64,000 nucleotides of DNA from Flavobacteriales bacterium. Lineage in GTDB: Bacteria; Bacteroidota; Bacteroidia; Flavobacteriales; UBA7312. A program made the position numbers and the translations under genes. Each line of letters begins with the position of its first letter. Position 1 is the first letter of the stretch. Location of the stretch: NCBI GenBank assembly GCA_029248105.1, contig JAQWJZ010000030.1, positions 124,001 to 188,000 on the forward strand. Direction: 5' to 3'. The notes under the pieces were generated by a model. It was not told the DNA's origin, made no database searches, and saw only the letters and a program-made list of their open reading frames with translations. Of this stretch, positions 1 through 64,000 are shown piece by piece.

Positions 1-186
1 CCAACTGAATGTAAAAATGTCCCATCAGAAATATTAAGCCCAAAGAATACATGGGAAGATAAAAGTGCTTACGATTCAAAAGCCAACGAGTTAGCACAAG
101 CTTTTAATTCTAATTTTGATAAATATTCAGACTTTGCTAGTCAAGAGATGCTTGATAGTGCTCCGAAGCTAAAAGTTCTATCATAA
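1..186 (+). CDS. pckA: Phosphoenolpyruvate carboxykinase (ATP), C-terminal fragment
   Basis: Only the last 61 codons lie in the window; the gene enters from the left edge in frame 1 and stops at TAA 184-186. The fragment reads PTECKNVPSEILSPKNTW, then DKSAYDSKANELAQAF, which matches the conserved tail of ATP-dependent PEP carboxykinase (oxaloacetate + ATP to phosphoenolpyruvate, first step of gluconeogenesis, cytoplasmic). The nucleotide and metal sites lie outside the window and cannot be checked. A strong hairpin terminator follows 17 nt after the stop. Confidence 0.88.
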   Translation, partial: PTECKNVPSEILSPKNTWEDKSAYDSKANELAQAFNSNFDKYSDFASQEMLDSAPKLKVLS

Positions 187-202
187 AGAAAAACCAAATC
201 AT

Positions 203-235
203 AAAAAAACCCATTCGTATGAATGGGTTTTTTTT
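203..235 (+). terminator. Rho-independent terminator after pckA
   Basis: A-run, then CCCATTC (210-216), loop GTAT, GAATGGG (221-227) and a run of eight T. The flanking A and T runs extend the stem, so it can also work for the convergent rpmE2 gene on the minus strand. Confidence 0.9.
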
Positions 236-251
236 GTGGAATAAACTCTCG

Positions 252-506
252 TTATTTAGAAAACTTAGAGTATTTATTCTTGAACTTATCGATACGACCA
301 GCCGTATCAACTAATTTCATTTTTCCAGTATAATAAGGATGAGAATCTGAAGAGATTTCCATTTTAATTAATGGATATTCGTTACCATCTTCCCACTTGA
401 TAGTCTCTTTGGTATTAGCTGTAGATTTAGTTAATACAGTGAAACCCGTTGAGATGTCTTGCAATACAACGTGTCTATAATTTTCTGGGTGTATACCTTT
501 TTTCAT
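252..506 (-). CDS. rpmE2: 50S ribosomal protein L31 type B
   Basis: 84-residue protein starting [17 protein letters not shown], typical of the bL31 B-type family, with the family motif [10 protein letters not shown] and an FKNKYSKF tail. It is a large-subunit ribosomal protein. The CXXC zinc ligands of zinc-binding L31 are absent, so this is the zinc-independent form. An upstream in-frame ATG at 539 would add [11 protein letters not shown], which does not belong to the family, so the start at 506 is chosen. A TATATTTG -7 box sits at 527-534 on the minus strand. Confidence 0.95.
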
Positions 507-526
507 TATTCTAATAATTTGGAGTG

Positions 527-534
527 CAAATATA
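527..534 (-). promoter_or_regulatory. Candidate -7 promoter box for rpmE2
   Basis: TATATTTG on the minus strand matches the Bacteroidota -7 consensus TAnnTTTG, 20 nt upstream of the rpmE2 ATG. No clear -33 TTTG was identified. Confidence 0.55.
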
Positions 535-608
535 AACACTTATCACAAACTAGCAAACCCACAATTATTTAATTTACTATACTATAAATTCCAAGTAGTC
601 GTTTATGC

Positions 609-616
609 TATATTTG
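609..616 (+). promoter_or_regulatory. Candidate -7 promoter box abutting the lipoprotein start
   Basis: TATATTTG, followed by only 7 nt before the ATG at 624. With the usual Bacteroidota start point a few bases after the box, the transcript would have almost no 5' leader. Confidence 0.55.
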
Positions 617-623
617 CATCTCT

Positions 624-2102
624 ATGACAACAAGAAATCTTTTGATAGCTATTCTTATCTGCTTAGGCTTTAGTGCTTGTAGAAAAGACTTTTTTGCAGA
701 TAGTGGTCCTGGATCATTATCTTTCTCTAATGACTCCATTCTTTTTGATACAGTCTTTACTAGTATCGGAAGTGCTACGAAAAAATTCATCGTTTATAAT
801 AACAATTCTAACCCTGTTACTATTGAGAGCATTCGTCTAGCACAAAATAATACTTCTAATGTTTATAGAATTAATGTGGATGGTATGCCCATAGATCAAA
901 GCCAAAACATTAAACTCGCTGCCCAGGATAGTCTTTTTGTATTTATTGAAGTGACAGTAAACCCCAATAATGAAAACACACCCTATATCGTAACTAATGA
1001 TCTAGAATTTACAACAAATGGTAAGAAGCAAAATATAAGTCTAGTAGCTTATGGTCAAAATGCTAATTTTTATACACCCAATGACAATCTATTTATTAGT
1101 GATTCTGATACTATTAATTTTCGTTACCACTCTATCTCACAAAATACAACATGGACTAACGACAAGCCCCATGTTATTTATGGCTATGTCATTGTTGAAC
1201 CCAACGCAACCCTTAGCATTGAAGAAGGTGCTCAAATTTATTGCCACGCCAATTCTGCTCTTATAATTGGCAATCCAATACTAGCCAATAACAATGGTGG
1301 AACTCTTAATGTAAATGGTACATTAGGCAATGAAGTTGTTTTTCAAGGAGATAGATTAGAGCAATGGTATCAGGATGCGCCCGGTCAATGGAGCCAGATA
1401 TGGTTAGCTCCTGGAAGTGTCAATAATAATATCAATTATGCTATTATAAGAAATGGAACTGTAGGAATCAAAATAGATACCCTTGGGCCATCTTCTGAAC
1501 CAACTCTAAAAGTAAACAATACCATCATAGAGAACATGAGTGATATTGGTCTTTTTGCTCAAGGCAGCTATGTAACAGGATACAATAATGTTATTAAAAA
1601 TTGTGGACGTTATAACCTAGTACTCAATATTGGTGGTCGTTATCGCTTTAATCACTGCACTTTTGCCAACTATTACAGTTATGGTAGTAGAAATACACCT
1701 GTTCTACTTATGAATAACTACTACGAAGATATCAATGAAAACATACAGACAAGAGCGTTAACCGAAGCTGATTTTACTAATTGTATCATTGATGGAAGTG
1801 CTGCCCATGAAATAGAATTACAGAATAATTCGAATAGCGAATTTAACTATCTGTTTGATCATTGTTTGATTAAACTCCACCCCGACTCTTCACTCTATAA
1901 TTTAACTCAAATAAACAGCCTTAAAATCAATAGTGGATCATATATTTTTGTAAACCCTCAAGAGCAAGACTTTCAATTGAGAGATAACTCTATCGCAATT
2001 GATGCAGGTAAATTGAGTATAAGTAACGAGTTTCTTATCGATATTTTAGGAAATAGTAGAGCTATTAGTCCTGATATTGGAGCTTATGAAAAATTAGATT
2101 AA
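624..2102 (+). CDS. Secreted lipoprotein with right-handed beta-helix
   Basis: 492 residues. The N-terminus MTTRNLLIAILICLGFSAC carries a type II signal peptide with lipobox FSAC at about residues 16-19, so the mature protein is lipid-anchored. Residues about 30-145 resemble an Ig-like choice-of-anchor domain (IVYNNNSNPVTIESI). Residues about 185-450 hold short repeated turns such as GGTLNVNGTL and NNTIIENMSDIGLFAQG, typical of parallel beta-helix surface proteins. The end AIDAGKLS...SPDIGAYE is the familiar close of such helices. Substrate or binding partner is unknown. The stop overlaps the convergent acyl-CoA reductase stop by 4 nt. A -7 box lies immediately upstream. Confidence 0.8.
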   Translation: MTTRNLLIAILICLGFSACRKDFFADSGPGSLSFSNDSILFDTVFTSIGSATKKFIVYNNNSNPVTIESIRLAQNNTSNVYRINVDGMPIDQSQNIKLAAQDSLFVFIEVTVNPNNENTPYIVTNDLEFTTNGKKQNISLVAYGQNANFYTPNDNLFISDSDTINFRYHSISQNTTWTNDKPHVIYGYVIVEPNATLSIEEGAQIYCHANSALIIGNPILANNNGGTLNVNGTLGNEVVFQGDRLEQWYQDAPGQWSQIWLAPGSVNNNINYAIIRNGTVGIKIDTLGPSSEPTLKVNNTIIENMSDIGLFAQGSYVTGYNNVIKNCGRYNLVLNIGGRYRFNHCTFANYYSYGSRNTPVLLMNNYYEDINENIQTRALTEADFTNCIIDGSAAHEIELQNNSNSEFNYLFDHCLIKLHPDSSLYNLTQINSLKINSGSYIFVNPQEQDFQLRDNSIAIDAGKLSISNEFLIDILGNSRAISPDIGAYEKLD

Positions 2103-3112
2103 ATATTTTCAAGAAAACCTAAAGTATCGACGCCATCAGCATAATCTTCTAATTGTGGGTGTTGTGCTTTACCAAATGGAATGAAACCCTTCCCCACAAC
2201 ACACTGTATATCGTCTTTTAATTCCTCTAATTGAAGCATTAAAGAATCCTTTTCATCATAATATTCATAATTTAATACCGCCACAGGAGAATGTAAAGAT
2301 TTGTCCTCCTTAAGGATAAGGAAACCATTTTCCAATATATTGTGATTTCCCATCATGTAAATAGCCCTAAAATAATCGTAATTGTTAGCGTATTTATTAT
2401 TCAAAACAACATCCTGATAATCATAAAATACCTCAAACAATAGATTTAAATCGTAATCTTTAGGGATATATAATTTAGTGACATTTCTACACCCTAAACC
2501 AAAATATAGAAATATATCACTTGCTAAAGCTTTTCTTTCCTCTAAACTCTCCTCTCCTGTTAGTATTGCTATTGAAGTACGGCTTTTACGAAGTAAAGTA
2601 GGATAGTCTTTAAAATAATATTCAAAATGCTTAAAAGACTCATTGCTACCAGTAGCGATCACTGCATCAAAACCTTCAACCTTTTCTACTAATTTTATGT
2701 CGTTCTTGAAGCGAGGCTCTATCTTAATAAGTTCATCAACAATAGGAATAAATAAGCGATTATCTTTAGAGGATAGTTTAATAATAGCTCTATGACCACT
2801 AATCAAAACACATAAAAAATCATTAAAACCCACCAAAGGAATATTTCCAGCCATAATGATAGATACATTCTTTTTTTGCTTTACGGGCAAAGAATAAGAT
2901 GACACCCAGTTCGTTAATTTATCAGTACTTAAATTTTCACATATCGCTGATATAGAAGACCTTATGTTGCCTGAAGTAAACCAACCATTATAAGATGATG
3001 AAGCTTGAATTATATGATCTAAATGATGATCTTTGTTCAATTTGCCATCACTAAAACCAATCAAAAAATCACCTAATTTTTTGAAAGCTTTAATTCTATC
3101 TTCTATTATCAT
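2099..3112 (-). CDS. Acyl-CoA reductase, LuxC family
   Basis: 337 residues of the LuxC-type acyl-CoA reductase family, an aldehyde-dehydrogenase-fold enzyme that reduces acyl-CoA or acyl-protein to aldehyde with NAD(P)H. Supporting stretches are IIMAGNIPLVGFNDFLCVL (Rossmann segment), VIATGSNESFKHFEYYF and LGCRNVTKLYIP; the Cys of GLGCRNVTK sits where the catalytic Cys of the family is expected. No LuxD or LuxE partner is nearby. It is divergent from a ferredoxin gene, an arrangement I recall from other Bacteroidota; the physiological substrate is unknown. Family call is firm, role is not. Confidence 0.8.
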   Translation of the reverse strand: MIIEDRIKAFKKLGDFLIGFSDGKLNKDHHLDHIIQASSSYNGWFTSGNIRSSISAICENLSTDKLTNWVSSYSLPVKQKKNVSIIMAGNIPLVGFNDFLCVLISGHRAIIKLSSKDNRLFIPIVDELIKIEPRFKNDIKLVEKVEGFDAVIATGSNESFKHFEYYFKDYPTLLRKSRTSIAILTGEESLEERKALASDIFLYFGLGCRNVTKLYIPKDYDLNLLFEVFYDYQDVVLNNKYANNYDYFRAIYMMGNHNILENGFLILKEDKSLHSPVAVLNYEYYDEKDSLMLQLEELKDDIQCVVGKGFIPFGKAQHPQLEDYADGVDTLGFLENI

Positions 3113-3119
3113 TTCTTAG

Positions 3120-3127
3120 TATATTTG
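3120..3127 (+). promoter_or_regulatory. Candidate -7 promoter box for ferredoxin
   Basis: TATATTTG in the divergent 55-bp gap, 40 nt upstream of the ferredoxin ATG. The same gap must also hold the promoter of the LuxC-family gene on the other strand. Confidence 0.5.
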
Positions 3128-3167
3128 TACCACAAAATTAAAACTATTAACCTTTTTAGTTAAACAA

Positions 3168-3515
3168 ATGGCAATTAAAATTTCTGACGAATGTATCAAC
3201 TGCGGAGCTTGTGAGCCTGAATGCCCTAATAACGCTATTTATGAAGGCGGTATGGAATGGCATTTTTCTGACGGAACTTCTTTATCTGGTACTATTACAC
3301 CTAAAAGTGGTGGCGACTATGATGCCGATGCTTCACAAGAACCTGTAGATTATGACGTTTATTATATAGTCACCGACAAATGTACAGAGTGTAAAGGTTT
3401 TCACGATGAGCCTCAGTGCGCTGCAGTTTGCCCTGTTGATTGTTGTATTCCTGACGAGGATAACGTTGAAACAGAAACAGAACTTCTTTCTAAAAAAGAC
3501 TTTTTACATTCTTGA
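3168..3515 (+). CDS. 2[4Fe-4S] ferredoxin
   Basis: 115 residues with two cluster motifs: [12 protein letters not shown] at residues about 9-20 and, after an acidic insertion, [18 protein letters not shown]. The spacing of the second motif (CxxC, eight residues, CxxxCP) is that of Alvin/YfhL-type ferredoxins. It is a small cytoplasmic electron carrier. The very acidic insert and tail ([17 protein letters not shown]) fit an electron carrier that docks to basic partners. Its TGA stop overlaps the next ATG by one base (TGATG), so it is translationally linked to the gene at 3515. Redox partner is not visible, though the divergent acyl-CoA reductase is a candidate. Confidence 0.93.
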
Positions 3516-4396
3516 TGATTTATCGATTGCTACATAAAGCCATTTTATCACAATCGATTTTACTCTTGTTTACTTTTTCTGCTTTAGCACAAAAGACTGA
3601 TTTCACCTATTACGAAACAGAATTATCAAAGGTTGCTCCCCTACTTCGTAATGGTAGTTCTGACCAAGAAAAGCTCAAAGCAAATGCCGATTTTATTGAA
3701 TTATGGGATTATGTTCTTGACGACCCCAAGTCATTAAAATATGATTTTGAACAACTCACTTCATTCCCCATACTTACATCAAAAGATAAAAAACTAAGAA
3801 TCATCAATTGGTATATTCCCCTTTCTAACAATACCAATAAATATTTTGCAATTGTACAATACTATAACAGTAAAAAAGAATATAGAGTAGAATACCTTAA
3901 ACCTCTAGAAGGTGAAGTTAAATTAGCCAACACTCTAAAACTAAATAATAGCCAATGGATTGGTGCTCTTTATTATAACCTAACACACTTTAAAAGAGGT
4001 AAAAAAGATTACTACCTGCTTTTGGGCTGGGATGGAAATGATGAAAGAAGCAACAAAAAAATCATAGACGTTCTGTCCATTTCTAAATCCTTAACTTTCG
4101 GTGCCCCCATCTTTAGACATCAAAAAAAGCGATACCATCGTTTTATCCTTGAATACAAAGAAGATGCTGCTGTATCGGTAAGGTTTAATGAAAAAATTCA
4201 AAGTATAGTATTTCCACATCTTATACCAATAAGCGATGATTTGACTGGTTTATATGATTTCTATATACCCGATGGCAGTGTCGATGCCTTTGAGTTAAAA
4301 AATGGCACTTTTAAATTCAAAGAAAATATTACAAACCCTAACAAAGTTAATGTTCCCAAAATCAAAAAAATTGATGGTGGTTTGTTTCCTAAATAA
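3515..4396 (+). CDS. Secreted protein of unknown function
   Basis: 293 residues; not a family I recognise by function. The ATG at 3515 overlaps the ferredoxin stop by one base; an upstream TTG at 3512 is less likely. A signal peptide covers about residues 1-25 (SILLLFTFSALAQ, cleavage after ALAQ), so it is exported to the periplasm or surface. The body is rich in aromatic and charged residues (INWYIPLSNNTNKYFAIVQYY, LLGWDGNDERSNKK). No lipobox and no C-terminal sorting domain are seen. GWDGNDE-type motifs occur in conserved Bacteroidota proteins usually annotated as hypothetical. Confidence 0.75.
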   Translation: MIYRLLHKAILSQSILLLFTFSALAQKTDFTYYETELSKVAPLLRNGSSDQEKLKANADFIELWDYVLDDPKSLKYDFEQLTSFPILTSKDKKLRIINWYIPLSNNTNKYFAIVQYYNSKKEYRVEYLKPLEGEVKLANTLKLNNSQWIGALYYNLTHFKRGKKDYYLLLGWDGNDERSNKKIIDVLSISKSLTFGAPIFRHQKKRYHRFILEYKEDAAVSVRFNEKIQSIVFPHLIPISDDLTGLYDFYIPDGSVDAFELKNGTFKFKENITNPNKVNVPKIKKIDGGLFPK

Positions 4397-4434
4397 AAAT
4401 AATACCGCATTTTTGCAGATATAATAAATAAATA

Positions 4435-5502
4435 ATGAAAAAGCATAATTTTAGCGCTGGACCCTGTATCCTTCCTCAACAAGTTTTTAAAGAAGCCTCT
4501 TCTTCGATTTTAAACTTCAATAACCTTGACCTTTCTTTAATAGAAATATCCCATAGGAGCGCAGATTTTGTGGCTGTTATGGACGAAGCTATACAAAGTG
4601 TAAAAGAGTTACTGGATGTGCCTTCAGGTTACTCTGTATTGTTTTTGCAAGGTGGTGCTAGTATGGAATTTTTGATGGTAGCCAACAATTTAATGAAGAT
4701 CAATGGCAAGGCTGGCTATCTAGATACAGGTGCTTGGTCTTCAAAAGCTATTAAAGAGGCTAAATTATTTGGCGACACCCAAGTATTAGCTAGTTCAAAA
4801 GATAAAAATTACAGTTACATACCCAAAGGCTATGAAATCCCTAGTGATTTAGATTATTTTCATTGTACTTCCAACAATACCATATTTGGAACACAAATGA
4901 AAGATTTCCCAAATACTGATGTTATTACAGTATGCGATATGTCATCGGATATTTTTAGTAGAAAAATTGATGTGTCAAAATTTGGACTGATTTATGCTGG
5001 AGCTCAAAAGAACTTAGGTCCAGCTGGAACTACACTAGTAATAGTTAAAGATGAAATATTAGGTCATACAGGTAGAGAAATTCCAACAATGTTGGATTAC
5101 AATACGCATATCGCTAAAGACAGTATGTTCAACACTCCCCCAGTATTTCCAATTTATGTAAGTATGTTAACTATGCGTTGGCTAAAAGAAAATGGTGGTA
5201 TTGAATGGATAGAAAATATAAACAAACAAAAAGCCGAGCTTTTATACAACACCATAGACAAAAGTTCCATATTTAAAGGAAGCGCTAGTATTGAAGACCG
5301 ATCAACCATGAACGCTACATTTCTTCTTACCAATGATGCATTGAAAGATGAGTTTAGTAAGATGTGTGCCGATGGTGGTATAAACGGATTAAAAGGTCAC
5401 CGTTCTGTAGGAGGCTACAGAGCATCAATGTATAACGCTATGCCACTAGATAGCGTACAAGTATTAGTGGAAATAATGAACGAATTAGAAAGAAAAGCAT
5501 AA
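4435..5502 (+). CDS. serC: Phosphoserine aminotransferase
   Basis: 355 residues, full length for SerC. It converts 3-phosphohydroxypyruvate and glutamate to phosphoserine and 2-oxoglutarate in serine biosynthesis. The N-terminus HNFSAGPCILP is the family signature; LFLQGGASMEF binds the cofactor phosphate; the PLP lysine is in IYAGAQKNLGPAG at residue 192; GHRSVGGYRASMYNA is the C-terminal signature. Its stop overlaps the serA start by one base (TAATG), forming a serine operon with the next step order reversed relative to the pathway. Confidence 0.96.
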   Translation: MKKHNFSAGPCILPQQVFKEASSSILNFNNLDLSLIEISHRSADFVAVMDEAIQSVKELLDVPSGYSVLFLQGGASMEFLMVANNLMKINGKAGYLDTGAWSSKAIKEAKLFGDTQVLASSKDKNYSYIPKGYEIPSDLDYFHCTSNNTIFGTQMKDFPNTDVITVCDMSSDIFSRKIDVSKFGLIYAGAQKNLGPAGTTLVIVKDEILGHTGREIPTMLDYNTHIAKDSMFNTPPVFPIYVSMLTMRWLKENGGIEWIENINKQKAELLYNTIDKSSIFKGSASIEDRSTMNATFLLTNDALKDEFSKMCADGGINGLKGHRSVGGYRASMYNAMPLDSVQVLVEIMNELERKA

Positions 5503-6458
5503 TGACAAAAGTACTCGCCAATGATGGCATCTCTCAATTAGGAATTGACGCCTTAGAATCTGCTGGTTTTGAAGTAATAACCCAAAAAGTAGCGCAAGAA
5601 CAATTAGCTAATGTTATCAATGAAAAAAATATTAGTGTTTTATTAGTGCGTTCTGCTACTACAGCTAGAAAAGAACTCATAGACGCCTGTCCAAATTTAA
5701 AAATGATTGGACGTGGAGGCGTTGGCATGGATAATATAGACGTTGAATACGCTAAAAGCAAAGGATTAGAGGTTGTTAATACTCCAGCAGCATCATCAGA
5801 ATCAGTAGCTGAATTAGTCTTCTCTCACCTTTTTAATATGGTGCGTTTTGTTTACGACTCAAACCGACAAATGCCGCTTGAAGGCGATTCTAAATTTAAA
5901 GAATTGAAAAAGGCATATGCTAAAGGGTCTGAATTGAAAGGTAAAACACTAGGGATTATTGGCTTTGGTAGAATTGGTCAAGAAGTAGCTAAACGAGCTA
6001 TTGGACTAGGTATGAAAGTTATTGCAAACGACAAATTCATTAGAAATGCATCTGTTGAATTATCATTTTTTGATGGTCAGAAAGCAACTTTCGAGATTAA
6101 AACCATAACATTTGAAGAAGTTCTTAAAGAAAGTGATTATATAACCCTTCATATACCTAAAATTTCAGATAAGGCTGTTATTGGTGAAGCGGAATTCGAA
6201 ATGATGAAAAACGGTGTGGGCATAGTTAACGCAGCCAGAGGTGGCGTGATAGATGAAGAATCGTTGATGAATGCATTAGATAGCGGTAAAGTATCTTCAG
6301 CTGGTCTTGATGTTTTCGACAATGAACCACAACCTCAAATTAAATTATTAATGCAGTCTAAAGTTTCTTTGACACCGCATATTGGAGCTGCTACAAATGA
6401 AGCTCAAGATAGAATAGGCCAAGAGTTAGCTGATAAGATTATCTCTTATTTTAACTAA
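5502..6458 (+). CDS. serA: D-3-phosphoglycerate dehydrogenase
   Basis: 318 residues, the short form of SerA without an ACT regulatory domain, so serine feedback through ACT is not expected. It oxidises 3-phosphoglycerate to phosphohydroxypyruvate with NAD. Visible are the early motif GRGGVGMDNID (about 71-80), the NAD-binding GFGRIGQEVA (from 154), NAARGGVIDE and the C-terminal LTPHIGAAT with catalytic His. It is coupled to serC by a one-base overlap. A role as another 2-hydroxyacid dehydrogenase is possible by family alone, but the serC context makes SerA the best call. Confidence 0.94.
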   Translation: MTKVLANDGISQLGIDALESAGFEVITQKVAQEQLANVINEKNISVLLVRSATTARKELIDACPNLKMIGRGGVGMDNIDVEYAKSKGLEVVNTPAASSESVAELVFSHLFNMVRFVYDSNRQMPLEGDSKFKELKKAYAKGSELKGKTLGIIGFGRIGQEVAKRAIGLGMKVIANDKFIRNASVELSFFDGQKATFEIKTITFEEVLKESDYITLHIPKISDKAVIGEAEFEMMKNGVGIVNAARGGVIDEESLMNALDSGKVSSAGLDVFDNEPQPQIKLLMQSKVSLTPHIGAATNEAQDRIGQELADKIISYFN

Positions 6459-6495
6459 CTTAACGCTCCCTTAAAAGTCTTAAAATGGTTTCACT

Positions 6496-7725
6496 ATGGC
6501 TAAAATAGTTCCTTTCTCTGCAATACGCCCTACTAGAGATAAAGTTTCTCTTGTGGCTAGCTGTTCCTATCTTAGTTATTCAAAAGAAACTCTTACTGAA
6601 AAATTAAAAAACAACCCATACACTTTTCTGCATATCATTAATCCCGATTTTTCTGTTGGAAAAGAAGTCAAAGATCATAACGAAAAATTCAAACTCGTTA
6701 AAGAAAAGTTTTACCGCTTCACTAAAGATGGTATTTTTAAAAAAGATCAAAAAAATCTATTCTACATTTACCAAAAAATTAATGCTGATAACAATTCATT
6801 CATCGGATTAATTGGCGCTGCATCGGTACTAGATTATATTAAAGGAAATATCAAAATTCACGAACAAACCATAGAAAAAAGAGAGAAGCTATTTAAAACT
6901 TATCTAGAAACAACAGGTTTTAATGCCGAACCAGTTCTTTTGACCTATCCTAATCATCAGTCTATTGACTCAATTATAGCAAAATACACTGAAGAAAGAG
7001 CCGAATACGAATTTACAACAACTAACAAATCTCAACACAAGTTATGGCTTGTAGATAATGAGAATGATATAGAATTAATTAAAAAATCATTTTCTGAAAT
7101 TGAGAATTTATATATCGCTGATGGCCATCATCGTTTTGCATCCTCTAGCCTCTTAAACACAGAAGTGAAGAATATAAAAAGCTCAAAAACAGACTATTGT
7201 ATGAGTTATCTCATTGCTGAAGACCAACTTAAAATCATCAGTTTCAATAGGTTGATTAAAAACTTAAATGGTCTTTCTGATAATGAATTTTTAAAGCGCA
7301 TCAGTGAGAAATACGATTTAAAAGAAGTCAGCACATCTTTTCAGCCCAGTCAAAAAGATGAAATAGCGCTATACATATCTCAAAAATGGTATTCACTAAT
7401 TGCTAAAGAACAATACGTCAATAGAAAACATTGTGTTGAAAAATTAGATCCTGCAATTTTATCAAAGAATATATTAGCTCCTATACTAGATATAGTAGAC
7501 CCCAGAAACGATAAACGATTAGCTTTTATAGATGGCACTCACAGTTTAGAAGAAATTGAAAGCAAAGTAGATTCAAAAGAATTTAAAACGGCTTTTATTC
7601 TAAAACCCATTAGCGTTGGTCAGATTAAAGAAGTAGCCAACAAAGGAGAATCAATGCCACCTAAAAGCACATACATTCAACCTAAGCTAAGAAGCGGCAT
7701 GCTTATTTATGACCTTATAGATTAA
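6496..7725 (+). CDS. DUF1015 family protein
   Basis: 409 residues of the DUF1015 family, widespread in bacteria and of unsettled biochemical function. Typical features are the start KIVPFSAIRPTRDKVSLVAS, the central YIADGHHRFASS with the invariant GHHR, and the closing region ILKPISVGQIKEVANKGESM followed by MPPKSTYIQPKLRSG. In many genomes the family sits beside serine biosynthesis genes, as here directly after serA (37-nt gap). It abuts the next gene with no spacer. No signal peptide, so cytoplasmic. Confidence 0.87.
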   Translation: MAKIVPFSAIRPTRDKVSLVASCSYLSYSKETLTEKLKNNPYTFLHIINPDFSVGKEVKDHNEKFKLVKEKFYRFTKDGIFKKDQKNLFYIYQKINADNNSFIGLIGAASVLDYIKGNIKIHEQTIEKREKLFKTYLETTGFNAEPVLLTYPNHQSIDSIIAKYTEERAEYEFTTTNKSQHKLWLVDNENDIELIKKSFSEIENLYIADGHHRFASSSLLNTEVKNIKSSKTDYCMSYLIAEDQLKIISFNRLIKNLNGLSDNEFLKRISEKYDLKEVSTSFQPSQKDEIALYISQKWYSLIAKEQYVNRKHCVEKLDPAILSKNILAPILDIVDPRNDKRLAFIDGTHSLEEIESKVDSKEFKTAFILKPISVGQIKEVANKGESMPPKSTYIQPKLRSGMLIYDLID

Positions 7726-8364
7726 ATGAACATCAAAGCAAACATAGAATCTATACAGAATTCAATAGAGAAAAACATTCAGTTAGTAGCTGTTTCTAAA
7801 ACTAAACCTAATGAGTTCATCCTCCAAGCATATGAATCTGGACAACGAATTTTTGGAGAAAATAAAGTTCAAGAATTAGTAGAAAAATCTGCCACCCTTC
7901 CTGATGATATTCAATGGCATATGATTGGGCATTTGCAAAGCAATAAAGTGAAATATATTGCTCCATTCGTTTCACTTATTCACGCAGTAGATTCTAAAAA
8001 ACTTTTGAAGGAAATTAATAAAAGAGCTAAACAAAACGATAGAGTAATACATTGCCTTTTACAAATTCACATTGCCCAAGAATCCAATAAGTTTGGCTTA
8101 AACCAAGAAGAAGCTATGGAATTATTAGCTATGGAATTAACTCACGTTTCCATTGATGGATTAATGGGAATGGCTACATTTAGTGATGATACTCTTCAAA
8201 TAAGAAAGGAATTTAAATACCTAAAAACTGTTTTTGATAAAGCTAGAAGCAATCATCAAAACCTTTCTATATTATCGATGGGAATGAGTGGTGACTATAA
8301 AATTGCTATTGAGGAAGGAAGTAATATGATAAGGGTTGGCTCGTCAATATTTGGTAGTCGATGA
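7726..8364 (+). CDS. YggS/PLPBP family pyridoxal phosphate-binding protein
   Basis: 212 residues, a single-domain TIM-barrel PLP-binding protein of the YggS/PROSC family, which maintains PLP and amino acid homeostasis and has no established catalytic reaction. The PLP lysine is in LVAVSKTKP; FGENKVQELVEK, WHMIGHLQSNKVKYI and LSMGMSGDYKIAI followed by IRVGSSIFGSR are the family signatures. The ATG follows the DUF1015 stop directly, so the two are co-transcribed. It ends 1 nt from the stop of the convergent small gene. Confidence 0.93.
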   Translation: MNIKANIESIQNSIEKNIQLVAVSKTKPNEFILQAYESGQRIFGENKVQELVEKSATLPDDIQWHMIGHLQSNKVKYIAPFVSLIHAVDSKKLLKEINKRAKQNDRVIHCLLQIHIAQESNKFGLNQEEAMELLAMELTHVSIDGLMGMATFSDDTLQIRKEFKYLKTVFDKARSNHQNLSILSMGMSGDYKIAIEEGSNMIRVGSSIFGSR

Positions 8365-8365
8365 A

Positions 8366-8551
8366 TTACTTTTGTTTAGTGATTAATTCCCACATTTTAC
8401 CTATTTCTTTATTTTCAGAACCCCTGTAAACTTGTCCAGTTTCTTCGTCTATCAAAATCCATTTTGTTGGACACTTAGTAATCACTTTTAACTCTACCGC
8501 TTGGTCAAGCTCTTGAATCTCAACATTGTTTATTAATCTAGTCTTTTTCAT
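8366..8551 (-). CDS. Small conserved-looking protein of unknown function
   Basis: 61 residues, MKKTRLINNVEIQELDQAVE then WILIDEETGQVYRGSENKE. The phrase WILIDEETGQVYRGS is a plausible small beta-hairpin domain seen in short flavobacterial proteins, but I do not recognise a family. It begins 4 nt downstream of the MarR stop on the same strand, so it is probably the last gene of the marR transcript. Cytoplasmic, no cysteine pair or helix-turn-helix pattern is evident. Confidence 0.6.
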   Translation of the reverse strand: MKKTRLINNVEIQELDQAVELKVITKCPTKWILIDEETGQVYRGSENKEIGKMWELITKQK

Positions 8552-8555
8552 AATT

Positions 8556-9023
8556 CTAATAATATTGTTGTATTTCTCTTAAATGGTCTAAAATACGATT
8601 TGTCTGATTAGCATCATCATCAGAAATGAGCTCTTTTAATTTTGAATTCATTTCACTAAGAATTGCATCAATTTCTTTTAAAATAGATATCCCGTTTGAA
8701 GTAATAAGGATTTCTATTCTTCTTCTATCATCAGAACAAACACTCCTGTTCACTAAGTCCTTAGAAATTAATTTATCAACTAATCGAGATACATTAGAAG
8801 ATTTATCTAACATTCTATTTTCTATCTCCATCAAAGCTATAGAGCTACCCTTCTGACCTCTTAGGATACTTAAAACGTTGTACTGCTGTGGTGACAAGTC
8901 AAAAGGTTTGAATAATCGAGTGGTTATCAAATTCAACAGATTTGCAGAATAAATAACATTAATCATTAGCTTCTCTTGTTCAGAATCAAATTTAGCTTGT
9001 GAAATGGATTGTTCTAAATTCAT
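8556..9023 (-). CDS. MarR family transcriptional regulator
   Basis: 155 residues from ATG 9023; longer in-frame starts would add MYIHIMFIHIFVF and run into the operator. The winged helix is visible as LSPQQYNVLSILRGQKGSSIALMEI, DKSSNVSRLVDKLISKDLV and a wing RSVCSDDRRRIEILIT, followed by a C-terminal dimerisation helix. The Cys in SVCSDDRR lies beside the wing and could be redox sensitive, although this is inference. The gene is divergent from a pirin gene over a 60-bp region with palindromic TATATGTATA sites, a layout typical of an autoregulated MarR repressor controlling its neighbour. Confidence 0.92.
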   Translation of the reverse strand: MNLEQSISQAKFDSEQEKLMINVIYSANLLNLITTRLFKPFDLSPQQYNVLSILRGQKGSSIALMEIENRMLDKSSNVSRLVDKLISKDLVNRSVCSDDRRRIEILITSNGISILKEIDAILSEMNSKLKELISDDDANQTNRILDHLREIQQYY

Positions 9024-9028
9024 AAACA

Positions 9029-9036
9029 CAAATATA
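9029..9036 (-). promoter_or_regulatory. Candidate -7 box of marR
   Basis: TATATTTG on the minus strand, 5 nt upstream of the marR ATG. It overlaps the first TATATGTATA site (9033-9042), which would allow direct autorepression. Confidence 0.55.
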
Positions 9037-9062
9037 TGTATAAACATTATATGTATATACAT
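9033..9062. promoter_or_regulatory. Candidate MarR operator
   Basis: TATATGTATA occurs twice as a direct repeat at 9033-9042 and 9048-9057, and the second copy is part of the perfect 12-bp palindrome ATGTATATACAT at 9051-9062. The sites lie between the marR and pirin -7 boxes and overlap or abut both, as expected for a MarR dimer site. The operator role is inferred from position and symmetry. Confidence 0.6.
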
Positions 9063-9063
9063 T

Positions 9064-9071
9064 TAATTTTG
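9064..9071 (+). promoter_or_regulatory. Candidate -7 box of the pirin gene
   Basis: TAATTTTG, 12 nt upstream of the pirin ATG at 9084 and immediately after the palindrome, so operator occupancy would block it. Confidence 0.5.
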
Positions 9072-9083
9072 TATATTTATTGT

Positions 9084-9803
9084 ATGATTAAACATTATCC
9101 AACTTCTAATCAGGCATATGGTGAATTCAACGGTGGAGACATCACTGAAAACAAGCCTCTAGGCTTTCCACAAGATGGTGGAAATTTGAAACCCTATTCC
9201 AATTTATTCTATTGGGCACACGCTGTAGCTAAAAAAGACAGTGTCATTGGGCTTCATCCTCATAGAGGTTTTGAAATAATGTCTATTGTTTTGGAAGGAA
9301 ATATTCAGCATTATGACACCCTACTCAGGCAATGGATACCATTAGAAAAAGGAGATGTTCAACTCATTCAATCCGGTTCAGGTATTTCACATGCAGAAGC
9401 AATGCAAGCTGACTCCAAGATTTTTCAAATTTGGTTCAATCCAGATTTAAGAAAAACACTTAGTGCTCCTGCAAAATATTTAGATGTTAAAGCTAAAGAT
9501 TTACCTAAAGAGAATAATATCACAACCATAGTTGGAGAAAATTCTACTATTAAACTAGATAGTGAAAATATTGAAATAACAGAAATTGCATTTGAAGTTG
9601 GGAATTTTCAATTGCCCATAGAAAAAGAATATTATTACTCCTTTTATCTTATTGAAGGGGGATTAAAAATACAACAAGTCCGTGTTCAGAAAGATGATTT
9701 CTTTATTGTAGAAGATGAAGAATCATTGAGTTATGAAGTTTTAGCCAAGGGAAGAATGCTATGCATCAAATCACCTGTAACTGTGTCCTATCCAGTTTAT
9801 TAA
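9084..9803 (+). CDS. Pirin family protein
   Basis: 239 residues from ATG 9084 (the longer open frame begins inside the operator and is rejected). Bicupin protein with the pirin signature HPHRGFEIMSIVLEGNIQHYD, which contains the metal-binding His residues of the N-terminal cupin, and DVQLIQSGSGISHAEA. FQIWFNPDLRKTLSAP continues the fold. Pirins are non-haem iron proteins; some act as quercetinases and some as redox-linked regulators, and the substrate here cannot be told. Divergence from marR suggests induction by an oxidant or a small aromatic compound; this is inference. Confidence 0.92.
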   Translation: MIKHYPTSNQAYGEFNGGDITENKPLGFPQDGGNLKPYSNLFYWAHAVAKKDSVIGLHPHRGFEIMSIVLEGNIQHYDTLLRQWIPLEKGDVQLIQSGSGISHAEAMQADSKIFQIWFNPDLRKTLSAPAKYLDVKAKDLPKENNITTIVGENSTIKLDSENIEITEIAFEVGNFQLPIEKEYYYSFYLIEGGLKIQQVRVQKDDFFIVEDEESLSYEVLAKGRMLCIKSPVTVSYPVY

Positions 9804-9833
9804 AAAAAAAGCCCCGTTCTGGGGCATTTTTAA
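9802..9833. terminator. Bidirectional terminator between pirin and purC
   Basis: Nine A, then GCCCC (9811-9815), loop GTTCT, GGGGC (9821-9825), then ATTTTTA. It lies between convergent stops, and U-runs form on both strands. Confidence 0.88.
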
Positions 9834-10784
9834 TTATTTATCTAAATATTGGGATATGTTTTGTTCTACTCTACTGAGTACATTTGAAACATCTTCTCTG
9901 ACAAATTTTTCTCCTGTAATATGTTCGAATAGTTCGATATATCTTTCAGAAACTGATTGACAAAATTCAGCACTCATATGAGGAATACTCTGTCCATCTT
10001 TACCTTGAAAACCATTTTCGATAAGCCACTGTCTAACAAACTCTTTAGAGAGTTGTTTTTGTGGTTTTCCTGCCGCTAGATTCTCTTCATAGCCATCAAT
10101 ATAAAAGTACCGAGAAGAGTCTGGGGTATGAATTTCATCAATAAGAGTTATTTCTCCATTAGAATCCTTACCAAATTCATATTTGGTATCGACAAGGATA
10201 AGCCCTTTATCGTGAGCTAATTCTGTTCCTCGCTGAAAAAGCTCTCTAGTATATTTCTCTAGCATAACATAATCTGCTTCAGAAACTAATCCTTGTGATA
10301 GAATATCTTCTCTAGAAATATCTTCATCATGCCCTACTTCTGCTTTGGTTGTAGGAGTAATTAAAGGTTGGTCAAATTTTTGATTTTCTACCATTCCGTC
10401 AGGCATTGGAACGCCACATAACATACGTTTTCCATCACGATATTCTCTCCAAGCATGACCAGTAAGGTATCCTATAATTACCATTTCTACCATAAATGGC
10501 TCACATCGTTTACCAATAGTTACAGATGGATCAGGTGTAGATTCTTTCCAATTCTGAACAATATCAGATGTTGCATCTAAAAACTTAGACGCTATTTGAT
10601 TCAATACCTGACCTTTGTAAGGAATTCCTTCAGGAAGAACATGGTCAAATGCTGATATCCTATCAGATGCGATCATTACCAACTGCTCGCTCCCAATACT
10701 ATAAACATCTCTTACTTTACCCTTGTATAGGTTCTTTTGATTTGGAAAATTAAAATCCGTTTTAATAATTACATTCTTACTCAT
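9834..10784 (-). CDS. purC: SAICAR synthase (phosphoribosylaminoimidazole-succinocarboxamide synthase)
   Basis: 316 residues, the longer yeast Ade1-like form common in Bacteroidota. It joins aspartate to CAIR using ATP in purine synthesis. Motifs are [12 protein letters not shown] (glycine-rich ATP loop), [20 protein letters not shown], the signature [19 protein letters not shown] and the metal-binding [13 protein letters not shown]. The ATG overlaps the end of the phoH-like gene by 8 nt, so both are in one transcript. Confidence 0.96.
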
Positions 10785-11721
10785 TTTTGTCTTGATTTGA
10801 TTTATACGCTTTAATAATTTTTTTCACTAATTCATGGCGAATGACATCTTTATCATCGAGTTTAATGACACTAATGCCTTTTATGTTTTTTATGACTTTT
10901 AGAGCTTCTAAAAGGCCCGAAGGCTGTTTTGCGGGCAAGTCTATTTGTGTTTCATCACCTGTTATTATAAACTTTGCCGATTTGCCCATTCTTGTTAAGA
11001 ACATTTTCATTTGTTGATGTGTTGAATTTTGGGCTTCGTCCAAAATTACAAAAGCATTATCCAATGTTCTACCCCTCATAAAGGCTAGAGGTGCTATTTC
11101 AATAATTCTATATTCTATATACTCATTTAACTTTTCTGACGGAATCATATCTCTAAGAGCATCATAAAGCGGTTGCAAATATGGATCTAGTTTTTCTTTT
11201 AAGTCACCTGGCAAAAATCCAAGGTTCTCTCCTGCTTCAACAGCAGGTCTTGAAAGTACTATGCGTTTTACTTCCTTATTCTTCAATGCTCTTACTGCAA
11301 TAGCAACAGCTGTATATGTTTTTCCTGTTCCTGCTGGACCAACCGCAAAAACCATATCGTTTTTTTGCGACTCTTTAACCATCTTACGTTGATTAGCAGT
11401 CCTTGCTTTAATAATTTTACCATGTGGTCCATGAACTAAAGTATCGTTATCACCAAGAAGAACGGCACTATCTTCTAGTATTATTCGTTCTATGTTACTA
11501 TGGGTTAATCTTTGATACTTGATGAAATGCTCCAACATCAAGCTGAATTTTTTTTCAAACTCTTCTATGGATTCGTCATCTCCAATGAGCTTTAAGGTAT
11601 TACCTCTAGCAACACATTTGACTTTAGGAAAAAAATCAAGAATAAAGGTTAAAGTCTTATTGTTAGTTCCATAAATATCAAGAGGATTGATGCCTCCTAA
11701 ATCTATTATTTTTTCACCCAT
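10777..11721 (-). CDS. PhoH-like ATPase (YbeZ type)
   Basis: 314 residues, a cytoplasmic PhoH/YbeZ-family P-loop ATPase linked to RNA metabolism. The N-terminal 100 residues form a small KH-like domain; Walker A GPAGTGKT is at 128-135, followed by [19 protein letters not shown], Walker [12 protein letters not shown], and sensor [11 protein letters not shown]. The usual partner gene ybeY is not adjacent. The last 8 nt overlap the purC start. The region upstream (11722-11829) is AT-rich and must contain divergent promoters. Confidence 0.93.
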
Positions 11722-11829
11722 ATACTAAGCTATACTATTAATTGACGAATCAGTAAAAATTATACTTACTTTTGAGGGAACAAAATAACAACTTTTTAAG
11801 ACAATTAATTGGATTAATTGCTCAATATT

Positions 11830-12615
11830 ATGCCACTAATTACACTAACCACAGACTTAGGAACAGTAGATCATTATGTGAGTGCAGTTAAAGCAACTAT
11901 TTTAAGACAGTTGGATAACGCTAATATTGTAGACATCAGCCACGACATACCTCCATTTAACATCATTCACGCTGCCTTTGTTCTTAAAAATGTTTATCAG
12001 GAATTTCCTCAAGGAAGTATTCATATAATAGGGGTTAATGCTGAATCCAATGAGGATACAAACCATATTGCTGTTTATGCCAATGGACACTATTTTATTG
12101 GAACAGACAATGGTATTTTCTCATTACTATTAGATGTTAAACCAGACAAAATTGTAGAAATAACAGCAACAAGAGATTCTGACAATGAAAACTTTCCAAT
12201 TAAAGATGTTTTTGCTAAAACTGCATGTCACATAGCTAGAGGTGGCAAATTAGAAGTCATTGGAACTCCAATAAGTCAATTCTCTAAAGAAAGTGCTAAA
12301 CTTGAAGCATTACATGATAAGAACAATATTCGAGGCTCAATTATACATATAGATCATTACGGAAATGCTATCACTAATATTAGCCAACGACTGTTTAAAG
12401 ATGTAGCTAAAGAAAGAGCATATTCTATTAATCTAGGAAGTAAAGAACACTATTCAATAAATAGCATTAAAAGAAAATACAACGAAGTAGCAGCGGGCGA
12501 TGCAATAGCGCTTTTTATTTCTACTGGTTTATTAACAATATCTCTAAACAATGGTTCAGCTGCAGCATTAATGGGATTACATATTAACGACACGGTTAGA
12601 ATAGAATTTAAATGA
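11830..12615 (+). CDS. SAM hydroxide adenosyltransferase family protein (DUF62)
   Basis: 261 residues from ATG 11830; a TTG 12 nt upstream is a weaker start. The opening PLITLTTDLGTVDHYVSAVK with the conserved Asp, the segment HIIGVNAESNEDTN, YFIGTDNGIFSLLL and IIHIDHYGNAITNI match the SAM hydroxide adenosyltransferase family, relatives of fluorinase and chlorinase that usually hydrolyse SAM to adenosine and methionine. The C-terminal beta-barrel ends GSAAALMGLHINDTVRIEF. The halogenase-specific loop cannot be assigned by eye, so plain SAM hydrolase is the likelier role. Confidence 0.88.
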   Translation: MPLITLTTDLGTVDHYVSAVKATILRQLDNANIVDISHDIPPFNIIHAAFVLKNVYQEFPQGSIHIIGVNAESNEDTNHIAVYANGHYFIGTDNGIFSLLLDVKPDKIVEITATRDSDNENFPIKDVFAKTACHIARGGKLEVIGTPISQFSKESAKLEALHDKNNIRGSIIHIDHYGNAITNISQRLFKDVAKERAYSINLGSKEHYSINSIKRKYNEVAAGDAIALFISTGLLTISLNNGSAAALMGLHINDTVRIEFK

Positions 12616-12896
12616 TAAAACGCATTGTTAAAATGGAGTTTATAGACGATAAAGTGGAAAGCTTTATCACAATATTCAACAGCAGTAAAAAGATGATTCT
12701 CACTTTTAAAGGCTGTCATTCCGTTGAACTATTAAGAGATGTGAATGCTCAAAATGTCTTTTTCACCTATAGCATTTGGGATTCTGAAGCTCATCTCAAC
12801 CAATACAGAAAATCAGTAACATTTAAAGAAATTTGGTCTAAAACAAAACCGCTATTTTGCAATAAAGCAAAAGCTTGGAGCGTTGAAGAGATTTAA
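12612..12896 (+). CDS. Antibiotic biosynthesis monooxygenase-like (ABM) small protein
   Basis: 94 residues with the dimeric ferredoxin-like ABM fold: start MIKRIVKMEFIDDKVESFI, middle FKGCHSVELLRDV and VFFTYSIWDSEAHLNQYRKS, end FKEIWSKTKPLF. Family members act as quinol monooxygenases or haem-degrading enzymes, but many have no known substrate. The ATG overlaps the preceding TGA (ATGA), so translation is coupled to the SAM hydrolase-like gene. Confidence 0.82.
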   Translation: MIKRIVKMEFIDDKVESFITIFNSSKKMILTFKGCHSVELLRDVNAQNVFFTYSIWDSEAHLNQYRKSVTFKEIWSKTKPLFCNKAKAWSVEEI

Positions 12897-12911
12897 TATT
12901 TTTGCAATCTT

Positions 12912-13640
12912 ATGTATGCACTTTTTAAAAAAGAAATAAATACCTTCTTTAGCCACACTTCTGGTATAATTATAGTCATAAGCTATTTATTAACTAATGG
13001 TGCTTTTCTTTGGGTATTCTCTAGTGATTTTAACATACTAGATTCTGGGTTCACTCAAATGAATGGTTTGTTTTCACTTTCTCCGTTTTTATTCCTACTC
13101 TTTATTCCTGCTTTAACAATGCGCTTATTCTCTGATGAATACAAGGAGGGGACTATTGAAATTTTACAAACCTCCCCTATTTCGAATACCAAACTTGTAT
13201 TATCTAAATATTTTTCGGGTTTAATAATTGTCTGGCTTGCTATCATTCCAACACTAGTATACTACTACAGTTTATATAATCTTTCTGAAACCATTGGCAA
13301 TATTGATACCGCTGGAATAATTGGATCGTATATAGGTCTATTTTTATTGTCTAGTGTATTTGTGTCAATAGGCGTGTATGCATCTTCTACTAGCAAAAAT
13401 CAAATTACATCTTTTGTAACAGCCATTTTTATTAGTGCATTCTTTTACCTTGGTTGGGATTTAATAGCAAATGAGTTGTCTAATGGTAAAATACAATTAG
13501 CAATCAGCTACATAGGTATTGATTCACACTATAATAGTCTAAGCAGAGGAGTTATTGATAGTAGAGATATAATCTACTTTTTAAGTCTTAATATTATTTT
13601 TATTCAACTTACTAGCCACTCAATTAGCAAAAGAAGATGA
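12912..13640 (+). CDS. gldF: Gliding motility ABC transporter permease GldF
   Basis: 242 residues with six predicted membrane segments. The N-terminus MYALFKKEINTFFSHTSGII and the loop MRLFSDEYKEGTIEILQTSPI are diagnostic of ABC-2 type permeases of the GldF family. GldF, GldG and the ATPase GldA form an ABC complex associated with gliding in some Bacteroidota; gldA is often unlinked and is not in this window. It is followed by gldG with a 4-nt overlap, as in other gliding bacteria. Confidence 0.9.
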   Translation: MYALFKKEINTFFSHTSGIIIVISYLLTNGAFLWVFSSDFNILDSGFTQMNGLFSLSPFLFLLFIPALTMRLFSDEYKEGTIEILQTSPISNTKLVLSKYFSGLIIVWLAIIPTLVYYYSLYNLSETIGNIDTAGIIGSYIGLFLLSSVFVSIGVYASSTSKNQITSFVTAIFISAFFYLGWDLIANELSNGKIQLAISYIGIDSHYNSLSRGVIDSRDIIYFLSLNIIFIQLTSHSISKRR

Positions 13641-15364
13641 AAGCGTTTTTAAAAGACAAATCTTTAATAATAAATATACTACTTCTTCTGGTAGTAAATG
13701 TTTTTGCTAGCAACCTTTACTTTAGGCTAGATTTAACCGAAGAAAAGAAATATTCTTTAAACGAGGCTACAAAGGAAACACTAAACTCAATTGATGATAT
13801 TGTTTTTGTAAAAGTTTATCTAAACGGCAACCTACCTGCTGGCTTCATAAGGTTAAAAAACTCTTGTAAAGAAACATTGGATGAGTTTAGATACCACAAT
13901 TCATTGATAGAGTATCAATTTATTGATCCGAATGAAACTGAAAGCGTCGATGAAAGAAATAAAATCTACAAAGAGTTATCTGAAAACGGCTTAGAGCCAA
14001 CTAATCTTCAAGTACAGGAAAGTAATGGCAACAGTGAGCAAATTATATTTCCTGGTGCTATTATCTACTACAAAGGAAGAAGTGAATCATTGAACCTATT
14101 GCAAAATCAAATCGGTACTAATCCTGAAAATGTTCTCAATAATTCTGTAGAGAACATAGAGTATGAACTCACCAATGCTATTCACAAACTCCTAACCAAT
14201 TACAAACCTAAAATTGCTTTTCTAGAAGGTCACAATGAGTTGAACGAATTAGAAACTGCCGACATCAGCCACTCGCTAGGAAATATTAAAGGGTCGTTAT
14301 CAGAATATTTTAAGGTTGAAAGAATCAACATAAAAGAATTTGAAGTAGATAGCAACAATTTGCCAAGCTTAAGTAATCAGATTAATCGCCTAAGTCAATA
14401 TAAAGCATTGATCATTGCAAAACCATCATTAGCCTTCTCAGAAGTAGATAAGTTTCTGATAGATCAATATATTATGAACGGTGGAAAGACACTTTGGTTT
14501 TTAGATGGAGTGGCTATGGATATGGATAGTTTAAAAGGAAATGTACCTTTCTCGATGGCTACACCTCTTGATTTGAATTTAACAGATTTACTGTTTAAAT
14601 ATGGTATAAGAATAAATTATGATTTGATTATGGATTTTCAAGCCGATCAAATCCCTATAATAGTTGGCTATCAAGGTAATGTACCACAACAGCAATTATT
14701 ACCTTGGCTATACCACCCTATTATCATTCCAAAAAATAAACAGTCTATTGTCAAAAATTTAGATGGAATAAAAAGTGCTTTCGTAAGTACTTTAGACACT
14801 ATCAAAGTGCCCAACATCAAGAAAACTCCACTTCTGTTTTCATCGCCCTATTCAAAAATTGTAAAAGCACCACACAGAGTTAGTTTACAAATATTAGAGC
14901 AAGAACCTGCTATTGAACAATTTAAATCTGGTGAAACAGTGCTAGCATACCTTCTAGAAGGAGAATTTCAATCGGCATTCAAAAACCGTCTTGCACCTAA
15001 TAACGAAAGTTTAGCCCCTAAGCTAGAAAGCCCTGATAATAGTATGATGGTGTTTGGTGATGGTGATATCATAAAAAATCATGTTTCTTCATCAGGAAAC
15101 GCCTTCCCTCTAGGTTATAATCAATTTAGTAAATCTCAATTTAATGGCAATAAGCAATTGATAGTTAATGCTCTGAACTATCTATTAGGTAATGAAAAAC
15201 TAATTAATATTAGAGCTAAAGAGGTAAACCTAAGACTTCTAAATAAGTCCGAAACAAAAAACAATAGACTAAAATGGCAAATCATAAACACGGTGTTGCC
15301 TCTGCAATTTATAGTTCTTATCATCTTAACTTTTGGTTATTATAGAAAAAAGAAATACAAATGA
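13637..15364 (+). CDS. gldG: Gliding motility-associated protein GldG
   Basis: 575 residues. One N-terminal membrane segment (about 10-27), then a large periplasmic region beginning LYFRLDLTEEKKYSLNEATK, the hallmark of the GldG/ABC-type uncharacterised transport family, and a second membrane segment near the C-terminus (LPLQFIVLIILTFGYYRKKK). Residues about 190-300 include IAFLEGHNELNELE and GGKTLWFLDGV, typical of its substrate-binding-like GATase fold. It partners GldF in the membrane. It overlaps gldF and the DUF4340 gene by 4 nt each. Confidence 0.9.
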   Translation: MKAFLKDKSLIINILLLLVVNVFASNLYFRLDLTEEKKYSLNEATKETLNSIDDIVFVKVYLNGNLPAGFIRLKNSCKETLDEFRYHNSLIEYQFIDPNETESVDERNKIYKELSENGLEPTNLQVQESNGNSEQIIFPGAIIYYKGRSESLNLLQNQIGTNPENVLNNSVENIEYELTNAIHKLLTNYKPKIAFLEGHNELNELETADISHSLGNIKGSLSEYFKVERINIKEFEVDSNNLPSLSNQINRLSQYKALIIAKPSLAFSEVDKFLIDQYIMNGGKTLWFLDGVAMDMDSLKGNVPFSMATPLDLNLTDLLFKYGIRINYDLIMDFQADQIPIIVGYQGNVPQQQLLPWLYHPIIIPKNKQSIVKNLDGIKSAFVSTLDTIKVPNIKKTPLLFSSPYSKIVKAPHRVSLQILEQEPAIEQFKSGETVLAYLLEGEFQSAFKNRLAPNNESLAPKLESPDNSMMVFGDGDIIKNHVSSSGNAFPLGYNQFSKSQFNGNKQLIVNALNYLLGNEKLINIRAKEVNLRLLNKSETKNNRLKWQIINTVLPLQFIVLIILTFGYYRKKKYK

Positions 15365-16362
15365 AAAAAATAATTTTACTTGCTGCTCTTATAATATCTT
15401 CTCTAGTTTTATTTTTCTTGAACAAAGAAAACAATACCATAAGTGAAGAATTGAGTGATTTTGCGGTTGAAGATACTTCAAGAATTCAAAAGGTATTTTT
15501 TGCTGATAAGCATGGTAATACCGTTACACTATCCAAAAAAGAAAAAAACATTTGGTTAGTCAATAACGAATTTATAGCACGTTCCGAAGCGGTAGATTTT
15601 TTACTAAAAACCATTAAAGACATAGAAGTAAAACACCCAGTGAGTAATAGCATGCATGATAGAATTATTAAGAATCTTGCTAGTTCAGCCGTAAAAGTTG
15701 AAATATTCACAGAAAACCCGGACGAATCACACAAAACTTATTTTATTGGTGGTGAAGCGAAAGACCTCATTGGTAGTTTTATGCTTTTAGAAAATTCAAG
15801 TCGTGCTTTTGTTGTATATATACCTGGTTTTAACGGCTTTCTTAGCCCTAGATACACAATTGATGGAACCACTGTGGGCAGTGACCTTTGGAGGGATAGA
15901 AACATCTTTAGGTATAATCCTAAAGATATAAAAACTGTTAGCGTTACCAATCATGATGATTCTACTCAGTCCTTTAAAATGCATCGTCAAAAGGAGTATT
16001 ACAGCTTTACAAAGAATAAAATTACAAAGGTTATTCCTGAGAGTCAAGGCGATACTTATATGGATTTATTCAAATCTGTTAATAGTGAAGGTTTTATGAA
16101 TGACTATTCGAAAAAAGACTCTATTTTCAAAAGTAAACCTTTTTACACCATTAGTATAACTGATCAAAATGGAAAAACAGATTCTCTTGTCGCCTACCAC
16201 AAAGAACCAAAAAGAGAAGAATACATGCAAGATAATGGCGAAAAACTAGAGTATGATGTCGATAGAATGTATGCAAAACTTAATTCTGACTTAATACTTA
16301 TCCAATTTTATGTGTTTGATAAAATACTTTTAAGATCGCCTCAATTTAGTGTTGAAAAATAG
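15361..16362 (+). CDS. DUF4340 domain-containing membrane-anchored protein
   Basis: 333 residues. A single N-terminal membrane segment (IILLAALIISSLVLFFL) is followed by a periplasmic part with a DUF4340 pattern: SRIQKVFFADKHGNTVTLSK then WLVNNEFIARSEAVDFLLKT. DUF4340 proteins commonly follow GldG-like genes in many phyla, and the 4-nt overlap supports one operon. The molecular role is unknown; it probably associates with the GldFG complex. Confidence 0.8.
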   Translation: MKKIILLAALIISSLVLFFLNKENNTISEELSDFAVEDTSRIQKVFFADKHGNTVTLSKKEKNIWLVNNEFIARSEAVDFLLKTIKDIEVKHPVSNSMHDRIIKNLASSAVKVEIFTENPDESHKTYFIGGEAKDLIGSFMLLENSSRAFVVYIPGFNGFLSPRYTIDGTTVGSDLWRDRNIFRYNPKDIKTVSVTNHDDSTQSFKMHRQKEYYSFTKNKITKVIPESQGDTYMDLFKSVNSEGFMNDYSKKDSIFKSKPFYTISITDQNGKTDSLVAYHKEPKREEYMQDNGEKLEYDVDRMYAKLNSDLILIQFYVFDKILLRSPQFSVEK

Positions 16363-16398
16363 TTGAAAAATATCTTACTCTAAGAAGGGTAAATCTTA

Positions 16399-16406
16399 TA
16401 TATTTG
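16399..16406 (+). promoter_or_regulatory. Candidate -7 promoter box for dnaN
   Basis: TATATTTG 28 nt upstream of the dnaN ATG, in the 72-bp gap after the DUF4340 gene, so dnaN may have its own promoter. Confidence 0.5.
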
Positions 16407-16434
16407 TTTGTTAACACATTCAGAAAAAACGAAT

Positions 16435-17556
16435 ATGAAATTTATAGTTTCTAGTGCGCAATTATTAAAGCAACTCCAAACGATTAGTGGTGTATTAAAC
16501 TCGAGTAATACCCTACCCATTTTAGATAACTTTTTATTTGAAATATCTGCAAATACACTTTCTATTTCAGCCTCTGATTTAGAAACTACCATGAAAACTA
16601 AAGTGAAAAATGCAGAAGCCGATGAAGACGGTAATATTGCTATTCCAGCAAAACTTTTGATAGATACCTTAAAAACGTTTTCAGATCAACCATTAACATT
16701 CTTGATAGATGAATCTACTTTTGGAATAGAAATTGGCTCTGAAAATGGAAAATTTAAATTGGCAGGACAAAATGGTGATGAATTTCCCAAAACCCCATCA
16801 ATGGAGTCTGCATCTAAAACAAGCATGCCAGCTTCGGTATTAGCGTCAGCAATAAACAAAACATTATTTGCTACCGGCAATGATGAACTCAGACCAATAA
16901 TGTCTGGTGTGTTTTGCGAATTATCTTCTGATGGCTGTACTTTTGTAGCTACTGACGCACATAAACTTGTGAAATACAGAAGGACTGACACTACTGCAGA
17001 AAATACAGTTTCATATATCCTTCCTAAAAAGCCACTTACTCTACTCAAAAATTCCTTGGTAAATGATAGTGAAGTCACTATAGAATATAACGAAACAAAT
17101 GCCTTTTTTGTTTTTGATGATGTAGAGTTAATATGCCGATTGATAGATGGAAAATATCCGAATTATGAAGCTGTAATTCCTAAAGAGAATCCTAACGTTC
17201 TTACTATTGATCGATTAGAATTTTACAATTCTATTCGTCGAGTTGCCATATTTGCAAGTAAATCTACTCATCAGATAAGACTTAAAATCGCTGGTTCTGA
17301 GCTCAATATATCGTCAGAAGACTTGGACTTCTCTAATGAGGCATTCGAAAGATTAAGCTGTCAATATACAGGAGAAGACCTAGAAATTGGCTTCAATTCT
17401 CGTTACCTTTTGGAAATGATAAATAATCTTACTTCAGAACAAATTAACTTAGAAATGAGTGCTCCTAATCGAGCAGGGATTATCATTCCACAGGATGGTG
17501 TTTCTGAAAATGAAGAAGTTTTGATGTTAGTAATGCCGGTAATGTTAAATCAATAA
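16435..17556 (+). CDS. dnaN: DNA polymerase III sliding clamp, beta subunit
   Basis: 373 residues from ATG 16435 (nine earlier residues of the open frame do not belong to the family). Three tandem clamp domains are apparent: MKFIVSSAQLLKQLQTISGV, the middle LRPIMSGVFCELSSDGCTFVATDAHKL and the C-terminal FNSRYLLEMINNLTSEQINLEM. It encircles DNA and tethers the polymerase. The C-terminus VLMLVMPVMLNQ is the hydrophobic-cleft strand that binds partner proteins. No dnaA or recF neighbour is present, so this is not at a classic origin arrangement. Confidence 0.96.
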   Translation: MKFIVSSAQLLKQLQTISGVLNSSNTLPILDNFLFEISANTLSISASDLETTMKTKVKNAEADEDGNIAIPAKLLIDTLKTFSDQPLTFLIDESTFGIEIGSENGKFKLAGQNGDEFPKTPSMESASKTSMPASVLASAINKTLFATGNDELRPIMSGVFCELSSDGCTFVATDAHKLVKYRRTDTTAENTVSYILPKKPLTLLKNSLVNDSEVTIEYNETNAFFVFDDVELICRLIDGKYPNYEAVIPKENPNVLTIDRLEFYNSIRRVAIFASKSTHQIRLKIAGSELNISSEDLDFSNEAFERLSCQYTGEDLEIGFNSRYLLEMINNLTSEQINLEMSAPNRAGIIIPQDGVSENEEVLMLVMPVMLNQ

Positions 17557-17606
17557 TTCAAATAGCTTATATTAGCAAACAATTAATTCAACTTTAAAAC
17601 ACTATT

Positions 17607-18491
17607 ATGAAAAATATTCTTCTAGTCATATTAGTAATCATTTCTTCTCATGTAAATGCTCAATTTGAAAAGGGAAATTGGTTTCTAGGCGCATCAAGTA
17701 GCAATATCAATTTTAGCTCATCCACAAACTCTGAAAACACCATTGACGTAACATTTACAGGCTTTAGGGATACTCTAGTAAATGAAACGGATAGTTTAAA
17801 TCTAGGATTTCTATTTCCTTACACCTACCTATTAGATCAAGATAAGCAAAGTGAATTCAATGTAAACTTTAAAGTTGGTCACTTCATAGCTAACAAATTA
17901 ATGATAGGTGTGGGCTTTGGCTATGATACTGAAACCAGTATCTTCAAAACTAATGCGGATTCTAAAATTGCAAGTGCTAGTCTTTCTGACAGTCTAACAA
18001 ATGTTTGGTTTACTGGCTTACCAGACGTCATTACAAATGGCACAACGTATGCTGACCACTATTTTGAACTGTACAGCCTAGTTGCTGCATCCGTAAATAA
18101 TGACATAACTTATTCTAAAACTATGATGAACATAGCTCCTTTCGTTAGATATAACTTTCAATTAAGAAAAGGCAATTCTTTTTTCATAGATGGTTCATAC
18201 CGTATTACTTCTGGAAAGGAAGAAGTTAAAGATGCTATAAGCTCTTTAAGTACAACAACTGACTTATCATCATCTACAATAAATTTAGGTTTAGGTTTTA
18301 GTGCATTTTTATCTAACAAATTTAGTGTTGAACCACAATTTAACTATTACATGTACAACTCTACTTCTTCTATGAAAGAAGATGCTATACACCCTATTCT
18401 AAGTGTTGTAGATATGGGAGAGAAAGCTACAGAGAGAACCGTTAAAGGATCGGGTATTAATTTCTCGGTTGGTTTATCTTATTACTTCTAA
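17607..18491 (+). CDS. Outer-membrane beta-barrel protein
   Basis: 294 residues. A signal peptide (MKNILLVILVIISSHVNAQ) is followed by alternating strands rich in Gly and aromatic residues: FEKGNWFLGASSSNINF, NKLMIGVGFGYDTE, MMNIAPFVRYNFQLRKGNSF, INLGLGFSAFLSNKFSVEPQ and a final INFSVGLSYYF ending in Phe, as required for outer-membrane insertion by BAM. About eight to ten strands are likely. No function can be assigned. A strong terminator follows. Confidence 0.83.
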   Translation: MKNILLVILVIISSHVNAQFEKGNWFLGASSSNINFSSSTNSENTIDVTFTGFRDTLVNETDSLNLGFLFPYTYLLDQDKQSEFNVNFKVGHFIANKLMIGVGFGYDTETSIFKTNADSKIASASLSDSLTNVWFTGLPDVITNGTTYADHYFELYSLVAASVNNDITYSKTMMNIAPFVRYNFQLRKGNSFFIDGSYRITSGKEEVKDAISSLSTTTDLSSSTINLGLGFSAFLSNKFSVEPQFNYYMYNSTSSMKEDAIHPILSVVDMGEKATERTVKGSGINFSVGLSYYF

Positions 18492-18514
18492 TAGAAATTT
18501 ATTCCAAAACATAA

Positions 18515-18548
18515 AAAGACTTAGTATCGGATACTAAGTCTTTTTTTT
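18515..18548. terminator. Terminator between beta-barrel gene and phospholipase-like gene
   Basis: Perfect stem AAAGACTTAGTAT with ATACTAAGTCTTT around a short CGG-type loop, followed by a T-run on the plus strand and an A-run before it, so it serves both convergent genes. Confidence 0.9.
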
Positions 18549-18552
18549 GTTA

Positions 18553-19439
18553 TTAATCTTTGTGCGACCACTCATCCATATTAGGCTGACCGGCATCAAT
18601 CCAAGCAGAATACCATACGCAACCAATAGCTAAAATTGAAGAACGCATCTGTCTTTCTACCATATTATCTAACATCTTATGATACGCTTCTGAATACTCT
18701 ACTGAATATGCTTTCTTGTCCCCCTGCCCTTTTTCTTCTATGCTATATTTAGAATCGGATGCAAACTGTTGGTTTAATTTAGCCTCAAAAAGTAACACAG
18801 AATCTTTGGCTGCGTAACTATTTTCTATAATAGACCATACATAAGAAAGCATATTTTCTTGATAACTAACTTTAGGAAGAAAAAAATCGTAATTATCGGC
18901 AAACAATTCTGGTAATCGTGATTCCCAAAAAGCGTGTATACCTTTCTGATTAGTTAACTGACCATCGTAATTAAGAGTAGTATGCAAGGAACATGAGCAT
19001 CGGCAATATAATGTCCCAAATCTGACAACAGGTTAATAGAACGCTCTATATTATGATCTCTCAAAGATTTAACCAACACATAATATTGTTTATTGATATG
19101 CCAAGGTAAAATGCCGTATTTTATTAAAGTATCTTCAGAAAATTTTATAACGGCATCGTCCCACTTTTGCGGCATTACTGCAAAAGGTGAATCTACACTA
19201 TAAGCATCTATATCGATAAAATGTCTTGGAGCTTCACCCTTTATAGTGAATTTTCGCTTATCAGCGTTTACAGCCTTGTCTTCCAGATGTTTTATGTGAT
19301 TTAAAAAAAAGGTGTTCATACTCTCAGGCAAAGTATAAACAGCCATTTTATTGATTTTATGATGAGCAAAAAAGCCCCATGTATAAACTGTATCATTAAC
19401 TAAGAAGAAAACAATAAAGCTTAATAATACTTTTTTCAT
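18553..19439 (-). pseudogene. Frameshifted zinc-dependent phospholipase C / S1-P1 nuclease-like protein
   Basis: Two overlapping frames together make one protein of about 295 residues. The 5' part has a signal peptide ending VYT and a mature start WGFFAHHKINKMA, whose Trp and His are zinc ligands in this fold. HFIDID and SDLGHYIADAHVP follow. The frame breaks at 18985-18989, where the sequence CCTTG appears to have lost one T; the other frame then continues LHTTLNYDGQL and GIHAFWESRLPE, the expected downstream His and Glu ligands. Because all ligands survive, the break is recent or a sequencing error. If intact it would be a periplasmic or secreted zinc hydrolase. Confidence 0.82.
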
Positions 19440-20152
19440 GAGTATGGAGTCAATACATTATCTTTTAAGATAGGTACAACATTTATTTTATTCTGCTCTA
19501 AACAATAACGTATATCATTTTCTATGCCCAGATGCTCTAGACGTTTTCTGTGTTGAGAGTCTTTTAAGAAATCAAACATATTGCCTTTAGCTTTTTGATA
19601 AAGCATTAGGCTATTAGCAGTTGAGTCATTTTCAAAGAAAAAACGTTCATTTTTAACAAGTTTTTCGGTCAAAGCTCCAGCAAATAAGGTGTCTTCTAAA
19701 CAAAAGTCACCTTTCCATCCAGCACACAAAATAATAATGTTTTTATCTTGTTCAATAAGGTAGTTAGTGAGTACGGCTAAATTTAAAAAAGAACCCACAA
19801 CAACAGGATGGTCACGTTTGGCAATATTGATGGCTCTGGTACCATTGGTAGTCGTTAATACCATCTTTTTACCCTCTAAACATTGTCTGCTGTATTCTGT
19901 TGGGGAATTACCTAAATCAAAACCTCTAACAATTTTTCCGTTACGCTCTGCTGCCAAAACATAATCCTCTTTATCTTTAAAATCCAAAGCATCTTCTAAA
20001 GTAGATACAGGTCTAATGGATTGAACCCCTAAATCTAAAGCCGTACATATTGCTGATGTAGCACGTAAAACATCTACCACAACTACTATACTTTTTCTAT
20101 CGCAATAAATAGGGAAAAGTGATGGTGTTAAACAAACTTTTATATTATTCAT
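19436..20152 (-). CDS. comB: 2-phosphosulfolactate phosphatase family protein (ComB-like)
   Basis: 238 residues of the ComB family, which in archaea dephosphorylates 2-phosphosulfolactate during coenzyme M synthesis. Signatures are VVVDVLRATSAICTAL, VLAAERNGKIVRGFDLGNSP, VLTTTNGTRAINIAK and ILCAGWKGDFCLEDTLFAGAL. Coenzyme M synthesis is not expected here; in bacteria the family is linked to sulfolactate or sulfonate metabolism or an unknown phosphatase role. Its last 4 nt overlap the start of the phospholipase-like gene, and it lies 5 nt downstream of gcvT. Confidence 0.88.
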   Translation of the reverse strand: MNNIKVCLTPSLFPIYCDRKSIVVVVDVLRATSAICTALDLGVQSIRPVSTLEDALDFKDKEDYVLAAERNGKIVRGFDLGNSPTEYSRQCLEGKKMVLTTTNGTRAINIAKRDHPVVVGSFLNLAVLTNYLIEQDKNIIILCAGWKGDFCLEDTLFAGALTEKLVKNERFFFENDSTANSLMLYQKAKGNMFDFLKDSQHRKRLEHLGIENDIRYCLEQNKINVVPILKDNVLTPYS

Positions 20153-20157
20153 ATAAA

Positions 20158-21240
20158 CTAATCTTTGAAGAAAGGTAACTTAACGACTTTAGCTTTTAGC
20201 TTTTTATTTCTTATTTGAATAAACAAATCATTATCCAGTTTTGCGTAAGCTGTATTTACATATCCCATACCAATAGATTTTTGTAATGAAGGCGACATAG
20301 TTCCAGAGGTTACAAAACCTATTTGTTCATCGTTTTCATTTAAAATTGCATAACCATTTCTAGCAATACCTCTCTCTAACATTTCAAATCCAATTCTTTT
20401 ACGCTGAATACCGTTCTCTTTTTCAGCCAATAATTCTCTGGAATAATTAAAATCATTAGTAAACTTCGTAATCCATCCCAAGCCAGCTTCTAATGGAGAA
20501 GTTTCATCATTAATATCATTCCCGTAAAGACAAAAACCCATTTCTAACCTTAGAGTATCTCTAGCGGCTAAACCTATAGGCTGAATGCCATAGGCTTGAC
20601 CAGAATCAAAAATCGAATCCCAAATAATTTCAGCGTGTTCATTAGGAAAGTATATTTCAAAACCACCAGCACCAGTATAACCCGTAGCAGAAACAATTAC
20701 ATCTTTAAGTCCACAAAAATCACCTTCTTCAAAAGAATAGTATTTCATTGAAGACAAATCCACAGGGGTAAGAGATTGAAGAGCCTGAGCAGCCTTAGGC
20801 CCTTGAACAGCTAATAGAGAGTAATCATCTGATAGATTACTTATTTTAACATTATTTGTGTTAAATTGATGAATCCAGTTCCAATCTTTTTCAATATTTG
20901 AAGCGTTAACCACCAACATATATTTTTGAGCATTAAATCTGTAAACTAGTAAATCATCAACTATACCTCCACTCAAGTTAGGCATACAAGAATATTGGAC
21001 TTGACCATCAACCAAAACGGATACATCATTAGAAGTAACTTTTTGTATTAAATCTAATGCATTAGGACCTTCAACAAAAAATTCTCCCATGTGAGATACA
21101 TCAAAAACTCCTACATTATCTCTTACATTCAAGTGTTCAGCAGTTACACCTTCATATTGAACAGGCATATTATATCCAGCAAAGGGAACCATTTTAGCAC
21201 CTAAATCCGTATGCTTTTGTGTGAGTGCAGTGTTTTTCAT
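20158..21240 (-). CDS. gcvT: Aminomethyltransferase (glycine cleavage system T protein)
   Basis: 360 residues from ATG 21240; the upstream in-frame extension MPPKYLL is not family-like. GcvT transfers the methylene group of aminomethyl-lipoyl GcvH to tetrahydrofolate, releasing ammonia. Motifs are [27 protein letters not shown] with the folate-site Asp region, [31 protein letters not shown]-like text ([19 protein letters not shown]) and the C-terminal barrel [20 protein letters not shown]. gcvH and gcvP are not nearby. Confidence 0.96.
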
Positions 21241-21267
21241 TAGAAGATATTTTGGGGGCAAATATAA

Positions 21268-21465
21268 CTAATTTAACTCCCCGATATATGCTAGTTTATC
21301 TCCCTCTAAATACTGATATTCATAATCAACAGTAATGAATTCGATCTTATCTCCTCTACGAACAAGCATAGGTATATATGTGTTTTTATCACTTGATAGT
21401 AGAGATTTTAATTCCTCCTCCGATGTTATATCTAATTCTTTGACTTGAGGATGCTTTCTTACTAA
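21268..21465 (-). other. In-frame continuation of the antiporter after an internal TAA (orphaned RCK/TrkA-C domain)
   Basis: Immediately after the TAA at 21466-21468 the same frame stays open for 65 codons to a TAG at 21268-21270. It reads LVRKHPQVKELDITSEEEL, then LVRRGDKIEFITVDYEYQYL and EGDKLAYIGEL, a recognisable TrkA-C regulatory domain that normally completes such antiporters. No ATG near its start supports separate translation. See the antiporter entry. Confidence 0.75.
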
Positions 21466-23085
21466 TTATATAAGTTTAATATAATCCGTATCATCAGAGA
21501 ATAAAATATTATTTGGACGTGATAAAGCATCAAATTTTATTTCATTTACAGTAATCAGTCTATGTACATTAGATTCTCCAAATGTAGTTTTAAGCTTCCT
21601 ACACGCAAATATATTTACATCATTACTGGATGTTAATGCCAATAAATGACCTACATTATCTAACTCTAAATCGTCATCATCAGATAAGATGTTTTTCTCA
21701 AGAACATTTAACTTTGCTGCTCTTGCTTGACGGATATTTTCCCTTGAAAGATCAACAAGAGTGTTAGAAATATTGTGTTTTTCTAAATACTTCGCTATGC
21801 TAATTGATCCTTCATTTGCACCAACAATAACCACCCCATTTTTAACATCTTGAATTAGACCTAAAACACGAGCAACAGCTTTGGCAGTAAGTCCATTTAA
21901 AGTTACTGTCCCTAAAATTATCATGAATGTTAATGGTACTAATAACTCTACGTCTGCTCTAAGTGAAGCTGGTAAACTAATTTTATCAGACATCAGATAT
22001 AATGAAAACAATGATGCTACAGCAGCAGCCACAATACCTTTTGGCCCTACCCAAGCAATAAAAGCCTTTTCACGCCAATTCAAATCAGACCTCCATGAAC
22101 TAATCCATACCACAATAGGTCGTAAAACAAAAACAACAATTAAGAAGATATACAATGAGTTTATCTCTAATAGCCTCAAATCTTCCATTGATATTTTGGC
22201 CGATAAAATGATGAACAAAACTGAAATCAAAATAACAGTTAGACTTTCTTTGAAATCGAGGATTTTATCAAGGTTTGGTGTTTTGATATTTGCCAATAGT
22301 ATTCCCATTACAGTAACTGATAATAAACCTGACTCAGCCTGTAATGTATCTGCACCAGCAAAAGCAAAAATGACAAACCCTAGGGAAAGTACATTAATCA
22401 AAAAATGAGGAATTAAATTTCTTTTCAATAGTGAATGTAAAGTCCATCCTGAAAGAAGTCCGAAAAATGTTCCTACACAAAGAGTTAGGAAAAAGGTTTT
22501 TAAAGCCACTTGAGTTAATCCCATAGAGTGATCGCCTCCTACTCCCATTGTCGATACAAATAGCAATTCATAAACCAATACAGCTACTAAAGCACCAATT
22601 GGGTCAATTGCTATACCTTCCCATTTCAAAATAGTACTTATGTTTTTCTTTGGGCGGACACTTCTAAGAATAGGTGCAATTACAGTAGGCCCTGTTACTA
22701 TGATTAAAGAACCAAAGAGAAGACCTACTCTATAATCCATTCCTAAGAAATAATGAGCCGCTAAGGCTCCTCCTATACCCATCACAATAGGTCCAAAAAT
22801 GAGCAAATTTCTAACCACACCAGCTAACTGTCTTACTTCTTTGAATTTTAAGGTTAATCCTCCTTCAAATAGTATTACACCAACCGAAAGGGAAACAAAA
22901 TAATACATGGTTTTACCCGCAAAAATATTTTCAGGATTAATCCATTGATAGTCTAAAACTAAAGTAGATAATGGCCCCATAGCTAAACCCAATAGTATAA
23001 GAGGAAATATAGCGGGTATTTTCATTCTCCAAGCTATCCACTGAGCAAGTAAACCAAAAACAATAATTGCAGCGAGTTCTAACAT
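21466..23085 (-). CDS. Cation:proton antiporter (CPA1 type) with TrkA-N domain, truncated by in-frame stop
   Basis: 539 residues to the first stop. About 12-13 membrane helices occupy residues 1-405, with the motif GVILFEGGLTLKFKEVRQL, the TGPTVIAPIL turn and AFIAWVGPKGIVAAAVASLF typical of Na+(K+)/H+ antiporters. Residues about 415-539 form a TrkA-N/RCK nucleotide-binding domain (VVIVGANEGSISIAKYLEKH). Translation ends ...DYIKLI at TAA 21466-21468, but the same frame continues directly into a TrkA-C domain, so the ancestral protein was about 605 residues. The transporter core is intact and may still work with altered ligand gating. Confidence 0.85.
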   Translation of the reverse strand: MLELAAIIVFGLLAQWIAWRMKIPAIFPLILLGLAMGPLSTLVLDYQWINPENIFAGKTMYYFVSLSVGVILFEGGLTLKFKEVRQLAGVVRNLLIFGPIVMGIGGALAAHYFLGMDYRVGLLFGSLIIVTGPTVIAPILRSVRPKKNISTILKWEGIAIDPIGALVAVLVYELLFVSTMGVGGDHSMGLTQVALKTFFLTLCVGTFFGLLSGWTLHSLLKRNLIPHFLINVLSLGFVIFAFAGADTLQAESGLLSVTVMGILLANIKTPNLDKILDFKESLTVILISVLFIILSAKISMEDLRLLEINSLYIFLIVVFVLRPIVVWISSWRSDLNWREKAFIAWVGPKGIVAAAVASLFSLYLMSDKISLPASLRADVELLVPLTFMIILGTVTLNGLTAKAVARVLGLIQDVKNGVVIVGANEGSISIAKYLEKHNISNTLVDLSRENIRQARAAKLNVLEKNILSDDDDLELDNVGHLLALTSSNDVNIFACRKLKTTFGESNVHRLITVNEIKFDALSRPNNILFSDDTDYIKLI

Positions 23086-23115
23086 ATTCTTTCAATTTTG
23101 ATAAATATAAAAAAT

Positions 23116-23140
23116 AAAAAAAGGAGCCGAAGCTCCTTTT
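23116..23140 (-). terminator. Terminator of the riboswitch-controlled beta-propeller gene
   Basis: On the minus strand GGAGC, a UUCG tetraloop closed by C-G, GCTCC, then a long T-run. It lies 18 nt downstream of the stop at 23158 and isolates this gene from the antiporter gene. Confidence 0.9.
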
Positions 23141-23157
23141 AAAATTATTTTAAAAAA

Positions 23158-24345
23158 TTATTGCCTAAATACTTTTTTACCTGAATCGATATAAATTCCT
23201 TTAGGCTGACTATCTAGTGTTATTAATTTTCTACCAAATATATCAAACAGCATATTATCTGTGTTTTGCCCCATTTCATAATCGTGAATTGAAGTTGTGC
23301 TTCTGACATCAAACACTATTGTGCCTGGCGAAACACCACAATCGAATTCAGAAACAAGATTATTATCAGCATCGTAAATATGTACTTTACCATATGAAAC
23401 ATAATCTGTTGAGCTAGTATATAAAAGGTCATTGACTTCATCATGTGCTAACTCATAAAAATTCTGATTAACTCCCAATGCATTGCCTTCAGATGTGAAA
23501 GTTATAGGATCCCACTCTAATAAAACAGAATCCATTGAAATCTGAAAGTTAATTTTATCCCCTCTCAAGCAAGATGTACCGCAGCCGGTACTCATGTTAG
23601 AAACATTAATAGTTGAAGCTGTTAATGTGCTAAGATCAATTTTAGAAAAGGATGCACCCGACCAATTCTTGTTGTTAACGGTGTAAATATAATCGTCATC
23701 AATCATCATATTATCAGGATTTGTACCATCTGCACCAAGGTCAATTTCTTCCTGATAGTTAAGTGTAGATAAATCAATAACACCTATTAGAGATTTTTCA
23801 TTACCCCATTCAAACCCATTATTGATAGCAACAAAAAGATTGTTGTCATTAATTACCATATTCTGAGTAGACCATTTTGGACCAGTAATTGTATCTAACT
23901 CCATATAAAAACTTAAATCCGAGGTGTTGAATATTTGAAGGTAGGAGTTGAATAATATTGGCAAATATGTTTGACTATCATAATCACCTCTAGAAGCAAA
24001 AATCTTACCATCAAATATTGCCAAATTCCTAACTCCACTTACAGCTTGAGTTGCTAATAATTCATACGTATTCAAATCGTACTTTAACAATTGAGTGTCA
24101 GCAGCTACGTAAAGATAATCGCCATCGATTAGCATATCGGATGCAAAACGAGCACCATCAATGGTATCTACTACTGAATAATCCGTTGTAATCGGATCAT
24201 AACTTCCGATTGTTACTGGAGTGGTTATTTCACCAGTTTCGTAATCATAACGTCCTTCGTTGAGAACCAATACTTGGTTTACAACATCGTTTTGGGCAAA
24301 TACACATTGAAATGCAATGCACATTAGCAAAATTGTTTTTTTCAT
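23158..24345 (-). CDS. Secreted beta-propeller protein with T9SS sorting domain under a cobalamin riboswitch; BtuG-like candidate
   Basis: 395 residues. A signal peptide (MKKTILLMCIAFQCVFAQ) precedes a YncE/DUF5074-like propeller starting VLVLNEGRYDYETGEITTPV. Repeated blade phrases include SDMLIDGDYLYVAADTQLL, VRNLAIFDGKIFASRG, NMVINDNNLFVAINNG and NMMIDDDYIYTVNNKNW. The last 50 residues (FDIFGRKLITLDSQPKGIYI...KVFRQ) look like a type A T9SS sorting domain, so it should reach the cell surface. A cobalamin riboswitch lies 55 nt upstream and a UUCG terminator just downstream, making a monocistronic B12-repressed unit. BtuG of Bacteroides, a surface propeller that captures B12, is the closest concept; homology to BtuG itself is not shown here. 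Confidence 0.78.
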   Translation of the reverse strand: MKKTILLMCIAFQCVFAQNDVVNQVLVLNEGRYDYETGEITTPVTIGSYDPITTDYSVVDTIDGARFASDMLIDGDYLYVAADTQLLKYDLNTYELLATQAVSGVRNLAIFDGKIFASRGDYDSQTYLPILFNSYLQIFNTSDLSFYMELDTITGPKWSTQNMVINDNNLFVAINNGFEWGNEKSLIGVIDLSTLNYQEEIDLGADGTNPDNMMIDDDYIYTVNNKNWSGASFSKIDLSTLTASTINVSNMSTGCGTSCLRGDKINFQISMDSVLLEWDPITFTSEGNALGVNQNFYELAHDEVNDLLYTSSTDYVSYGKVHIYDADNNLVSEFDCGVSPGTIVFDVRSTTSIHDYEMGQNTDNMLFDIFGRKLITLDSQPKGIYIDSGKKVFRQ

Positions 24346-24399
24346 TTTAATTTAGGTTTAAAAAAGATAAATACTAAGATTACCTTATCCCGAGGTTTT

Positions 24400-24568
24400 C
24401 CGTTCGCTTGTGACGGCAGGTCTTCTGACTTACTCTCCTAAGTGGCCTTCCCATTCGTTAAAACAGTGGACTGTAGATCTTAGGTTATTGTTGAGCTTAC
24501 AGCTGCGGGAACAGTTGAGGACTTACACCTCCTTCCCTATTAATTCTTTTAAGAAACCGTAACGGTAC
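24400..24568 (-). promoter_or_regulatory. Cobalamin (adenosylcobalamin) riboswitch
   Basis: Read on the minus strand, it contains the B12 box AGTCAGAAGACCTGCCG (24414-24430), the conserved TCCCGCAGCTGTAA (24497-24510), a GGGAAGG element (24446-24452) next to GCCACT, and the early segment AATAGGGAAGGAGG. CCGTT at the 5' end pairs with AACGG at the 3' end to close P1. The order and spacing are those of the Cobalamin Rfam family. It should repress the downstream propeller gene when B12 is plentiful, by termination or by sequestering the start region. Confidence 0.93.
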
Positions 24569-24653
24569 AAAGTTAGTCCTATTTTCTTTACACTTTTTAA
24601 AAAATAACTTATATTTGATAGGTATTATCAACAACTCTTAAAGCCCTTCTAAG

Positions 24654-25050
24654 ATGACAAAACGCTTATTTTTCATCCTTTTTACTTTTTTCTTTTTCTC
24701 GTCCTTTTCTCAACAGATTGCCGTCTATGATTTTGAAAATTTATCCCTAGGAGATATTACTGGACAAGATGGTTGGGAATTCAGTACTTCTTTGTCCTCC
24801 ATGAACAATGGCTATAACTGCCCTGTTGTTGGTACACCTTAGTTTACCCTAACCCTACTTATGACTTCCTTAATGTTAGTAGCGACAAGAAATAATACAG
24901 CTAAGTCTTTATTCAATAGATGCGAAAAAAGTAATGGAAAGCGATTATATTGAAAGAATTAATTTAAAAGCTATTTCCAAGGGGAATTACATTTTAAAAG
25001 TATTGAATAAGGATTATTCTCAAGAAATACATAGAATTATCAAAAACTAA
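24654..25050 (+). pseudogene. Remnant of a T9SS-exported protein, internally deleted and frameshifted
   Basis: The first 62 codons encode a signal peptide (FFILFTFFFFSSFSQ) and a start IAVYDFENLSLGDITGQDGW, then stop at 24840-24842. One nucleotide out of frame comes VYPNPTYDFLNVSSDK, the canonical opening of a type A sorting domain; after a second shift in an A-run at about 24886-24892 the frame continues LYSIDAKKVMESDYIERI and SKGNYILKVLNKDYSQ, ending IIKN and TAA. Thus the two ends of an exported protein are joined with its middle missing. It cannot make a normal product. Confidence 0.8.
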
Positions 25051-25055
25051 CAGGT

Positions 25056-25892
25056 TTAAAAGGTATCAATCGCTTTATTGTATGCGCTTTCAAAAGCCAA
25101 GGTATTTACTCCCGTTTCTATTTTCTTTTCTTGAGTAAAAGACACTAATTTTTCAGTCGGCATATTACCTACCAAATCGTCTTTTGCCATAGGACAACCC
25201 CCAAAGCCTTTTATTGCACCATCAAAACGACGACAACCACTATTGTAGGCCGTTTCTACCTTTTCTCTCCAACTTTCAGGATGAGTATGAAGGTGTGCGC
25301 CCCACTCTACTTTTGGATATTCTGAGATCAACAAAGAAAATAAACGTTCGATATTAGAAGGGTTTGAAACTCCAATAGTATCGGATAAGGCTAACGTTTT
25401 AACATCTAATTCGGACAATTTCTCTCCCCATTTGGCTACAATATCTTCGTGCCAATGCTCTCCGTAAGGATTGCCAAAGGCCATAGATAAGTAAACTACA
25501 AGCTGTTTACCGTGTTTTTGACAACTACTTTGCAAATCTTCAACTAAGGACAAAGACTGTCCAATACTTTTGTTTGTATTGCGCTGTTGAAAGGTTTCAG
25601 AAACAGAAAAAGGATAGCCTAAATAATCAATACGCTCAAAGGCACAAGCATCATCAGCACCTCTTTGATTAGCAACAATTGCTAATAATTTTGTTTTAGA
25701 ATCATTTAGTTGCGAAAGCACATCGGCTGTATCTTTCATTTGAGGTATGGCCTTAGGAGAAACAAAACTTCCAAAATCCAAGGTATCAAACCCTACCTTC
25801 AATAATGCATTAAGATAAGCTACTTTTTTCTCTGTAGGAATAAAATCGCTTATTCCCTGCATCGCATCTCTAGGACATTCTATGATCTTCAT
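25056..25892 (-). CDS. Hydroxymethylglutaryl-CoA lyase family protein
   Basis: 278 residues, TIM-barrel of the HMGL-like family, which cleaves HMG-CoA to acetyl-CoA and acetoacetate or performs related aldol reactions. Visible are [18 protein letters not shown] (equivalent to the EVGPRDGLQ start), [41 protein letters not shown] (metal-binding HxH) and the signature [20 protein letters not shown] with the catalytic Cys. The departures from canonical motifs (ECPRDAM, HLHTH) leave the exact substrate open. The 5' end overlaps pyrD by about 20 nt; an ATG two codons earlier is possible. Confidence 0.82.
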
Positions 25893-26922
25893 AAGCATCT
25901 ATTATTCCTTTGTTAATCATTCTCACAATACCAGGCCCTTCATAAACAAAACCTGTATATATCTGAACTAAGGTCGCCCCTGCATTTAATTTTTCAATAG
26001 CATCTTCAGCAGAGTGAATACCCCCAACACCAATAATTGGAAAACTCTTTTTAGACTTTTCAGAGATATAGCGAATAACATCGGTTGAACGATTCTTAAC
26101 AGCCTGACCACTTACACCGCCATTTCCTATCAAATCAAGGTTGTTTTTAGAGGTTTTAAGACCATTTCTATCAATCGTAGTGTTTGTGGCTATTAAACCA
26201 TCTAAGCGTGTATCTGTGACTATCTGAACGATATCATCCAATTGTTCATTGGTTAAATCTGGAGCAATCTTTAAAAGTATAGGTTTCCTTTTAATCTTTA
26301 AATCGTTTAATTCTTGTAATCGAAGAAGCAACTTAGTAAGAGGTTCTTTTTCTTGTAACTCCCTTAATCCTGGTGTGTTAGGTGAGCTTACATTAACTAC
26401 AAAATAATCTACATAATCAAAAAGTGACTCAAAAGAAATCTCATAATCTTTAACCGCATCGTCATTAGAAGTCACTTTATTTTTCCCAATGTTTCCGCCA
26501 ATAATAATATTCGTTTTTCTGTTTTTTAGACGTTTAACAGCATCTTCTACTCCACCATTATTAAATCCCATTCTATTAATCAATGAGTTGTCTTGAGGTA
26601 GCCTAAACAATCGAGGCTTTGGGTTTCCAGCTTGAGCTACAGGAGTAAGAGTTCCTATCTCAATAAATCCAAATCCGAAAGAAGCAAGTTCGTTAAAAAG
26701 CTTAGCATCTTTATCAAATCCTGCAGCAAGCCCTACAGGGTTATCAAATGTTAAACCAAAGACCTCTATTTTGAGTCTATCGTCTTTAACTCTGAAAATA
26801 CTATCCCAAGCTTTTAATTTGAAAGGAATATATGAGGCTAATTTGATTAATTTAAAGATAAGATGGTGTATAAATTCGGCTTGAAATAAAAATAGGATGG
26901 GCTTGACTAACAGTTTATACAT
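25870..26922 (-). CDS. pyrD: Dihydroorotate dehydrogenase (quinone), class 2
   Basis: 350 residues. The N-terminal amphipathic extension ([20 protein letters not shown]) anchors class 2 enzymes to the inner membrane, where they pass electrons to quinone during pyrimidine synthesis. FMN and substrate motifs: [54 protein letters not shown] with the catalytic Ser, [28 protein letters not shown] and [14 protein letters not shown]. The overlap with the HMG-CoA lyase-like gene suggests one transcript. Confidence 0.96.
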
Positions 26923-26956
26923 CTTTAGAAGTGTTGGTTAGGCAAAAATAATAAGT

Positions 26957-27289
26957 TTATTTGTTCGGATGGTATTCTTCAAAACTATTATCATTATAAA
27001 AAACAACAATTTTATCAATCGTTTTGCTATCACTTTCCGGTGATTTAGATTCATTACCTTGTTCAGATGTTTTAGTTTGAAGCTCAAACATACCACCTTG
27101 ACCCAATAAAAGCCAATTAGCCGAAACATCTGGAAAGCGTTTAAGAATCTTTTGCAAAACTTCAATACTTGGCTTATTACGTCCTGACAAAATGTGCGAC
27201 ACTGTTGAACGATTTACATCAATTTCTTTAGCAAATGCGTTAGAGCTTAACTCATAATTTTCGATGATATTTTGAATACGATTTTCCAT
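26957..27289 (-). CDS. XRE-family helix-turn-helix regulator
   Basis: 110 residues. The N-terminal helix-turn-helix is clear: IIENYELSSNAFAKEIDVN, then RSTVSHILSGRNKPSIEVLQ. LKRFPDVSANWLLLGQGGMF is the linker typical of many Bacteroidota XRE proteins, followed by a polar tail ending DKIVVFYNDNSFEEYHPNK, likely a coiled or dimerisation tail. It is transcribed toward pyrD. Matching inverted ATGTAAACAT / ATGTTTACAT sites in the upstream gap are candidate operators. Confidence 0.9.
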   Translation of the reverse strand: MENRIQNIIENYELSSNAFAKEIDVNRSTVSHILSGRNKPSIEVLQKILKRFPDVSANWLLLGQGGMFELQTKTSEQGNESKSPESDSKTIDKIVVFYNDNSFEEYHPNK

Positions 27290-27299
27290 TATTTTATCC

Positions 27300-27617
27300 T
27301 GTTACAAATGTAAACATTATTTATTTGAATCAACATAAAAACACCACTATATATTCACATTAAATAGCTATAATCGTCTATTTTTATTAATATTTTAATT
27401 CATATAAATATTGTAATATACTGAAATTACAATAGTTATGTATTTTTAATCCAAAGTGTTTGATTTTATAACAAAAATAGATCAAAAAACAACTAATTTA
27501 TGTTTACATCAGTACAAAACAAACAGCTTTAGCTTTAAAAAATAGTCCTCATCAAATAACATAAAATGGACTCAAAAATTCAATTCTACTGCCCTACTCT
27601 ATTGCTACAGATTTATG
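27300..27617. other. AT-rich divergent intergenic region with a possible XRE operator pair
   Basis: About 320 bp without a gene. ATGTAAACAT at 27308-27317 and its exact reverse complement ATGTTTACAT at 27500-27509 lie in inverted orientation, the first just upstream of the XRE gene. No small open frame, tRNA or strong hairpin was seen in the remainder. Confidence 0.4.
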
Positions 27618-27625
27618 TATTTTTG
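27618..27625 (+). promoter_or_regulatory. Candidate -7 box for the mutL operon
   Basis: TATTTTTG only 4 nt upstream of the ATG at 27630, consistent with a leaderless transcript. Confidence 0.5.
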
Positions 27626-27629
27626 CTGT

Positions 27630-27887
27630 ATGCAAGCACCCAAACTTCCAAGCTTTTTTAAAACATCGAGACATCGTCAGTTCGATTTGAAGACGAGATA
27701 CTACGATGCCCAAAAAGAAGATTTAGAAAAAAGAATCAAAAATGCTGAAAGCGGCAAATCGTCTTTAAGGTTTAATAAAGACTGGCAACAATCAAAACGC
27801 TCAAAAGAAGTGGCAGTATCAAATAAACGCATTATTCTTATCGTTATCATATTACTATTAATTAGCTTTGCTTTATTGAAAATCTAA
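27630..27887 (+). CDS. Small membrane protein upstream of mutL
   Basis: 85 residues from ATG 27630, placed 4 nt after a -7 box; the open frame begins 15 nt earlier inside the promoter. A basic cytoplasmic part (SFFKTSRHRQFDLKTRYYD, then KEDLEKRIKNAESGK) is followed by a single C-terminal membrane helix (RIILIVIILLLISFALLKI). A protein of this design preceding mutL is a common Bacteroidota arrangement; its function is unknown. One nucleotide separates its stop from mutL. Confidence 0.8.
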   Translation: MQAPKLPSFFKTSRHRQFDLKTRYYDAQKEDLEKRIKNAESGKSSLRFNKDWQQSKRSKEVAVSNKRIILIVIILLLISFALLKI

Positions 27888-27888
27888 T

Positions 27889-29688
27889 ATGTCAGACCTT
27901 ATTCAACTTTTACCCGATCATGTTGCCAACCAAATAGCTGCTGGAGAAGTTATACAAAGACCTTCATCTGCCGTAAAGGAATTAATAGAGAACGCAATAG
28001 ATGCAGGTGCTTCAAATATTAAACTCATCATAAAAGATGCTGGCAGAACCCTCATTCAAGTTGTGGATAATGGCTCTGGAATGAGCGATACTGATGCTAG
28101 AATGTCACTAGAAAGGCACGCCACTTCAAAAATCAAAAAGGCAGATGATTTATTCTCAATCAGAACAATGGGGTTTAGAGGTGAGGCAATGGCATCTATG
28201 GCGGCTATATCTCACCTAGAGATAAAAACCAAATTACATTCTAACGATTTAGGCACTAAGATATTAGTTGAAGGAAGTGAGTTAAAATCGCAAGAAAGTT
28301 GCGCCACTAATAACGGCACATCTATATCCATCAAAAATTTATTTTTTAATGTCCCTGCTAGAAGAAATTTCTTAAAGTCAGACAACGTTGAGCTGAAACA
28401 TATTATCGATGAATTTCAGCGTATGGCTTTAGCTCACCCCGATTGTGCAATGAGCTTTTTTCAAAACGATAAGGAAGTTTTCAATCTACCTTCATCATCT
28501 TTAAAACAACGTATTGTAGGGATATTTGGAAATAAGTACAACGAGAAACTCGTACCTGTCAAAGAAGAAACATCTTTAGTTGCGGTCAACGGATTTGTTG
28601 GTAAGCCAGAATTTTCAAGAAAAACTAGAGGAGAACAGTTTTTCTTTGTTAATCAACGCTTTATAAAAAGCGGTTATTTACACCATGCTGTTGCCAATGC
28701 TTTTCAAGAACTTATTCCAGAAAAACACCACCCCTCTTATTTTTTGTTTTTTGACATTGACCCAAAATTTATTGACGTCAATATTCACCCTACTAAAACA
28801 GAGATAAAATTTGAAGATGAAAAATCCATTTACGCTATTGTACGTTCCTGTGTAAAAAGAGCTCTAGGCGTACATAATATCGTACCCTCATTGGATTTTG
28901 AAAAAGACCCCGCTTTTGATAATATCCCTACTTCGAAGAAAGTAAATCTTAAAGAACCTAGTATAAAAGTAGATTCGAGCTATAATCCATTTGAACAAAA
29001 AACAAAATCTGACAATACCTACTCCCCAACACCAAAAGTAAAAACTGAAAATTGGGAACAGCTTTTTGAAGAACTTCCAACCCCAAGCAATAATACTACC
29101 GAAGTACTGGGAAAAAGTTGGAGCGAAAACACGGAAGAAACAGATAAGACTATTTTTCAACTCAATAGGCAATATATAGTTTCTAGCATAAAGTCAGGCC
29201 TTATGATTATACACCAACAAAGGGCTCACGAAAGAATATTATATGAGTATTATTTGAAAATGCAGCATAACGAAGGGCCTTCTCAACAGCTTTTATTCCC
29301 TAAGACAATTGAACTGGCACCTTCTGATATTGAAATTGTAAAAACCATAAGCGATGAGCTTTTGAATATGGGCTTTAGATTTGATTATTTGAACAAAAAC
29401 AGTATTGTGGTACTAGGAACCCCAACCGATGTAGAAATGGATAACCTAGATAAAGTTATTGAGGAATTGGTTGAACAGTTTAAGAATGAATCTTCAATAG
29501 AAAAACATGACAACCTATCTCGATCACTAGCAAAGAGTATGTCTATCCAATCCGGACGCAAGCTAAATCAAGAAGAAATGCGTTCTATTATTGACAATCT
29601 ATTCGCCTGTCAGATACCCAACACTACAGCTAAAGGAAAACCTACACTTATCACATTAACACTAGAGGAATTAGTTAAAAAGTTTTAA
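27889..29688 (+). CDS. mutL: DNA mismatch repair protein MutL
   Basis: 599 residues. N-terminal GHKL ATPase motifs: AAGEVIQRPSSAVKELIENA, IDAGASNI, VDNGSGM, ATSKI and GFRGEAMASMAAISHL. The middle linker (about 340-420) is low complexity. The C-terminal dimerisation domain has IHQQRAHERILYE in place of the DQHAxxExxxxE endonuclease motif and NTTAKGKPT in place of CPHGRPT, so the metal site looks lost; this MutL is probably not a nicking enzyme. It bridges MutS mismatch recognition to downstream repair. Operon with two rhomboids follows. Confidence 0.95.
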   Translation: MSDLIQLLPDHVANQIAAGEVIQRPSSAVKELIENAIDAGASNIKLIIKDAGRTLIQVVDNGSGMSDTDARMSLERHATSKIKKADDLFSIRTMGFRGEAMASMAAISHLEIKTKLHSNDLGTKILVEGSELKSQESCATNNGTSISIKNLFFNVPARRNFLKSDNVELKHIIDEFQRMALAHPDCAMSFFQNDKEVFNLPSSSLKQRIVGIFGNKYNEKLVPVKEETSLVAVNGFVGKPEFSRKTRGEQFFFVNQRFIKSGYLHHAVANAFQELIPEKHHPSYFLFFDIDPKFIDVNIHPTKTEIKFEDEKSIYAIVRSCVKRALGVHNIVPSLDFEKDPAFDNIPTSKKVNLKEPSIKVDSSYNPFEQKTKSDNTYSPTPKVKTENWEQLFEELPTPSNNTTEVLGKSWSENTEETDKTIFQLNRQYIVSSIKSGLMIIHQQRAHERILYEYYLKMQHNEGPSQQLLFPKTIELAPSDIEIVKTISDELLNMGFRFDYLNKNSIVVLGTPTDVEMDNLDKVIEELVEQFKNESSIEKHDNLSRSLAKSMSIQSGRKLNQEEMRSIIDNLFACQIPNTTAKGKPTLITLTLEELVKKF

Positions 29689-29689
29689 T

Positions 29690-30433
29690 ATGAACATCGG
29701 ACCAGCTAAATTCAGTTATTTACCTGAGGTTGTAAAAAATCTTTTGATTATAAATGCCTTATTCTTTTTGGCCAAATTTGTTTTAGGCGGTAATTTCGGT
29801 ATTAATCTAGATCAAATTTTTGGACTTCACAATTGGCAATCTCCAGATTTCAGACCCCATCAGTTCGTTACTCATTTATTCATGCATGGCAACCTCTCGC
29901 ATATACTTTTCAATATGTTTGCCTTATGGATGTTTGGTAATCAACTAGAAAACATTTGGGGTTCTAAACGCTTTCTGATTTACTATATGATTACCGGCTT
30001 TGGTGCAGCACTTTTACATTTAGGCGTAAGTCAATTTCAAATTTCAATGGTAGAAGCTCAAATGTCTGCCGAGCAAATCAGTACCGTTCTTGCTGACGGC
30101 TATAACGCTCTACAGAATGGGCAGAATTTTGTTAATCCTCTGATGGGAAAATTAAACATACTTTACCACACTCCTACTGTTGGAGCTTCTGGTGCAGTAT
30201 TTGGATTACTTTTAGCTTTTGGCATGTTATTTCCAAACACTCTTATTTACCTTTATTTCGCAATACCTATTAAAGCCAAATACTTTGTTGCTGGATATGG
30301 ATTATTAGAATTGTGGCTTGGGCTACAAAACAATCCTGGTGATAATGTAGCACACTTTGCTCATCTTGGCGGAATGTTATTTGGATATTTACTCATTAAA
30401 TATTGGCGTAAGAATAGCCAACATTTTTACTAA
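29690..30433 (+). CDS. Rhomboid family intramembrane serine protease
   Basis: 247 residues with six membrane helices. The catalytic dyad is Ser167 in VGASGAVFG and His225 in AHFAHLGGMLFGY; the oxyanion-supporting HGNLSHILFNMFALWMFG is present. An insertion of about 50 residues (about 112-162) lies before the catalytic helix. Rhomboids cleave single-pass membrane proteins within the bilayer. It starts 1 nt after mutL and is followed 2 nt later by a second rhomboid. Confidence 0.93.
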   Translation: MNIGPAKFSYLPEVVKNLLIINALFFLAKFVLGGNFGINLDQIFGLHNWQSPDFRPHQFVTHLFMHGNLSHILFNMFALWMFGNQLENIWGSKRFLIYYMITGFGAALLHLGVSQFQISMVEAQMSAEQISTVLADGYNALQNGQNFVNPLMGKLNILYHTPTVGASGAVFGLLLAFGMLFPNTLIYLYFAIPIKAKYFVAGYGLLELWLGLQNNPGDNVAHFAHLGGMLFGYLLIKYWRKNSQHFY

Positions 30434-30435
30434 TT

Positions 30436-31308
30436 ATGATATTTAACGAATTAAAACATAGCTTTAAAAAAGGCAGCTTATTAAGTCGTATTATCTACAT
30501 CAACCTTGCTGTTTTTGTATTTATTGAGGTTCTTAGTGTCTTCTTCTTTCTATTCAATCAACCCAGTTATGAACTTATTAACCTAGTAGCTCTTCCAGCC
30601 AATGGAAGCGAATTACTTTCCAAACCCTGGACACTCATAACATATATGTTTGTTCACGATGGATTTATCCATCTGATATTCAATCTACTATGGCTTTATT
30701 TTGGTGGCACTATATTCTTAAAATACCTTAGCAATAAACAAATTGTAAGCACCTATGTTTTAGGCGGTTTAACAGGTGGTTTATTTTACATTTTAGCTTT
30801 TAATTATTTCCCTGTTTTCGATAGTGTTCTTGCTCAATCTATGGCGGTAGGCTCATCTGCATCAGTATTAGCAGTATTAGTAGCTATTGCCACATACGTC
30901 CCTAATTATATCGTTAATCTCACCTTTATTGGTAGAGTAAAACTAAAGCATATAGCTATAGTGTCCATCGTATTGGATTTAATTCTTATTCCTAATGGAA
31001 ATGCTGGAGGACACATAGCCCATCTAGGCGGTGCGTTTTATGGATTTTATTATAGCCGACAATTATTGAAAGGTAAAGATACTAGTCGTTGGTTTAATCA
31101 TTTAATGGATTATTTGGTTAATCTTTTCAAGCCATCAACACCATTGAAAACGGCCTACAAACGACCAAAAACCGATGACCAATGGCGAGAAAACAAATCC
31201 AACGAACAACAGCAAATCAATAGGATTCTTGATAAAATCGCCAAATCAGGATACGATAGTTTAAACAAAGAAGAAAAAGAAACCTTATTTAAAGCCAGTA
31301 AAAAATAA
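30436..31308 (+). CDS. Rhomboid family intramembrane serine protease, second copy
   Basis: 290 residues with six membrane helices and a cytoplasmic C-terminal tail of about 80 residues. The dyad is Ser141 in AVGSSASVLAV and His196 in GGHIAHLGGAFYGF; HDGFIHLIFNLLWLYFGG gives the HxxxN pair. The GSSAS motif departs from the usual GxSG, so activity is likely but less certain than for its neighbour. The tail (DDQWRENKSNEQQQINRILD) ends in a DUF6576-like NKEEKETLFKASKK segment seen in Bacteroidota rhomboids. Divergent in sequence from the first copy, so an old duplication. Confidence 0.9.
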   Translation: MIFNELKHSFKKGSLLSRIIYINLAVFVFIEVLSVFFFLFNQPSYELINLVALPANGSELLSKPWTLITYMFVHDGFIHLIFNLLWLYFGGTIFLKYLSNKQIVSTYVLGGLTGGLFYILAFNYFPVFDSVLAQSMAVGSSASVLAVLVAIATYVPNYIVNLTFIGRVKLKHIAIVSIVLDLILIPNGNAGGHIAHLGGAFYGFYYSRQLLKGKDTSRWFNHLMDYLVNLFKPSTPLKTAYKRPKTDDQWRENKSNEQQQINRILDKIAKSGYDSLNKEEKETLFKASKK

Positions 31309-31312
31309 AGCT

Positions 31313-32332
31313 ATGCTAAACGGCATTCTATATATTCTTAATATGCTATTGCTTTTTGCGCTTTTCCTTTCCTATGCTTCGCCTTACATTAGCCCGGACA
31401 CCTTTTTGTGGCCTATTGCCTTATTAGGATTAATATATCCTTTTCTTTTGCTCATAAATTGCTTGTTTGCTCTTTATTGGATAATACGTTTTAAAAAATA
31501 TGTTTGGACTAACATCATCATTATATTGCTAGGTTATGCACATATCAAAAACCTAATTATTATTCAAAAAAATCAAACATCAACCGATAGTCAATTTACT
31601 ATCATGAGCTATAATGTTAGATTATTTAATGCTTACGACTGGATTAATAAAGATAATGTAAAGGAAGATATTATTGAATATGTAAATAACGAATCGCCTA
31701 GTGTCCTTTGCCTACAAGAATTTTATGCCCCTAAAGAATTACCAAAATTCAATTACCCTTTTAGTCATATCGGTTTGCAAAACGAACGTAAGAGTTGGAG
31801 AATGGCAACCTATTCCAAATTTCCTGTTTTCAACAAAGGAACAGTTAGTATTTCTGGAGAAAGAACCAATAACGTCTGTATTTATAGCGACATAGTGATA
31901 GGTGAAGACAGTATTAGAGTGTATAATGCTCACTTGGCATCCAATTGGTTTCAAAAAGAAGATTATGAATTTTTAGACAGGCCAACTGTTGAAGGTGCTG
32001 AAAGTATTATTGAAAGACTCAAAGTATCTTTTTTCAAAAGAGCTAAACAAGTAAAAGCCATTAAAGCTCATATGAATACCTCGCCCTACCCAATTATTCT
32101 CTGCGGTGATTTTAACGACACCCCCACTTCATTTACATATAAGCAACTCTCAGAAGGTTTAAACGACAGTTTTGCTAATGCTGGGCTAGGTATAGGACAA
32201 ACTTATAATGGTAAATTTCCTGCACTTCGAATAGACTACATTTTGTATAGTCCAGAGCTAGAGATTGTAAATTTCAAAACCAGTGAAGTAAGTCTTTCTG
32301 ATCATTATCCAATAATAAGTGCTTTTAACTAA
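31313..32332 (+). CDS. Endonuclease/exonuclease/phosphatase family protein, membrane-anchored
   Basis: 339 residues. Three N-terminal membrane helices (about 3-20, 32-58, 64-84) precede an EEP-fold catalytic domain: IMSYNVRLFNAYDW, VLCLQEFYAP with the metal Glu, VYNAHLASNW, ILCGDFNDTPTS, RIDYILYS and SDHYPIISAF. All key Asp, Glu, His and Asn residues are present, so it should be active, probably on an extracytoplasmic phosphodiester substrate; nuclease versus lipid phosphatase cannot be told. It ends the mutL-rhomboid operon and its stop overlaps the convergent gene by 4 nt. Confidence 0.88.
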   Translation: MLNGILYILNMLLLFALFLSYASPYISPDTFLWPIALLGLIYPFLLLINCLFALYWIIRFKKYVWTNIIIILLGYAHIKNLIIIQKNQTSTDSQFTIMSYNVRLFNAYDWINKDNVKEDIIEYVNNESPSVLCLQEFYAPKELPKFNYPFSHIGLQNERKSWRMATYSKFPVFNKGTVSISGERTNNVCIYSDIVIGEDSIRVYNAHLASNWFQKEDYEFLDRPTVEGAESIIERLKVSFFKRAKQVKAIKAHMNTSPYPIILCGDFNDTPTSFTYKQLSEGLNDSFANAGLGIGQTYNGKFPALRIDYILYSPELEIVNFKTSEVSLSDHYPIISAFN

Positions 32333-33915
32333 TCGTTTTGTTTTTCAACTCTCTTTAACTGTAACAAATTCATAGCATTGGATTCGAAACCCACAATGTC
32401 GTTCTGGACGAATCGAATAACTTGATCATAATACAAGGGTACAATTGCCGCATTATCCAATATCATCTGATCCATTAGTTGGTAATAGTATTGTCTTTTT
32501 TCCAATGACACTTCCTTCAAGGCTAATTCGTAATACTCATCGTATACAGGGTTAGAAAAATGGGTGTAATTTGGACCATTCGGACAAAAATTCTTAGAGT
32601 AAAACAAGGCCAGATAGTTTTCTGCATCGGCATAGTCTGCTATCCACGAACCTCTAAAGAAATCCAATTTTGAGGTGGCTACCATCTGTCTGTGTGTAGA
32701 TGGCGGATTGATATTAATTTCTACGCTAATACCCACATCAGACAATTGATTTTGAATAAACTCACACAAATCCAAATATGAGCTAGTAGTGTTTAATTCA
32801 ATAGATATAGGGCTGCTAATAGCTGCACCGGCTAATAGTTTTCTAGATAAATCAGGATTATAATCAAAACCATTCAAACTATCGGTAAACGAGGGCAATC
32901 CTTTAGGAACAAAACCTTCCGTTGCTGGACTACCTATATTATTACGCAAATAGGTCATCATCTTTTGTCTATCAAAACCGTAATTGATAGCCTTTCTAAC
33001 TGCTAAATGTTGAGTGGGAGACAAATTGTTTTCGTCCATCAAAAAGCCTAAATACTCGGTATTTAAATAAGGTAAGGTCTGTAATTGAATTTTACACTTA
33101 TAGTCATTTTGCAACTCCCCTTGTGGCGTTAATACTTCGTCTTTGTAAGAAGCATCTAACCCAGATATAAAATCCAAATTACCCTTTATAAACTCTAGGA
33201 AGGCAGTTTGTTTGTCTTTAATGAATGTTATAGCTACGGCATCCAACAAAGGAAACCCATTCTCATGATAGGCATTATTTTTTCTCAAAACGAGCTTTAC
33301 GTTTTCTTTCCAATATTGAAAATGAAAAGGACCTGTACCAACAGGTGCATCTCTAAAATTGGTGTTCTCAACTATTTTTCTTGGTACAACCGAACAATAA
33401 GGCATAGTCAATAGACCTAAAAATGGTGGAAAAGCTTCTTTTAAATGAATTGACAGTGTGCTATCATTAAGGGCTTCATAATAGTCAACATTGTTCATTA
33501 CCCAAGCTCCGGGCGAGGCTACGTTTTTATCAGTCAAACGGTCAAAGCTATAAACGAAATCAGAGGCTTTTACCTTTCTATCACCCAATCCATTAAAATA
33601 TTCGTGAGAATGAAAATATACATCATCTCTCAACAAAAAAGTATAACCCTTAGCGTCTTCGGATATTTGCCAAGAATGAGCAATACAAGGTTGAACATTC
33701 AAGGAAGAATCCAATTGGACTAAGCCGTCAAATATTTGATTAGCCACCCATATACTGGCTTGATCTTTAGCAAAAGCAGGGTCTAAACTACTAATACCTG
33801 CCGATTCGTTATACCTAAAAATAGATAAGCTCTCGTCAGAAGTATGTTCATTACAAGAAAAGAATACTAGAGCTAGTGTTAAGAGGAAAAAATATCGAAT
33901 AATATGGCGTGTCAT
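32329..33915 (-). CDS. Peptide/nickel ABC transporter substrate-binding lipoprotein
   Basis: 528 residues. Type II signal peptide YFFLLTLALVFFSC with lipobox Cys at about 21. The SBP_bac_5 pattern follows: GISSLDPAFAKDQASIWVANQ, GLVQLDSSLNVQPCIAHSW, YTFLLRDDVYFHS, ASDFVYSFDRL, GTGPFHFQYWKENVKLVLRK and YGFDRQKMM. It should bind oligopeptides and deliver them to a Dpp-type permease. The matching DppB and DppC genes are about 27 kb away in this window, not adjacent. Confidence 0.9.
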   Translation of the reverse strand: MTRHIIRYFFLLTLALVFFSCNEHTSDESLSIFRYNESAGISSLDPAFAKDQASIWVANQIFDGLVQLDSSLNVQPCIAHSWQISEDAKGYTFLLRDDVYFHSHEYFNGLGDRKVKASDFVYSFDRLTDKNVASPGAWVMNNVDYYEALNDSTLSIHLKEAFPPFLGLLTMPYCSVVPRKIVENTNFRDAPVGTGPFHFQYWKENVKLVLRKNNAYHENGFPLLDAVAITFIKDKQTAFLEFIKGNLDFISGLDASYKDEVLTPQGELQNDYKCKIQLQTLPYLNTEYLGFLMDENNLSPTQHLAVRKAINYGFDRQKMMTYLRNNIGSPATEGFVPKGLPSFTDSLNGFDYNPDLSRKLLAGAAISSPISIELNTTSSYLDLCEFIQNQLSDVGISVEININPPSTHRQMVATSKLDFFRGSWIADYADAENYLALFYSKNFCPNGPNYTHFSNPVYDEYYELALKEVSLEKRQYYYQLMDQMILDNAAIVPLYYDQVIRFVQNDIVGFESNAMNLLQLKRVEKQND

Positions 33916-34228
33916 CGGCCATAAAAATACACAAATAAAAAATTCAAAATCCAGTCTGTTGGAATATAAATCGAAATGTCGGCTATCGAATTTATTGAAT
34001 TACATCTTTTGGTTAGCGTCATTGCGTGATAAACGATTTGCTATTTCTGCATTTGTTAAGATGTAATTTTCTAACAAGACTGGAAAATGAATTTTCAAAA
34101 AACTTAAAAAAACAACATTATGCTTTGGTCAGCATTTTATTTTACGGCTAACATATTGTAAAGGTTACACTATTTGTATTTTTTTTGCATTCTAAGTAAA
34201 CTTATCCCCTATAAACAATAGAAAAAGT
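33916..34228. other. Intergenic region containing an imperfect inverted repeat
   Basis: About 313 bp without a gene. CCAGTCTGTTGG (33951-33962) pairs with CTAACAAGACTGG (34071-34083), and ATTACATCTT (33999-34008) with AAGATGTAAT (34058-34067), giving nested arms around a 49-nt loop. It may be a short MITE-like remnant or a structured RNA. No open frame of note. Confidence 0.45.
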
Positions 34229-34236
34229 TAATTTTG
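34229..34236 (+). promoter_or_regulatory. Candidate -7 box of mtaB
   Basis: TAATTTTG, 6 nt before the mtaB ATG at 34243; the transcript is predicted to start at or next to the start codon. Confidence 0.5.
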
Positions 34237-34242
34237 CAGCAA

Positions 34243-35559
34243 ATGGATAATCAGTCTACAGTAGCATATTATACCCAAGGTTGTAAACTTAACTTTTCAG
34301 AAACCTCTACCATTTCTAGGCAATTAGCCCAAGAAGGCTATCACAAGGTTGATTTCAAGGAAGTTGCTGACATCTATGTTATTAACACATGCTCGGTAAC
34401 TGAAAATGCCGATAAAGAATGTAAACGCCTAGTTCGTACCGCTTTAAAGACTTCTCCTGAGGCTTTTATTGTAATCGTTGGCTGCTATGCCCAACTTAAG
34501 CCAGAACAAATATCTGAAATCGATGGTGTAGATTTGGTTCTTGGTGCAACGGAAAAATTCAAACTCAATCATTACCTTAATGATTTAACTAAAAAACAGC
34601 AGACTGAAATTCATTCTTGTGAAATTGACGATGCCAATTTCTTTGTTGATGCCTATTCTATTGGTGACAGAACTCGAGCCTTTTTAAAGGTGCAAGATGG
34701 TTGTGACTACAAATGCACTTATTGTACTATTCCATTGGCTAGAGGAATTAGCCGAAGCGATAAACTAGAAAATGTGCTTAATAATGCCCAATCCATTTCT
34801 GAAAAAGGTATTCAAGAAATAGTACTTACTGGTGTTAATATTGGCGATTATGGCAAAGGAGAATTTGGCAATAAAAAGCACGAACATACCTTTCTTGATT
34901 TAGTTAAAGACTTAGATGAGGTAGAAGGTATAAATAGACTTCGAATTTCTTCTATTGAACCTAACCTTTTAAAGAATGAAACCATTGAATTTGTAGCCAA
35001 TTCTAAGGCCTTTGTCCCCCACTTTCATATTCCTTTACAGTCAGGATCTGACCATATATTAAAGAAGATGAAAAGACGTTACCTCACCGATTTGTATGTG
35101 GATAGAGTGAATACTATCAAGTCCTTGATGCCTCATTGCTGTATTGGAGTAGATGTTATTGTAGGTTTTCCCGGTGAAACGGAAGAGCATTTTTTAAAAA
35201 CCTATAACTTTCTCAACGAACTGGACGTTTCTTACTTACACGTTTTTAGCTATTCTGAACGAGCCAATACCGAAGCAGCAGAGATGGAAAATTCAGTAGA
35301 TAAAGGTGTTCGACACAAGAGAAGTAAAATGTTAAGAGTCCTTTCTGCAAAGAAGAAAAGACACTTTTATGAGCAACAACAAGGCAGTGTACGAACTGTA
35401 CTTTTTGAAAGTGAAAATAAAGATGGTTTTATGTATGGCTTTACTGAAAATTACATTCGAGTAAAAGCCCCTTTTAATGAAAAATGGATAAACCAACTGA
35501 TGCCTACAAAACTAAACACTATAGATGAAAATGGAATTTTTATCTTTGAATCTAATTAA
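34243..35559 (+). CDS. mtaB: tRNA t6A37 methylthiotransferase MtaB
   Basis: 438 residues from ATG 34243 (a TTG three codons earlier lies within the promoter spacing). MtaB is a radical SAM enzyme that adds methylthio to t6A at position 37 of tRNAs reading ANN codons. Three N-terminal cluster Cys are in YYTQGCKLNFSE, INTCSVTENADKECK and VGCYAQLKPEQ; the radical SAM cluster is VQDGCDYKCTYCTIPLARG; a C-terminal TRAM-like region follows. LQSGSDHILKKMKRRYL and DVIVGFPGETEEHF are family signatures. Confidence 0.94.
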   Translation: MDNQSTVAYYTQGCKLNFSETSTISRQLAQEGYHKVDFKEVADIYVINTCSVTENADKECKRLVRTALKTSPEAFIVIVGCYAQLKPEQISEIDGVDLVLGATEKFKLNHYLNDLTKKQQTEIHSCEIDDANFFVDAYSIGDRTRAFLKVQDGCDYKCTYCTIPLARGISRSDKLENVLNNAQSISEKGIQEIVLTGVNIGDYGKGEFGNKKHEHTFLDLVKDLDEVEGINRLRISSIEPNLLKNETIEFVANSKAFVPHFHIPLQSGSDHILKKMKRRYLTDLYVDRVNTIKSLMPHCCIGVDVIVGFPGETEEHFLKTYNFLNELDVSYLHVFSYSERANTEAAEMENSVDKGVRHKRSKMLRVLSAKKKRHFYEQQQGSVRTVLFESENKDGFMYGFTENYIRVKAPFNEKWINQLMPTKLNTIDENGIFIFESN

Positions 35560-35569
35560 ATAAACCCTT

Positions 35570-36727
35570 ATGTATCCAAACATCAGCTACTTACTCAACG
35601 ACCTTTTTGGTATATACATTCCACTACCTATTCAGACCTTTGGATTTTTTGTTGCCCTAGCTTTTATTTTCTCTAGCTGGACTTTATCTTTAGAACTGAA
35701 ACGTAAAGAAAAAATAGGCTTGATAAAAGCTATTCAACGCTCCAAAGTCATCGGAAAAAAAATAAGCAATACACAACTCCTTTCTGCTGCTACAGTAGGG
35801 TTTATTATCGCATATAAATTGATTTATGCCGCACTCAATTACTCGGATTTTGTAGCTAATCCTCAAGCCATCATCTTATCTACTGACGGACATATTTTAG
35901 GGGGTATTTTAGGGGCTGTACTCAACGCATATTCTAAGTACAAAGAAGTTAAAAAACAAGAGTTAGACACCCCAAAAACCATCAGTGAAACAGTACACCC
36001 CTATCAATTGGTAGGAAACATAACGATGATAGCGGCTATTGCTGGTATTTTAGGTGCTAAAATTTTCCATAACCTTGAGAATTTTGGAGATTTTATGGCT
36101 GACCCTGTTGGTCAATTGTTATCCTTTAGTGGCTTAACCTTTTATGGAGGCTTAATTTGTGGAGCAATAGCTGTTATCTATTACGTTAAAAAATACGGCA
36201 TCCACTATAAAGTTATTAGTGATGCAGCAGCACCAGGGCTGATGTTGGCCTATGGTATTGGACGTATGGGATGTCACTTTTCTGGCGATGGTGATTGGGG
36301 CATTACTAACCTAGCACCAAAACCCGATTGGCTAAGCTTTTTACCCGATTGGGCGTGGGCATATACCTACCCTAATAATGTGATTAATGCTGGTGTTCCT
36401 ATCGAAGGTTGTGTTGGTAATTATTGTAACGAACTGCTTTATCCAGTCTTCCCTACTCCTATCTATGAAATTATAATGGCATTGGGCTTATTTACTCTGC
36501 TGTGGTACTTACGCAAACGCATTAATATTCCGGGAATGTTATTCGGTATATATATGATAGTAAATGGTCTAGAACGTTTCTTTATTGAAAAGATAAGAGT
36601 CAATACCAACTACATACTATTCGGACAAGAAATTACTCAAGCTGAACTGATTTCCTTGGCTATGATGATAAGTGGTCTAGCAATAGTGTACAGGCTATAT
36701 ACACAACATAAAAAAACGGCAACTTAA
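35570..36727 (+). CDS. lgt: Prolipoprotein diacylglyceryl transferase
   Basis: 385 residues, about 90 longer than E. coli Lgt because of inserted loops (about 50-75 and 120-140). Seven membrane helices. Lgt moves diacylglycerol from phosphatidylglycerol to lipobox Cys of prolipoproteins, needed for the lipoproteins in this window. Signatures are PIQTFGFFVALAF, LSFSGLTFYGGLICG and the catalytic GIGRMGCHFSGDGDWG; GLERFFIEKIRVN is the C-terminal signature. Long Lgt variants are known in Bacteroidota. Confidence 0.92.
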   Translation: MYPNISYLLNDLFGIYIPLPIQTFGFFVALAFIFSSWTLSLELKRKEKIGLIKAIQRSKVIGKKISNTQLLSAATVGFIIAYKLIYAALNYSDFVANPQAIILSTDGHILGGILGAVLNAYSKYKEVKKQELDTPKTISETVHPYQLVGNITMIAAIAGILGAKIFHNLENFGDFMADPVGQLLSFSGLTFYGGLICGAIAVIYYVKKYGIHYKVISDAAAPGLMLAYGIGRMGCHFSGDGDWGITNLAPKPDWLSFLPDWAWAYTYPNNVINAGVPIEGCVGNYCNELLYPVFPTPIYEIIMALGLFTLLWYLRKRINIPGMLFGIYMIVNGLERFFIEKIRVNTNYILFGQEITQAELISLAMMISGLAIVYRLYTQHKKTAT

Positions 36728-36731
36728 AAAT

Positions 36732-36739
36732 TAGTTTTG
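36732..36739 (+). promoter_or_regulatory. Candidate -7 box abutting the patatin start
   Basis: TAGTTTTG, only 2 nt from the ATG at 36742, the tightest spacing in the window. Confidence 0.45.
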
Positions 36740-36741
36740 CC

Positions 36742-37734
36742 ATGAAAAACATCTTATTAATTCTTCTTTTTTGTCAACAACTGTATGCACAAAACACCAT
36801 TAAAAATTTAGTTTTTGAAGGTGCAGGAGTGCGTGGTATAGCTTATGCAGGAGCTATTAAGGAATTGGAAAACAACAAGCTAATTAGTCAAATAGAAAAA
36901 GTAGGTGGTACTTCGGCAGAAGCTATTACGGCTATGATGTTAGCTCTAGGATATTCTTCAGATGAAATCGGTGAAATTATATCACAAACTAAATTGAATA
37001 AATTTAATAATGGTAAATACTTATTTTTTGGAGGCATATATAGAATGAAAAAACAATTTGGCTGGTATAAAGCCAAACGATTTGATAAATGGCTAACAAC
37101 AATTATAGAGAACAAAACCGCCAATCCGAACATTACTTTTTCAGAACTTAGCCAACAAGGGTACATCGATTTATACGTAACGGCAACTTGCCTAAACAAA
37201 CAAAAATCTCTACTACTTAGTAAAGAAACCTACCCAGCTATGAAAATAAAAGATGCTGTACGTATTTCTATGTCTATACCTCTTTATTTTGAAGCGGTAT
37301 TTATAGATAGTCTAGTAAATGTTTACGAGAAGCCAAAAGAAAACCAAGAACTAGATATTATGGTCGATGGAGGAATAGTCTTAAACTACCCCATTACAAT
37401 ATTCGATAGCATCTCTGAGGGTAAACGAATTATTAACCCAAATACCTTGGGTTTCAAAATAGAAAGAGCCGAACAAATACAATACGACAACAAGCACCAA
37501 GTGCTTGCTCCAATGGCAATACATCAACTCGATGATTATGTATCGGCTTTGAATAACTATGTTATTGAAAACCTAAATAATAAAGGGCTCAAGCAAGAAG
37601 ATTGGAATCGTACAGTATTTATATCTTCTGAAGGCATTTCGCCCAAGATTAAAGAACTTAAAAAGGAAGAAAAACAAAAACTAATAGACAGCGGCAGACA
37701 TTATAGCCAAAACTATTTGAATAGTTTTCATTAG
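36742..37734 (+). CDS. Patatin-like phospholipase
   Basis: 330 residues. Signal peptide MKNILLILLFCQQLYAQ, so exported. Patatin fold: oxyanion loop FEGAGVRGIAYAG, nucleophile elbow GGTSAEA with Ser58, and DGGIVLNYP with Asp209 of the Ser-Asp dyad. The elbow residue after the nucleophile (GxSxG) is Glu60 instead of Gly, which may impair the tight turn; otherwise the active site is intact. Such enzymes hydrolyse phospholipids or lipid esters. No T9SS tail or membrane anchor is seen. Confidence 0.88.
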   Translation: MKNILLILLFCQQLYAQNTIKNLVFEGAGVRGIAYAGAIKELENNKLISQIEKVGGTSAEAITAMMLALGYSSDEIGEIISQTKLNKFNNGKYLFFGGIYRMKKQFGWYKAKRFDKWLTTIIENKTANPNITFSELSQQGYIDLYVTATCLNKQKSLLLSKETYPAMKIKDAVRISMSIPLYFEAVFIDSLVNVYEKPKENQELDIMVDGGIVLNYPITIFDSISEGKRIINPNTLGFKIERAEQIQYDNKHQVLAPMAIHQLDDYVSALNNYVIENLNNKGLKQEDWNRTVFISSEGISPKIKELKKEEKQKLIDSGRHYSQNYLNSFH

Positions 37735-37738
37735 TTTC

Positions 37739-37746
37739 TATATTTG
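37739..37746 (+). promoter_or_regulatory. Candidate -7 box for the first small outer-membrane protein
   Basis: TATATTTG, 22 nt before the ATG at 37769. Confidence 0.45.
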
Positions 37747-37768
37747 AATCATCTTAAAGCAAACTACT

Positions 37769-38341
37769 ATGAAAAAACTATTCCTAATCGTCCTATTATT
37801 TTCTGCTATTATATGCTTCGCTCAACAGAAAAAAGAGGCTAAAAATGAAGTTACTATAAGTCCGGTGTCTATTTTTTTTGTGAAACCGACAATAACTTAT
37901 GAAAGGCTTTTTAAAGATGGTGTTCATTCTGTTGGAATAGATTTAGGAATGCATTTTGGAGAAAATACTGATAAGAATAGAATAAAAATTATGGATCATG
38001 ATATTTTTGAAAAAAATATTATTAGACCATTTTACCGCTTGTATTTTGGCGAGAATTACAACAAAATTTATTTTGAAAGTCATCTCAGTTTTGATAAGCT
38101 TTACTACCACAACCCTTATCACTACAACTTTTATGATGATCCAATAAGATTAGATTCAGCATTCAATAAAATCGGATTAGGGTTTAATATTGGATACAAA
38201 AAAGTTTCTACTAAAAACTTTGTTTTTCAATTGAAAACTGGAGTTTCAAAAGATTTTAAAAATAAATATTCATCTGGATTTCATTCAGTTAACCTAAGCT
38301 ATCGATTCACAGCATTACTTTCTATAGGAAAACGTTTCTAA
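37769..38341 (+). CDS. Small secreted beta-barrel-like protein, paralogue 1
   Basis: 190 residues. Signal peptide MKKLFLIVLLFSAIICFAQ. The body is beta-rich: NEVTISPVSIFFVKPTITYE, SVGIDLGMHFGEN, IIRPFYRLYFGENYNKIYFE, KIGLGFNIGYKK and ends LLSIGKRF with a terminal Phe. It resembles small DUF3575-like outer-membrane barrels. It is followed 26 nt later by a paralogue with the same order of motifs, so the pair arose by tandem duplication. Function unknown. Confidence 0.78.
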   Translation: MKKLFLIVLLFSAIICFAQQKKEAKNEVTISPVSIFFVKPTITYERLFKDGVHSVGIDLGMHFGENTDKNRIKIMDHDIFEKNIIRPFYRLYFGENYNKIYFESHLSFDKLYYHNPYHYNFYDDPIRLDSAFNKIGLGFNIGYKKVSTKNFVFQLKTGVSKDFKNKYSSGFHSVNLSYRFTALLSIGKRF

Positions 38342-38367
38342 ACCAATAACATTAAAGCCATTTGATT

Positions 38368-38916
38368 ATGAAAAAAATATTATTAATAAGCCTTATATTA
38401 TCTAGTATTTCGGCATACTCTCAAAAAAATGAGATTTCAATAAACCCACTTAACATACTATATAAAAGACCTGTTATAAGCTACGAAAGGCTTTTAAATA
38501 ATAATCATTCTGTTGGTATAAATATTGGCAATTATTTTGGAAATGAAAAATATGAATATACACTTGTAAGTCCACAATACTATTATAAACAAATTATTCG
38601 ACCTTATCATAGAGTGTATTTTGGAAAAACCCATTCAACTTTTTATATTGAAACACATCTAAATTTCGACCTTTTTTATATATACAAAGATGAAATTTAT
38701 CTACCTCTTCAATTTCGTAAAAAATTTCGTAAAACAGGATTAGGCGTAGCCTTTGGCTATAAATATCTAAACAGTAAAAACTATTTTATCCAAATTATGA
38801 GTGGTCTATCAAAAGACTTTAACAATAAAGATGTTTATGAAAATTTTCAAGGTAATTTAGGCTATCCTATGAGTATCGACTTCATTGGAGGTATTACTAT
38901 CGGCAAACGTTTTTAA
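38368..38916 (+). CDS. Small secreted beta-barrel-like protein, paralogue 2
   Basis: 182 residues from ATG 38368 (a TTG two codons earlier is less likely). Signal peptide [19 protein letters not shown]. Motifs parallel paralogue 1: [65 protein letters not shown] and the end GGITIGKRF. Considerable divergence indicates an old duplication. The stop shares a TTAA with the convergent symporter gene. Confidence 0.78.
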
Positions 38917-40325
38917 GCTCTTTTAATTAATAGACACAACCCTAAGAACGTAATCCCTCCATTGACCATCAGTAATTCGAAGCCAAAAGGAATATACAAC
39001 TGTAAGACATAGGCTATTACAGGAGATAAAACAGCCACAATAGGCACTGCCCTATCTTTAATATTCCATTTTGTGAAAATACCAAAAGCAAACAGTCCCA
39101 ACAAAGGTCCATAGGTATAACCTGCAACCTTAAAGAGAGCCGAAATAACACTATCGTCGTTAATAGCTTTAAAAATGAGTATAGCCACTACCAACAATAA
39201 AGAAAAGCCCACATGTACCCATTTCCTAGTTTGCACTTGTTGTCTGTCTTCTTTCTGCTCAATATTTAAGAAATCAATACAAAAGGAGGTTGTCAAAGAA
39301 GTTAACGCAGAGTCGGCACTAGAATAAGCGGCAGCTATTAAGCCCAGTATAAAGAAGATACCAACCCCTAAACCTAAATCGGCTTTTAAAGCGACTAGAG
39401 GGAATAAATCATCGCCTTTGCTAATGTCCATACCTATTTGTTCGGCATAGAGATACAATAAAGCCCCTAAAGCCAAGAAAAAAATATTCGCAACGATTAG
39501 CACCACACTAAAGGAATACATATTCTTTTTAGCGTCCGACAAACTCCTACAAGATAGGTTCTTTTGCATCATATCTTGATCTAAGCCCGTCATTACAATA
39601 GCCAAAAAAGCACCCGAAAGGAATTGTTTTAAAAAGTGCTGTTTGCCCTCCCAAAAGAATATCTGAGAGTAATCGCTCTGTCTAATCGTTTGAGTCAAAT
39701 CCAACAAACCTAAATCCATTTTATCAGAAATCAGCCATATACTCACCCCTACTGCCAAAAGCATAAATAGAGTCTGTAGAGTGTCTGTCCATATAATGGT
39801 TTTGATACCACTTCTAAAAGTGTAAATCCAGATAAGTACAATAGTTAATGATACCGTCAGCCAAAAAGGCACATTCCAAGCATCAAAAATGGCTATTTGC
39901 ATAACGTTAGCCACCAAATACAAACGAAAAGATGCACCTATAGTTCTAGAAAGTAAGAAGAAAAAAGCCCCTGTCTTATGCGTACTTGCACCAAACCTAT
40001 CGCCCAGATAAGCATAAATAGAGGTTAAGTTCATGCGGTAATAAATGGGCATTAAAACGTTGGCTATGACAAAATATCCTGCCGTCATACCCAAAATCAT
40101 CTGCATATAACTGAATTGACTGTCGGCCACCCAGCCCGGAACAGAAATAAAGGTCACCCCAGAGAGTGTTGCCCCTATCATTCCGAAAGAAACAATGTAC
40201 CAAGGCGACTGTTTGTTGCCTAAGAAAAAAGCATCGTTGCTATCGCTTTTACCTGTAAAATAGGAAATGAGAATAAGCACAATAAAATAAGCTGCAACGA
40301 TAGAAAGTATAAGAATAGGTGTCAT
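38913..40325 (-). CDS. Sodium:solute symporter (SSS family)
   Basis: 470 residues and about 13 membrane helices. Family features: [20 protein letters not shown] at the first loop, [20 protein letters not shown] with the Na+-site helix, the [20 protein letters not shown] segment, [16 protein letters not shown] and [19 protein letters not shown]-type helix VIGL ([18 protein letters not shown]). SSS transporters take up sugars, amino acids, vitamins or sialic acid with Na+; the substrate is not evident. Located next to recR with a 4-nt gap but likely independent. Confidence 0.92.
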
Positions 40326-40329
40326 ATCT

Positions 40330-40944
40330 TTAAGCTAGAGAGTTTTCGTAAGGTGTTCTATTGACTATGGAACGACCAAGAGTCACTTCATCGGCATATT
40401 CAAGCTCGTCTCCTACTGAAATACCACGAGCAATAACACTCATTTTGACATCGTATTCCTTCAATCGTTTAAAGAGGTAAAAATTAGTAGTATCCCCTTC
40501 CATAGTTGTACTCAATGCCATTATAACCTCTTTGACCTTGCCACTAGCCACTTTAGTAATCAAAGTTTCTATATTGAGGTCGGCTGGTCCTATGCCGTCC
40601 ATAGGAGAAATGATTCCTCCCAAAACATGGTATTTACCCTTAAACTGATGTGTGTTTTCAATAGCCATTACGTCACGTATATCTTCAACAACACACAAAA
40701 TACTATCTTCACGATTGGGATTGGAACACAACTCACACAACTCTATATCTGAAATGTTATGGCAAGATTTACAATAAGAAATTTTACTTCTCAGATCGAT
40801 AAAAGCCTCACCAAAATCACGTACTTCATCTTTATCCATTTTCAAAAGATGTAAAGCCAAACGCATAGCCGATTTACGGCCTATGCCTGGTAACTTGGCA
40901 AACTGTTCTACTGCATCTTGTATCAGTTTAGAGGAAAAGTTCAT
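40330..40944 (-). CDS. recR: Recombination protein RecR
   Basis: 204 residues from ATG 40944; the longer open frame reads through the promoter. N-terminal helix-hairpin-helix [20 protein letters not shown], zinc finger [16 protein letters not shown] (C-x2-C-x9-C-x2-C), Toprim domain [15 protein letters not shown] and a C-terminal Walker-like [12 protein letters not shown]. RecR loads RecA with RecO at gaps. A -7 box TATTTTTG sits 4 nt upstream. Confidence 0.95.
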
Positions 40945-40948
40945 AAAA

Positions 40949-40956
40949 CAAAAATA
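40949..40956 (-). promoter_or_regulatory. Candidate -7 box of recR
   Basis: TATTTTTG on the minus strand, 4 nt from the recR ATG; consistent with a leaderless transcript. Confidence 0.5.
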
Positions 40957-41034
40957 AGAGAAACAATGTAAAAAATAATGATATTGATTTAGAGTTATTG
41001 ACAAAGAGCAATCCTTGTAATTCAACTTAAATTC

Positions 41035-41042
41035 TATCTTTG
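41035..41042 (+). promoter_or_regulatory. Candidate -7 box of the glycosyltransferase gene
   Basis: TATCTTTG, with TTG at 41015-41017 as a possible -33 element (17-nt spacer), 5 nt before the ATG at 41048. The divergent recR box is 80 bp away. Confidence 0.55.
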
Positions 41043-41047
41043 CGACT

Positions 41048-41911
41048 ATGCAATTGTCGGTTATCATTGTTAATTATAATGTCAAAAATCTCCTCAGAGA
41101 TTGTTTGTTAAGTGTGCAAAAGGCAGCACTCAAGCTAGACACAGAAATAATTGTGGTAGACAATGCTTCTAGTGATGGGTCTGTAAAAATGCTTCAAGAA
41201 GAATTTAAAGGCGTTAAACTCATTGCTAACTCTAAAAATGTTGGTTTTTCTACTGCCAACAATCAAGGTATTGCTCAAGCTAAAGGACAATATATTTTAA
41301 TCCTCAACCCTGACACCCTAGTTTACGAACAGACTTTTAACGATTGCATGAAATTCTGCTCTGAAAACACCAACTGTGGCGGTATTGGTGTTCAGATGCT
41401 AGATGCAAATTCTAATTTCCTCAAAGAATCCAAACGAGGCTTTCCTACCCCTAAAGATTCTTTGTTAAGGTTGAGCTTTCTCAATCGCTTATTTCCCAAA
41501 TCAGCCTATTTCAATGGTTATTATCTTGGTCATTTGAATAAAGATGAAAATCATAAAGTCGATGTGTTGGCTGGGGCTTTCATCTGGATTAAGAAATCCA
41601 TAGTTGATGAAGTAAATGGCTTAGATGAGCAATTCTTTATGTACGGCGAAGACATCGACTTCTCTTACCGCATACAACAAGCTGGATATGACAATTATTA
41701 TCTAGGGACTATTTCTATTTTACATTACAAAGGAGAAAGCACCGATACTTACAGTTTTAAATATATCGAACGCTTTTATGGTGCTATGAAAATTTTCTCT
41801 AAAAAGCATTACCCCTATTCTTATCCACTTTATCATTTGGGAATCAATACCTTAATAATTCTACACGGTGTTTTTAATTATTTTAGAAGATTACTTCTTA
41901 AAAAAGGGTGA
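41048..41911 (+). CDS. Glycosyltransferase family 2
   Basis: 287 residues. GT-A fold: [56 protein letters not shown], the metal-binding [27 protein letters not shown] and [17 protein letters not shown] with the acceptor-side acid. The pattern is that of rhamnosyl- or similar sugar transferases for surface polysaccharide. It may be amphipathic at the C-terminus ([15 protein letters not shown]), suggesting membrane association. No polysaccharide cluster is adjacent. Confidence 0.9.
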
Positions 41912-41964
41912 TGATTAAGTGATATATTTTACTAATTTAGCCACACAAACTAACACACTTTTAA

Positions 41965-43290
41965 ATGGCAAAAATCGAGTTAATAATGCCGAAAATGGGC
42001 GAAAGTGTAGCAGAAGCTACTATCATCAGTTGGCATAAAGAAGTAGGCGAAACCATTGAAATGGATGAAACCATTGTTGAGATTGCAACCGACAAAGTCG
42101 ATTCAGAAGTGCCATCTTCTCTAGAAGGTGTGTTGGTAGAAAAACTTTTTGATGTCGATGCTGTCGTGAAAGTTGGTGAGCCTTTTGCTATTATTGAAAC
42201 TTCTGCTGAGGAAAGTAATGAACCAGCCACTCAAGAAAAAATGCCAGAAAGCCCTGCTTCTACTCCAGAAGTAGCCCAGAAGATAGAAGAAGAGATTGCC
42301 CAAGTCAAAGAAAGTGTACAAAAAATAGAAAATAAAGGTGAACGTTTTTATTCTCCACTGGTACGTTCTATTGCTAGTGAGGAAGGGTTAAGCATTGCTG
42401 ATCTTGATCAAATTACTGGTAGCGGGAAAGATGGAAGAGTTACTAAAACCGATTTGTTGGACTACCTACAAAACAAAGGCACGTCAGCACCTACTGTTGA
42501 AGCTCCAAAAGTACCAACACCATCCCCTACTCCAACACCAAAAGCAGCAACAAGCACACCACCCAAAGTGAGTATGAGTGGCGATAAAGAAATTGTTGAA
42601 ATGGACCGTATGAGAAAGCTCATTGCAGACCATATGATTATGTCCAAGCAAACCTCTCCACACGTTACTTCCTTTGTAGAAGCTGACGTTACAACTCTTG
42701 TAAATTGGAGAAACAGAATCAAAGACGACTTCAAAAAACGTGAAGGACAGAACATTACCTTTACACCTATCTTTATAGAAGCAGTAGCCAAAGCCATTAA
42801 AGATTTTCCTATGATAAACGTATCGGTAGATGGTACAAATATCGTAGTTCATAAAGATATCAATATTGGTATGGCGGCAGCCCTACCCTCAGGTAATTTG
42901 ATTGTCCCTGTGGTCAAAGGTGCTGACCAGATGAATTTAATGGGCATTACCAAAACGGTTAACGATTTGGCAAACAGAGCACGTAACAACCAACTGAAAC
43001 CTGATGAAATACAAGGCGGTACTTTTACCCTGACTAATGTCGGTTCTTTTGGTAATGTTATGGGTACGCCAATTATTAATCAGCCTCAAGTAGCCATTAT
43101 GGCGGTTGGTGCAATAAAGAAGAAACCAGCAGTTATAGAAACACCTCACGGCGATTTAATAGGAATACGTCATATGATGTTCTTATCCCTATCTTACGAC
43201 CATAGAGTAGTTGATGGTGCACTAGGTGGCAGTTTTCTTAGAAAAGTAGCCGATTACCTTGAACAATTTGACGATAACACTAGCATTTAA
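41965..43290 (+). CDS. 2-oxo acid dehydrogenase complex E2 (dihydrolipoamide acyltransferase)
   Basis: 441 residues. One lipoyl domain with lipoate on Lys44 (IVEIATDKVDSEVPS), a Pro/Ala-rich linker, an E1/E3-binding domain (YSPLVRSIASEEGLSIADLD), a second linker, and the acyltransferase core ending LSLSYDHRVVDGALGG with HxxxDG. It transfers acyl groups to CoA in a 2-oxo acid dehydrogenase. Sequence favours a branched-chain or 2-oxoglutarate-type E2 over pyruvate-type, but the exact complex is not determinable here, as E1 and E3 are absent. Confidence 0.92.
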   Translation: MAKIELIMPKMGESVAEATIISWHKEVGETIEMDETIVEIATDKVDSEVPSSLEGVLVEKLFDVDAVVKVGEPFAIIETSAEESNEPATQEKMPESPASTPEVAQKIEEEIAQVKESVQKIENKGERFYSPLVRSIASEEGLSIADLDQITGSGKDGRVTKTDLLDYLQNKGTSAPTVEAPKVPTPSPTPTPKAATSTPPKVSMSGDKEIVEMDRMRKLIADHMIMSKQTSPHVTSFVEADVTTLVNWRNRIKDDFKKREGQNITFTPIFIEAVAKAIKDFPMINVSVDGTNIVVHKDINIGMAAALPSGNLIVPVVKGADQMNLMGITKTVNDLANRARNNQLKPDEIQGGTFTLTNVGSFGNVMGTPIINQPQVAIMAVGAIKKKPAVIETPHGDLIGIRHMMFLSLSYDHRVVDGALGGSFLRKVADYLEQFDDNTSI

Positions 43291-43298
43291 AATATCTT

Positions 43299-44063
43299 AT
43301 GGAATTAACACTTAAAAAGCCAATTGTATTTTTCGATTTAGAAACAACAGGTGTGGCTGTTGCCAAAGACAGAATTGTAGAGATATCTATCTATAAAGTA
43401 CACCCTAACGGCAACAAAGAAAGTAAAACATGGTTGGTAAATCCTACCATACCCATTCCTGCAGAAACTACTGCCGTTCATGGAATTGACGATGCTAAAG
43501 TTGCCAACGAGCCTACTTTTAAAGAATTAGCTCATGACATTAAAAACATGATGGAAGGATGCGACCTAGCTGGTTACAATTCTAACCGTTTTGATATCCC
43601 CTTGTTGGCTGAAGAATTCCTGAGAGCTGACTTGGATTTTGACATGAAAAAACGCAAGGCAGTAGATGTGCAAAACATTTTCCACAAAATGGAACAGCGT
43701 ACCCTTTCGGCTGCCTACAAATTCTATTGTGAAAAAGACCTAGAAAACGCCCATAGCGCTGAAGCCGATACACAAGCGACTTATGAAATTCTAACGGCTC
43801 AACTCGATAGATATGATGAATTAGAAAACGATATTGATTTTCTATCTGAATTTTCTACTCGAGGAAAACCTTTTGCTGATATGGCAGGATTCATTGTCTT
43901 TAATGAGGACAACGAAGAATGTTTTTCATTTGGCAAATACAAAGGACAAACCGTTGTTAGTGTATTGCAAACCAATCCGGGCTATTTCTCTTGGATTCAA
44001 CAAGCCGATTTCCCCCTATACACCAAGAAAGTACTGACTCAAATTAAACTCAGAGATTTCTAA
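43299..44063 (+). CDS. 3'-5' exonuclease (DnaQ-like, DEDDh) with C-terminal DUF3820
   Basis: 254 residues. Exonuclease motifs: VFFDLETTGVAVAKDRIVEI (Exo I, D and E), YNSNRFDIPLLAEEF (Exo II) and AHSAEADTQATYEIL (Exo III, H and D). The last 50 residues, FSFGKYKGQTVVSVLQTNPG and YFSWIQQADFP, form a DUF3820-like domain that often accompanies such exonucleases in Bacteroidota. Likely a proofreading or repair-type exonuclease; not the main polymerase III epsilon by itself. Confidence 0.9.
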   Translation: MELTLKKPIVFFDLETTGVAVAKDRIVEISIYKVHPNGNKESKTWLVNPTIPIPAETTAVHGIDDAKVANEPTFKELAHDIKNMMEGCDLAGYNSNRFDIPLLAEEFLRADLDFDMKKRKAVDVQNIFHKMEQRTLSAAYKFYCEKDLENAHSAEADTQATYEILTAQLDRYDELENDIDFLSEFSTRGKPFADMAGFIVFNEDNEECFSFGKYKGQTVVSVLQTNPGYFSWIQQADFPLYTKKVLTQIKLRDF

Positions 44064-44064
44064 A

Positions 44065-44433
44065 ATGGAAGAAAGTTCTAATATTTTTCTACATCTTTTA
44101 ATAGGTCCATTACTGTTAGTATTAAGTCTTATTTTCTTCTATTTCCCTCCTAAAAAAATTAATTTGATTTATGGACACAGGACCACATTATCTATGAAGA
44201 ATCAAGATACTTGGAACGAAGCCAATAAAAGAAGTCCTTATATGATGCTTTTAGTTTCGGCTATTACTTGTATCTTTCAATTGATAGGAATTGTTTTTAA
44301 TATAGCATTTGATAAAACAATTCTTTACGCTACTATTTTTTTAGTCGCTGGATTAATTATTGGAGGAATATTGATAGAACAACAATTGAAAACCATTTTT
44401 GATAAAGACGGCAATAGAAAAAAGCAGGTATGA
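44065..44433 (+). CDS. SdpI family membrane protein
   Basis: 122 residues with three membrane helices (about 8-30, 56-78, 83-103). The loop GHRTTLSMKNQDTWNEANKRS is the SdpI signature. SdpI in Bacillus is an immunity and signalling protein; in Bacteroidota the family is common without an Sdp toxin and its role is unknown. It begins 1 nt after the exonuclease and overlaps the next gene by 4 nt. Confidence 0.87.
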   Translation: MEESSNIFLHLLIGPLLLVLSLIFFYFPPKKINLIYGHRTTLSMKNQDTWNEANKRSPYMMLLVSAITCIFQLIGIVFNIAFDKTILYATIFLVAGLIIGGILIEQQLKTIFDKDGNRKKQV

Positions 44434-45041
44434 AAATCATTTGTATAGGAAGAAATTATGTCAATCACGCCAAAGAATTGGGCAATGCTATCCCTAGTGA
44501 ACCCGTATTCTTTCTCAAGCCAGATACTGCTATTTCGCCCAAAGGTCACCCTTTTTTTATTCCTGATTTCACAAACAATGTGCATTACGAGGTAGAATTA
44601 GTAATTAAAATCAATCGTCTAGGCAAACACATCGAAGAGCAATTTGCTCATAAGTACTACAGTGAGATTGGTCTAGGAATAGACTTTACTGCAAGGGACA
44701 TTCAAGAAGAGGTTAAAGCTAAGGGTTTACCATGGGAAAGAGCCAAAGGTTTTGATGGCTCGGCAGTTATCAGCCGTACATTCATAAACAAAGAAGAATT
44801 GGATATAAACAACATCGGTTTTTCATTAAGTAAAAATGGGGATAACGTTCAAGAAGGCAATTCTAAAGATATGCTCTTTAATTTCGATAAAATCATTGCT
44901 TATATCTCGCAGTTTTACACCCTTAAGATTGGTGACCTTATCTATACAGGAACACCTGCTGGTGTTGGACAAGTAGCAAATGGCGATGTGCTAGAAGGTT
45001 TTATCAGCACTCAAAAGATGTTTGTTGTTAAGGTGAGATGA
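44430..45041 (+). CDS. Fumarylacetoacetate hydrolase family protein
   Basis: 203 residues of the short FAH family (YcgM/FAHD1-like). Motifs: IICIGRNYVNHAKELGN, EPVFFLKPDTAI, HYEVELVIKI (metal Glu residues), IDFTARDIQEEVKAKGLPW, AKGFDGSAVIS and IGDLIYTGTPAGVGQVANGD. FAHD1-like members decarboxylate oxaloacetate or hydrolyse acylpyruvates, one metal per site. It overlaps neighbours by 4 nt on both sides, so it is operonic. Confidence 0.92.
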   Translation: MKIICIGRNYVNHAKELGNAIPSEPVFFLKPDTAISPKGHPFFIPDFTNNVHYEVELVIKINRLGKHIEEQFAHKYYSEIGLGIDFTARDIQEEVKAKGLPWERAKGFDGSAVISRTFINKEELDINNIGFSLSKNGDNVQEGNSKDMLFNFDKIIAYISQFYTLKIGDLIYTGTPAGVGQVANGDVLEGFISTQKMFVVKVR

Positions 45042-45598
45042 AAAAAGAAGCTCTTATCCATGAATTAACTGTTATGCAAAATGCGGCTTTAGTTCATAGA
45101 AATAAGGCTTGTCAATATGTCTTAAATGACAAATCCAATATTCCTTTACTTATTGAACTTACCTTTGAAATAAAGGTCAAATTATCTATTCGAGCCGCTT
45201 GGATTTTAGAACTCGTCTGTAAAGAATCCTTAAATCACATCATTCCTTACCTAGATACCTTTATTCAAAATATGGATAAAGTAAAATTTGATAGTGCCAA
45301 ACGCCCGTGCGCCAAAATAGGCGAACTCATCGCTTTGGATTACGAAAATGACGGCATCATAAAAACTAAGCTCACACCAAAACATAAAGAACAATTGATA
45401 AGTTGTTGTTTTGACTGGATGATAAGCAATGAAAAACTAGCTGTTGACGCCTATGCTATGATGATTTTATACATTTTTGGAAAAGAAATAGATTGGATTC
45501 ATCAAGAATTAAGCAGTATTTTAGAGAATAATATGGCTAATAAAAGTGCTGGATATAGAGCACGAGGTTTGAAACTTTTAAAGCTAATGAAGACTTAA
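45038..45598 (+). CDS. Helical-repeat protein of unknown function
   Basis: 186 residues, no signal peptide. Mostly alpha-helical: LTFEIKVKLSIRAAWILELV, CKESLNHIIPYLDTFIQNM, and MANKSAGYRARGLKLLKLM, suggestive of HEAT-like helical pairs. I do not recognise an enzyme motif; related Bacteroidota proteins are sometimes labelled adenylosuccinate lyase without support, and no such active-site motif is present here. It is translationally coupled to the FAH gene and its stop shares TTAA with the convergent peptidase. Confidence 0.75.
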   Translation: MKKEALIHELTVMQNAALVHRNKACQYVLNDKSNIPLLIELTFEIKVKLSIRAAWILELVCKESLNHIIPYLDTFIQNMDKVKFDSAKRPCAKIGELIALDYENDGIIKTKLTPKHKEQLISCCFDWMISNEKLAVDAYAMMILYIFGKEIDWIHQELSSILENNMANKSAGYRARGLKLLKLMKT

Positions 45599-47202
45599 TC
45601 CACAATGTTTAGTCTTTCCACACGCACCTCATTTCCTACAGTAGCCTCAAGCAAATAAATACCTGATTGTAAAGAAGGGATTTCAATAGGCATCATAGTA
45701 TAAGACCAAGCGATATTATCTTCCATAATTACTCGCCCTTGCATATCTATTAAACGATAAGATATATCCGTATTATTAGCTGTATAAAGATAAGCGACAG
45801 CATTGCATTGTACTGGATTAGGATAAATATCTAAAGCCACTTCTTCTACATCTTCAAGAGCTAGTAATAAAGCATTCGCTAAAGCATAGTTGGGAATACC
45901 GTAACCCAATTGCTCGTCAGGATTCTGATAAAGGTGGGCACTCTGTATAATAGCATCTATAATTTGCATATTACTCTTATCGTAGTGCGATTGCCACAAA
46001 CAAGCCGTCATTCCTGCAATAATAGGCGATGAGAAAGAAGTGCCATTGCTAGTAGATATAGCATTACTAGATGTAATAACCGTAGTGTTACCCCCTTGAG
46101 CTGAAACAGATGGCTTGACTCTACCGTCTGAAGATGGACCATAAGAAGAAAAAGAGGATACTTGTCTGTCCCCATAGACCGAACCCACACTCAGAATACT
46201 ATCTGCATCGGCAGGGGCACCAATATAATACCAAGGGTTATTGCCCGAATTACCCGCCGAATTGCATACAATCATTCCCTTTCTACTCGCCATAGTAGCA
46301 GCACGAGTAATGACCGTAGTCTTTCCATCCAAATCAGCATAGGTATGGTTTTGAGATTCTATATCAAAGGTCGTATAACCTAGGGAAGAATTGATGATAT
46401 CTACCCCTACACTGTCGGCAAATTCGGCAGCTACTGCCCAATTGTATTCTTCAATAAGCGTTTCACTACCAGCGTCTTCAGTTCTTAAAAGCCAATAACT
46501 GGCTTTTGGAGCAGTACCCCTAAATTCATCTTGTATATAGCCTCCCATAACTGAAAGAACAGACATACCGTGATAATTATCCTCGTAAACAGAACTTTCT
46601 CCATCTACATAATCCCATGTACCAAGAATCTGATTATTAGCAAACAAATGCTCAAAAGCATCTATCCAATCCGTATTTCTAAAACCAGCATCTAAAACTG
46701 CTATATGCATCCCTTGACCTTGATAGCCTTGCTCATGCAGGCTAACACCCTCAATCATTTCTATCTGATTTCTTGCATCACCATAATCATTTTCAAAAAC
46801 GATATCATCGAATTTTGACGATTGTCTGCCGCCTAATAAATCAAAGAAAATTTGTAATGTATCCACTTGTTTCACAAAATCTAACGCAAGCAAAGCGTCT
46901 GCATTATTACCTGAATATAAGGCTGTTACACCATTAAACCATTTGCTTTTGTTGAGGATTGTAAATCCCAAATCTTGTAAGGTCAAAAGGTAACTCGTAG
47001 GTATGGGCAAATCGGAATAATGTAAAGGTATATTTTGTTTTTCTCGGCGGTCAATAGCTCTTTGAGAAAATAAATCTAAAGGTGAAAAGTCACTTACTAA
47101 GTGACTGCCTTTGTCTTCGAAAGCAATCCATAGTTTTACAGAGAGACTATCTTGTGAAAAGGCTAGTATTGGAAATAATATGAGGAAAGTTAAAAGTCTC
47201 AT
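45595..47202 (-). CDS. S8 family serine peptidase with T9SS sorting domain
   Basis: 535 residues. Signal peptide MRLLTFLILFPILAFSQ, a propeptide-like region to about 150, then a subtilisin domain with Asp171 (HIAVLDAGFRNTDW), His211 (NYHGMSVLSVMGG), oxyanion Asn318 (NSAGNSGNNPW) and Ser389 (SNGTSFSSPIIAGMTA). The last 75 residues (LDIYPNPVQCNAVAYLYT...LQSGIYLLEATV) are a type A sorting domain, so it is exported by type IX secretion. The mature enzyme is a surface or secreted protease. It overlaps mnmA by 4 nt. Confidence 0.93.
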   Translation of the reverse strand: MRLLTFLILFPILAFSQDSLSVKLWIAFEDKGSHLVSDFSPLDLFSQRAIDRREKQNIPLHYSDLPIPTSYLLTLQDLGFTILNKSKWFNGVTALYSGNNADALLALDFVKQVDTLQIFFDLLGGRQSSKFDDIVFENDYGDARNQIEMIEGVSLHEQGYQGQGMHIAVLDAGFRNTDWIDAFEHLFANNQILGTWDYVDGESSVYEDNYHGMSVLSVMGGYIQDEFRGTAPKASYWLLRTEDAGSETLIEEYNWAVAAEFADSVGVDIINSSLGYTTFDIESQNHTYADLDGKTTVITRAATMASRKGMIVCNSAGNSGNNPWYYIGAPADADSILSVGSVYGDRQVSSFSSYGPSSDGRVKPSVSAQGGNTTVITSSNAISTSNGTSFSSPIIAGMTACLWQSHYDKSNMQIIDAIIQSAHLYQNPDEQLGYGIPNYALANALLLALEDVEEVALDIYPNPVQCNAVAYLYTANNTDISYRLIDMQGRVIMEDNIAWSYTMMPIEIPSLQSGIYLLEATVGNEVRVERLNIVD

Positions 47203-48290
47203 TTTTTAGCTATGAAACCTCCTCCCAATACATCATTACCTTCGTAAAACACTGCCGATTGTCCCGGTGCAATACCTTCTACTTTCTTATGAAACAGTAC
47301 TTTTATTTCGTTATCAAGATTGGTCAAGGTGGACTGCTCCCCTTTATGCTTGTAGCGTACTTTGGTTAAACTTTCAAAGTCATTAGGAATACGGTCGTAC
47401 TTGATAAAGTTTAAGCCTTTAACAATCATTTCTTGCTTGTTCAAATCTTCTTTTGTACCAACCACTACTTCATTCGTTTCTGGCTTTATTTCTACAACAT
47501 AAGAGGCTTCTAATCCGAATGAAACACCCAGTTTACGCTGACCAATGGTGTAAAAAGGATAACCGTCGTGAGTACCTATCACCTCTCCCTTGGTATTGAT
47601 GAAGTTTCCTCCTTTAACCTGCTCTTCTAAACCCTCAACTTTACGCTTTAAAAAGCCTCTATAGTCGTTATCTGGAATAAAGCAAATTTCATAACTCTCA
47701 GGTTTCTTTGCCAATTCCTCATAACCTCTATCAATAGCCATCTGCTTGATATCGTCTTTATGGTATTGCCCCATAGGAAAAATGGTTCTGCTCAAACACT
47801 CTTGAGAAAGCCCCCAAAGGACATAAGATTGGTCTTTCCATTCGTCAATACCCTTAGATACCACATAACGACCATTTTCCTCCCTTACCTGTGCATAATG
47901 TCCAGTAGCAATGTATTTACAACCCAATTGATCGGCACGTTTTAAAAGAGCTTCCCACTTGATGTGTGTATTGCACAATACGCAAGGGTTAGGTGTTCTA
48001 CCTGCAATGTATTCGTCCACGAAGTTATCAATGATATAATCACCAAATTCATTACGAATATCGAGTATTATATGGGGAAAACCGCAATCTACCGCCAACT
48101 GACGAGCATCGTTTATGGAGTCCAAACTGCAACAGCCTGTTTCCTTGTTCGAGCCACCAGAATTGACATAATCCCATGTCTTCATTGTTATACCAACCAC
48201 CTCATAACCTTGCTCATGTAGCATCAAAGCAGTAACGGTACTATCAATACCACCACTCATGGCGACTAACACTTTTTCTTTCTTATCCAT
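47199..48290 (-). CDS. mnmA: tRNA-specific 2-thiouridylase MnmA
   Basis: 363 residues from ATG 48290; the open frame has an earlier ATG at 48317 but the family starts at KKEKVLVAMSGGIDSTVTAL. PP-loop SGGIDS binds ATP; the catalytic Cys pair is in NPCVLCNTHIKW and SYEICFIPDNDYRGF. GCCSLDSINDARQLAVDCG and IKWEALLKRADQLGCKYIATGHYA are typical. It thiolates U34 of Lys, Glu and Gln tRNAs. The first 8 nt overlap the YwqK-like gene upstream. Confidence 0.95.
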   Translation of the reverse strand: MDKKEKVLVAMSGGIDSTVTALMLHEQGYEVVGITMKTWDYVNSGGSNKETGCCSLDSINDARQLAVDCGFPHIILDIRNEFGDYIIDNFVDEYIAGRTPNPCVLCNTHIKWEALLKRADQLGCKYIATGHYAQVREENGRYVVSKGIDEWKDQSYVLWGLSQECLSRTIFPMGQYHKDDIKQMAIDRGYEELAKKPESYEICFIPDNDYRGFLKRKVEGLEEQVKGGNFINTKGEVIGTHDGYPFYTIGQRKLGVSFGLEASYVVEIKPETNEVVVGTKEDLNKQEMIVKGLNFIKYDRIPNDFESLTKVRYKHKGEQSTLTNLDNEIKVLFHKKVEGIAPGQSAVFYEGNDVLGGGFIAKK

Positions 48291-48957
48291 CTTGCCTTCC
48301 TTGAGAGATTCCATCAATGTATTCTATCTGATAATCAAAAGATTTATCGTCTTTATAATACTTCCAAATACCCACTTTGATATCGTTTGAATATTTGCCT
48401 TGGTATTTTTTCACTCCTTCTGAATTGTAAAGGGTGTATGTGCCTTCTAATTTATTTGCTGCATAGTTCGCACTTACCTTTAATTGTCCGTTCCTGTAAT
48501 ACTGCAGACTTTTTCCCTCTTTTTTACCTGCTGAATAGGTCGTCTTATCTAGTACATTACCATCGGCATAAAATAAAGTTGTCTCCCCTTCTAACTGACC
48601 GTTTTTGTAATTCTCCTCTCTTATAAGATTTTCTCTAGTGTCGTAATATTTCCAAAGCTGTTCTTTCTGTTCATGTATATAAAGTCCCACTGCTTTGACC
48701 TTATTGTTGGAATGGTACAGACGAGCTGAAGCATATTCACCCTCGTTAAAGTATTCCAAATTGGCTTTTAAAAGACCACGTTCGTTATAGTACAAAAATA
48801 TACCTGAAGGTTTATCATCAATAAAGCTACCTTCATAGCGCAATTGTCCGTTGTCGTAATTTTGTGACCACTTGCCTTGCTTATGCCCTAAATCGTCAGT
48901 GATATTCTGAGCAAAAGTGATGGCAGAAATAAGTAAAAAGAAAATGATTTTATACAT
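48283..48957 (-). CDS. YwqK-like MORN-repeat secreted protein
   Basis: 224 residues. Signal peptide IIFFLLISAITFAQ, then tandem MORN_2-type repeats of about 23 residues: GKWSQNYDNGQLRYEGSF, GIFLYYNERGLLKANLEYF, QLWKYYDTRENLIREENY, GKSLQYYRNGQLKVSANY and GIWKYYKDDKSFDYQIEY. Annotated YwqK family antitoxin by similarity, but no toxin is nearby and the export signal argues against an antitoxin role; it is more likely a cell-envelope repeat protein. The -7 box at 48962-48969 is 4 nt from the ATG. Confidence 0.85.
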   Translation of the reverse strand: MYKIIFFLLISAITFAQNITDDLGHKQGKWSQNYDNGQLRYEGSFIDDKPSGIFLYYNERGLLKANLEYFNEGEYASARLYHSNNKVKAVGLYIHEQKEQLWKYYDTRENLIREENYKNGQLEGETTLFYADGNVLDKTTYSAGKKEGKSLQYYRNGQLKVSANYAANKLEGTYTLYNSEGVKKYQGKYSNDIKVGIWKYYKDDKSFDYQIEYIDGISQGRQDG

Positions 48958-48961
48958 AGTG

Positions 48962-48969
48962 CAAAATTA
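48962..48969 (-). promoter_or_regulatory. Candidate -7 box of the YwqK-like gene
   Basis: TAATTTTG on the minus strand, 4 nt before the ATG at 48957, consistent with a leaderless transcript. Confidence 0.5.
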
Positions 48970-49005
48970 ATAAGAAATCGGTCTAAATAAACAAAGATTG
49001 ATTTT

Positions 49006-49815
49006 CTATTTTAAATCCAGAAAAAAAACACCGAATACTACATTGAATTGACTGAAAAAGAACGATTGTTTGGCTACATCTATTGTGTTACTTGTCGTTC
49101 TTATATGCGGCATATTTATCCATCCTCCCTTGAGTTCGGCTTGAATAAAAACCTTTTTGTAATCAAAACGTAAGCCTGTAACTATACTCGCACCATATCC
49201 CGAGAGATGAAACTCATCGAAGCGTTCGTGCCCCAAAAGTGTTGTATTGGTCTTAGGAACTATAAGACCTAAACCCAATCCGTGCATTTCACTCATTTTA
49301 AAACTCTTGTATTCTGTTAAAAGCTTAGTTTTTCGCAATTCCACATTGACATAGTTTAGTCCATCGGTATGTTCAAACTGTAAAAAATCTGGTGAAAGGC
49401 TTATCTCATCGCTTGAATAATTACCATCATAAGGAGTATTGCTTTGTGCTATTTCTCCTGATATACTTACCTTTTGGTTGGCTACCATCAAATACTTCAT
49501 GTGATCCATCCCAATGGATATATCATAATTGTTTTTCAGATAATAACCCAAGCGATAATTGTACTGTGGAATGGTAAATGTAGTTGGGCTAAAATAGGTA
49601 GAAAAGTCAAAGGCCGTTTGTCGATCTTTTGCTTGAACATCGCTCAAAATGAAATCATAATGCTCACCACTGAAATGTAGGTTTGATGTCGAATACTGAG
49701 AGCCATTCCAACCCCAGTATAGATAAAAAGAACCTACTTTATTTTCTTGCTCCACCCCTTGACCCAAAACTAAAAAAGGCATAAAATAAAGAATGAAGAA
49801 AAAAGATGTTTTCAT
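49006..49815 (-). CDS. Outer-membrane beta-barrel-like protein
   Basis: 269 residues from ATG 49815. Signal peptide MKTSFFFILYFMPFLVLGQ. Strand-rich body: VGSFYLYWGWNGSQYSTSNL, FTIPQYNYRLGYYLKNNYDI, LNYVNVELRKTKLL and a C-terminal FNVVFGVFFLDLK. WGWN...STSNLHF and the HYDF turn recur in Bacteroidota outer-membrane proteins. The first 12 bp of the gene and its upstream flank lie in a 35-bp repeat (49784-49818) that recurs at 51439-51473. Function unknown. Confidence 0.78.
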   Translation of the reverse strand: MKTSFFFILYFMPFLVLGQGVEQENKVGSFYLYWGWNGSQYSTSNLHFSGEHYDFILSDVQAKDRQTAFDFSTYFSPTTFTIPQYNYRLGYYLKNNYDISIGMDHMKYLMVANQKVSISGEIAQSNTPYDGNYSSDEISLSPDFLQFEHTDGLNYVNVELRKTKLLTEYKSFKMSEMHGLGLGLIVPKTNTTLLGHERFDEFHLSGYGASIVTGLRFDYKKVFIQAELKGGWINMPHIRTTSNTIDVAKQSFFFSQFNVVFGVFFLDLK

Positions 49816-49818
49816 AAG
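49784..49818. repeat. Direct repeat, copy A
   Basis: 35 bp identical to 51439-51473. It spans the first ten codons of the beta-barrel gene on the minus strand plus 3 nt of leader. Confidence 0.95.
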
Positions 49819-49988
49819 TAACACTGCAAAAATAGATTATTTATTCAGCCTACAACCAATGATTCCATTATAGAATATAACTAATACTAAATGGACTATG
49901 TTAGGCAGGAACAATATATTCAAACTGTTAAACGCTGGTATTCGTTTTTAATCGTTCTATTTTGTTGCTTTGATAATTAGGAATTGGC

Positions 49989-51470
49989 TTATTTTAGTTT
50001 ATTTCTTATCATATTATTTATAATAATACTCATGTTAGAATCTACAAGCATACTTCCACTTGAAGTTATGGAACCAGTTGAAAATACTGATCCGCCATTT
50101 GGTGTTTCAAAATAGACCATATCGGCACCTCCGTGCCTGCTTGCTCCTTCTTTACCTAATTCATAAACAGCTTCTTGTTTTACTCCTCTAGCCAATAGAA
50201 TAATATTGTCAGGTGAATTGGAGGTCATTTTATCAGTTTCATGACCAGATGCATATTTGCGATTAACACTTTTTCCAAATAAATCTCCATTTTCCAACTT
50301 GGTGTTTTCAAATAACCAATGATCTTCATTAATCACAACATATGGCATATATGTATCATAGCCAACTGCATCGTAAGCTGCGCCTAGTATCTTTTCCTCA
50401 GGTTTGCCAAGGTCTCTCCATTTTCCTCCTTTAGTAGAATCAGACTCATGAACACCTTGCGTTTTTATACACTCAATAGTATTGTTAGAAAGAGTAACCT
50501 TCCAGTACATACCGTTTGCCCCTATATGACATAAAGACCCCTTCTTATTAATATATGTCTCCATCCCATCAAAAGCATTTCGAGTCCAATATTCTGAATG
50601 AGTATTTAAAAATACTAAATCATAATCCATAAGTAAATTGGGGTTTAAATGAATATCAGTATCTGAAACGATGTCAAAACTATATTTTTCCCTTTCCAAC
50701 CAATGAATAAGAGCTAATTCAGCATCAAACAGATGGCCTTTATACTCAAGGCCACCTACTATTTTAATAGGTCTTAATAAACTTAATTGTGAAGACTGTT
50801 TTTTAATTTTACAAGAATCATTAACCTCGTATCTGTAAAAATTGGCTTTACCCCAACCGTTGTAGGCATGCCACGTATTGGTTGATGCTACACATAATAT
50901 CTTATTTTTTATTGGACTCTTTACAATTATTGGGATTTTAAATTGGTGATATTCATTAGACAAATTAATGGTCATATAGCTACTAACAGCATTTTTAGGT
51001 ATCTTTATTTTATTTGTTAATATCCAATTACAACCATCTTTAAATGCGCATTGATTATAATTTTGAACAATACCGTTGCTATCATTAATTAATAATAACG
51101 ATTTAGAGTCTAGGCTTTGATCTACCAATTCAATTTTAAAGTTTTTGCTTTTTGAACTTATGTATAGTTCTACAGTCTCTCCAGGTAAATAAGATATTTT
51201 ATCTGTATATCCTTCAATCTTAGAATCGTTTTGTATGATTAAGGTAGAATCACATAAACAGTGTAATGAGTCTGCTCTAGAAATTGAATCTATTTGTGGT
51301 TTTGTTTGTGGTTTTATTTGTGTTTGATTTGTATTCGTATCACATGAATAGAACATGAATGCAAGAGGTAAAACAAATAAGGCTTTTAGTCTGTTTTTAT
51401 TCCTGTTGAATACGAACAATTTAATCGTATCTAATACTAAATAAAGAATGAAGAAAAAAGATGTTTTCAT
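49989..51470 (-). CDS. N,N-dimethylformamidase beta-subunit-like lipoprotein
   Basis: About 493 residues from ATG 51470. A C-terminal domain matches the N,N-dimethylformamidase beta-subunit-like family: EGYTDKISYLPGETVELYIS, ASTNTWHAYNGWGKANFYRY, NTHSEYWTRNAFDGMETYI and SLCHIGANGMYWKV. The enzyme activity is unproven; the family includes amidases and many unassigned secreted proteins. A lipobox FMFYSC follows KALFVLPLA, so the mature protein is lipid-anchored. The first residues MKTSFFFILYL are encoded by the 35-bp repeat shared with the neighbouring barrel gene; the native start may instead be a TTG at about 51419 (MFVFNRNKNRLKALF). Confidence 0.78.
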   Translation of the reverse strand: MKTSFFFILYLVLDTIKLFVFNRNKNRLKALFVLPLAFMFYSCDTNTNQTQIKPQTKPQIDSISRADSLHCLCDSTLIIQNDSKIEGYTDKISYLPGETVELYISSKSKNFKIELVDQSLDSKSLLLINDSNGIVQNYNQCAFKDGCNWILTNKIKIPKNAVSSYMTINLSNEYHQFKIPIIVKSPIKNKILCVASTNTWHAYNGWGKANFYRYEVNDSCKIKKQSSQLSLLRPIKIVGGLEYKGHLFDAELALIHWLEREKYSFDIVSDTDIHLNPNLLMDYDLVFLNTHSEYWTRNAFDGMETYINKKGSLCHIGANGMYWKVTLSNNTIECIKTQGVHESDSTKGGKWRDLGKPEEKILGAAYDAVGYDTYMPYVVINEDHWLFENTKLENGDLFGKSVNRKYASGHETDKMTSNSPDNIILLARGVKQEAVYELGKEGASRHGGADMVYFETPNGGSVFSTGSITSSGSMLVDSNMSIIINNMIRNKLK

Positions 51471-51473
51471 AAG
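51439..51473. repeat. Direct repeat, copy B
   Basis: 35 bp identical to copy A at 49784-49818. It supplies the ATG and first ten or so codons of the dimethylformamidase-like frame. The 12-bp CTAATACTAAAT at 51431-51442 overlaps its left end and also occurs at 49881-49892. Confidence 0.95.
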
Positions 51474-51507
51474 CAAATACAACAAAAATATTGATTGATA
51501 GTTTCTA

Positions 51508-52128
51508 CTATATTTTTCTAAAACTACAAAAAACAAAGTTCTGAGTAGTGTCGAATGGTGTTTGGTGCTCTACCCTAATGCAATTAATTTTCTCGAACAA
51601 AGGTTTCAATCGTTCGGTCATTGAGCTTTCCGAATATTGTTTAATGTTTATCCCACTGCATTTTTTTGGGCCATCTTCTGAAAATGTGCCTATCACTAAA
51701 ACACCAGATGAATTTATATTTTGTTCAGCTATTTTCAAATAGCTAGATATATCTTGTTCTTCTGTCAAAAAGTGAAATGCTGCTCGGTCGTGCCAAAAGT
51801 CATATTTTTCTGTCGGATTAAAAGCTGCTGCATCTGCAACAATCCATTTTACATTTTGGGCTTTTTCAGCAAGTCGTTGTTTTGCTCTTTCAATGGCTGC
51901 TGATGAAATATCAAGTACCGTAACATCCGTATAACCCAAATCGAGTAAACTATCTACCAAAAAACTGTCACCACCACCAATATCAATGATTTTTGCTGTT
52001 TTTGGGACATTAAATTCCATAATAAAATCCAATGAAGTGATGGGGATCGGTTGATACCAACTTACCTCTTTTAACTCTTTGGTCTGATAGACGTTCTCCC
52101 AATGTTTTTTACGGTCAAAATTTTCCAT
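51508..52128 (-). CDS. Class I SAM-dependent methyltransferase
   Basis: 206 residues. N-terminus KKHWENVYQTKELKEVSWYQ is typical of a subfamily in which WxxxY...SW(Y/F)Q precedes the Rossmann domain. SAM motifs: KIIDIGGGDSFLVDSLLDLG (motif I), VTVLDISSAAIERAKQRL and VKWIVADAAAF, then YDFWHDRAAFHFLTEE. Cytoplasmic, substrate unknown; related genes are annotated as thiopurine-like or tellurite-like methyltransferases without proof. Its end is 34 nt from copy B of the direct repeat. Confidence 0.9.
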   Translation of the reverse strand: MENFDRKKHWENVYQTKELKEVSWYQPIPITSLDFIMEFNVPKTAKIIDIGGGDSFLVDSLLDLGYTDVTVLDISSAAIERAKQRLAEKAQNVKWIVADAAAFNPTEKYDFWHDRAAFHFLTEEQDISSYLKIAEQNINSSGVLVIGTFSEDGPKKCSGINIKQYSESSMTERLKPLFEKINCIRVEHQTPFDTTQNFVFCSFRKI

Positions 52129-52255
52129 TATTGCAACTTTAGTTGAGTTGTAAAATTCTTTAAAGCCTAAACTTTAACATTATCAAAGATACCAACTTTA
52201 AGTTTAGTAGTAAGTTCGCAATTTAGGTATTCACAACTTTATTATTTATTTAACA

Positions 52256-52612
52256 TCAACACCCAGTTTCACGGTTTACTTTAATCCAAACTTTAGGTGA
52301 GACTTTATTTCTAAAGGCATCGTATTTTACGATAGATTTAATTTTTATTTTTTTCAAATTGTAAAATTCAATTTCCTCATTACTCATCGAATGTACATCG
52401 TCTGCATCTGCTGCTGTTAGGGTAAACCCGTAAAAAACTGTATCCATACCTATTTGCTCAAATAAGTCGATGAATAAGTTATGCTCTTCAGAATTTCTTG
52501 GGTATTCGTAGCCTTCTTTATCTCCATCTGACCAAGAATCTGCTAAGAAAAAAGAATCTTCACATGTTGTAAATAGGATAATTGACAAAATGATTAGGGT
52601 GTACTTTTTCAT
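52256..52612 (-). CDS. Small lipoprotein of unknown function
   Basis: 118 residues from ATG 52612; the longer frame extends through the tRNA-Arg gene and is rejected. Type II signal peptide YTLIILSIILFTTC with lipobox FTTC. The mature part EDSFFLADSWSDGDKEGYEY has no family I recognise. A conserved-looking IKSIVKYDAFRNKVSPKVW and a C-terminal NRETGC are notable. It is followed downstream by an A/T-rich gap toward the methyltransferase. Confidence 0.68.
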   Translation of the reverse strand: MKKYTLIILSIILFTTCEDSFFLADSWSDGDKEGYEYPRNSEEHNLFIDLFEQIGMDTVFYGFTLTAADADDVHSMSNEEIEFYNLKKIKIKSIVKYDAFRNKVSPKVWIKVNRETGC

Positions 52613-52663
52613 AGTTTTAAAATATTGGTTGTGCTTAACTTGACTACTACCTGACTTGTGGAA

Positions 52664-52700
52664 ATAAAAAAATCCCCAAGACAATATTGTCAAGGGGATT
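52664..52700 (-). terminator. Terminator of tRNA-Arg
   Basis: On the minus strand AATCCCC, TT, GACAAT, ATTGTC, TT, GGGGATT then a run of seven T. It lies 9 nt past the tRNA. Confidence 0.9.
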
Positions 52701-52708
52701 ATAAAGTG

Positions 52709-52782
52709 TGAACTCGGAGGGAGTCGAACCCCCAACCTCTAGAGCCGTAATCTAGTGCACTATCCAGTTATGCTACGAGTCC
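52709..52782 (-). tRNA. tRNA-Arg (anticodon ACG)
   Basis: 74 nt, cloverleaf by eye on the minus strand. Acceptor GGACTCG pairs with CGAGTTC (one G-U); D stem GCAT/GTGC; anticodon stem CTAGA/TCTAG with loop TTACGGC, anticodon ACG (52746-52748 on the plus strand), reading CGU and, after deamination, CGC and CGA; T stem with TTCGACT loop. CCA is not encoded. A terminator follows. Confidence 0.95.
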
Positions 52783-52836
52783 AAATTCGTTTGCAAATAT
52801 AAATTAGCTAATTGAATATGAGTACAAAAAATGAAA

Positions 52837-53466
52837 TTATTTCTTCTTTCTTAGTTTGACCTTATTCTCATCGCCCCTTACTAGTCTTTCAATATTCCTT
52901 TGGTGGGTGGCAATCAATAATACCGGAACAAAAATGGAAAATATCATCATGGTCGGCACTAGGTTATCAGATAGATAGTACACCCCGAAAGGGAAAAACA
53001 AACCAGCAAAAATTGAACTTAAAGAAACGTATTTTGAAAACAATAAAGTCAGCACGAAAATAACGATAGATATAACTGCCGCTTCAGGGAAAACGCCAAT
53101 CATAAAACCTAGTAGCGTTGCGACACCCTTTCCTCCTCTAAAACCTACATATACAGGAAAGACATGACCCAATACAGCCGCAATACCAAAAGCTAACTGC
53201 AAATTGATATATATTTCTGTTGAAGGCACATAGCTTGTAAACCATACCAAATCCACAGCAATAAAGCCTTTCAATACATCTAGAATTAGAACAGGAATTC
53301 CTGCTTTTTTTCCTAGAACTCTAAAGGTATTGGTTGCTCCAGCATTGCCACTACCGTATTCTCTAACGTCAATGCCTTTAAATAGCTTACCAGCTATTAT
53401 ACTAAAAGGTATAGAACCTATGAGGTAGGAAAGAATTAGAAATACAATATTAGACCCTGTAAGCAT
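52837..53466 (-). CDS. plsY: Glycerol-3-phosphate acyltransferase PlsY
   Basis: 209 residues, five membrane helices. It transfers acyl from acyl phosphate to glycerol-3-phosphate, the first step of phospholipid synthesis, in the inner membrane. Family motifs: GSGNAGATNTFRVLG (motif 1), GFRGGKGVATLLG (motif 2) and ATHQRNIERLVRGDENK (motif 3). plsX is not adjacent. It lies 26 nt downstream of the large secreted protein gene, and is probably the last gene of the tpiA-prmA transcript. Confidence 0.95.
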   Translation of the reverse strand: MLTGSNIVFLILSYLIGSIPFSIIAGKLFKGIDVREYGSGNAGATNTFRVLGKKAGIPVLILDVLKGFIAVDLVWFTSYVPSTEIYINLQLAFGIAAVLGHVFPVYVGFRGGKGVATLLGFMIGVFPEAAVISIVIFVLTLLFSKYVSLSSIFAGLFFPFGVYYLSDNLVPTMMIFSIFVPVLLIATHQRNIERLVRGDENKVKLRKKK

Positions 53467-53492
53467 AACGGCTAAAATATAAAGTTTGACTA

Positions 53493-56400
53493 CTACCTAA
53501 AGAAACGCTTTTTGAAGTTATCAACATCTGTTTCTGAAGATAAATCGTATTGGTATTGGGCTTGTCCTTTGGATGCTGGCAGCTTCTTTTGTTGGGATTT
53601 CACTTCCAAGATACCAATGTTATAGTCTTCTATTGAAGAGCGACTAAGTAAGACCTCATTAGAATAGGTGAAGAAATACCATTCGCCAATATCTGTTTCT
53701 AAATACACATTAAAGATATCACCAGAATAGTCTTTATTGAGTTCCAAACGTCCTTTGTAAAGTTTGTTGATTTGAAAATCATTGACATTACCCAAGCCTA
53801 ACATTTTCTTAGACATAATACTTGAATTCTCTTGATCCCACTCTAAGTTTACATCGTAGAAATAAAGTGTTTTCTTCAACTTAGAAGGTAATTTTTCAAA
53901 CTGCCCATACATTTCGTATTCGAAAGATAAATCTTCATTCTGTAATATTCTGTTGAAGTTAGGAATATAAAAACTCTCTTTCATCTCCAATTCATCTGCC
54001 ATAGGATCATTATATAAATCTTGCCCCATAAATTCCATAGCGTTTTTACTCATATAAAAATCTAGAGATAACATACATTTGGTTTTAAATGTATTTTCTA
54101 CAGCGTTGTAGTTAAAATTACCAATGGTAGAAACATCTACTCTTCCTAAATCTAAACCGAGATTAAATTCTCCCTCTCCTTTCATCACACAACCTTCATT
54201 GGTCATAGTGAACTTACTAGCTAAAGAGTCTGTCTTGTCTTCTACAATAAACATAGAACGAGATGGATTGTAAGATAAATAACCATTAATAGGCATCATT
54301 ACCAAGTCTGTTTCTATCTCTAAAGAAGACAAGAAAGCGGGGTATATCCTATCGTCAGACATGATAGGACCTACATAAAGATTCTTGCCGTTTTCGTCGA
54401 GCACCTCACCACCAATAGGCAATTGTATATCTTCAACACCTACATAATCGTTAAACTTTACCCAACCGTCTTTAACCAAATAACATTCGTGTTGTACTTG
54501 AAAAGCACCATCGTAATAAAACTCCTTTTGCGAGCCTTCCATCTTAACCGAACCTTTGTACGAAAACTGAGGGTTAAATTTAAAGTCTCTTTCAGCACTG
54601 ATAGTTCCAATACCTACCGATTGATAAATACTGTCCACATACAAAGAATCAAATTTTATTAATTGCTCTTCAACTCCTCTACCCTTGTAGTTTACTGAAG
54701 CTTTACCAGAATAACTTTTACCTCCATAAATATTTATGTCAGCATCAAACAACTCATGATAACGTTCTTCTCTATTTACTAAAATCGATGCAGCAGTGAA
54801 ACTTCTCATTATGGCACCTGTCTCTACCGTTACATTGCCATCGGCAGGATAAATAGCAGCATCGGCCACTTGTATCTCATCAACTTCTTGTGCTTCTATA
54901 ATATAATCTTTCAAACTATAAGTGGCTTTTCTGGACACAAAAGACAAAGAGTCTTGATCTAGATGAGTCGATACAAACCGAGAGCCACTACCCCCTTCAG
55001 AAACCCCTAGTTCTACCATACTCCTATCCATAAACCACTTTAACTCATCAATGAAGCAGATGTATTGATTTTCAGGGAAAGCCACAAACGAATTGTTACC
55101 ATTGGATTGAAAAGTACCTGTTCTTTCAATAAGATTAATTTCTGTTCGCAGATTTACAGACTCAAAAGCAATAGCCTTAAAATCATCGGAACGGTGCAAG
55201 ACAAAATCAGCCGTGTCTGCATTAAATTCATTGTGATTAAAATAATATAAATTAGAACTTAATTCAGAGTCTTCTAAATACACTTTTCCCGCTCCTGTAA
55301 GACCTGTGGGGCGAAGGAAAAAGCGTCCATCTAGAGTGGCTTTAGCTGAATATAACTCCAAATCTTCTGTCTTTTTTTCTACGCTAAGAACATCTTCATA
55401 AGGCAACCAATGCTCATAAATGACATTACCACTAGCCTGTGGGAATTCGGCTATGTTAGCAGTTCTTTCAAGCTCAAAAGTATTGGCATGTGTATTCATA
55501 GAATCTGGAAAGAATACGTAATCGTCTGATTGTGTCGTTGAGGATAAATAATCAAAGCCTCCTTTACCTCTTAAGCCAGACTTATTTAGCGTTAACCTAT
55601 TATTGGCGTGGAATTGTCCTTTGTCACCATAAAGAGGGTATCCGGCATCAGGAATATCAATAACAAAACCTAGAGCATTATCCTCTTGTACTCTTAGCTC
55701 TTCCCTAAAGTTAGGGAATATATTTGCCGAATTCAGGTCGCCAGGAAAGCTTAATGAAGAACGGTTATAAGAATCTAAAGAATCTATTTCAAAAGGGTCT
55801 ATATCGAAGTAAAAACGCTCTCTATCATACACTCCAGAAAATATTTCTTCTTGATCGTAATACACCTTTGAACGATCGTAACTTCTTATAATGGGGTATT
55901 CAGGATAATCTTCTTTCCAAATACCCGATTTATTGATGTTTGTATCTACTAACAACTCACCATTAGCAATAGTAATTTCATTCTCCAAGGGCTCTAAAAA
56001 TAATTCTCCCTTTTCATCGTATTTTTCTTGATTATTAGGTATCCATACTACGGTAGAAGCGTTTTTAAAATACAACCTAAAATCTTCGTAGTTAAATGTG
56101 ATGTCTTCAGACTTAATTCTAAAACGTCCACCAGCTCCAGCAATAAGGCGTCCTCCCATAGTGAAATTACGTCCTTCTTTAACAACAATTTGCTGTTTTG
56201 TAGGAAGTGCAATAACATCTCTCACCTCACTAAGTTGTACCCGCTTTACATTAAATACTTTCAAATCCATTGTATTTAAATCTAGGATAGCATTGGCATT
56301 ATCAACAGGGGCACTTGATTTGAATCGGATTACATCGTGGTCTTCTTTCTCTGATTTTGCCATTAGATAACGTCTAACGTTATCTTTTACTCCTACTATT

Positions 56401-57929
56401 CCTAAACCAGAATTATAATTAATAAAGCCTTGTTTGGCTAAATTCATCAAAAAACGAATGTCTTGATCGTCAGAGTAGCCTGACAGATTGACGAAGTCTT
56501 TTATTAAAAAGGTGTTATTAATACCATATTGTTTATTAAAATCATTAATTCTCACTAAAGGATGTTGTGCGTCAATTCCTAACAAAGCATCGAAATGTTG
56601 TTCTGTATAATATCTATTTGATTCAAAAAAGGCTGGTTGACTTGTATTGGTTGGTAGAGTTCCAAAAATTAATTGGTCTTCGTCAATATCCCAACCTAAC
56701 TTCTGAAAACGCATATCCAGATCATGGTAAGTGTTGACATAAGGTGCTGAAGAAATACCATCATCATCAGAAATTAAATCTAACCTTCTATTTTCTTGGT
56801 CATAGATAAGGTTCAAACCAGGATGTGTTATAGAGTCATTAGAAAACATAATGTTTACAGATGCATTAGATGCCAATACCCTCTTACCAGTTATAGCAAT
56901 TCGTTCTGAAGAAATTCTAACAAATTGCTTACCATTACGATAAAATATTAAACTTGCCAATTGTCCCTCTCCTCCTTTAGAAACAAAACGATTGCCATAT
57001 AAAGAATAGCCTCCTTCAAAGTCAACATCTTCTATTAAGTCGGAAAGAGTAATTTTCTTATCGTATGAATCAAACTTAGGGTAGGCAACCTTACTGTCTT
57101 TTTTATTTCTTTCAATAAGCTTATTCTCTAACTTCCCGATTATCGGTTTTTCATCAAACACCATAAGGTTGTAAAAACGAACAGAATCAGCCGAAAAATT
57201 AGGCTTCTTTAATGCTATTTTATAGTCGGTAAGTTCAGCATATACTTCAGCAAAACTATAACCAGCTTTTCTCCAATCAACAAAACCGCTCTGCCCTTTC
57301 CACTGACCTGAAATAGGATAAAAACTACCGTTAGTCTGTGCTATTTTCATAGTGTCGCCTCGAGCAATACACATTAAATCAATGGGTTGAATGTATTTGA
57401 TGACAGGTACACTATCTTCTAATCCAAAAACATAGTTTAAGGTAGAAGTATGCCAACTTAAAGCTCGGTTTCTAAACAGTGTGTTTTTAGAAAATAAATC
57501 ATTGGAAAGGCTGAAAAATTTCAATTGCCTTGATGTGGGTGCCGTTTCTAATAAAAAACTTACTATCTCCGACCAATTATTAAACTGTGAATCAAAGGTT
57601 TCGGCATTAGAAAAAGATAAAATAGCCTCAATTAAAGATTCAAAATGTGTAGGTCTTTTTCTGTCTTTCAACATTTTGTTGGATACCTCAATAATAGTTG
57701 CCTTTTTATCAGAAGAAAAAGTCTTTCCTTCCCATGACTTAGTAAACTTTTTCATCATCTTTTTGGTATCTTCTGAAGAAGAACCAGATAGCATAAAAGT
57801 GTTTAACTCTTCAATATATGTAGTGTTGTCGTCTGAGAATGCCTTTAGCCTTTTACCCGACTGAGCACATAGGGAAGATGTTAGAATAAGTAAAGAAAAT
57901 AGTAAAGTTAGTTTTTTGATAGCTTTCAT
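53493..57929 (-). CDS. Very large secreted protein of unknown function
   Basis: 1478 residues from ATG 57929; the ATG overlaps the prmA stop (ATGA). Signal peptide LTLLFSLLILTSSLCAQ, no lipobox, no sorting domain and no further membrane segment. The sequence is beta-rich and rather even over its length: KITLSDLIEDVDFEGGYSLY, GGRLIAGAGGRFRIKSEDIT, LNKSGLRGKGGFDYLSS, YKGSVKMEGSQKEFYYDG. Alternating hydrophobic strands and turns like GEGEFNLGLDLGRVDVSTIG resemble AsmA/OstA-type lipid-transfer or outer-membrane assembly scaffolds, which I offer only as a hypothesis. A conserved unknown in Bacteroidota tied to prmA-tpiA is plausible. Confidence 0.8.
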   Translation of the reverse strand: MKAIKKLTLLFSLLILTSSLCAQSGKRLKAFSDDNTTYIEELNTFMLSGSSSEDTKKMMKKFTKSWEGKTFSSDKKATIIEVSNKMLKDRKRPTHFESLIEAILSFSNAETFDSQFNNWSEIVSFLLETAPTSRQLKFFSLSNDLFSKNTLFRNRALSWHTSTLNYVFGLEDSVPVIKYIQPIDLMCIARGDTMKIAQTNGSFYPISGQWKGQSGFVDWRKAGYSFAEVYAELTDYKIALKKPNFSADSVRFYNLMVFDEKPIIGKLENKLIERNKKDSKVAYPKFDSYDKKITLSDLIEDVDFEGGYSLYGNRFVSKGGEGQLASLIFYRNGKQFVRISSERIAITGKRVLASNASVNIMFSNDSITHPGLNLIYDQENRRLDLISDDDGISSAPYVNTYHDLDMRFQKLGWDIDEDQLIFGTLPTNTSQPAFFESNRYYTEQHFDALLGIDAQHPLVRINDFNKQYGINNTFLIKDFVNLSGYSDDQDIRFLMNLAKQGFINYNSGLGIVGVKDNVRRYLMAKSEKEDHDVIRFKSSAPVDNANAILDLNTMDLKVFNVKRVQLSEVRDVIALPTKQQIVVKEGRNFTMGGRLIAGAGGRFRIKSEDITFNYEDFRLYFKNASTVVWIPNNQEKYDEKGELFLEPLENEITIANGELLVDTNINKSGIWKEDYPEYPIIRSYDRSKVYYDQEEIFSGVYDRERFYFDIDPFEIDSLDSYNRSSLSFPGDLNSANIFPNFREELRVQEDNALGFVIDIPDAGYPLYGDKGQFHANNRLTLNKSGLRGKGGFDYLSSTTQSDDYVFFPDSMNTHANTFELERTANIAEFPQASGNVIYEHWLPYEDVLSVEKKTEDLELYSAKATLDGRFFLRPTGLTGAGKVYLEDSELSSNLYYFNHNEFNADTADFVLHRSDDFKAIAFESVNLRTEINLIERTGTFQSNGNNSFVAFPENQYICFIDELKWFMDRSMVELGVSEGGSGSRFVSTHLDQDSLSFVSRKATYSLKDYIIEAQEVDEIQVADAAIYPADGNVTVETGAIMRSFTAASILVNREERYHELFDADINIYGGKSYSGKASVNYKGRGVEEQLIKFDSLYVDSIYQSVGIGTISAERDFKFNPQFSYKGSVKMEGSQKEFYYDGAFQVQHECYLVKDGWVKFNDYVGVEDIQLPIGGEVLDENGKNLYVGPIMSDDRIYPAFLSSLEIETDLVMMPINGYLSYNPSRSMFIVEDKTDSLASKFTMTNEGCVMKGEGEFNLGLDLGRVDVSTIGNFNYNAVENTFKTKCMLSLDFYMSKNAMEFMGQDLYNDPMADELEMKESFYIPNFNRILQNEDLSFEYEMYGQFEKLPSKLKKTLYFYDVNLEWDQENSSIMSKKMLGLGNVNDFQINKLYKGRLELNKDYSGDIFNVYLETDIGEWYFFTYSNEVLLSRSSIEDYNIGILEVKSQQKKLPASKGQAQYQYDLSSETDVDNFKKRFFR

Positions 57930-58747
57930 TGTTTTTGGAATTTTGCTGTTACCCAATTATTCTTGGAATTGTGGTTTATATACTTTAGTCTATGGCATTC
58001 TGCCTCATCTCTAATTAACTCTAAATCCTGTTCATAAAAGCCACTAAATAAAATCAGTCCGTCATGATTTAAATGCTCAGAATAAGCTTGCATATCTTCT
58101 AATAAAATATTCCTATTGATATTTGCTAAAATAATATCGAAATCACCATCTATTTCCTCTTTACCCCCTCTATATACGTTGATACATGAAGCACCATTCA
58201 TTTTAACATTTTCTTTAGCGTTATTATAAGCCCACTCTTCTATATCAATAGCCTGTATATCTAAAGAACCTAATTTCTCAGCTAATATTGCGAGTACTGC
58301 AGTGCCACACCCCATGTCCAACACACGTTTGGAAGAAAAATCTAAACCAAGCATAGTATCCATCATACCATATGTTGTAGCATGATGCCCCGTCCCAAAT
58401 GACATTTTAGGAGTGATTATAATTTCGTACTCTACATCTAATGGCTGATGAAAATCTGCTCTTATACCACACTTCTCTCCTATGGTGATAGGCTGAAAAT
58501 CGGATTCCCATTTCGCATTCCAATTTTCTGGCTTAATGACTTTATGATCAATATTAATATTGCAATCCAATTGATTGCAAATAGTCTCTATATCTGATAG
58601 ATTAAAATCGCTTTCTTTAATATAGGCTCTAACACCATTATCAATATCTTCAAAGCTTTCAAACTCAAGATCTGAGAGATAAGCAATAAGTATTTCACTC
58701 CAAGGTCGAAGTGGTTGAAACGAAAATAAAACCTCCTTATAGTTCAT
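57926..58747 (-). CDS. prmA: Ribosomal protein L11 methyltransferase PrmA
   Basis: 273 residues. N-terminal L11-recognition domain (about 1-90), then the SAM domain: MSFGTGHHATTYGMMDTML, KRVLDMGCGTAVLAILAEKL, IQAIDIEEWAYNNAKENVKM and FDIILANINRNILLEDM (the NPPY-like acceptor loop). It trimethylates L11 residues. It overlaps tpiA by one base and the large protein gene by four, so all three are co-translated. Confidence 0.94.
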   Translation of the reverse strand: MNYKEVLFSFQPLRPWSEILIAYLSDLEFESFEDIDNGVRAYIKESDFNLSDIETICNQLDCNINIDHKVIKPENWNAKWESDFQPITIGEKCGIRADFHQPLDVEYEIIITPKMSFGTGHHATTYGMMDTMLGLDFSSKRVLDMGCGTAVLAILAEKLGSLDIQAIDIEEWAYNNAKENVKMNGASCINVYRGGKEEIDGDFDIILANINRNILLEDMQAYSEHLNHDGLILFSGFYEQDLELIRDEAECHRLKYINHNSKNNWVTAKFQKQ

Positions 58748-59496
58748 TAAAAAGCATTGATTATTTGACTAAAGTCATTAGCATTTAAAGATGCACCGCC
58801 TATTAAACCACCATCAACATCAGATTTAGAAAATATATCTTCTGCATTTGAAGGTTTACAACTACCACCATATAAAATAGAAAGGTTCTGCGCTATGTCG
58901 CTACCATACTTATCAGCAAACAAAGAGCGTATGTATGCATGCATCTCTTGTGCTTGATCTGAAGTTGCTGTTACACCTGTACCTATAGCCCAAACTGGTT
59001 CATACGCAATGACTACTTTTGACATATCATCTTCAGACAAATGAAATAAAGCCTCTTCTATTTGATTTTTTACCACCTCAAAGTGATTGCCTGACTCTCT
59101 CTCTGAAAGTAATTCACCACAGCAGTAAATAACATCTAAGTTATCGTTAAGACATAAATCTACTTTTTTAGCTAAATCTGAATTATTTTCAGCATGGTAT
59201 GCCCTTCTTTCTGAATGTCCGAGAATAACGTATTTAGCACCAGTAGAAACAATCATCGTCGTTGATATTTCTCCAGTATATGCACCACTTATATGAGCGC
59301 TACAATTTTGAGCACTTACACTAAACTTATCCGAAATAGAAGCAACCTTTTCAAGATGTGTAAAGGGCACTCCTAAAATCACTTCTACATCTGTTGACAA
59401 TGCGCCAATTTTTTCTACCAATTCATTTGCAAGAACTACACCCTCACTCAAATTCTTATTCATTTTCCAGTTTCCTGCTACAATTTTCTTTCTCAT
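58747..59496 (-). CDS. tpiA: Triose-phosphate isomerase
   Basis: 249 residues, complete TIM barrel. Substrate Lys in VAGNWKMNKNL, catalytic His in YVILGHSERRAYH, base Glu in VIAYEPVWAIGTG, and the phosphate-binding NLSILYGGSCKPSNA and DGGLIGGASLN. It interconverts DHAP and glyceraldehyde 3-phosphate in glycolysis. It starts 1 nt after the DppB-like permease gene. Confidence 0.97.
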   Translation of the reverse strand: MRKKIVAGNWKMNKNLSEGVVLANELVEKIGALSTDVEVILGVPFTHLEKVASISDKFSVSAQNCSAHISGAYTGEISTTMIVSTGAKYVILGHSERRAYHAENNSDLAKKVDLCLNDNLDVIYCCGELLSERESGNHFEVVKNQIEEALFHLSEDDMSKVVIAYEPVWAIGTGVTATSDQAQEMHAYIRSLFADKYGSDIAQNLSILYGGSCKPSNAEDIFSKSDVDGGLIGGASLNANDFSQIINAF

Positions 59497-59497
59497 T

Positions 59498-60574
59498 TTA
59501 ACTCATTCTAATTCTAGGGTCCAACCATCCGTAAATAAGGTCAACCACAATGTTAATAATTACAAACATGAGAGCAATGGTCAGTACACTACCCATCACA
59601 ACAGGCAGATCTAACTGATTCAATGCATCTACAATTTCTTTTCCTAAGCCATTCCAAGCAAAAATATACTCTACAAATACAGCCCCTGCTAATAAACTAG
59701 CAAACCAACCAGATACGGCTGTCACTACAGGGTTAAGGGAATTTTTTAAAACGTGTTTTCTTAAAACTGTGACAAAGCTCAAGCCCTTTGCAAAGGCTGT
59801 TCTGACATAATCTTGTGTCAGCGTTTCTAAAAAAGATGCTCTAGTCAATTGTATAATAACGGCTAAGGGCCTTACCCCTAATGTAATAGCAGGTAGTATG
59901 AGGTTAGATAATGTTAAAAATTCTCCCCTACCATAATCGTCAACCGAGTATAAACTTCCTGTCATATTTAATCCTGTAAATTCATTCAATACAAAACCAA
60001 ATAACCAGGCTATGAGAATGGCTGAAAAGAACGAGGGAACAGACATACCAAGAACTCCAAAGAATAAAGCTACTTTGTCTATCCAACTATCCTTAAATAT
60101 GGCTGCTAGTATGCCTATGAAAACACCTAAAAATATAGCTATTAGTATAGAAGAAACGGCTAACACAATGGTATTTGGCAAGGTGTCAGAAATGATATCA
60201 CCAACAGATTTGCCCGATTTTTTAAAAGACGTTCTTAGATAAGGGTATTTGATAACAATATCATTAGAGTTAAAAGCTACCAACTTATAGTAATTATAGG
60301 CTTTAGACTGCAGATTAGAATAAGTATTTGGGTCTTGAGAATGAATAGAAATAGGCGATAAATCATTGAGATATAAAGCATATTGAGTAGCTAAGGGTTT
60401 ATCAAATCCGTATTTAGCTCTAATATTATTTAATTGTTCAGCATCTTCTCTTTGGTCTAACATCATTCGAGCAGGGTCACCAGGAAGAACATTGAACAGT
60501 AAAAACACTACCGTAACAACACCCCACATTACTAGGATTCCATAACTCAAACGCTTAAAGAGAAATGCTATCAA
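59498..60574 (-). CDS. Peptide ABC transporter permease, DppB type
   Basis: 358 residues, six membrane helices. N-terminus FLFKRLSYGILVMWGVVTVV and the loop VLPGDPARMMLDQ are DppB hallmarks. The periplasmic loop before helix 2 is enlarged (about 70-135). The coupling (EAA) loop is AFAKGLSFVTVLRKHVLKNS, near the C-terminus LIYGWLDPRIRMS. It would pair with a DppC (partial copy at 63903-64000) and the lipoprotein at 32329-33915; no ATPase is in the window. Confidence 0.9.
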   Translation of the reverse strand: MIAFLFKRLSYGILVMWGVVTVVFLLFNVLPGDPARMMLDQREDAEQLNNIRAKYGFDKPLATQYALYLNDLSPISIHSQDPNTYSNLQSKAYNYYKLVAFNSNDIVIKYPYLRTSFKKSGKSVGDIISDTLPNTIVLAVSSILIAIFLGVFIGILAAIFKDSWIDKVALFFGVLGMSVPSFFSAILIAWLFGFVLNEFTGLNMTGSLYSVDDYGRGEFLTLSNLILPAITLGVRPLAVIIQLTRASFLETLTQDYVRTAFAKGLSFVTVLRKHVLKNSLNPVVTAVSGWFASLLAGAVFVEYIFAWNGLGKEIVDALNQLDLPVVMGSVLTIALMFVIINIVVDLIYGWLDPRIRMS

Positions 60575-60576
60575 AA

Positions 60577-61707
60577 CTAAAATTGTGCTTCTATATCACC
60601 TAATGATGGGAAATCGTTATAATGCCATTTTCCTTTGACAGTACCTTTTTGTAAATGCATTAATCCAGGATTAGAACGCACCATAGTTTTTAAGGTCGTT
60701 TCATCTGTAAAATAGAACGGGTACTCAATATTGTGTTCTTCAGCAAAAGCCGTGATATTATCATCACTTGAGGCACAAAGGGCATAGAACGAAAAGCCTG
60801 CCGATTGACAATCTTTATAAAAGGCATTTATCTTATCTTGCTCTGAAGCAGATGTTTTGTCAATGTTGTAGCATACCAACATAAACACATTTTCTTCTTC
60901 AAGTATAGAATAGGTATAGTCTAAACCATCCTTAGAGATAGAAAAATCATGAATCGGTGGCTCATAACCCTCTTGCAATACTATGGTCTTTTCTGTTGCT
61001 TCAACAAAGTCATATTCTTCCCATTTTTCTTGATATTCTGTCGATAACATCTCTGATACTTCTCCAGTCGACTTATTTTTAACAATGTAATAATAGGCTT
61101 CTTCAGTACAAGGTAATTCTAATTCATCACAAGTTTTCATACCATCAGTAATGTTATTACCAATAGCATAAGGTCTAAAGTCTTTCACTGGCAAATGACT
61201 GTAGGTGTGAATAACAAAAGCAAAACAGAAAAAAGTAACGATAGCTAAAAGCATATTTTCCATTTTTCGATTGAACATAGCTTTAATGTGCTTTTCACCA
61301 ATGAATAATATGGATATGAAAAACAAAAGAATTAGATCTTTTCTAAAAGAACCCCATGGAGTAAGCTTAACAGCATCACCAAAACAACCACAATCGGTTA
61401 CTTTGTTAAAATATGCCGAATAAAAAGTTAAGAATGTAAAAAACACAATCATAGCCATTAGTGACCAGTTGGCCAATTTAGGACGTGCGCCAATAAGTAC
61501 CATTATACCAACAACTACTTCAAAAATACATATCCCCGCAGCCATAACAAGAGCATAAGGAATAAGGAATTCAAGGTTAAGAACATCGGCAGAAAAATAT
61601 TCTTCTAGTTTGTAAGAAAAACCAACGGCATCGTTAGCTTTAATGAGTCCTGAAATAATAAACAAGACACCTACTATTAATCGTGATAAATAAGTTAAAA
61701 ATTTCAT
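60577..61707 (-). CDS. BT_3928 family protein (DoxX-like membrane domain)
   Basis: 376 residues. Four N-terminal membrane helices in a DoxX/MauE-like fold (LSRLIVGVLFIISGLIKAND), with a Cys pair DCGCFGDAVKLTPW between helices, then one more helix (about 150) and a periplasmic domain (about 170-376) with paired Cys (CDELELPC). The C-terminal half has a thioredoxin-like cast (FMLVCYNIDKTSASEQDKIN, YPFYFTDETTL). BT_3928 is a Bacteroidota family of unknown function. It sits between DUF1599 and dppB with almost no spacing. Confidence 0.88.
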   Translation of the reverse strand: MKFLTYLSRLIVGVLFIISGLIKANDAVGFSYKLEEYFSADVLNLEFLIPYALVMAAGICIFEVVVGIMVLIGARPKLANWSLMAMIVFFTFLTFYSAYFNKVTDCGCFGDAVKLTPWGSFRKDLILLFFISILFIGEKHIKAMFNRKMENMLLAIVTFFCFAFVIHTYSHLPVKDFRPYAIGNNITDGMKTCDELELPCTEEAYYYIVKNKSTGEVSEMLSTEYQEKWEEYDFVEATEKTIVLQEGYEPPIHDFSISKDGLDYTYSILEEENVFMLVCYNIDKTSASEQDKINAFYKDCQSAGFSFYALCASSDDNITAFAEEHNIEYPFYFTDETTLKTMVRSNPGLMHLQKGTVKGKWHYNDFPSLGDIEAQF

Positions 61708-61708
61708 A

Positions 61709-62242
61709 TTAATTAAGTTTAATTAGTGCAAAAATGGCATAGTTAATCATATCGAAATAATTAGCGTCTATACCTTCTGATATTAATGTTTTTCCTTGAT
61801 TGTCTTCGATTTGTTTAACACGAAGTAATTTTTGAAGTATCAAATCAGTAAGTGAACTTACTCTCATATCTCTCCAAGCTTCTCCGTAGTCGTGATTTTT
61901 AGACATCATCAACTCTTTAGATTCTGAATAGTATTTTTCGTATAATTCTTGTATTTCTTCATTCTCCATATCAGGCTGTTCAGCAATTCCTTTTTCCAGC
62001 TGAATAAGGGCGATAATGGAATAATTGACAATACCAACAAACTCGTTTCTGATGTCCTCTCCCACTTTTTGAGAACCTTTCATCTCTATACTGCGTATTC
62101 TTTGAGCTTTAATAAATATTTGGTCGGTAAGTGAAGACAGTCTTAAAATACGCCATGCACAACCATAATCTTTCATTTTTTTGATAAAAATATCCTTACA
62201 TTTGGCTGACGCCATATCATATTCACGAATGGTTTGTTCCAT
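61709..62242 (-). CDS. DUF1599 family protein
   Basis: 177 residues with an internal duplication: KKMKDYGCAWRILRLSSLTD and KNHDYGEAWRDMRVSSLTD, each followed by a helix QIFIKAQRIRSIE or LILQKLLRVKQIED. DUF1599 is a small helical domain found in Bacteroidota, also called nucleotide modification-associated domain 1 in some phage genomes. The duplication and position beside BT_3928 are typical of a conserved cluster. No export signal. Its ATG is 22 nt from the divergent folP start. Confidence 0.87.
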   Translation of the reverse strand: MEQTIREYDMASAKCKDIFIKKMKDYGCAWRILRLSSLTDQIFIKAQRIRSIEMKGSQKVGEDIRNEFVGIVNYSIIALIQLEKGIAEQPDMENEEIQELYEKYYSESKELMMSKNHDYGEAWRDMRVSSLTDLILQKLLRVKQIEDNQGKTLISEGIDANYFDMINYAIFALIKLN

Positions 62243-62264
62243 ATATCAATTTCGATTTGAAGTA

Positions 62265-63125
62265 ATGACTAAAAATAAAAATTTTAATACTGCTATAACG
62301 ATAGAAAGTAATTCAAAATTGCTTGATTTATCAACACCAGCAATTATGGGTATTTTAAACCTTACTGACGATTCTTTTTATGATGGCGGACAACATAACT
62401 CTATTAAAAAAGCACTTCTTCAAATTGAAAAAATGCTCGATAATGGAGCTAAAATCATTGATATTGGTGCTTATTCTTCACGACCAAACGCCAAACACAT
62501 CAGTCAAGATGAGGAATGGAAAAGGTTAGAAAAAACACTACAAATTATTAACAAAGAATTTCCTCAAACAATGGTGTCAGTAGATACCTTTCGCTCTGAA
62601 ATAGCCAAGCGAAGTGCTGATAATGGTGCTGATATTATTAACGATATATCAGCAGGTAATTTGGATAAAATGATGTTTGATACCATTGCCGATTTAGATG
62701 TGCCATATATAATAATGCATATGCAAGGCACTCCCCAAAATATGCAAGACAAACCACATTATAACTGCATAGAAAAAGAAGTAGTAGATTATTTTTCATC
62801 AAAAATTAAAATACTCAACGAAAAAGGTGTTAATAACATCATAATAGATCCTGGATTTGGATTCGGAAAAACACTTGAGCACAATTATCAATTATTAAAT
62901 AATCTGGAAGAATTACATGCTTTAAACCTACCCCTAATGGCTGGTGTTTCTAGAAAATCTATGATTTATAAGGTTTTAGAAACCGATGCAAATAATGCTC
63001 TTAATGGAACAACAACGATTCATACTTTATGCCTTAGTAAAGGAGTGTCTATCCTTAGAGTACATGACGTGAAAGAAGCCGCTGAATGTGTAAAATTAAT
63101 TAACTTCGCCAAAAACCTACTCTAA
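62265..63125 (+). CDS. folP: Dihydropteroate synthase
   Basis: 286 residues from ATG 62265; the earlier open frame overlaps the divergent DUF1599 gene. It condenses p-aminobenzoate with the pterin pyrophosphate in folate synthesis and is the sulfonamide target. Motifs: PAIMGILNLTDDSFYDGGQH (NVTPDSF equivalent with TDDSF), GAKIIDIGAYSSRPNA, IINDISAGN, IIIDPGFGFGKTLEHNYQLL and MAGVSRKSMIYKVL. It abuts cdaA with no spacer. Confidence 0.93.
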   Translation: MTKNKNFNTAITIESNSKLLDLSTPAIMGILNLTDDSFYDGGQHNSIKKALLQIEKMLDNGAKIIDIGAYSSRPNAKHISQDEEWKRLEKTLQIINKEFPQTMVSVDTFRSEIAKRSADNGADIINDISAGNLDKMMFDTIADLDVPYIIMHMQGTPQNMQDKPHYNCIEKEVVDYFSSKIKILNEKGVNNIIIDPGFGFGKTLEHNYQLLNNLEELHALNLPLMAGVSRKSMIYKVLETDANNALNGTTTIHTLCLSKGVSILRVHDVKEAAECVKLINFAKNLL

Positions 63126-63899
63126 ATGGATTTCTTAGAATTTAACATACTCGATATCTTAGACATATTATTGGTAGCTTTTCTGCTATTTCAATTGTAC
63201 AAATTGATTAAAGGAACTGTTGCTATTCGAATTTTTATGGGTATTGCAGCTATATACCTTCTGTGGAAACTCGTTGAGGCTCTACAAATGGATCTTTTAA
63301 GTGAAATTCTAGGGCAGTTTATTGGCGTTGGGGTATTAGCTGTTATCATTGTGTTTCAACAAGAACTCAGACGTTTTTTACTGATGATAGGTAACACTAA
63401 ATTTTTCTCTAAAGATGGGGTTTTAAAATTCAACTGGATAAACGATGAAACAGCTGCAGAAGTTCAAATTTCTGCTATCGTTAAGGCTTGTGATGAAATG
63501 GCCAAAACAAAAACAGGTGCTATTATCGTTATAACTAGAGAAAATGGATTACCTAACTATATTGAAACTGGCGAGTTAATTAACGCTAAAACGTCTAACA
63601 TCTTCTTACAAAGTATTTTTTTTAAAAATAGTCCATTGCACGATGGAGCGGTCATCATCACTGGCGATACTATAAAAGCAGCACGTTGCGTTCTTCCAAC
63701 AATAGAAAATGATAGCTTCCCTTCTAATTTAGGTATGCGACATAGAGCTGCGGCAGGTATCACAGAAAATACGGACTCAATAGCAATTATTGTTTCTGAA
63801 GAAAAAGGTAAAATATCTGTAGCCCTAAAAGGAGTGCTAGAAATTAGCTTATCTGCTGACCAACTTAAAGAATTCCTCCAAAAAGAATTACACCAATAA
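63126..63899 (+). CDS. cdaA: Diadenylate cyclase CdaA
   Basis: 257 residues. Three N-terminal membrane helices (about 10-85), then a DAC domain that makes cyclic di-AMP from two ATP: DGA at residues 173-175 (LHDGAVIITGDTIKAARCVL) and RHR at 205-207 (LGMRHRAAAGITENTD). It is the housekeeping membrane cyclase. In firmicutes cdaA is followed by cdaR; here the next gene on the plus strand is absent, and a permease gene converges 3 nt later. Confidence 0.94.
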   Translation: MDFLEFNILDILDILLVAFLLFQLYKLIKGTVAIRIFMGIAAIYLLWKLVEALQMDLLSEILGQFIGVGVLAVIIVFQQELRRFLLMIGNTKFFSKDGVLKFNWINDETAAEVQISAIVKACDEMAKTKTGAIIVITRENGLPNYIETGELINAKTSNIFLQSIFFKNSPLHDGAVIITGDTIKAARCVLPTIENDSFPSNLGMRHRAAAGITENTDSIAIIVSEEKGKISVALKGVLEISLSADQLKEFLQKELHQ

Positions 63900-63902
63900 G
63901 GT

Positions 63903-64000
63903 TTAACTCTTTAATCTAGGGTCAAGAGCATCTCTAAGCCCCTCACCTATCAGATTATAGATTGTTATCGTTAGGAAAATAGCGAAACCTGGAAACATTA
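63903..64000 (-). CDS. Peptide ABC transporter permease DppC-like, C-terminal fragment
   Basis: Only the last 32 codons are in the window. They read [20 protein letters not shown], then [11 protein letters not shown], the conserved end of DppC/OppC permeases. The rest lies beyond the right edge. It lies 3 nt from the cdaA stop on the opposite strand. Confidence 0.85.

Follow-up and report, generated by a model that had tools for sequence, protein, structure and literature searches.

The window analyzed here, a stretch of 64,000 nucleotides from the genome of a Flavobacteriales bacterium (1.74 Mb, 99.2% complete), contains on its minus strand a cobalamin riboswitch aptamer (24398..24576) followed, at a distance of 52 nt, by a lone gene (23158..24345) that encodes a protein of 395 aa. 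The open reading frame, structure prediction and Foldseek comparison identify the product as a BtuG-like seven-bladed β-propeller, namely a Sec signal peptide (residues 1-17; 24295..24345, minus strand), the propeller domain (residues 22-347; 23305..24282, minus strand) and a short C-terminal tail (residues 348-395; 23161..23304, minus strand). An intrinsic terminator with a UUCG loop, detected by a terminator scan (AAAAGGAGC-UUCG-GCUCCUUUU followed by a T run; 23119..23140, minus strand), separates the propeller gene from the downstream antiporter gene. A previous sequence-only reading of this DNA had described a single gene behind the riboswitch, isolated by this terminator and without an adjacent TonB receptor; this description stands, no such receptor being found next to the propeller gene in the window. 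Just upstream of the riboswitch and divergent from it is the broken remnant of a ~700-aa T9SS/CHU_C gene (24655-25050, plus strand), which is intact in G003 (L029 10460-12568, in a tandem duplication) and in G006 (L032 6947-9070). A second, degenerate cobalamin riboswitch (27 bits, below the cut-off; L029 about 12669-12868, minus strand, G003:C1:93168-93367) sits between the tandem T9SS genes of G003 and was probably carried along by the duplication. Elsewhere in the window, a subtilisin-like protease (45595-47202, minus strand) carries a type A T9SS tail, matched by TIGR04183 with 32.7 bits.

The cmscan search against Rfam matched RF00174 at 24576-24398 of the minus strand with 93.1 bits (E 7.9e-22; the gathering score is 31.5 bits) over model positions 1-189 without truncation, in agreement with the earlier claim of a complete minus-strand riboswitch. 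This is the only cobalamin riboswitch of the genome. Within the aptamer, the B12 box AAGTCAGAAGACCTGCC is present, but at 24431-24415, one base away from the previous placement (24414-24430); the L5 region TCCCGCAGCTGTAA is located exactly where it had been noticed (24510-24497), and the P1 closing pair proposed from the sequence can form between CCGTT (24565-24561) and AACGG (24404-24400). Abutting the aptamer on the upstream side is a -7-like Bacteroidetes promoter element, TAACTTTG (24568..24575, minus strand), which is conserved as TAAnTTTG in all five aligned f1 orthologues; the Bacteroidetes -7 promoter consensus is TAnnTTTG. The leader contains a hairpin, ACCU-CGGGAUA-AGGU (24382..24396, minus strand; CCTCGGGA is invariant in five orthologues), in which the loop sequence CGGGA is the complement of aptamer nucleotides UCCCG (24506-24510), making it a candidate L13 kissing loop. 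A conserved anti-aptamer switch helix between CUAAGAU of the aptamer and AUCUUAG of the leader was considered and dropped because shuffled leaders pair equally well, and thermodynamic folding of the full leader gave no better result than folding of shuffles. The riboswitch would be expected to repress the propeller gene in a B12-dependent manner.

Among the 60 relatives searched, eight genomes besides the one that harbors the window encode a homolog at 1e-5 or better, one of which (in G017) is the remote BtuG encoded in a btuB operon. In all four f1 genomes with a homolog (G002, G003, G004 and G006), the propeller gene directly follows the riboswitch, and the orthologues retain an open frame and 66-75% identity. 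A collection scan yielded 80 loci, most of them from records labelled Flavobacteriales, Crocinitomicaceae or Cryomorphaceae. Using Rfam searches in place of a home-made B12-box pattern that missed most homologue riboswitches, we detected exactly one cobalamin riboswitch in 33 of the 35 genomes with homologues from the collection loci, and in 32 of the 35 the propeller is preceded on the same strand, at a distance of 50-122 nt, by a riboswitch; in L111, the link is not visible because the propeller is at the contig edge. The link with B12 control has exceptions: five f7/other genomes (L035-L037, L127, L128) encode a propeller homolog without a riboswitch. The gene neighborhoods of the propeller loci otherwise vary widely, which singles out the riboswitch-propeller pair as the conserved unit. 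Several recurrent neighbors are nevertheless seen in subsets of loci. Three of the riboswitch-free propellers (L035 8018-9220, L036 1376-2572, L128 4878-6080) are encoded right after a cytidine deaminase-like gene, with which they are possibly co-transcribed; in L052 (9264-10334), L056 (9303-10370) and L057 (9182-10240), a second lipoprotein gene (~355 aa), in whose L052 and L057 copies a Pfam scan found no family above the cut-off, is directly downstream of the propeller; and in L066 (5280-7697), L067, L068, L076, L077 and L086, a TonB receptor gene is located just upstream of the riboswitch-propeller unit.

The protein had been described as a DUF5074/YncE-like propeller. The propeller assignment is upheld by structure prediction and Foldseek, but the DUF5074 profile scores below its gathering threshold (18.5 bits vs 27.2), and an NCBIfam search with the window protein gave no match. 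A phmmer search of the PDB returned only marginal BtuG matches, ranked behind viral nucleoproteins, and we therefore turned to profile and fold methods. A profile built from a BtuG-free alignment of 37 homologues retrieved BtuG from the PDB at 7.5e-6, and profile-profile comparison with the BtuG lipoproteins of riboswitch-btuB operons gave 99.4% over about 300 columns. AlphaFold models with BtuG sequences included in or left out of the alignment had mean pLDDT values of 90.6 and 89.3, respectively. In Foldseek searches of the PDB with the two models, the first 13 and 14 ranks were all occupied by chains of BtuG1, BtuG2 or BtuG3, B12-bound or apo (E 1e-17 to 8e-14; TM by query 0.63-0.68, by target 0.74-0.83), followed by non-BtuG propellers, the next at 3e-11 to 5e-11 and the others worse, with TM by query mostly about 0.45-0.5; the BtuG-first ranking persists with the BtuG-free alignment. 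Thus, the comparison proposed in the sequence-only reading identifies BtuG, and not another propeller family, as the best structural match, at 15-17% sequence identity. A search of a viral structure library with the propeller model found generic propellers only.

According to the BtuG2 paper (PMC10404256), the ligand is surrounded by Trp194, Trp272, Tyr316, Tyr335 and Tyr239, and we verified that W194, Y239, W272, Y316 and Y335 occupy these positions in PDB chain 8bmx_D. Four of these residues, W194, Y239, Y316 and Y335, align with F178, W228, Y297 and Y315 of the window protein, respectively, and the same correspondences were obtained with the BtuG-free profile; each of the 50 homologues analyzed has an aromatic residue at the positions of F178, W228 and Y315, and 49 have one at that of Y297. 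The chance figure for this correspondence is 2e-4, a rough guide in which the positions are treated as independent. The fifth residue, W272, aligns with the non-aromatic T253, and an invariant STGCGTS loop takes the place of the W272 loop of BtuG. A further shared feature is the NEG motif at residues 29-31: it does not vary among the 50 homologues and varies little among six BtuGs. Residues 21-350 carry a net charge of -34, compared with the -18 reported for BtuG2. Given the fold and the pocket aromatics, this acidic propeller may bind cobamides at a site homologous to the BtuG pocket.

The predicted route of export differs from that of BtuG, which carries a lipobox cysteine within a lipoprotein export signal (PMC6143338). 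By eye, the N-terminus MKKTILLMCIAFQCVFAQ is a Sec-type signal peptide, as previously claimed, with a plain cleavage site predicted before Gln18 (...AFQCVFAQNDVV) and no lipobox; Gln18 is retained in 96% of the 50 homologues. The claim of a type A T9SS tail fared less uniformly. The tail sequence FDIFGRKL...PKGIYIDSGKK shows the type A motif on inspection, and the homologues L059 and L079, from larger genomes, have a PF18962 tail above the cut-off in the same place, but neither TIGR04183 nor PF18962 matches the window protein, and its tail scores no better than shuffles against a profile of homologue tails (E 1.3). At ~48 residues, this tail is about 30 residues shorter and lacks the beginning of the T9SS domain; the tails of L052, L054 and L055 are intermediate, with weak scores on the homologue-tail profile. 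The organism itself appears to use T9SS, judged by 61 TIGR04183 matches in its genome, 60 of them over the cut-off; the propeller protein is not among these. The tail is probably a truncated type A signal and T9SS export is probable for the family; for the window protein, homology and the short motif suggest the same route.

A BtuB profile was built from six riboswitch-linked BtuBs. In genomes that encode this receptor (G001, G008, G017 and G027), the profile reaches 815-870 bits, whereas none of the 22 propeller genomes tested carries BtuB (best score ≤111 bits). Because BtuB is missing genome-wide in the organism studied here as well as from all these propeller genomes, the case for B12 capture is stronger than it was in the sequence-only reading. 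In a congener (G001), the chromosomal site of the propeller, between hydroxymethylglutaryl-CoA lyase-like and antiporter genes, is occupied by cobT-cobS-cobC-like genes, a riboswitch, btuB and a BtuG lipoprotein (L033 6677-13210); in another member of the family (G008, L034), the same site contains a riboswitch and btuB, where the contig ends. Gene names at this site are from sequence inspection, except for the G001 BtuG, which matches DUF5074 with 66.6 bits. In the riboswitch tree, the G001 and G008 sequences group together, as do the f1 propeller riboswitches, which suggests that BtuB and propeller cassettes were swapped at one site; the tree does not tell which cassette is ancestral.

The genome has a use for the vitamin. 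Proteins with B12-binding domains include a 998-aa mutase, whose gene precedes a MeaB-like one, and a 1122-aa IcmF-like mutase, along with a weak third match in a 293-aa regulator-like protein; a corrinoid adenosyltransferase is encoded as well, and the MetH activation domain is absent from the genome. Despite these mutases and the adenosyltransferase, no FecCD (BtuC-type) permease was found in any f1 genome.

Taken together, these observations make it likely, in our assessment, that the propeller is an extracellular B12-capture protein induced by B12 starvation, fulfilling the function of BtuG where BtuB is lacking. The sequence-only reading had proposed a riboswitch-controlled, BtuG-like capture propeller with a variant architecture; the covariance match, the fold and the conserved pairing of riboswitch and gene sustain this proposal, but its T9SS component lacks a profile match. 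Under the mechanism we envisage, low intracellular cobalamin would permit expression of the propeller, the direction of control being that expected for this riboswitch class. The protein would leave the cell by Sec and then probably T9SS and reach the surface in a form other than a lipoprotein; there, the acidic propeller, with its BtuG-like fold and candidate pocket aromatics, may capture cobamides and pass them to an outer-membrane TonB receptor that would belong outside the BtuB family and be free of riboswitch control. The imported B12 would then serve the adenosyltransferase and the two mutases. A broader generalization, for which we see somewhat less than an even chance, is that B12 uptake in a large Flavobacteriales group proceeds without BtuB, with the T9SS-exported BtuG-like propeller as the sole B12-regulated component, acting either as a secreted cobalophore or in partnership with a TonB receptor from a different family, and that BtuB and the propeller are mutually exclusive alternatives, exchanged as cassettes, riboswitch included, at one site.

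Several other explanations need to be weighed against the capture protein. The partner could be a TonB receptor that has diverged beyond the reach of the BtuB profile, in which case the propeller would be an ordinary lid with a changed anchor and the BtuB-BtuG pair would persist in disguise. The genome encodes 14 TonB plug proteins, and its receptor adjacent to dprA (C10, about 59-61.6 kb) shares 37-39% identity with the receptors next to the riboswitch-propeller in six loci. However, the best score of the BtuB profile in this genome is 39 bits, far from the 815-870 bits of the real BtuBs, and orthologues of the dprA-linked receptor are present also in the BtuB-carrying G001 (77%) and G008 (61%); this receptor is therefore not specific to the propeller system, and we do not claim it as the partner. 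On balance, we regard the disguised pair as rather unlikely. A lower probability still attaches to the possibility that the propeller is a cobalophore that is released into the medium or on vesicles, sequesters cobamides and is then recaptured or serves to hoard B12, rather than a receptor lid. The protein has no lipobox, T9SS cargo may be released, a dedicated receptor is neither linked to nor co-regulated with the propeller, and B12-binding proteins are reported on extracellular vesicles of B. thetaiotaomicron (PMC12751083). Such release would, however, be costly for a planktonic cell with a 1.7 Mb genome, and protein-B12 complexes have no known receptor; moreover, type A T9SS cargo is often retained on the cell surface. 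The propeller might also have no B12-binding capacity and be employed otherwise under B12 limitation, for example in adhesion to B12-supplying algae or particles, as the low identity to BtuG, the STGCGTS loop in place of the W272 loop and the absence of the BtuB partner would allow; against this stand the clear margin by which BtuG is the closest fold among all propellers, the conservation of four of the five pocket aromatics and the presence of the NEG motif throughout the T9SS homologues and in almost every BtuG, so that we consider loss of binding improbable. Finally, decay of the propeller gene into a relic, which the adjoining broken T9SS/CHU_C gene and the shortened tail might evoke, is scarcely credible in view of the open frame, sequence identity and riboswitch kept in the four f1 genomes, and the short tail is common to all f1 orthologues, indicating that the gene is maintained.

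The preferred reading, a surface capture protein, thus amounts to a BtuG-like way of scavenging B12 that does without BtuB and a lipoprotein anchor, with binding predicted from the fold and the pocket aromatics. For many aquatic bacteria, the scavenging of B12 is limiting, and its import across the outer membrane has been considered to require BtuB. In this Flavobacteriales group, the only B12 riboswitch is placed on a BtuG-like protein and BtuB is absent; if the propeller does bind B12, surface capture would be separated from the BtuB lid mechanism and would employ a different export route, implying another outer-membrane B12 transporter and, in the small genomes, another inner-membrane one as well. 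Our search of the literature found no description of a riboswitch-controlled BtuG-like propeller in BtuB-less Flavobacteriales.

Among known systems, the closest is BtuG itself (BtuG1, BtuG2 and BtuG3 of Bacteroides thetaiotaomicron; DUF5074/PF16819; PDB 3DSM, 8BMX, 8BMY, 8OKV, 8P97), the best PDB match, with which the window protein shares the seven-bladed propeller, the NEG motif, aromatic residues at four of the five named pocket positions, the acidity and the cobalamin riboswitch. Unlike BtuG, it is only 15-17% identical to that family and under the DUF5074 cut-off, has a plain signal peptide and is not a lipoprotein, belongs to a family with a T9SS-type C-terminal tail in its homologues, and is encoded by a lone gene in a genome without BtuB; given the DUF5074 score, the lack of a lipoprotein signal and the lack of a btuB neighbor, we classify it as BtuG-like. 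The BtuB-BtuG cassettes of G001 (L033) and G008 (L034) have the chromosomal site and the riboswitch class in common with the window unit but encode the TonB receptor BtuB, in G001 together with the lipoprotein BtuG and the cobT-cobS-cobC-like genes, and contain no T9SS propeller. Type A T9SS cargo (TIGR04183/PF18962) likewise has a signal peptide, and the tails of the larger homologues pass PF18962, whereas the tail of the window protein, ~30 residues shorter, is below detection. BtuH and DUF4465 (BtuJ) are accessory surface B12 binders encoded in riboswitch loci (PMC8941943, PMC13398666); the window propeller resembles them as a candidate surface B12 binder in such a locus, and they differ from it in having other folds (a jelly roll in the case of DUF4465), in being lipoproteins and in accompanying BtuB.
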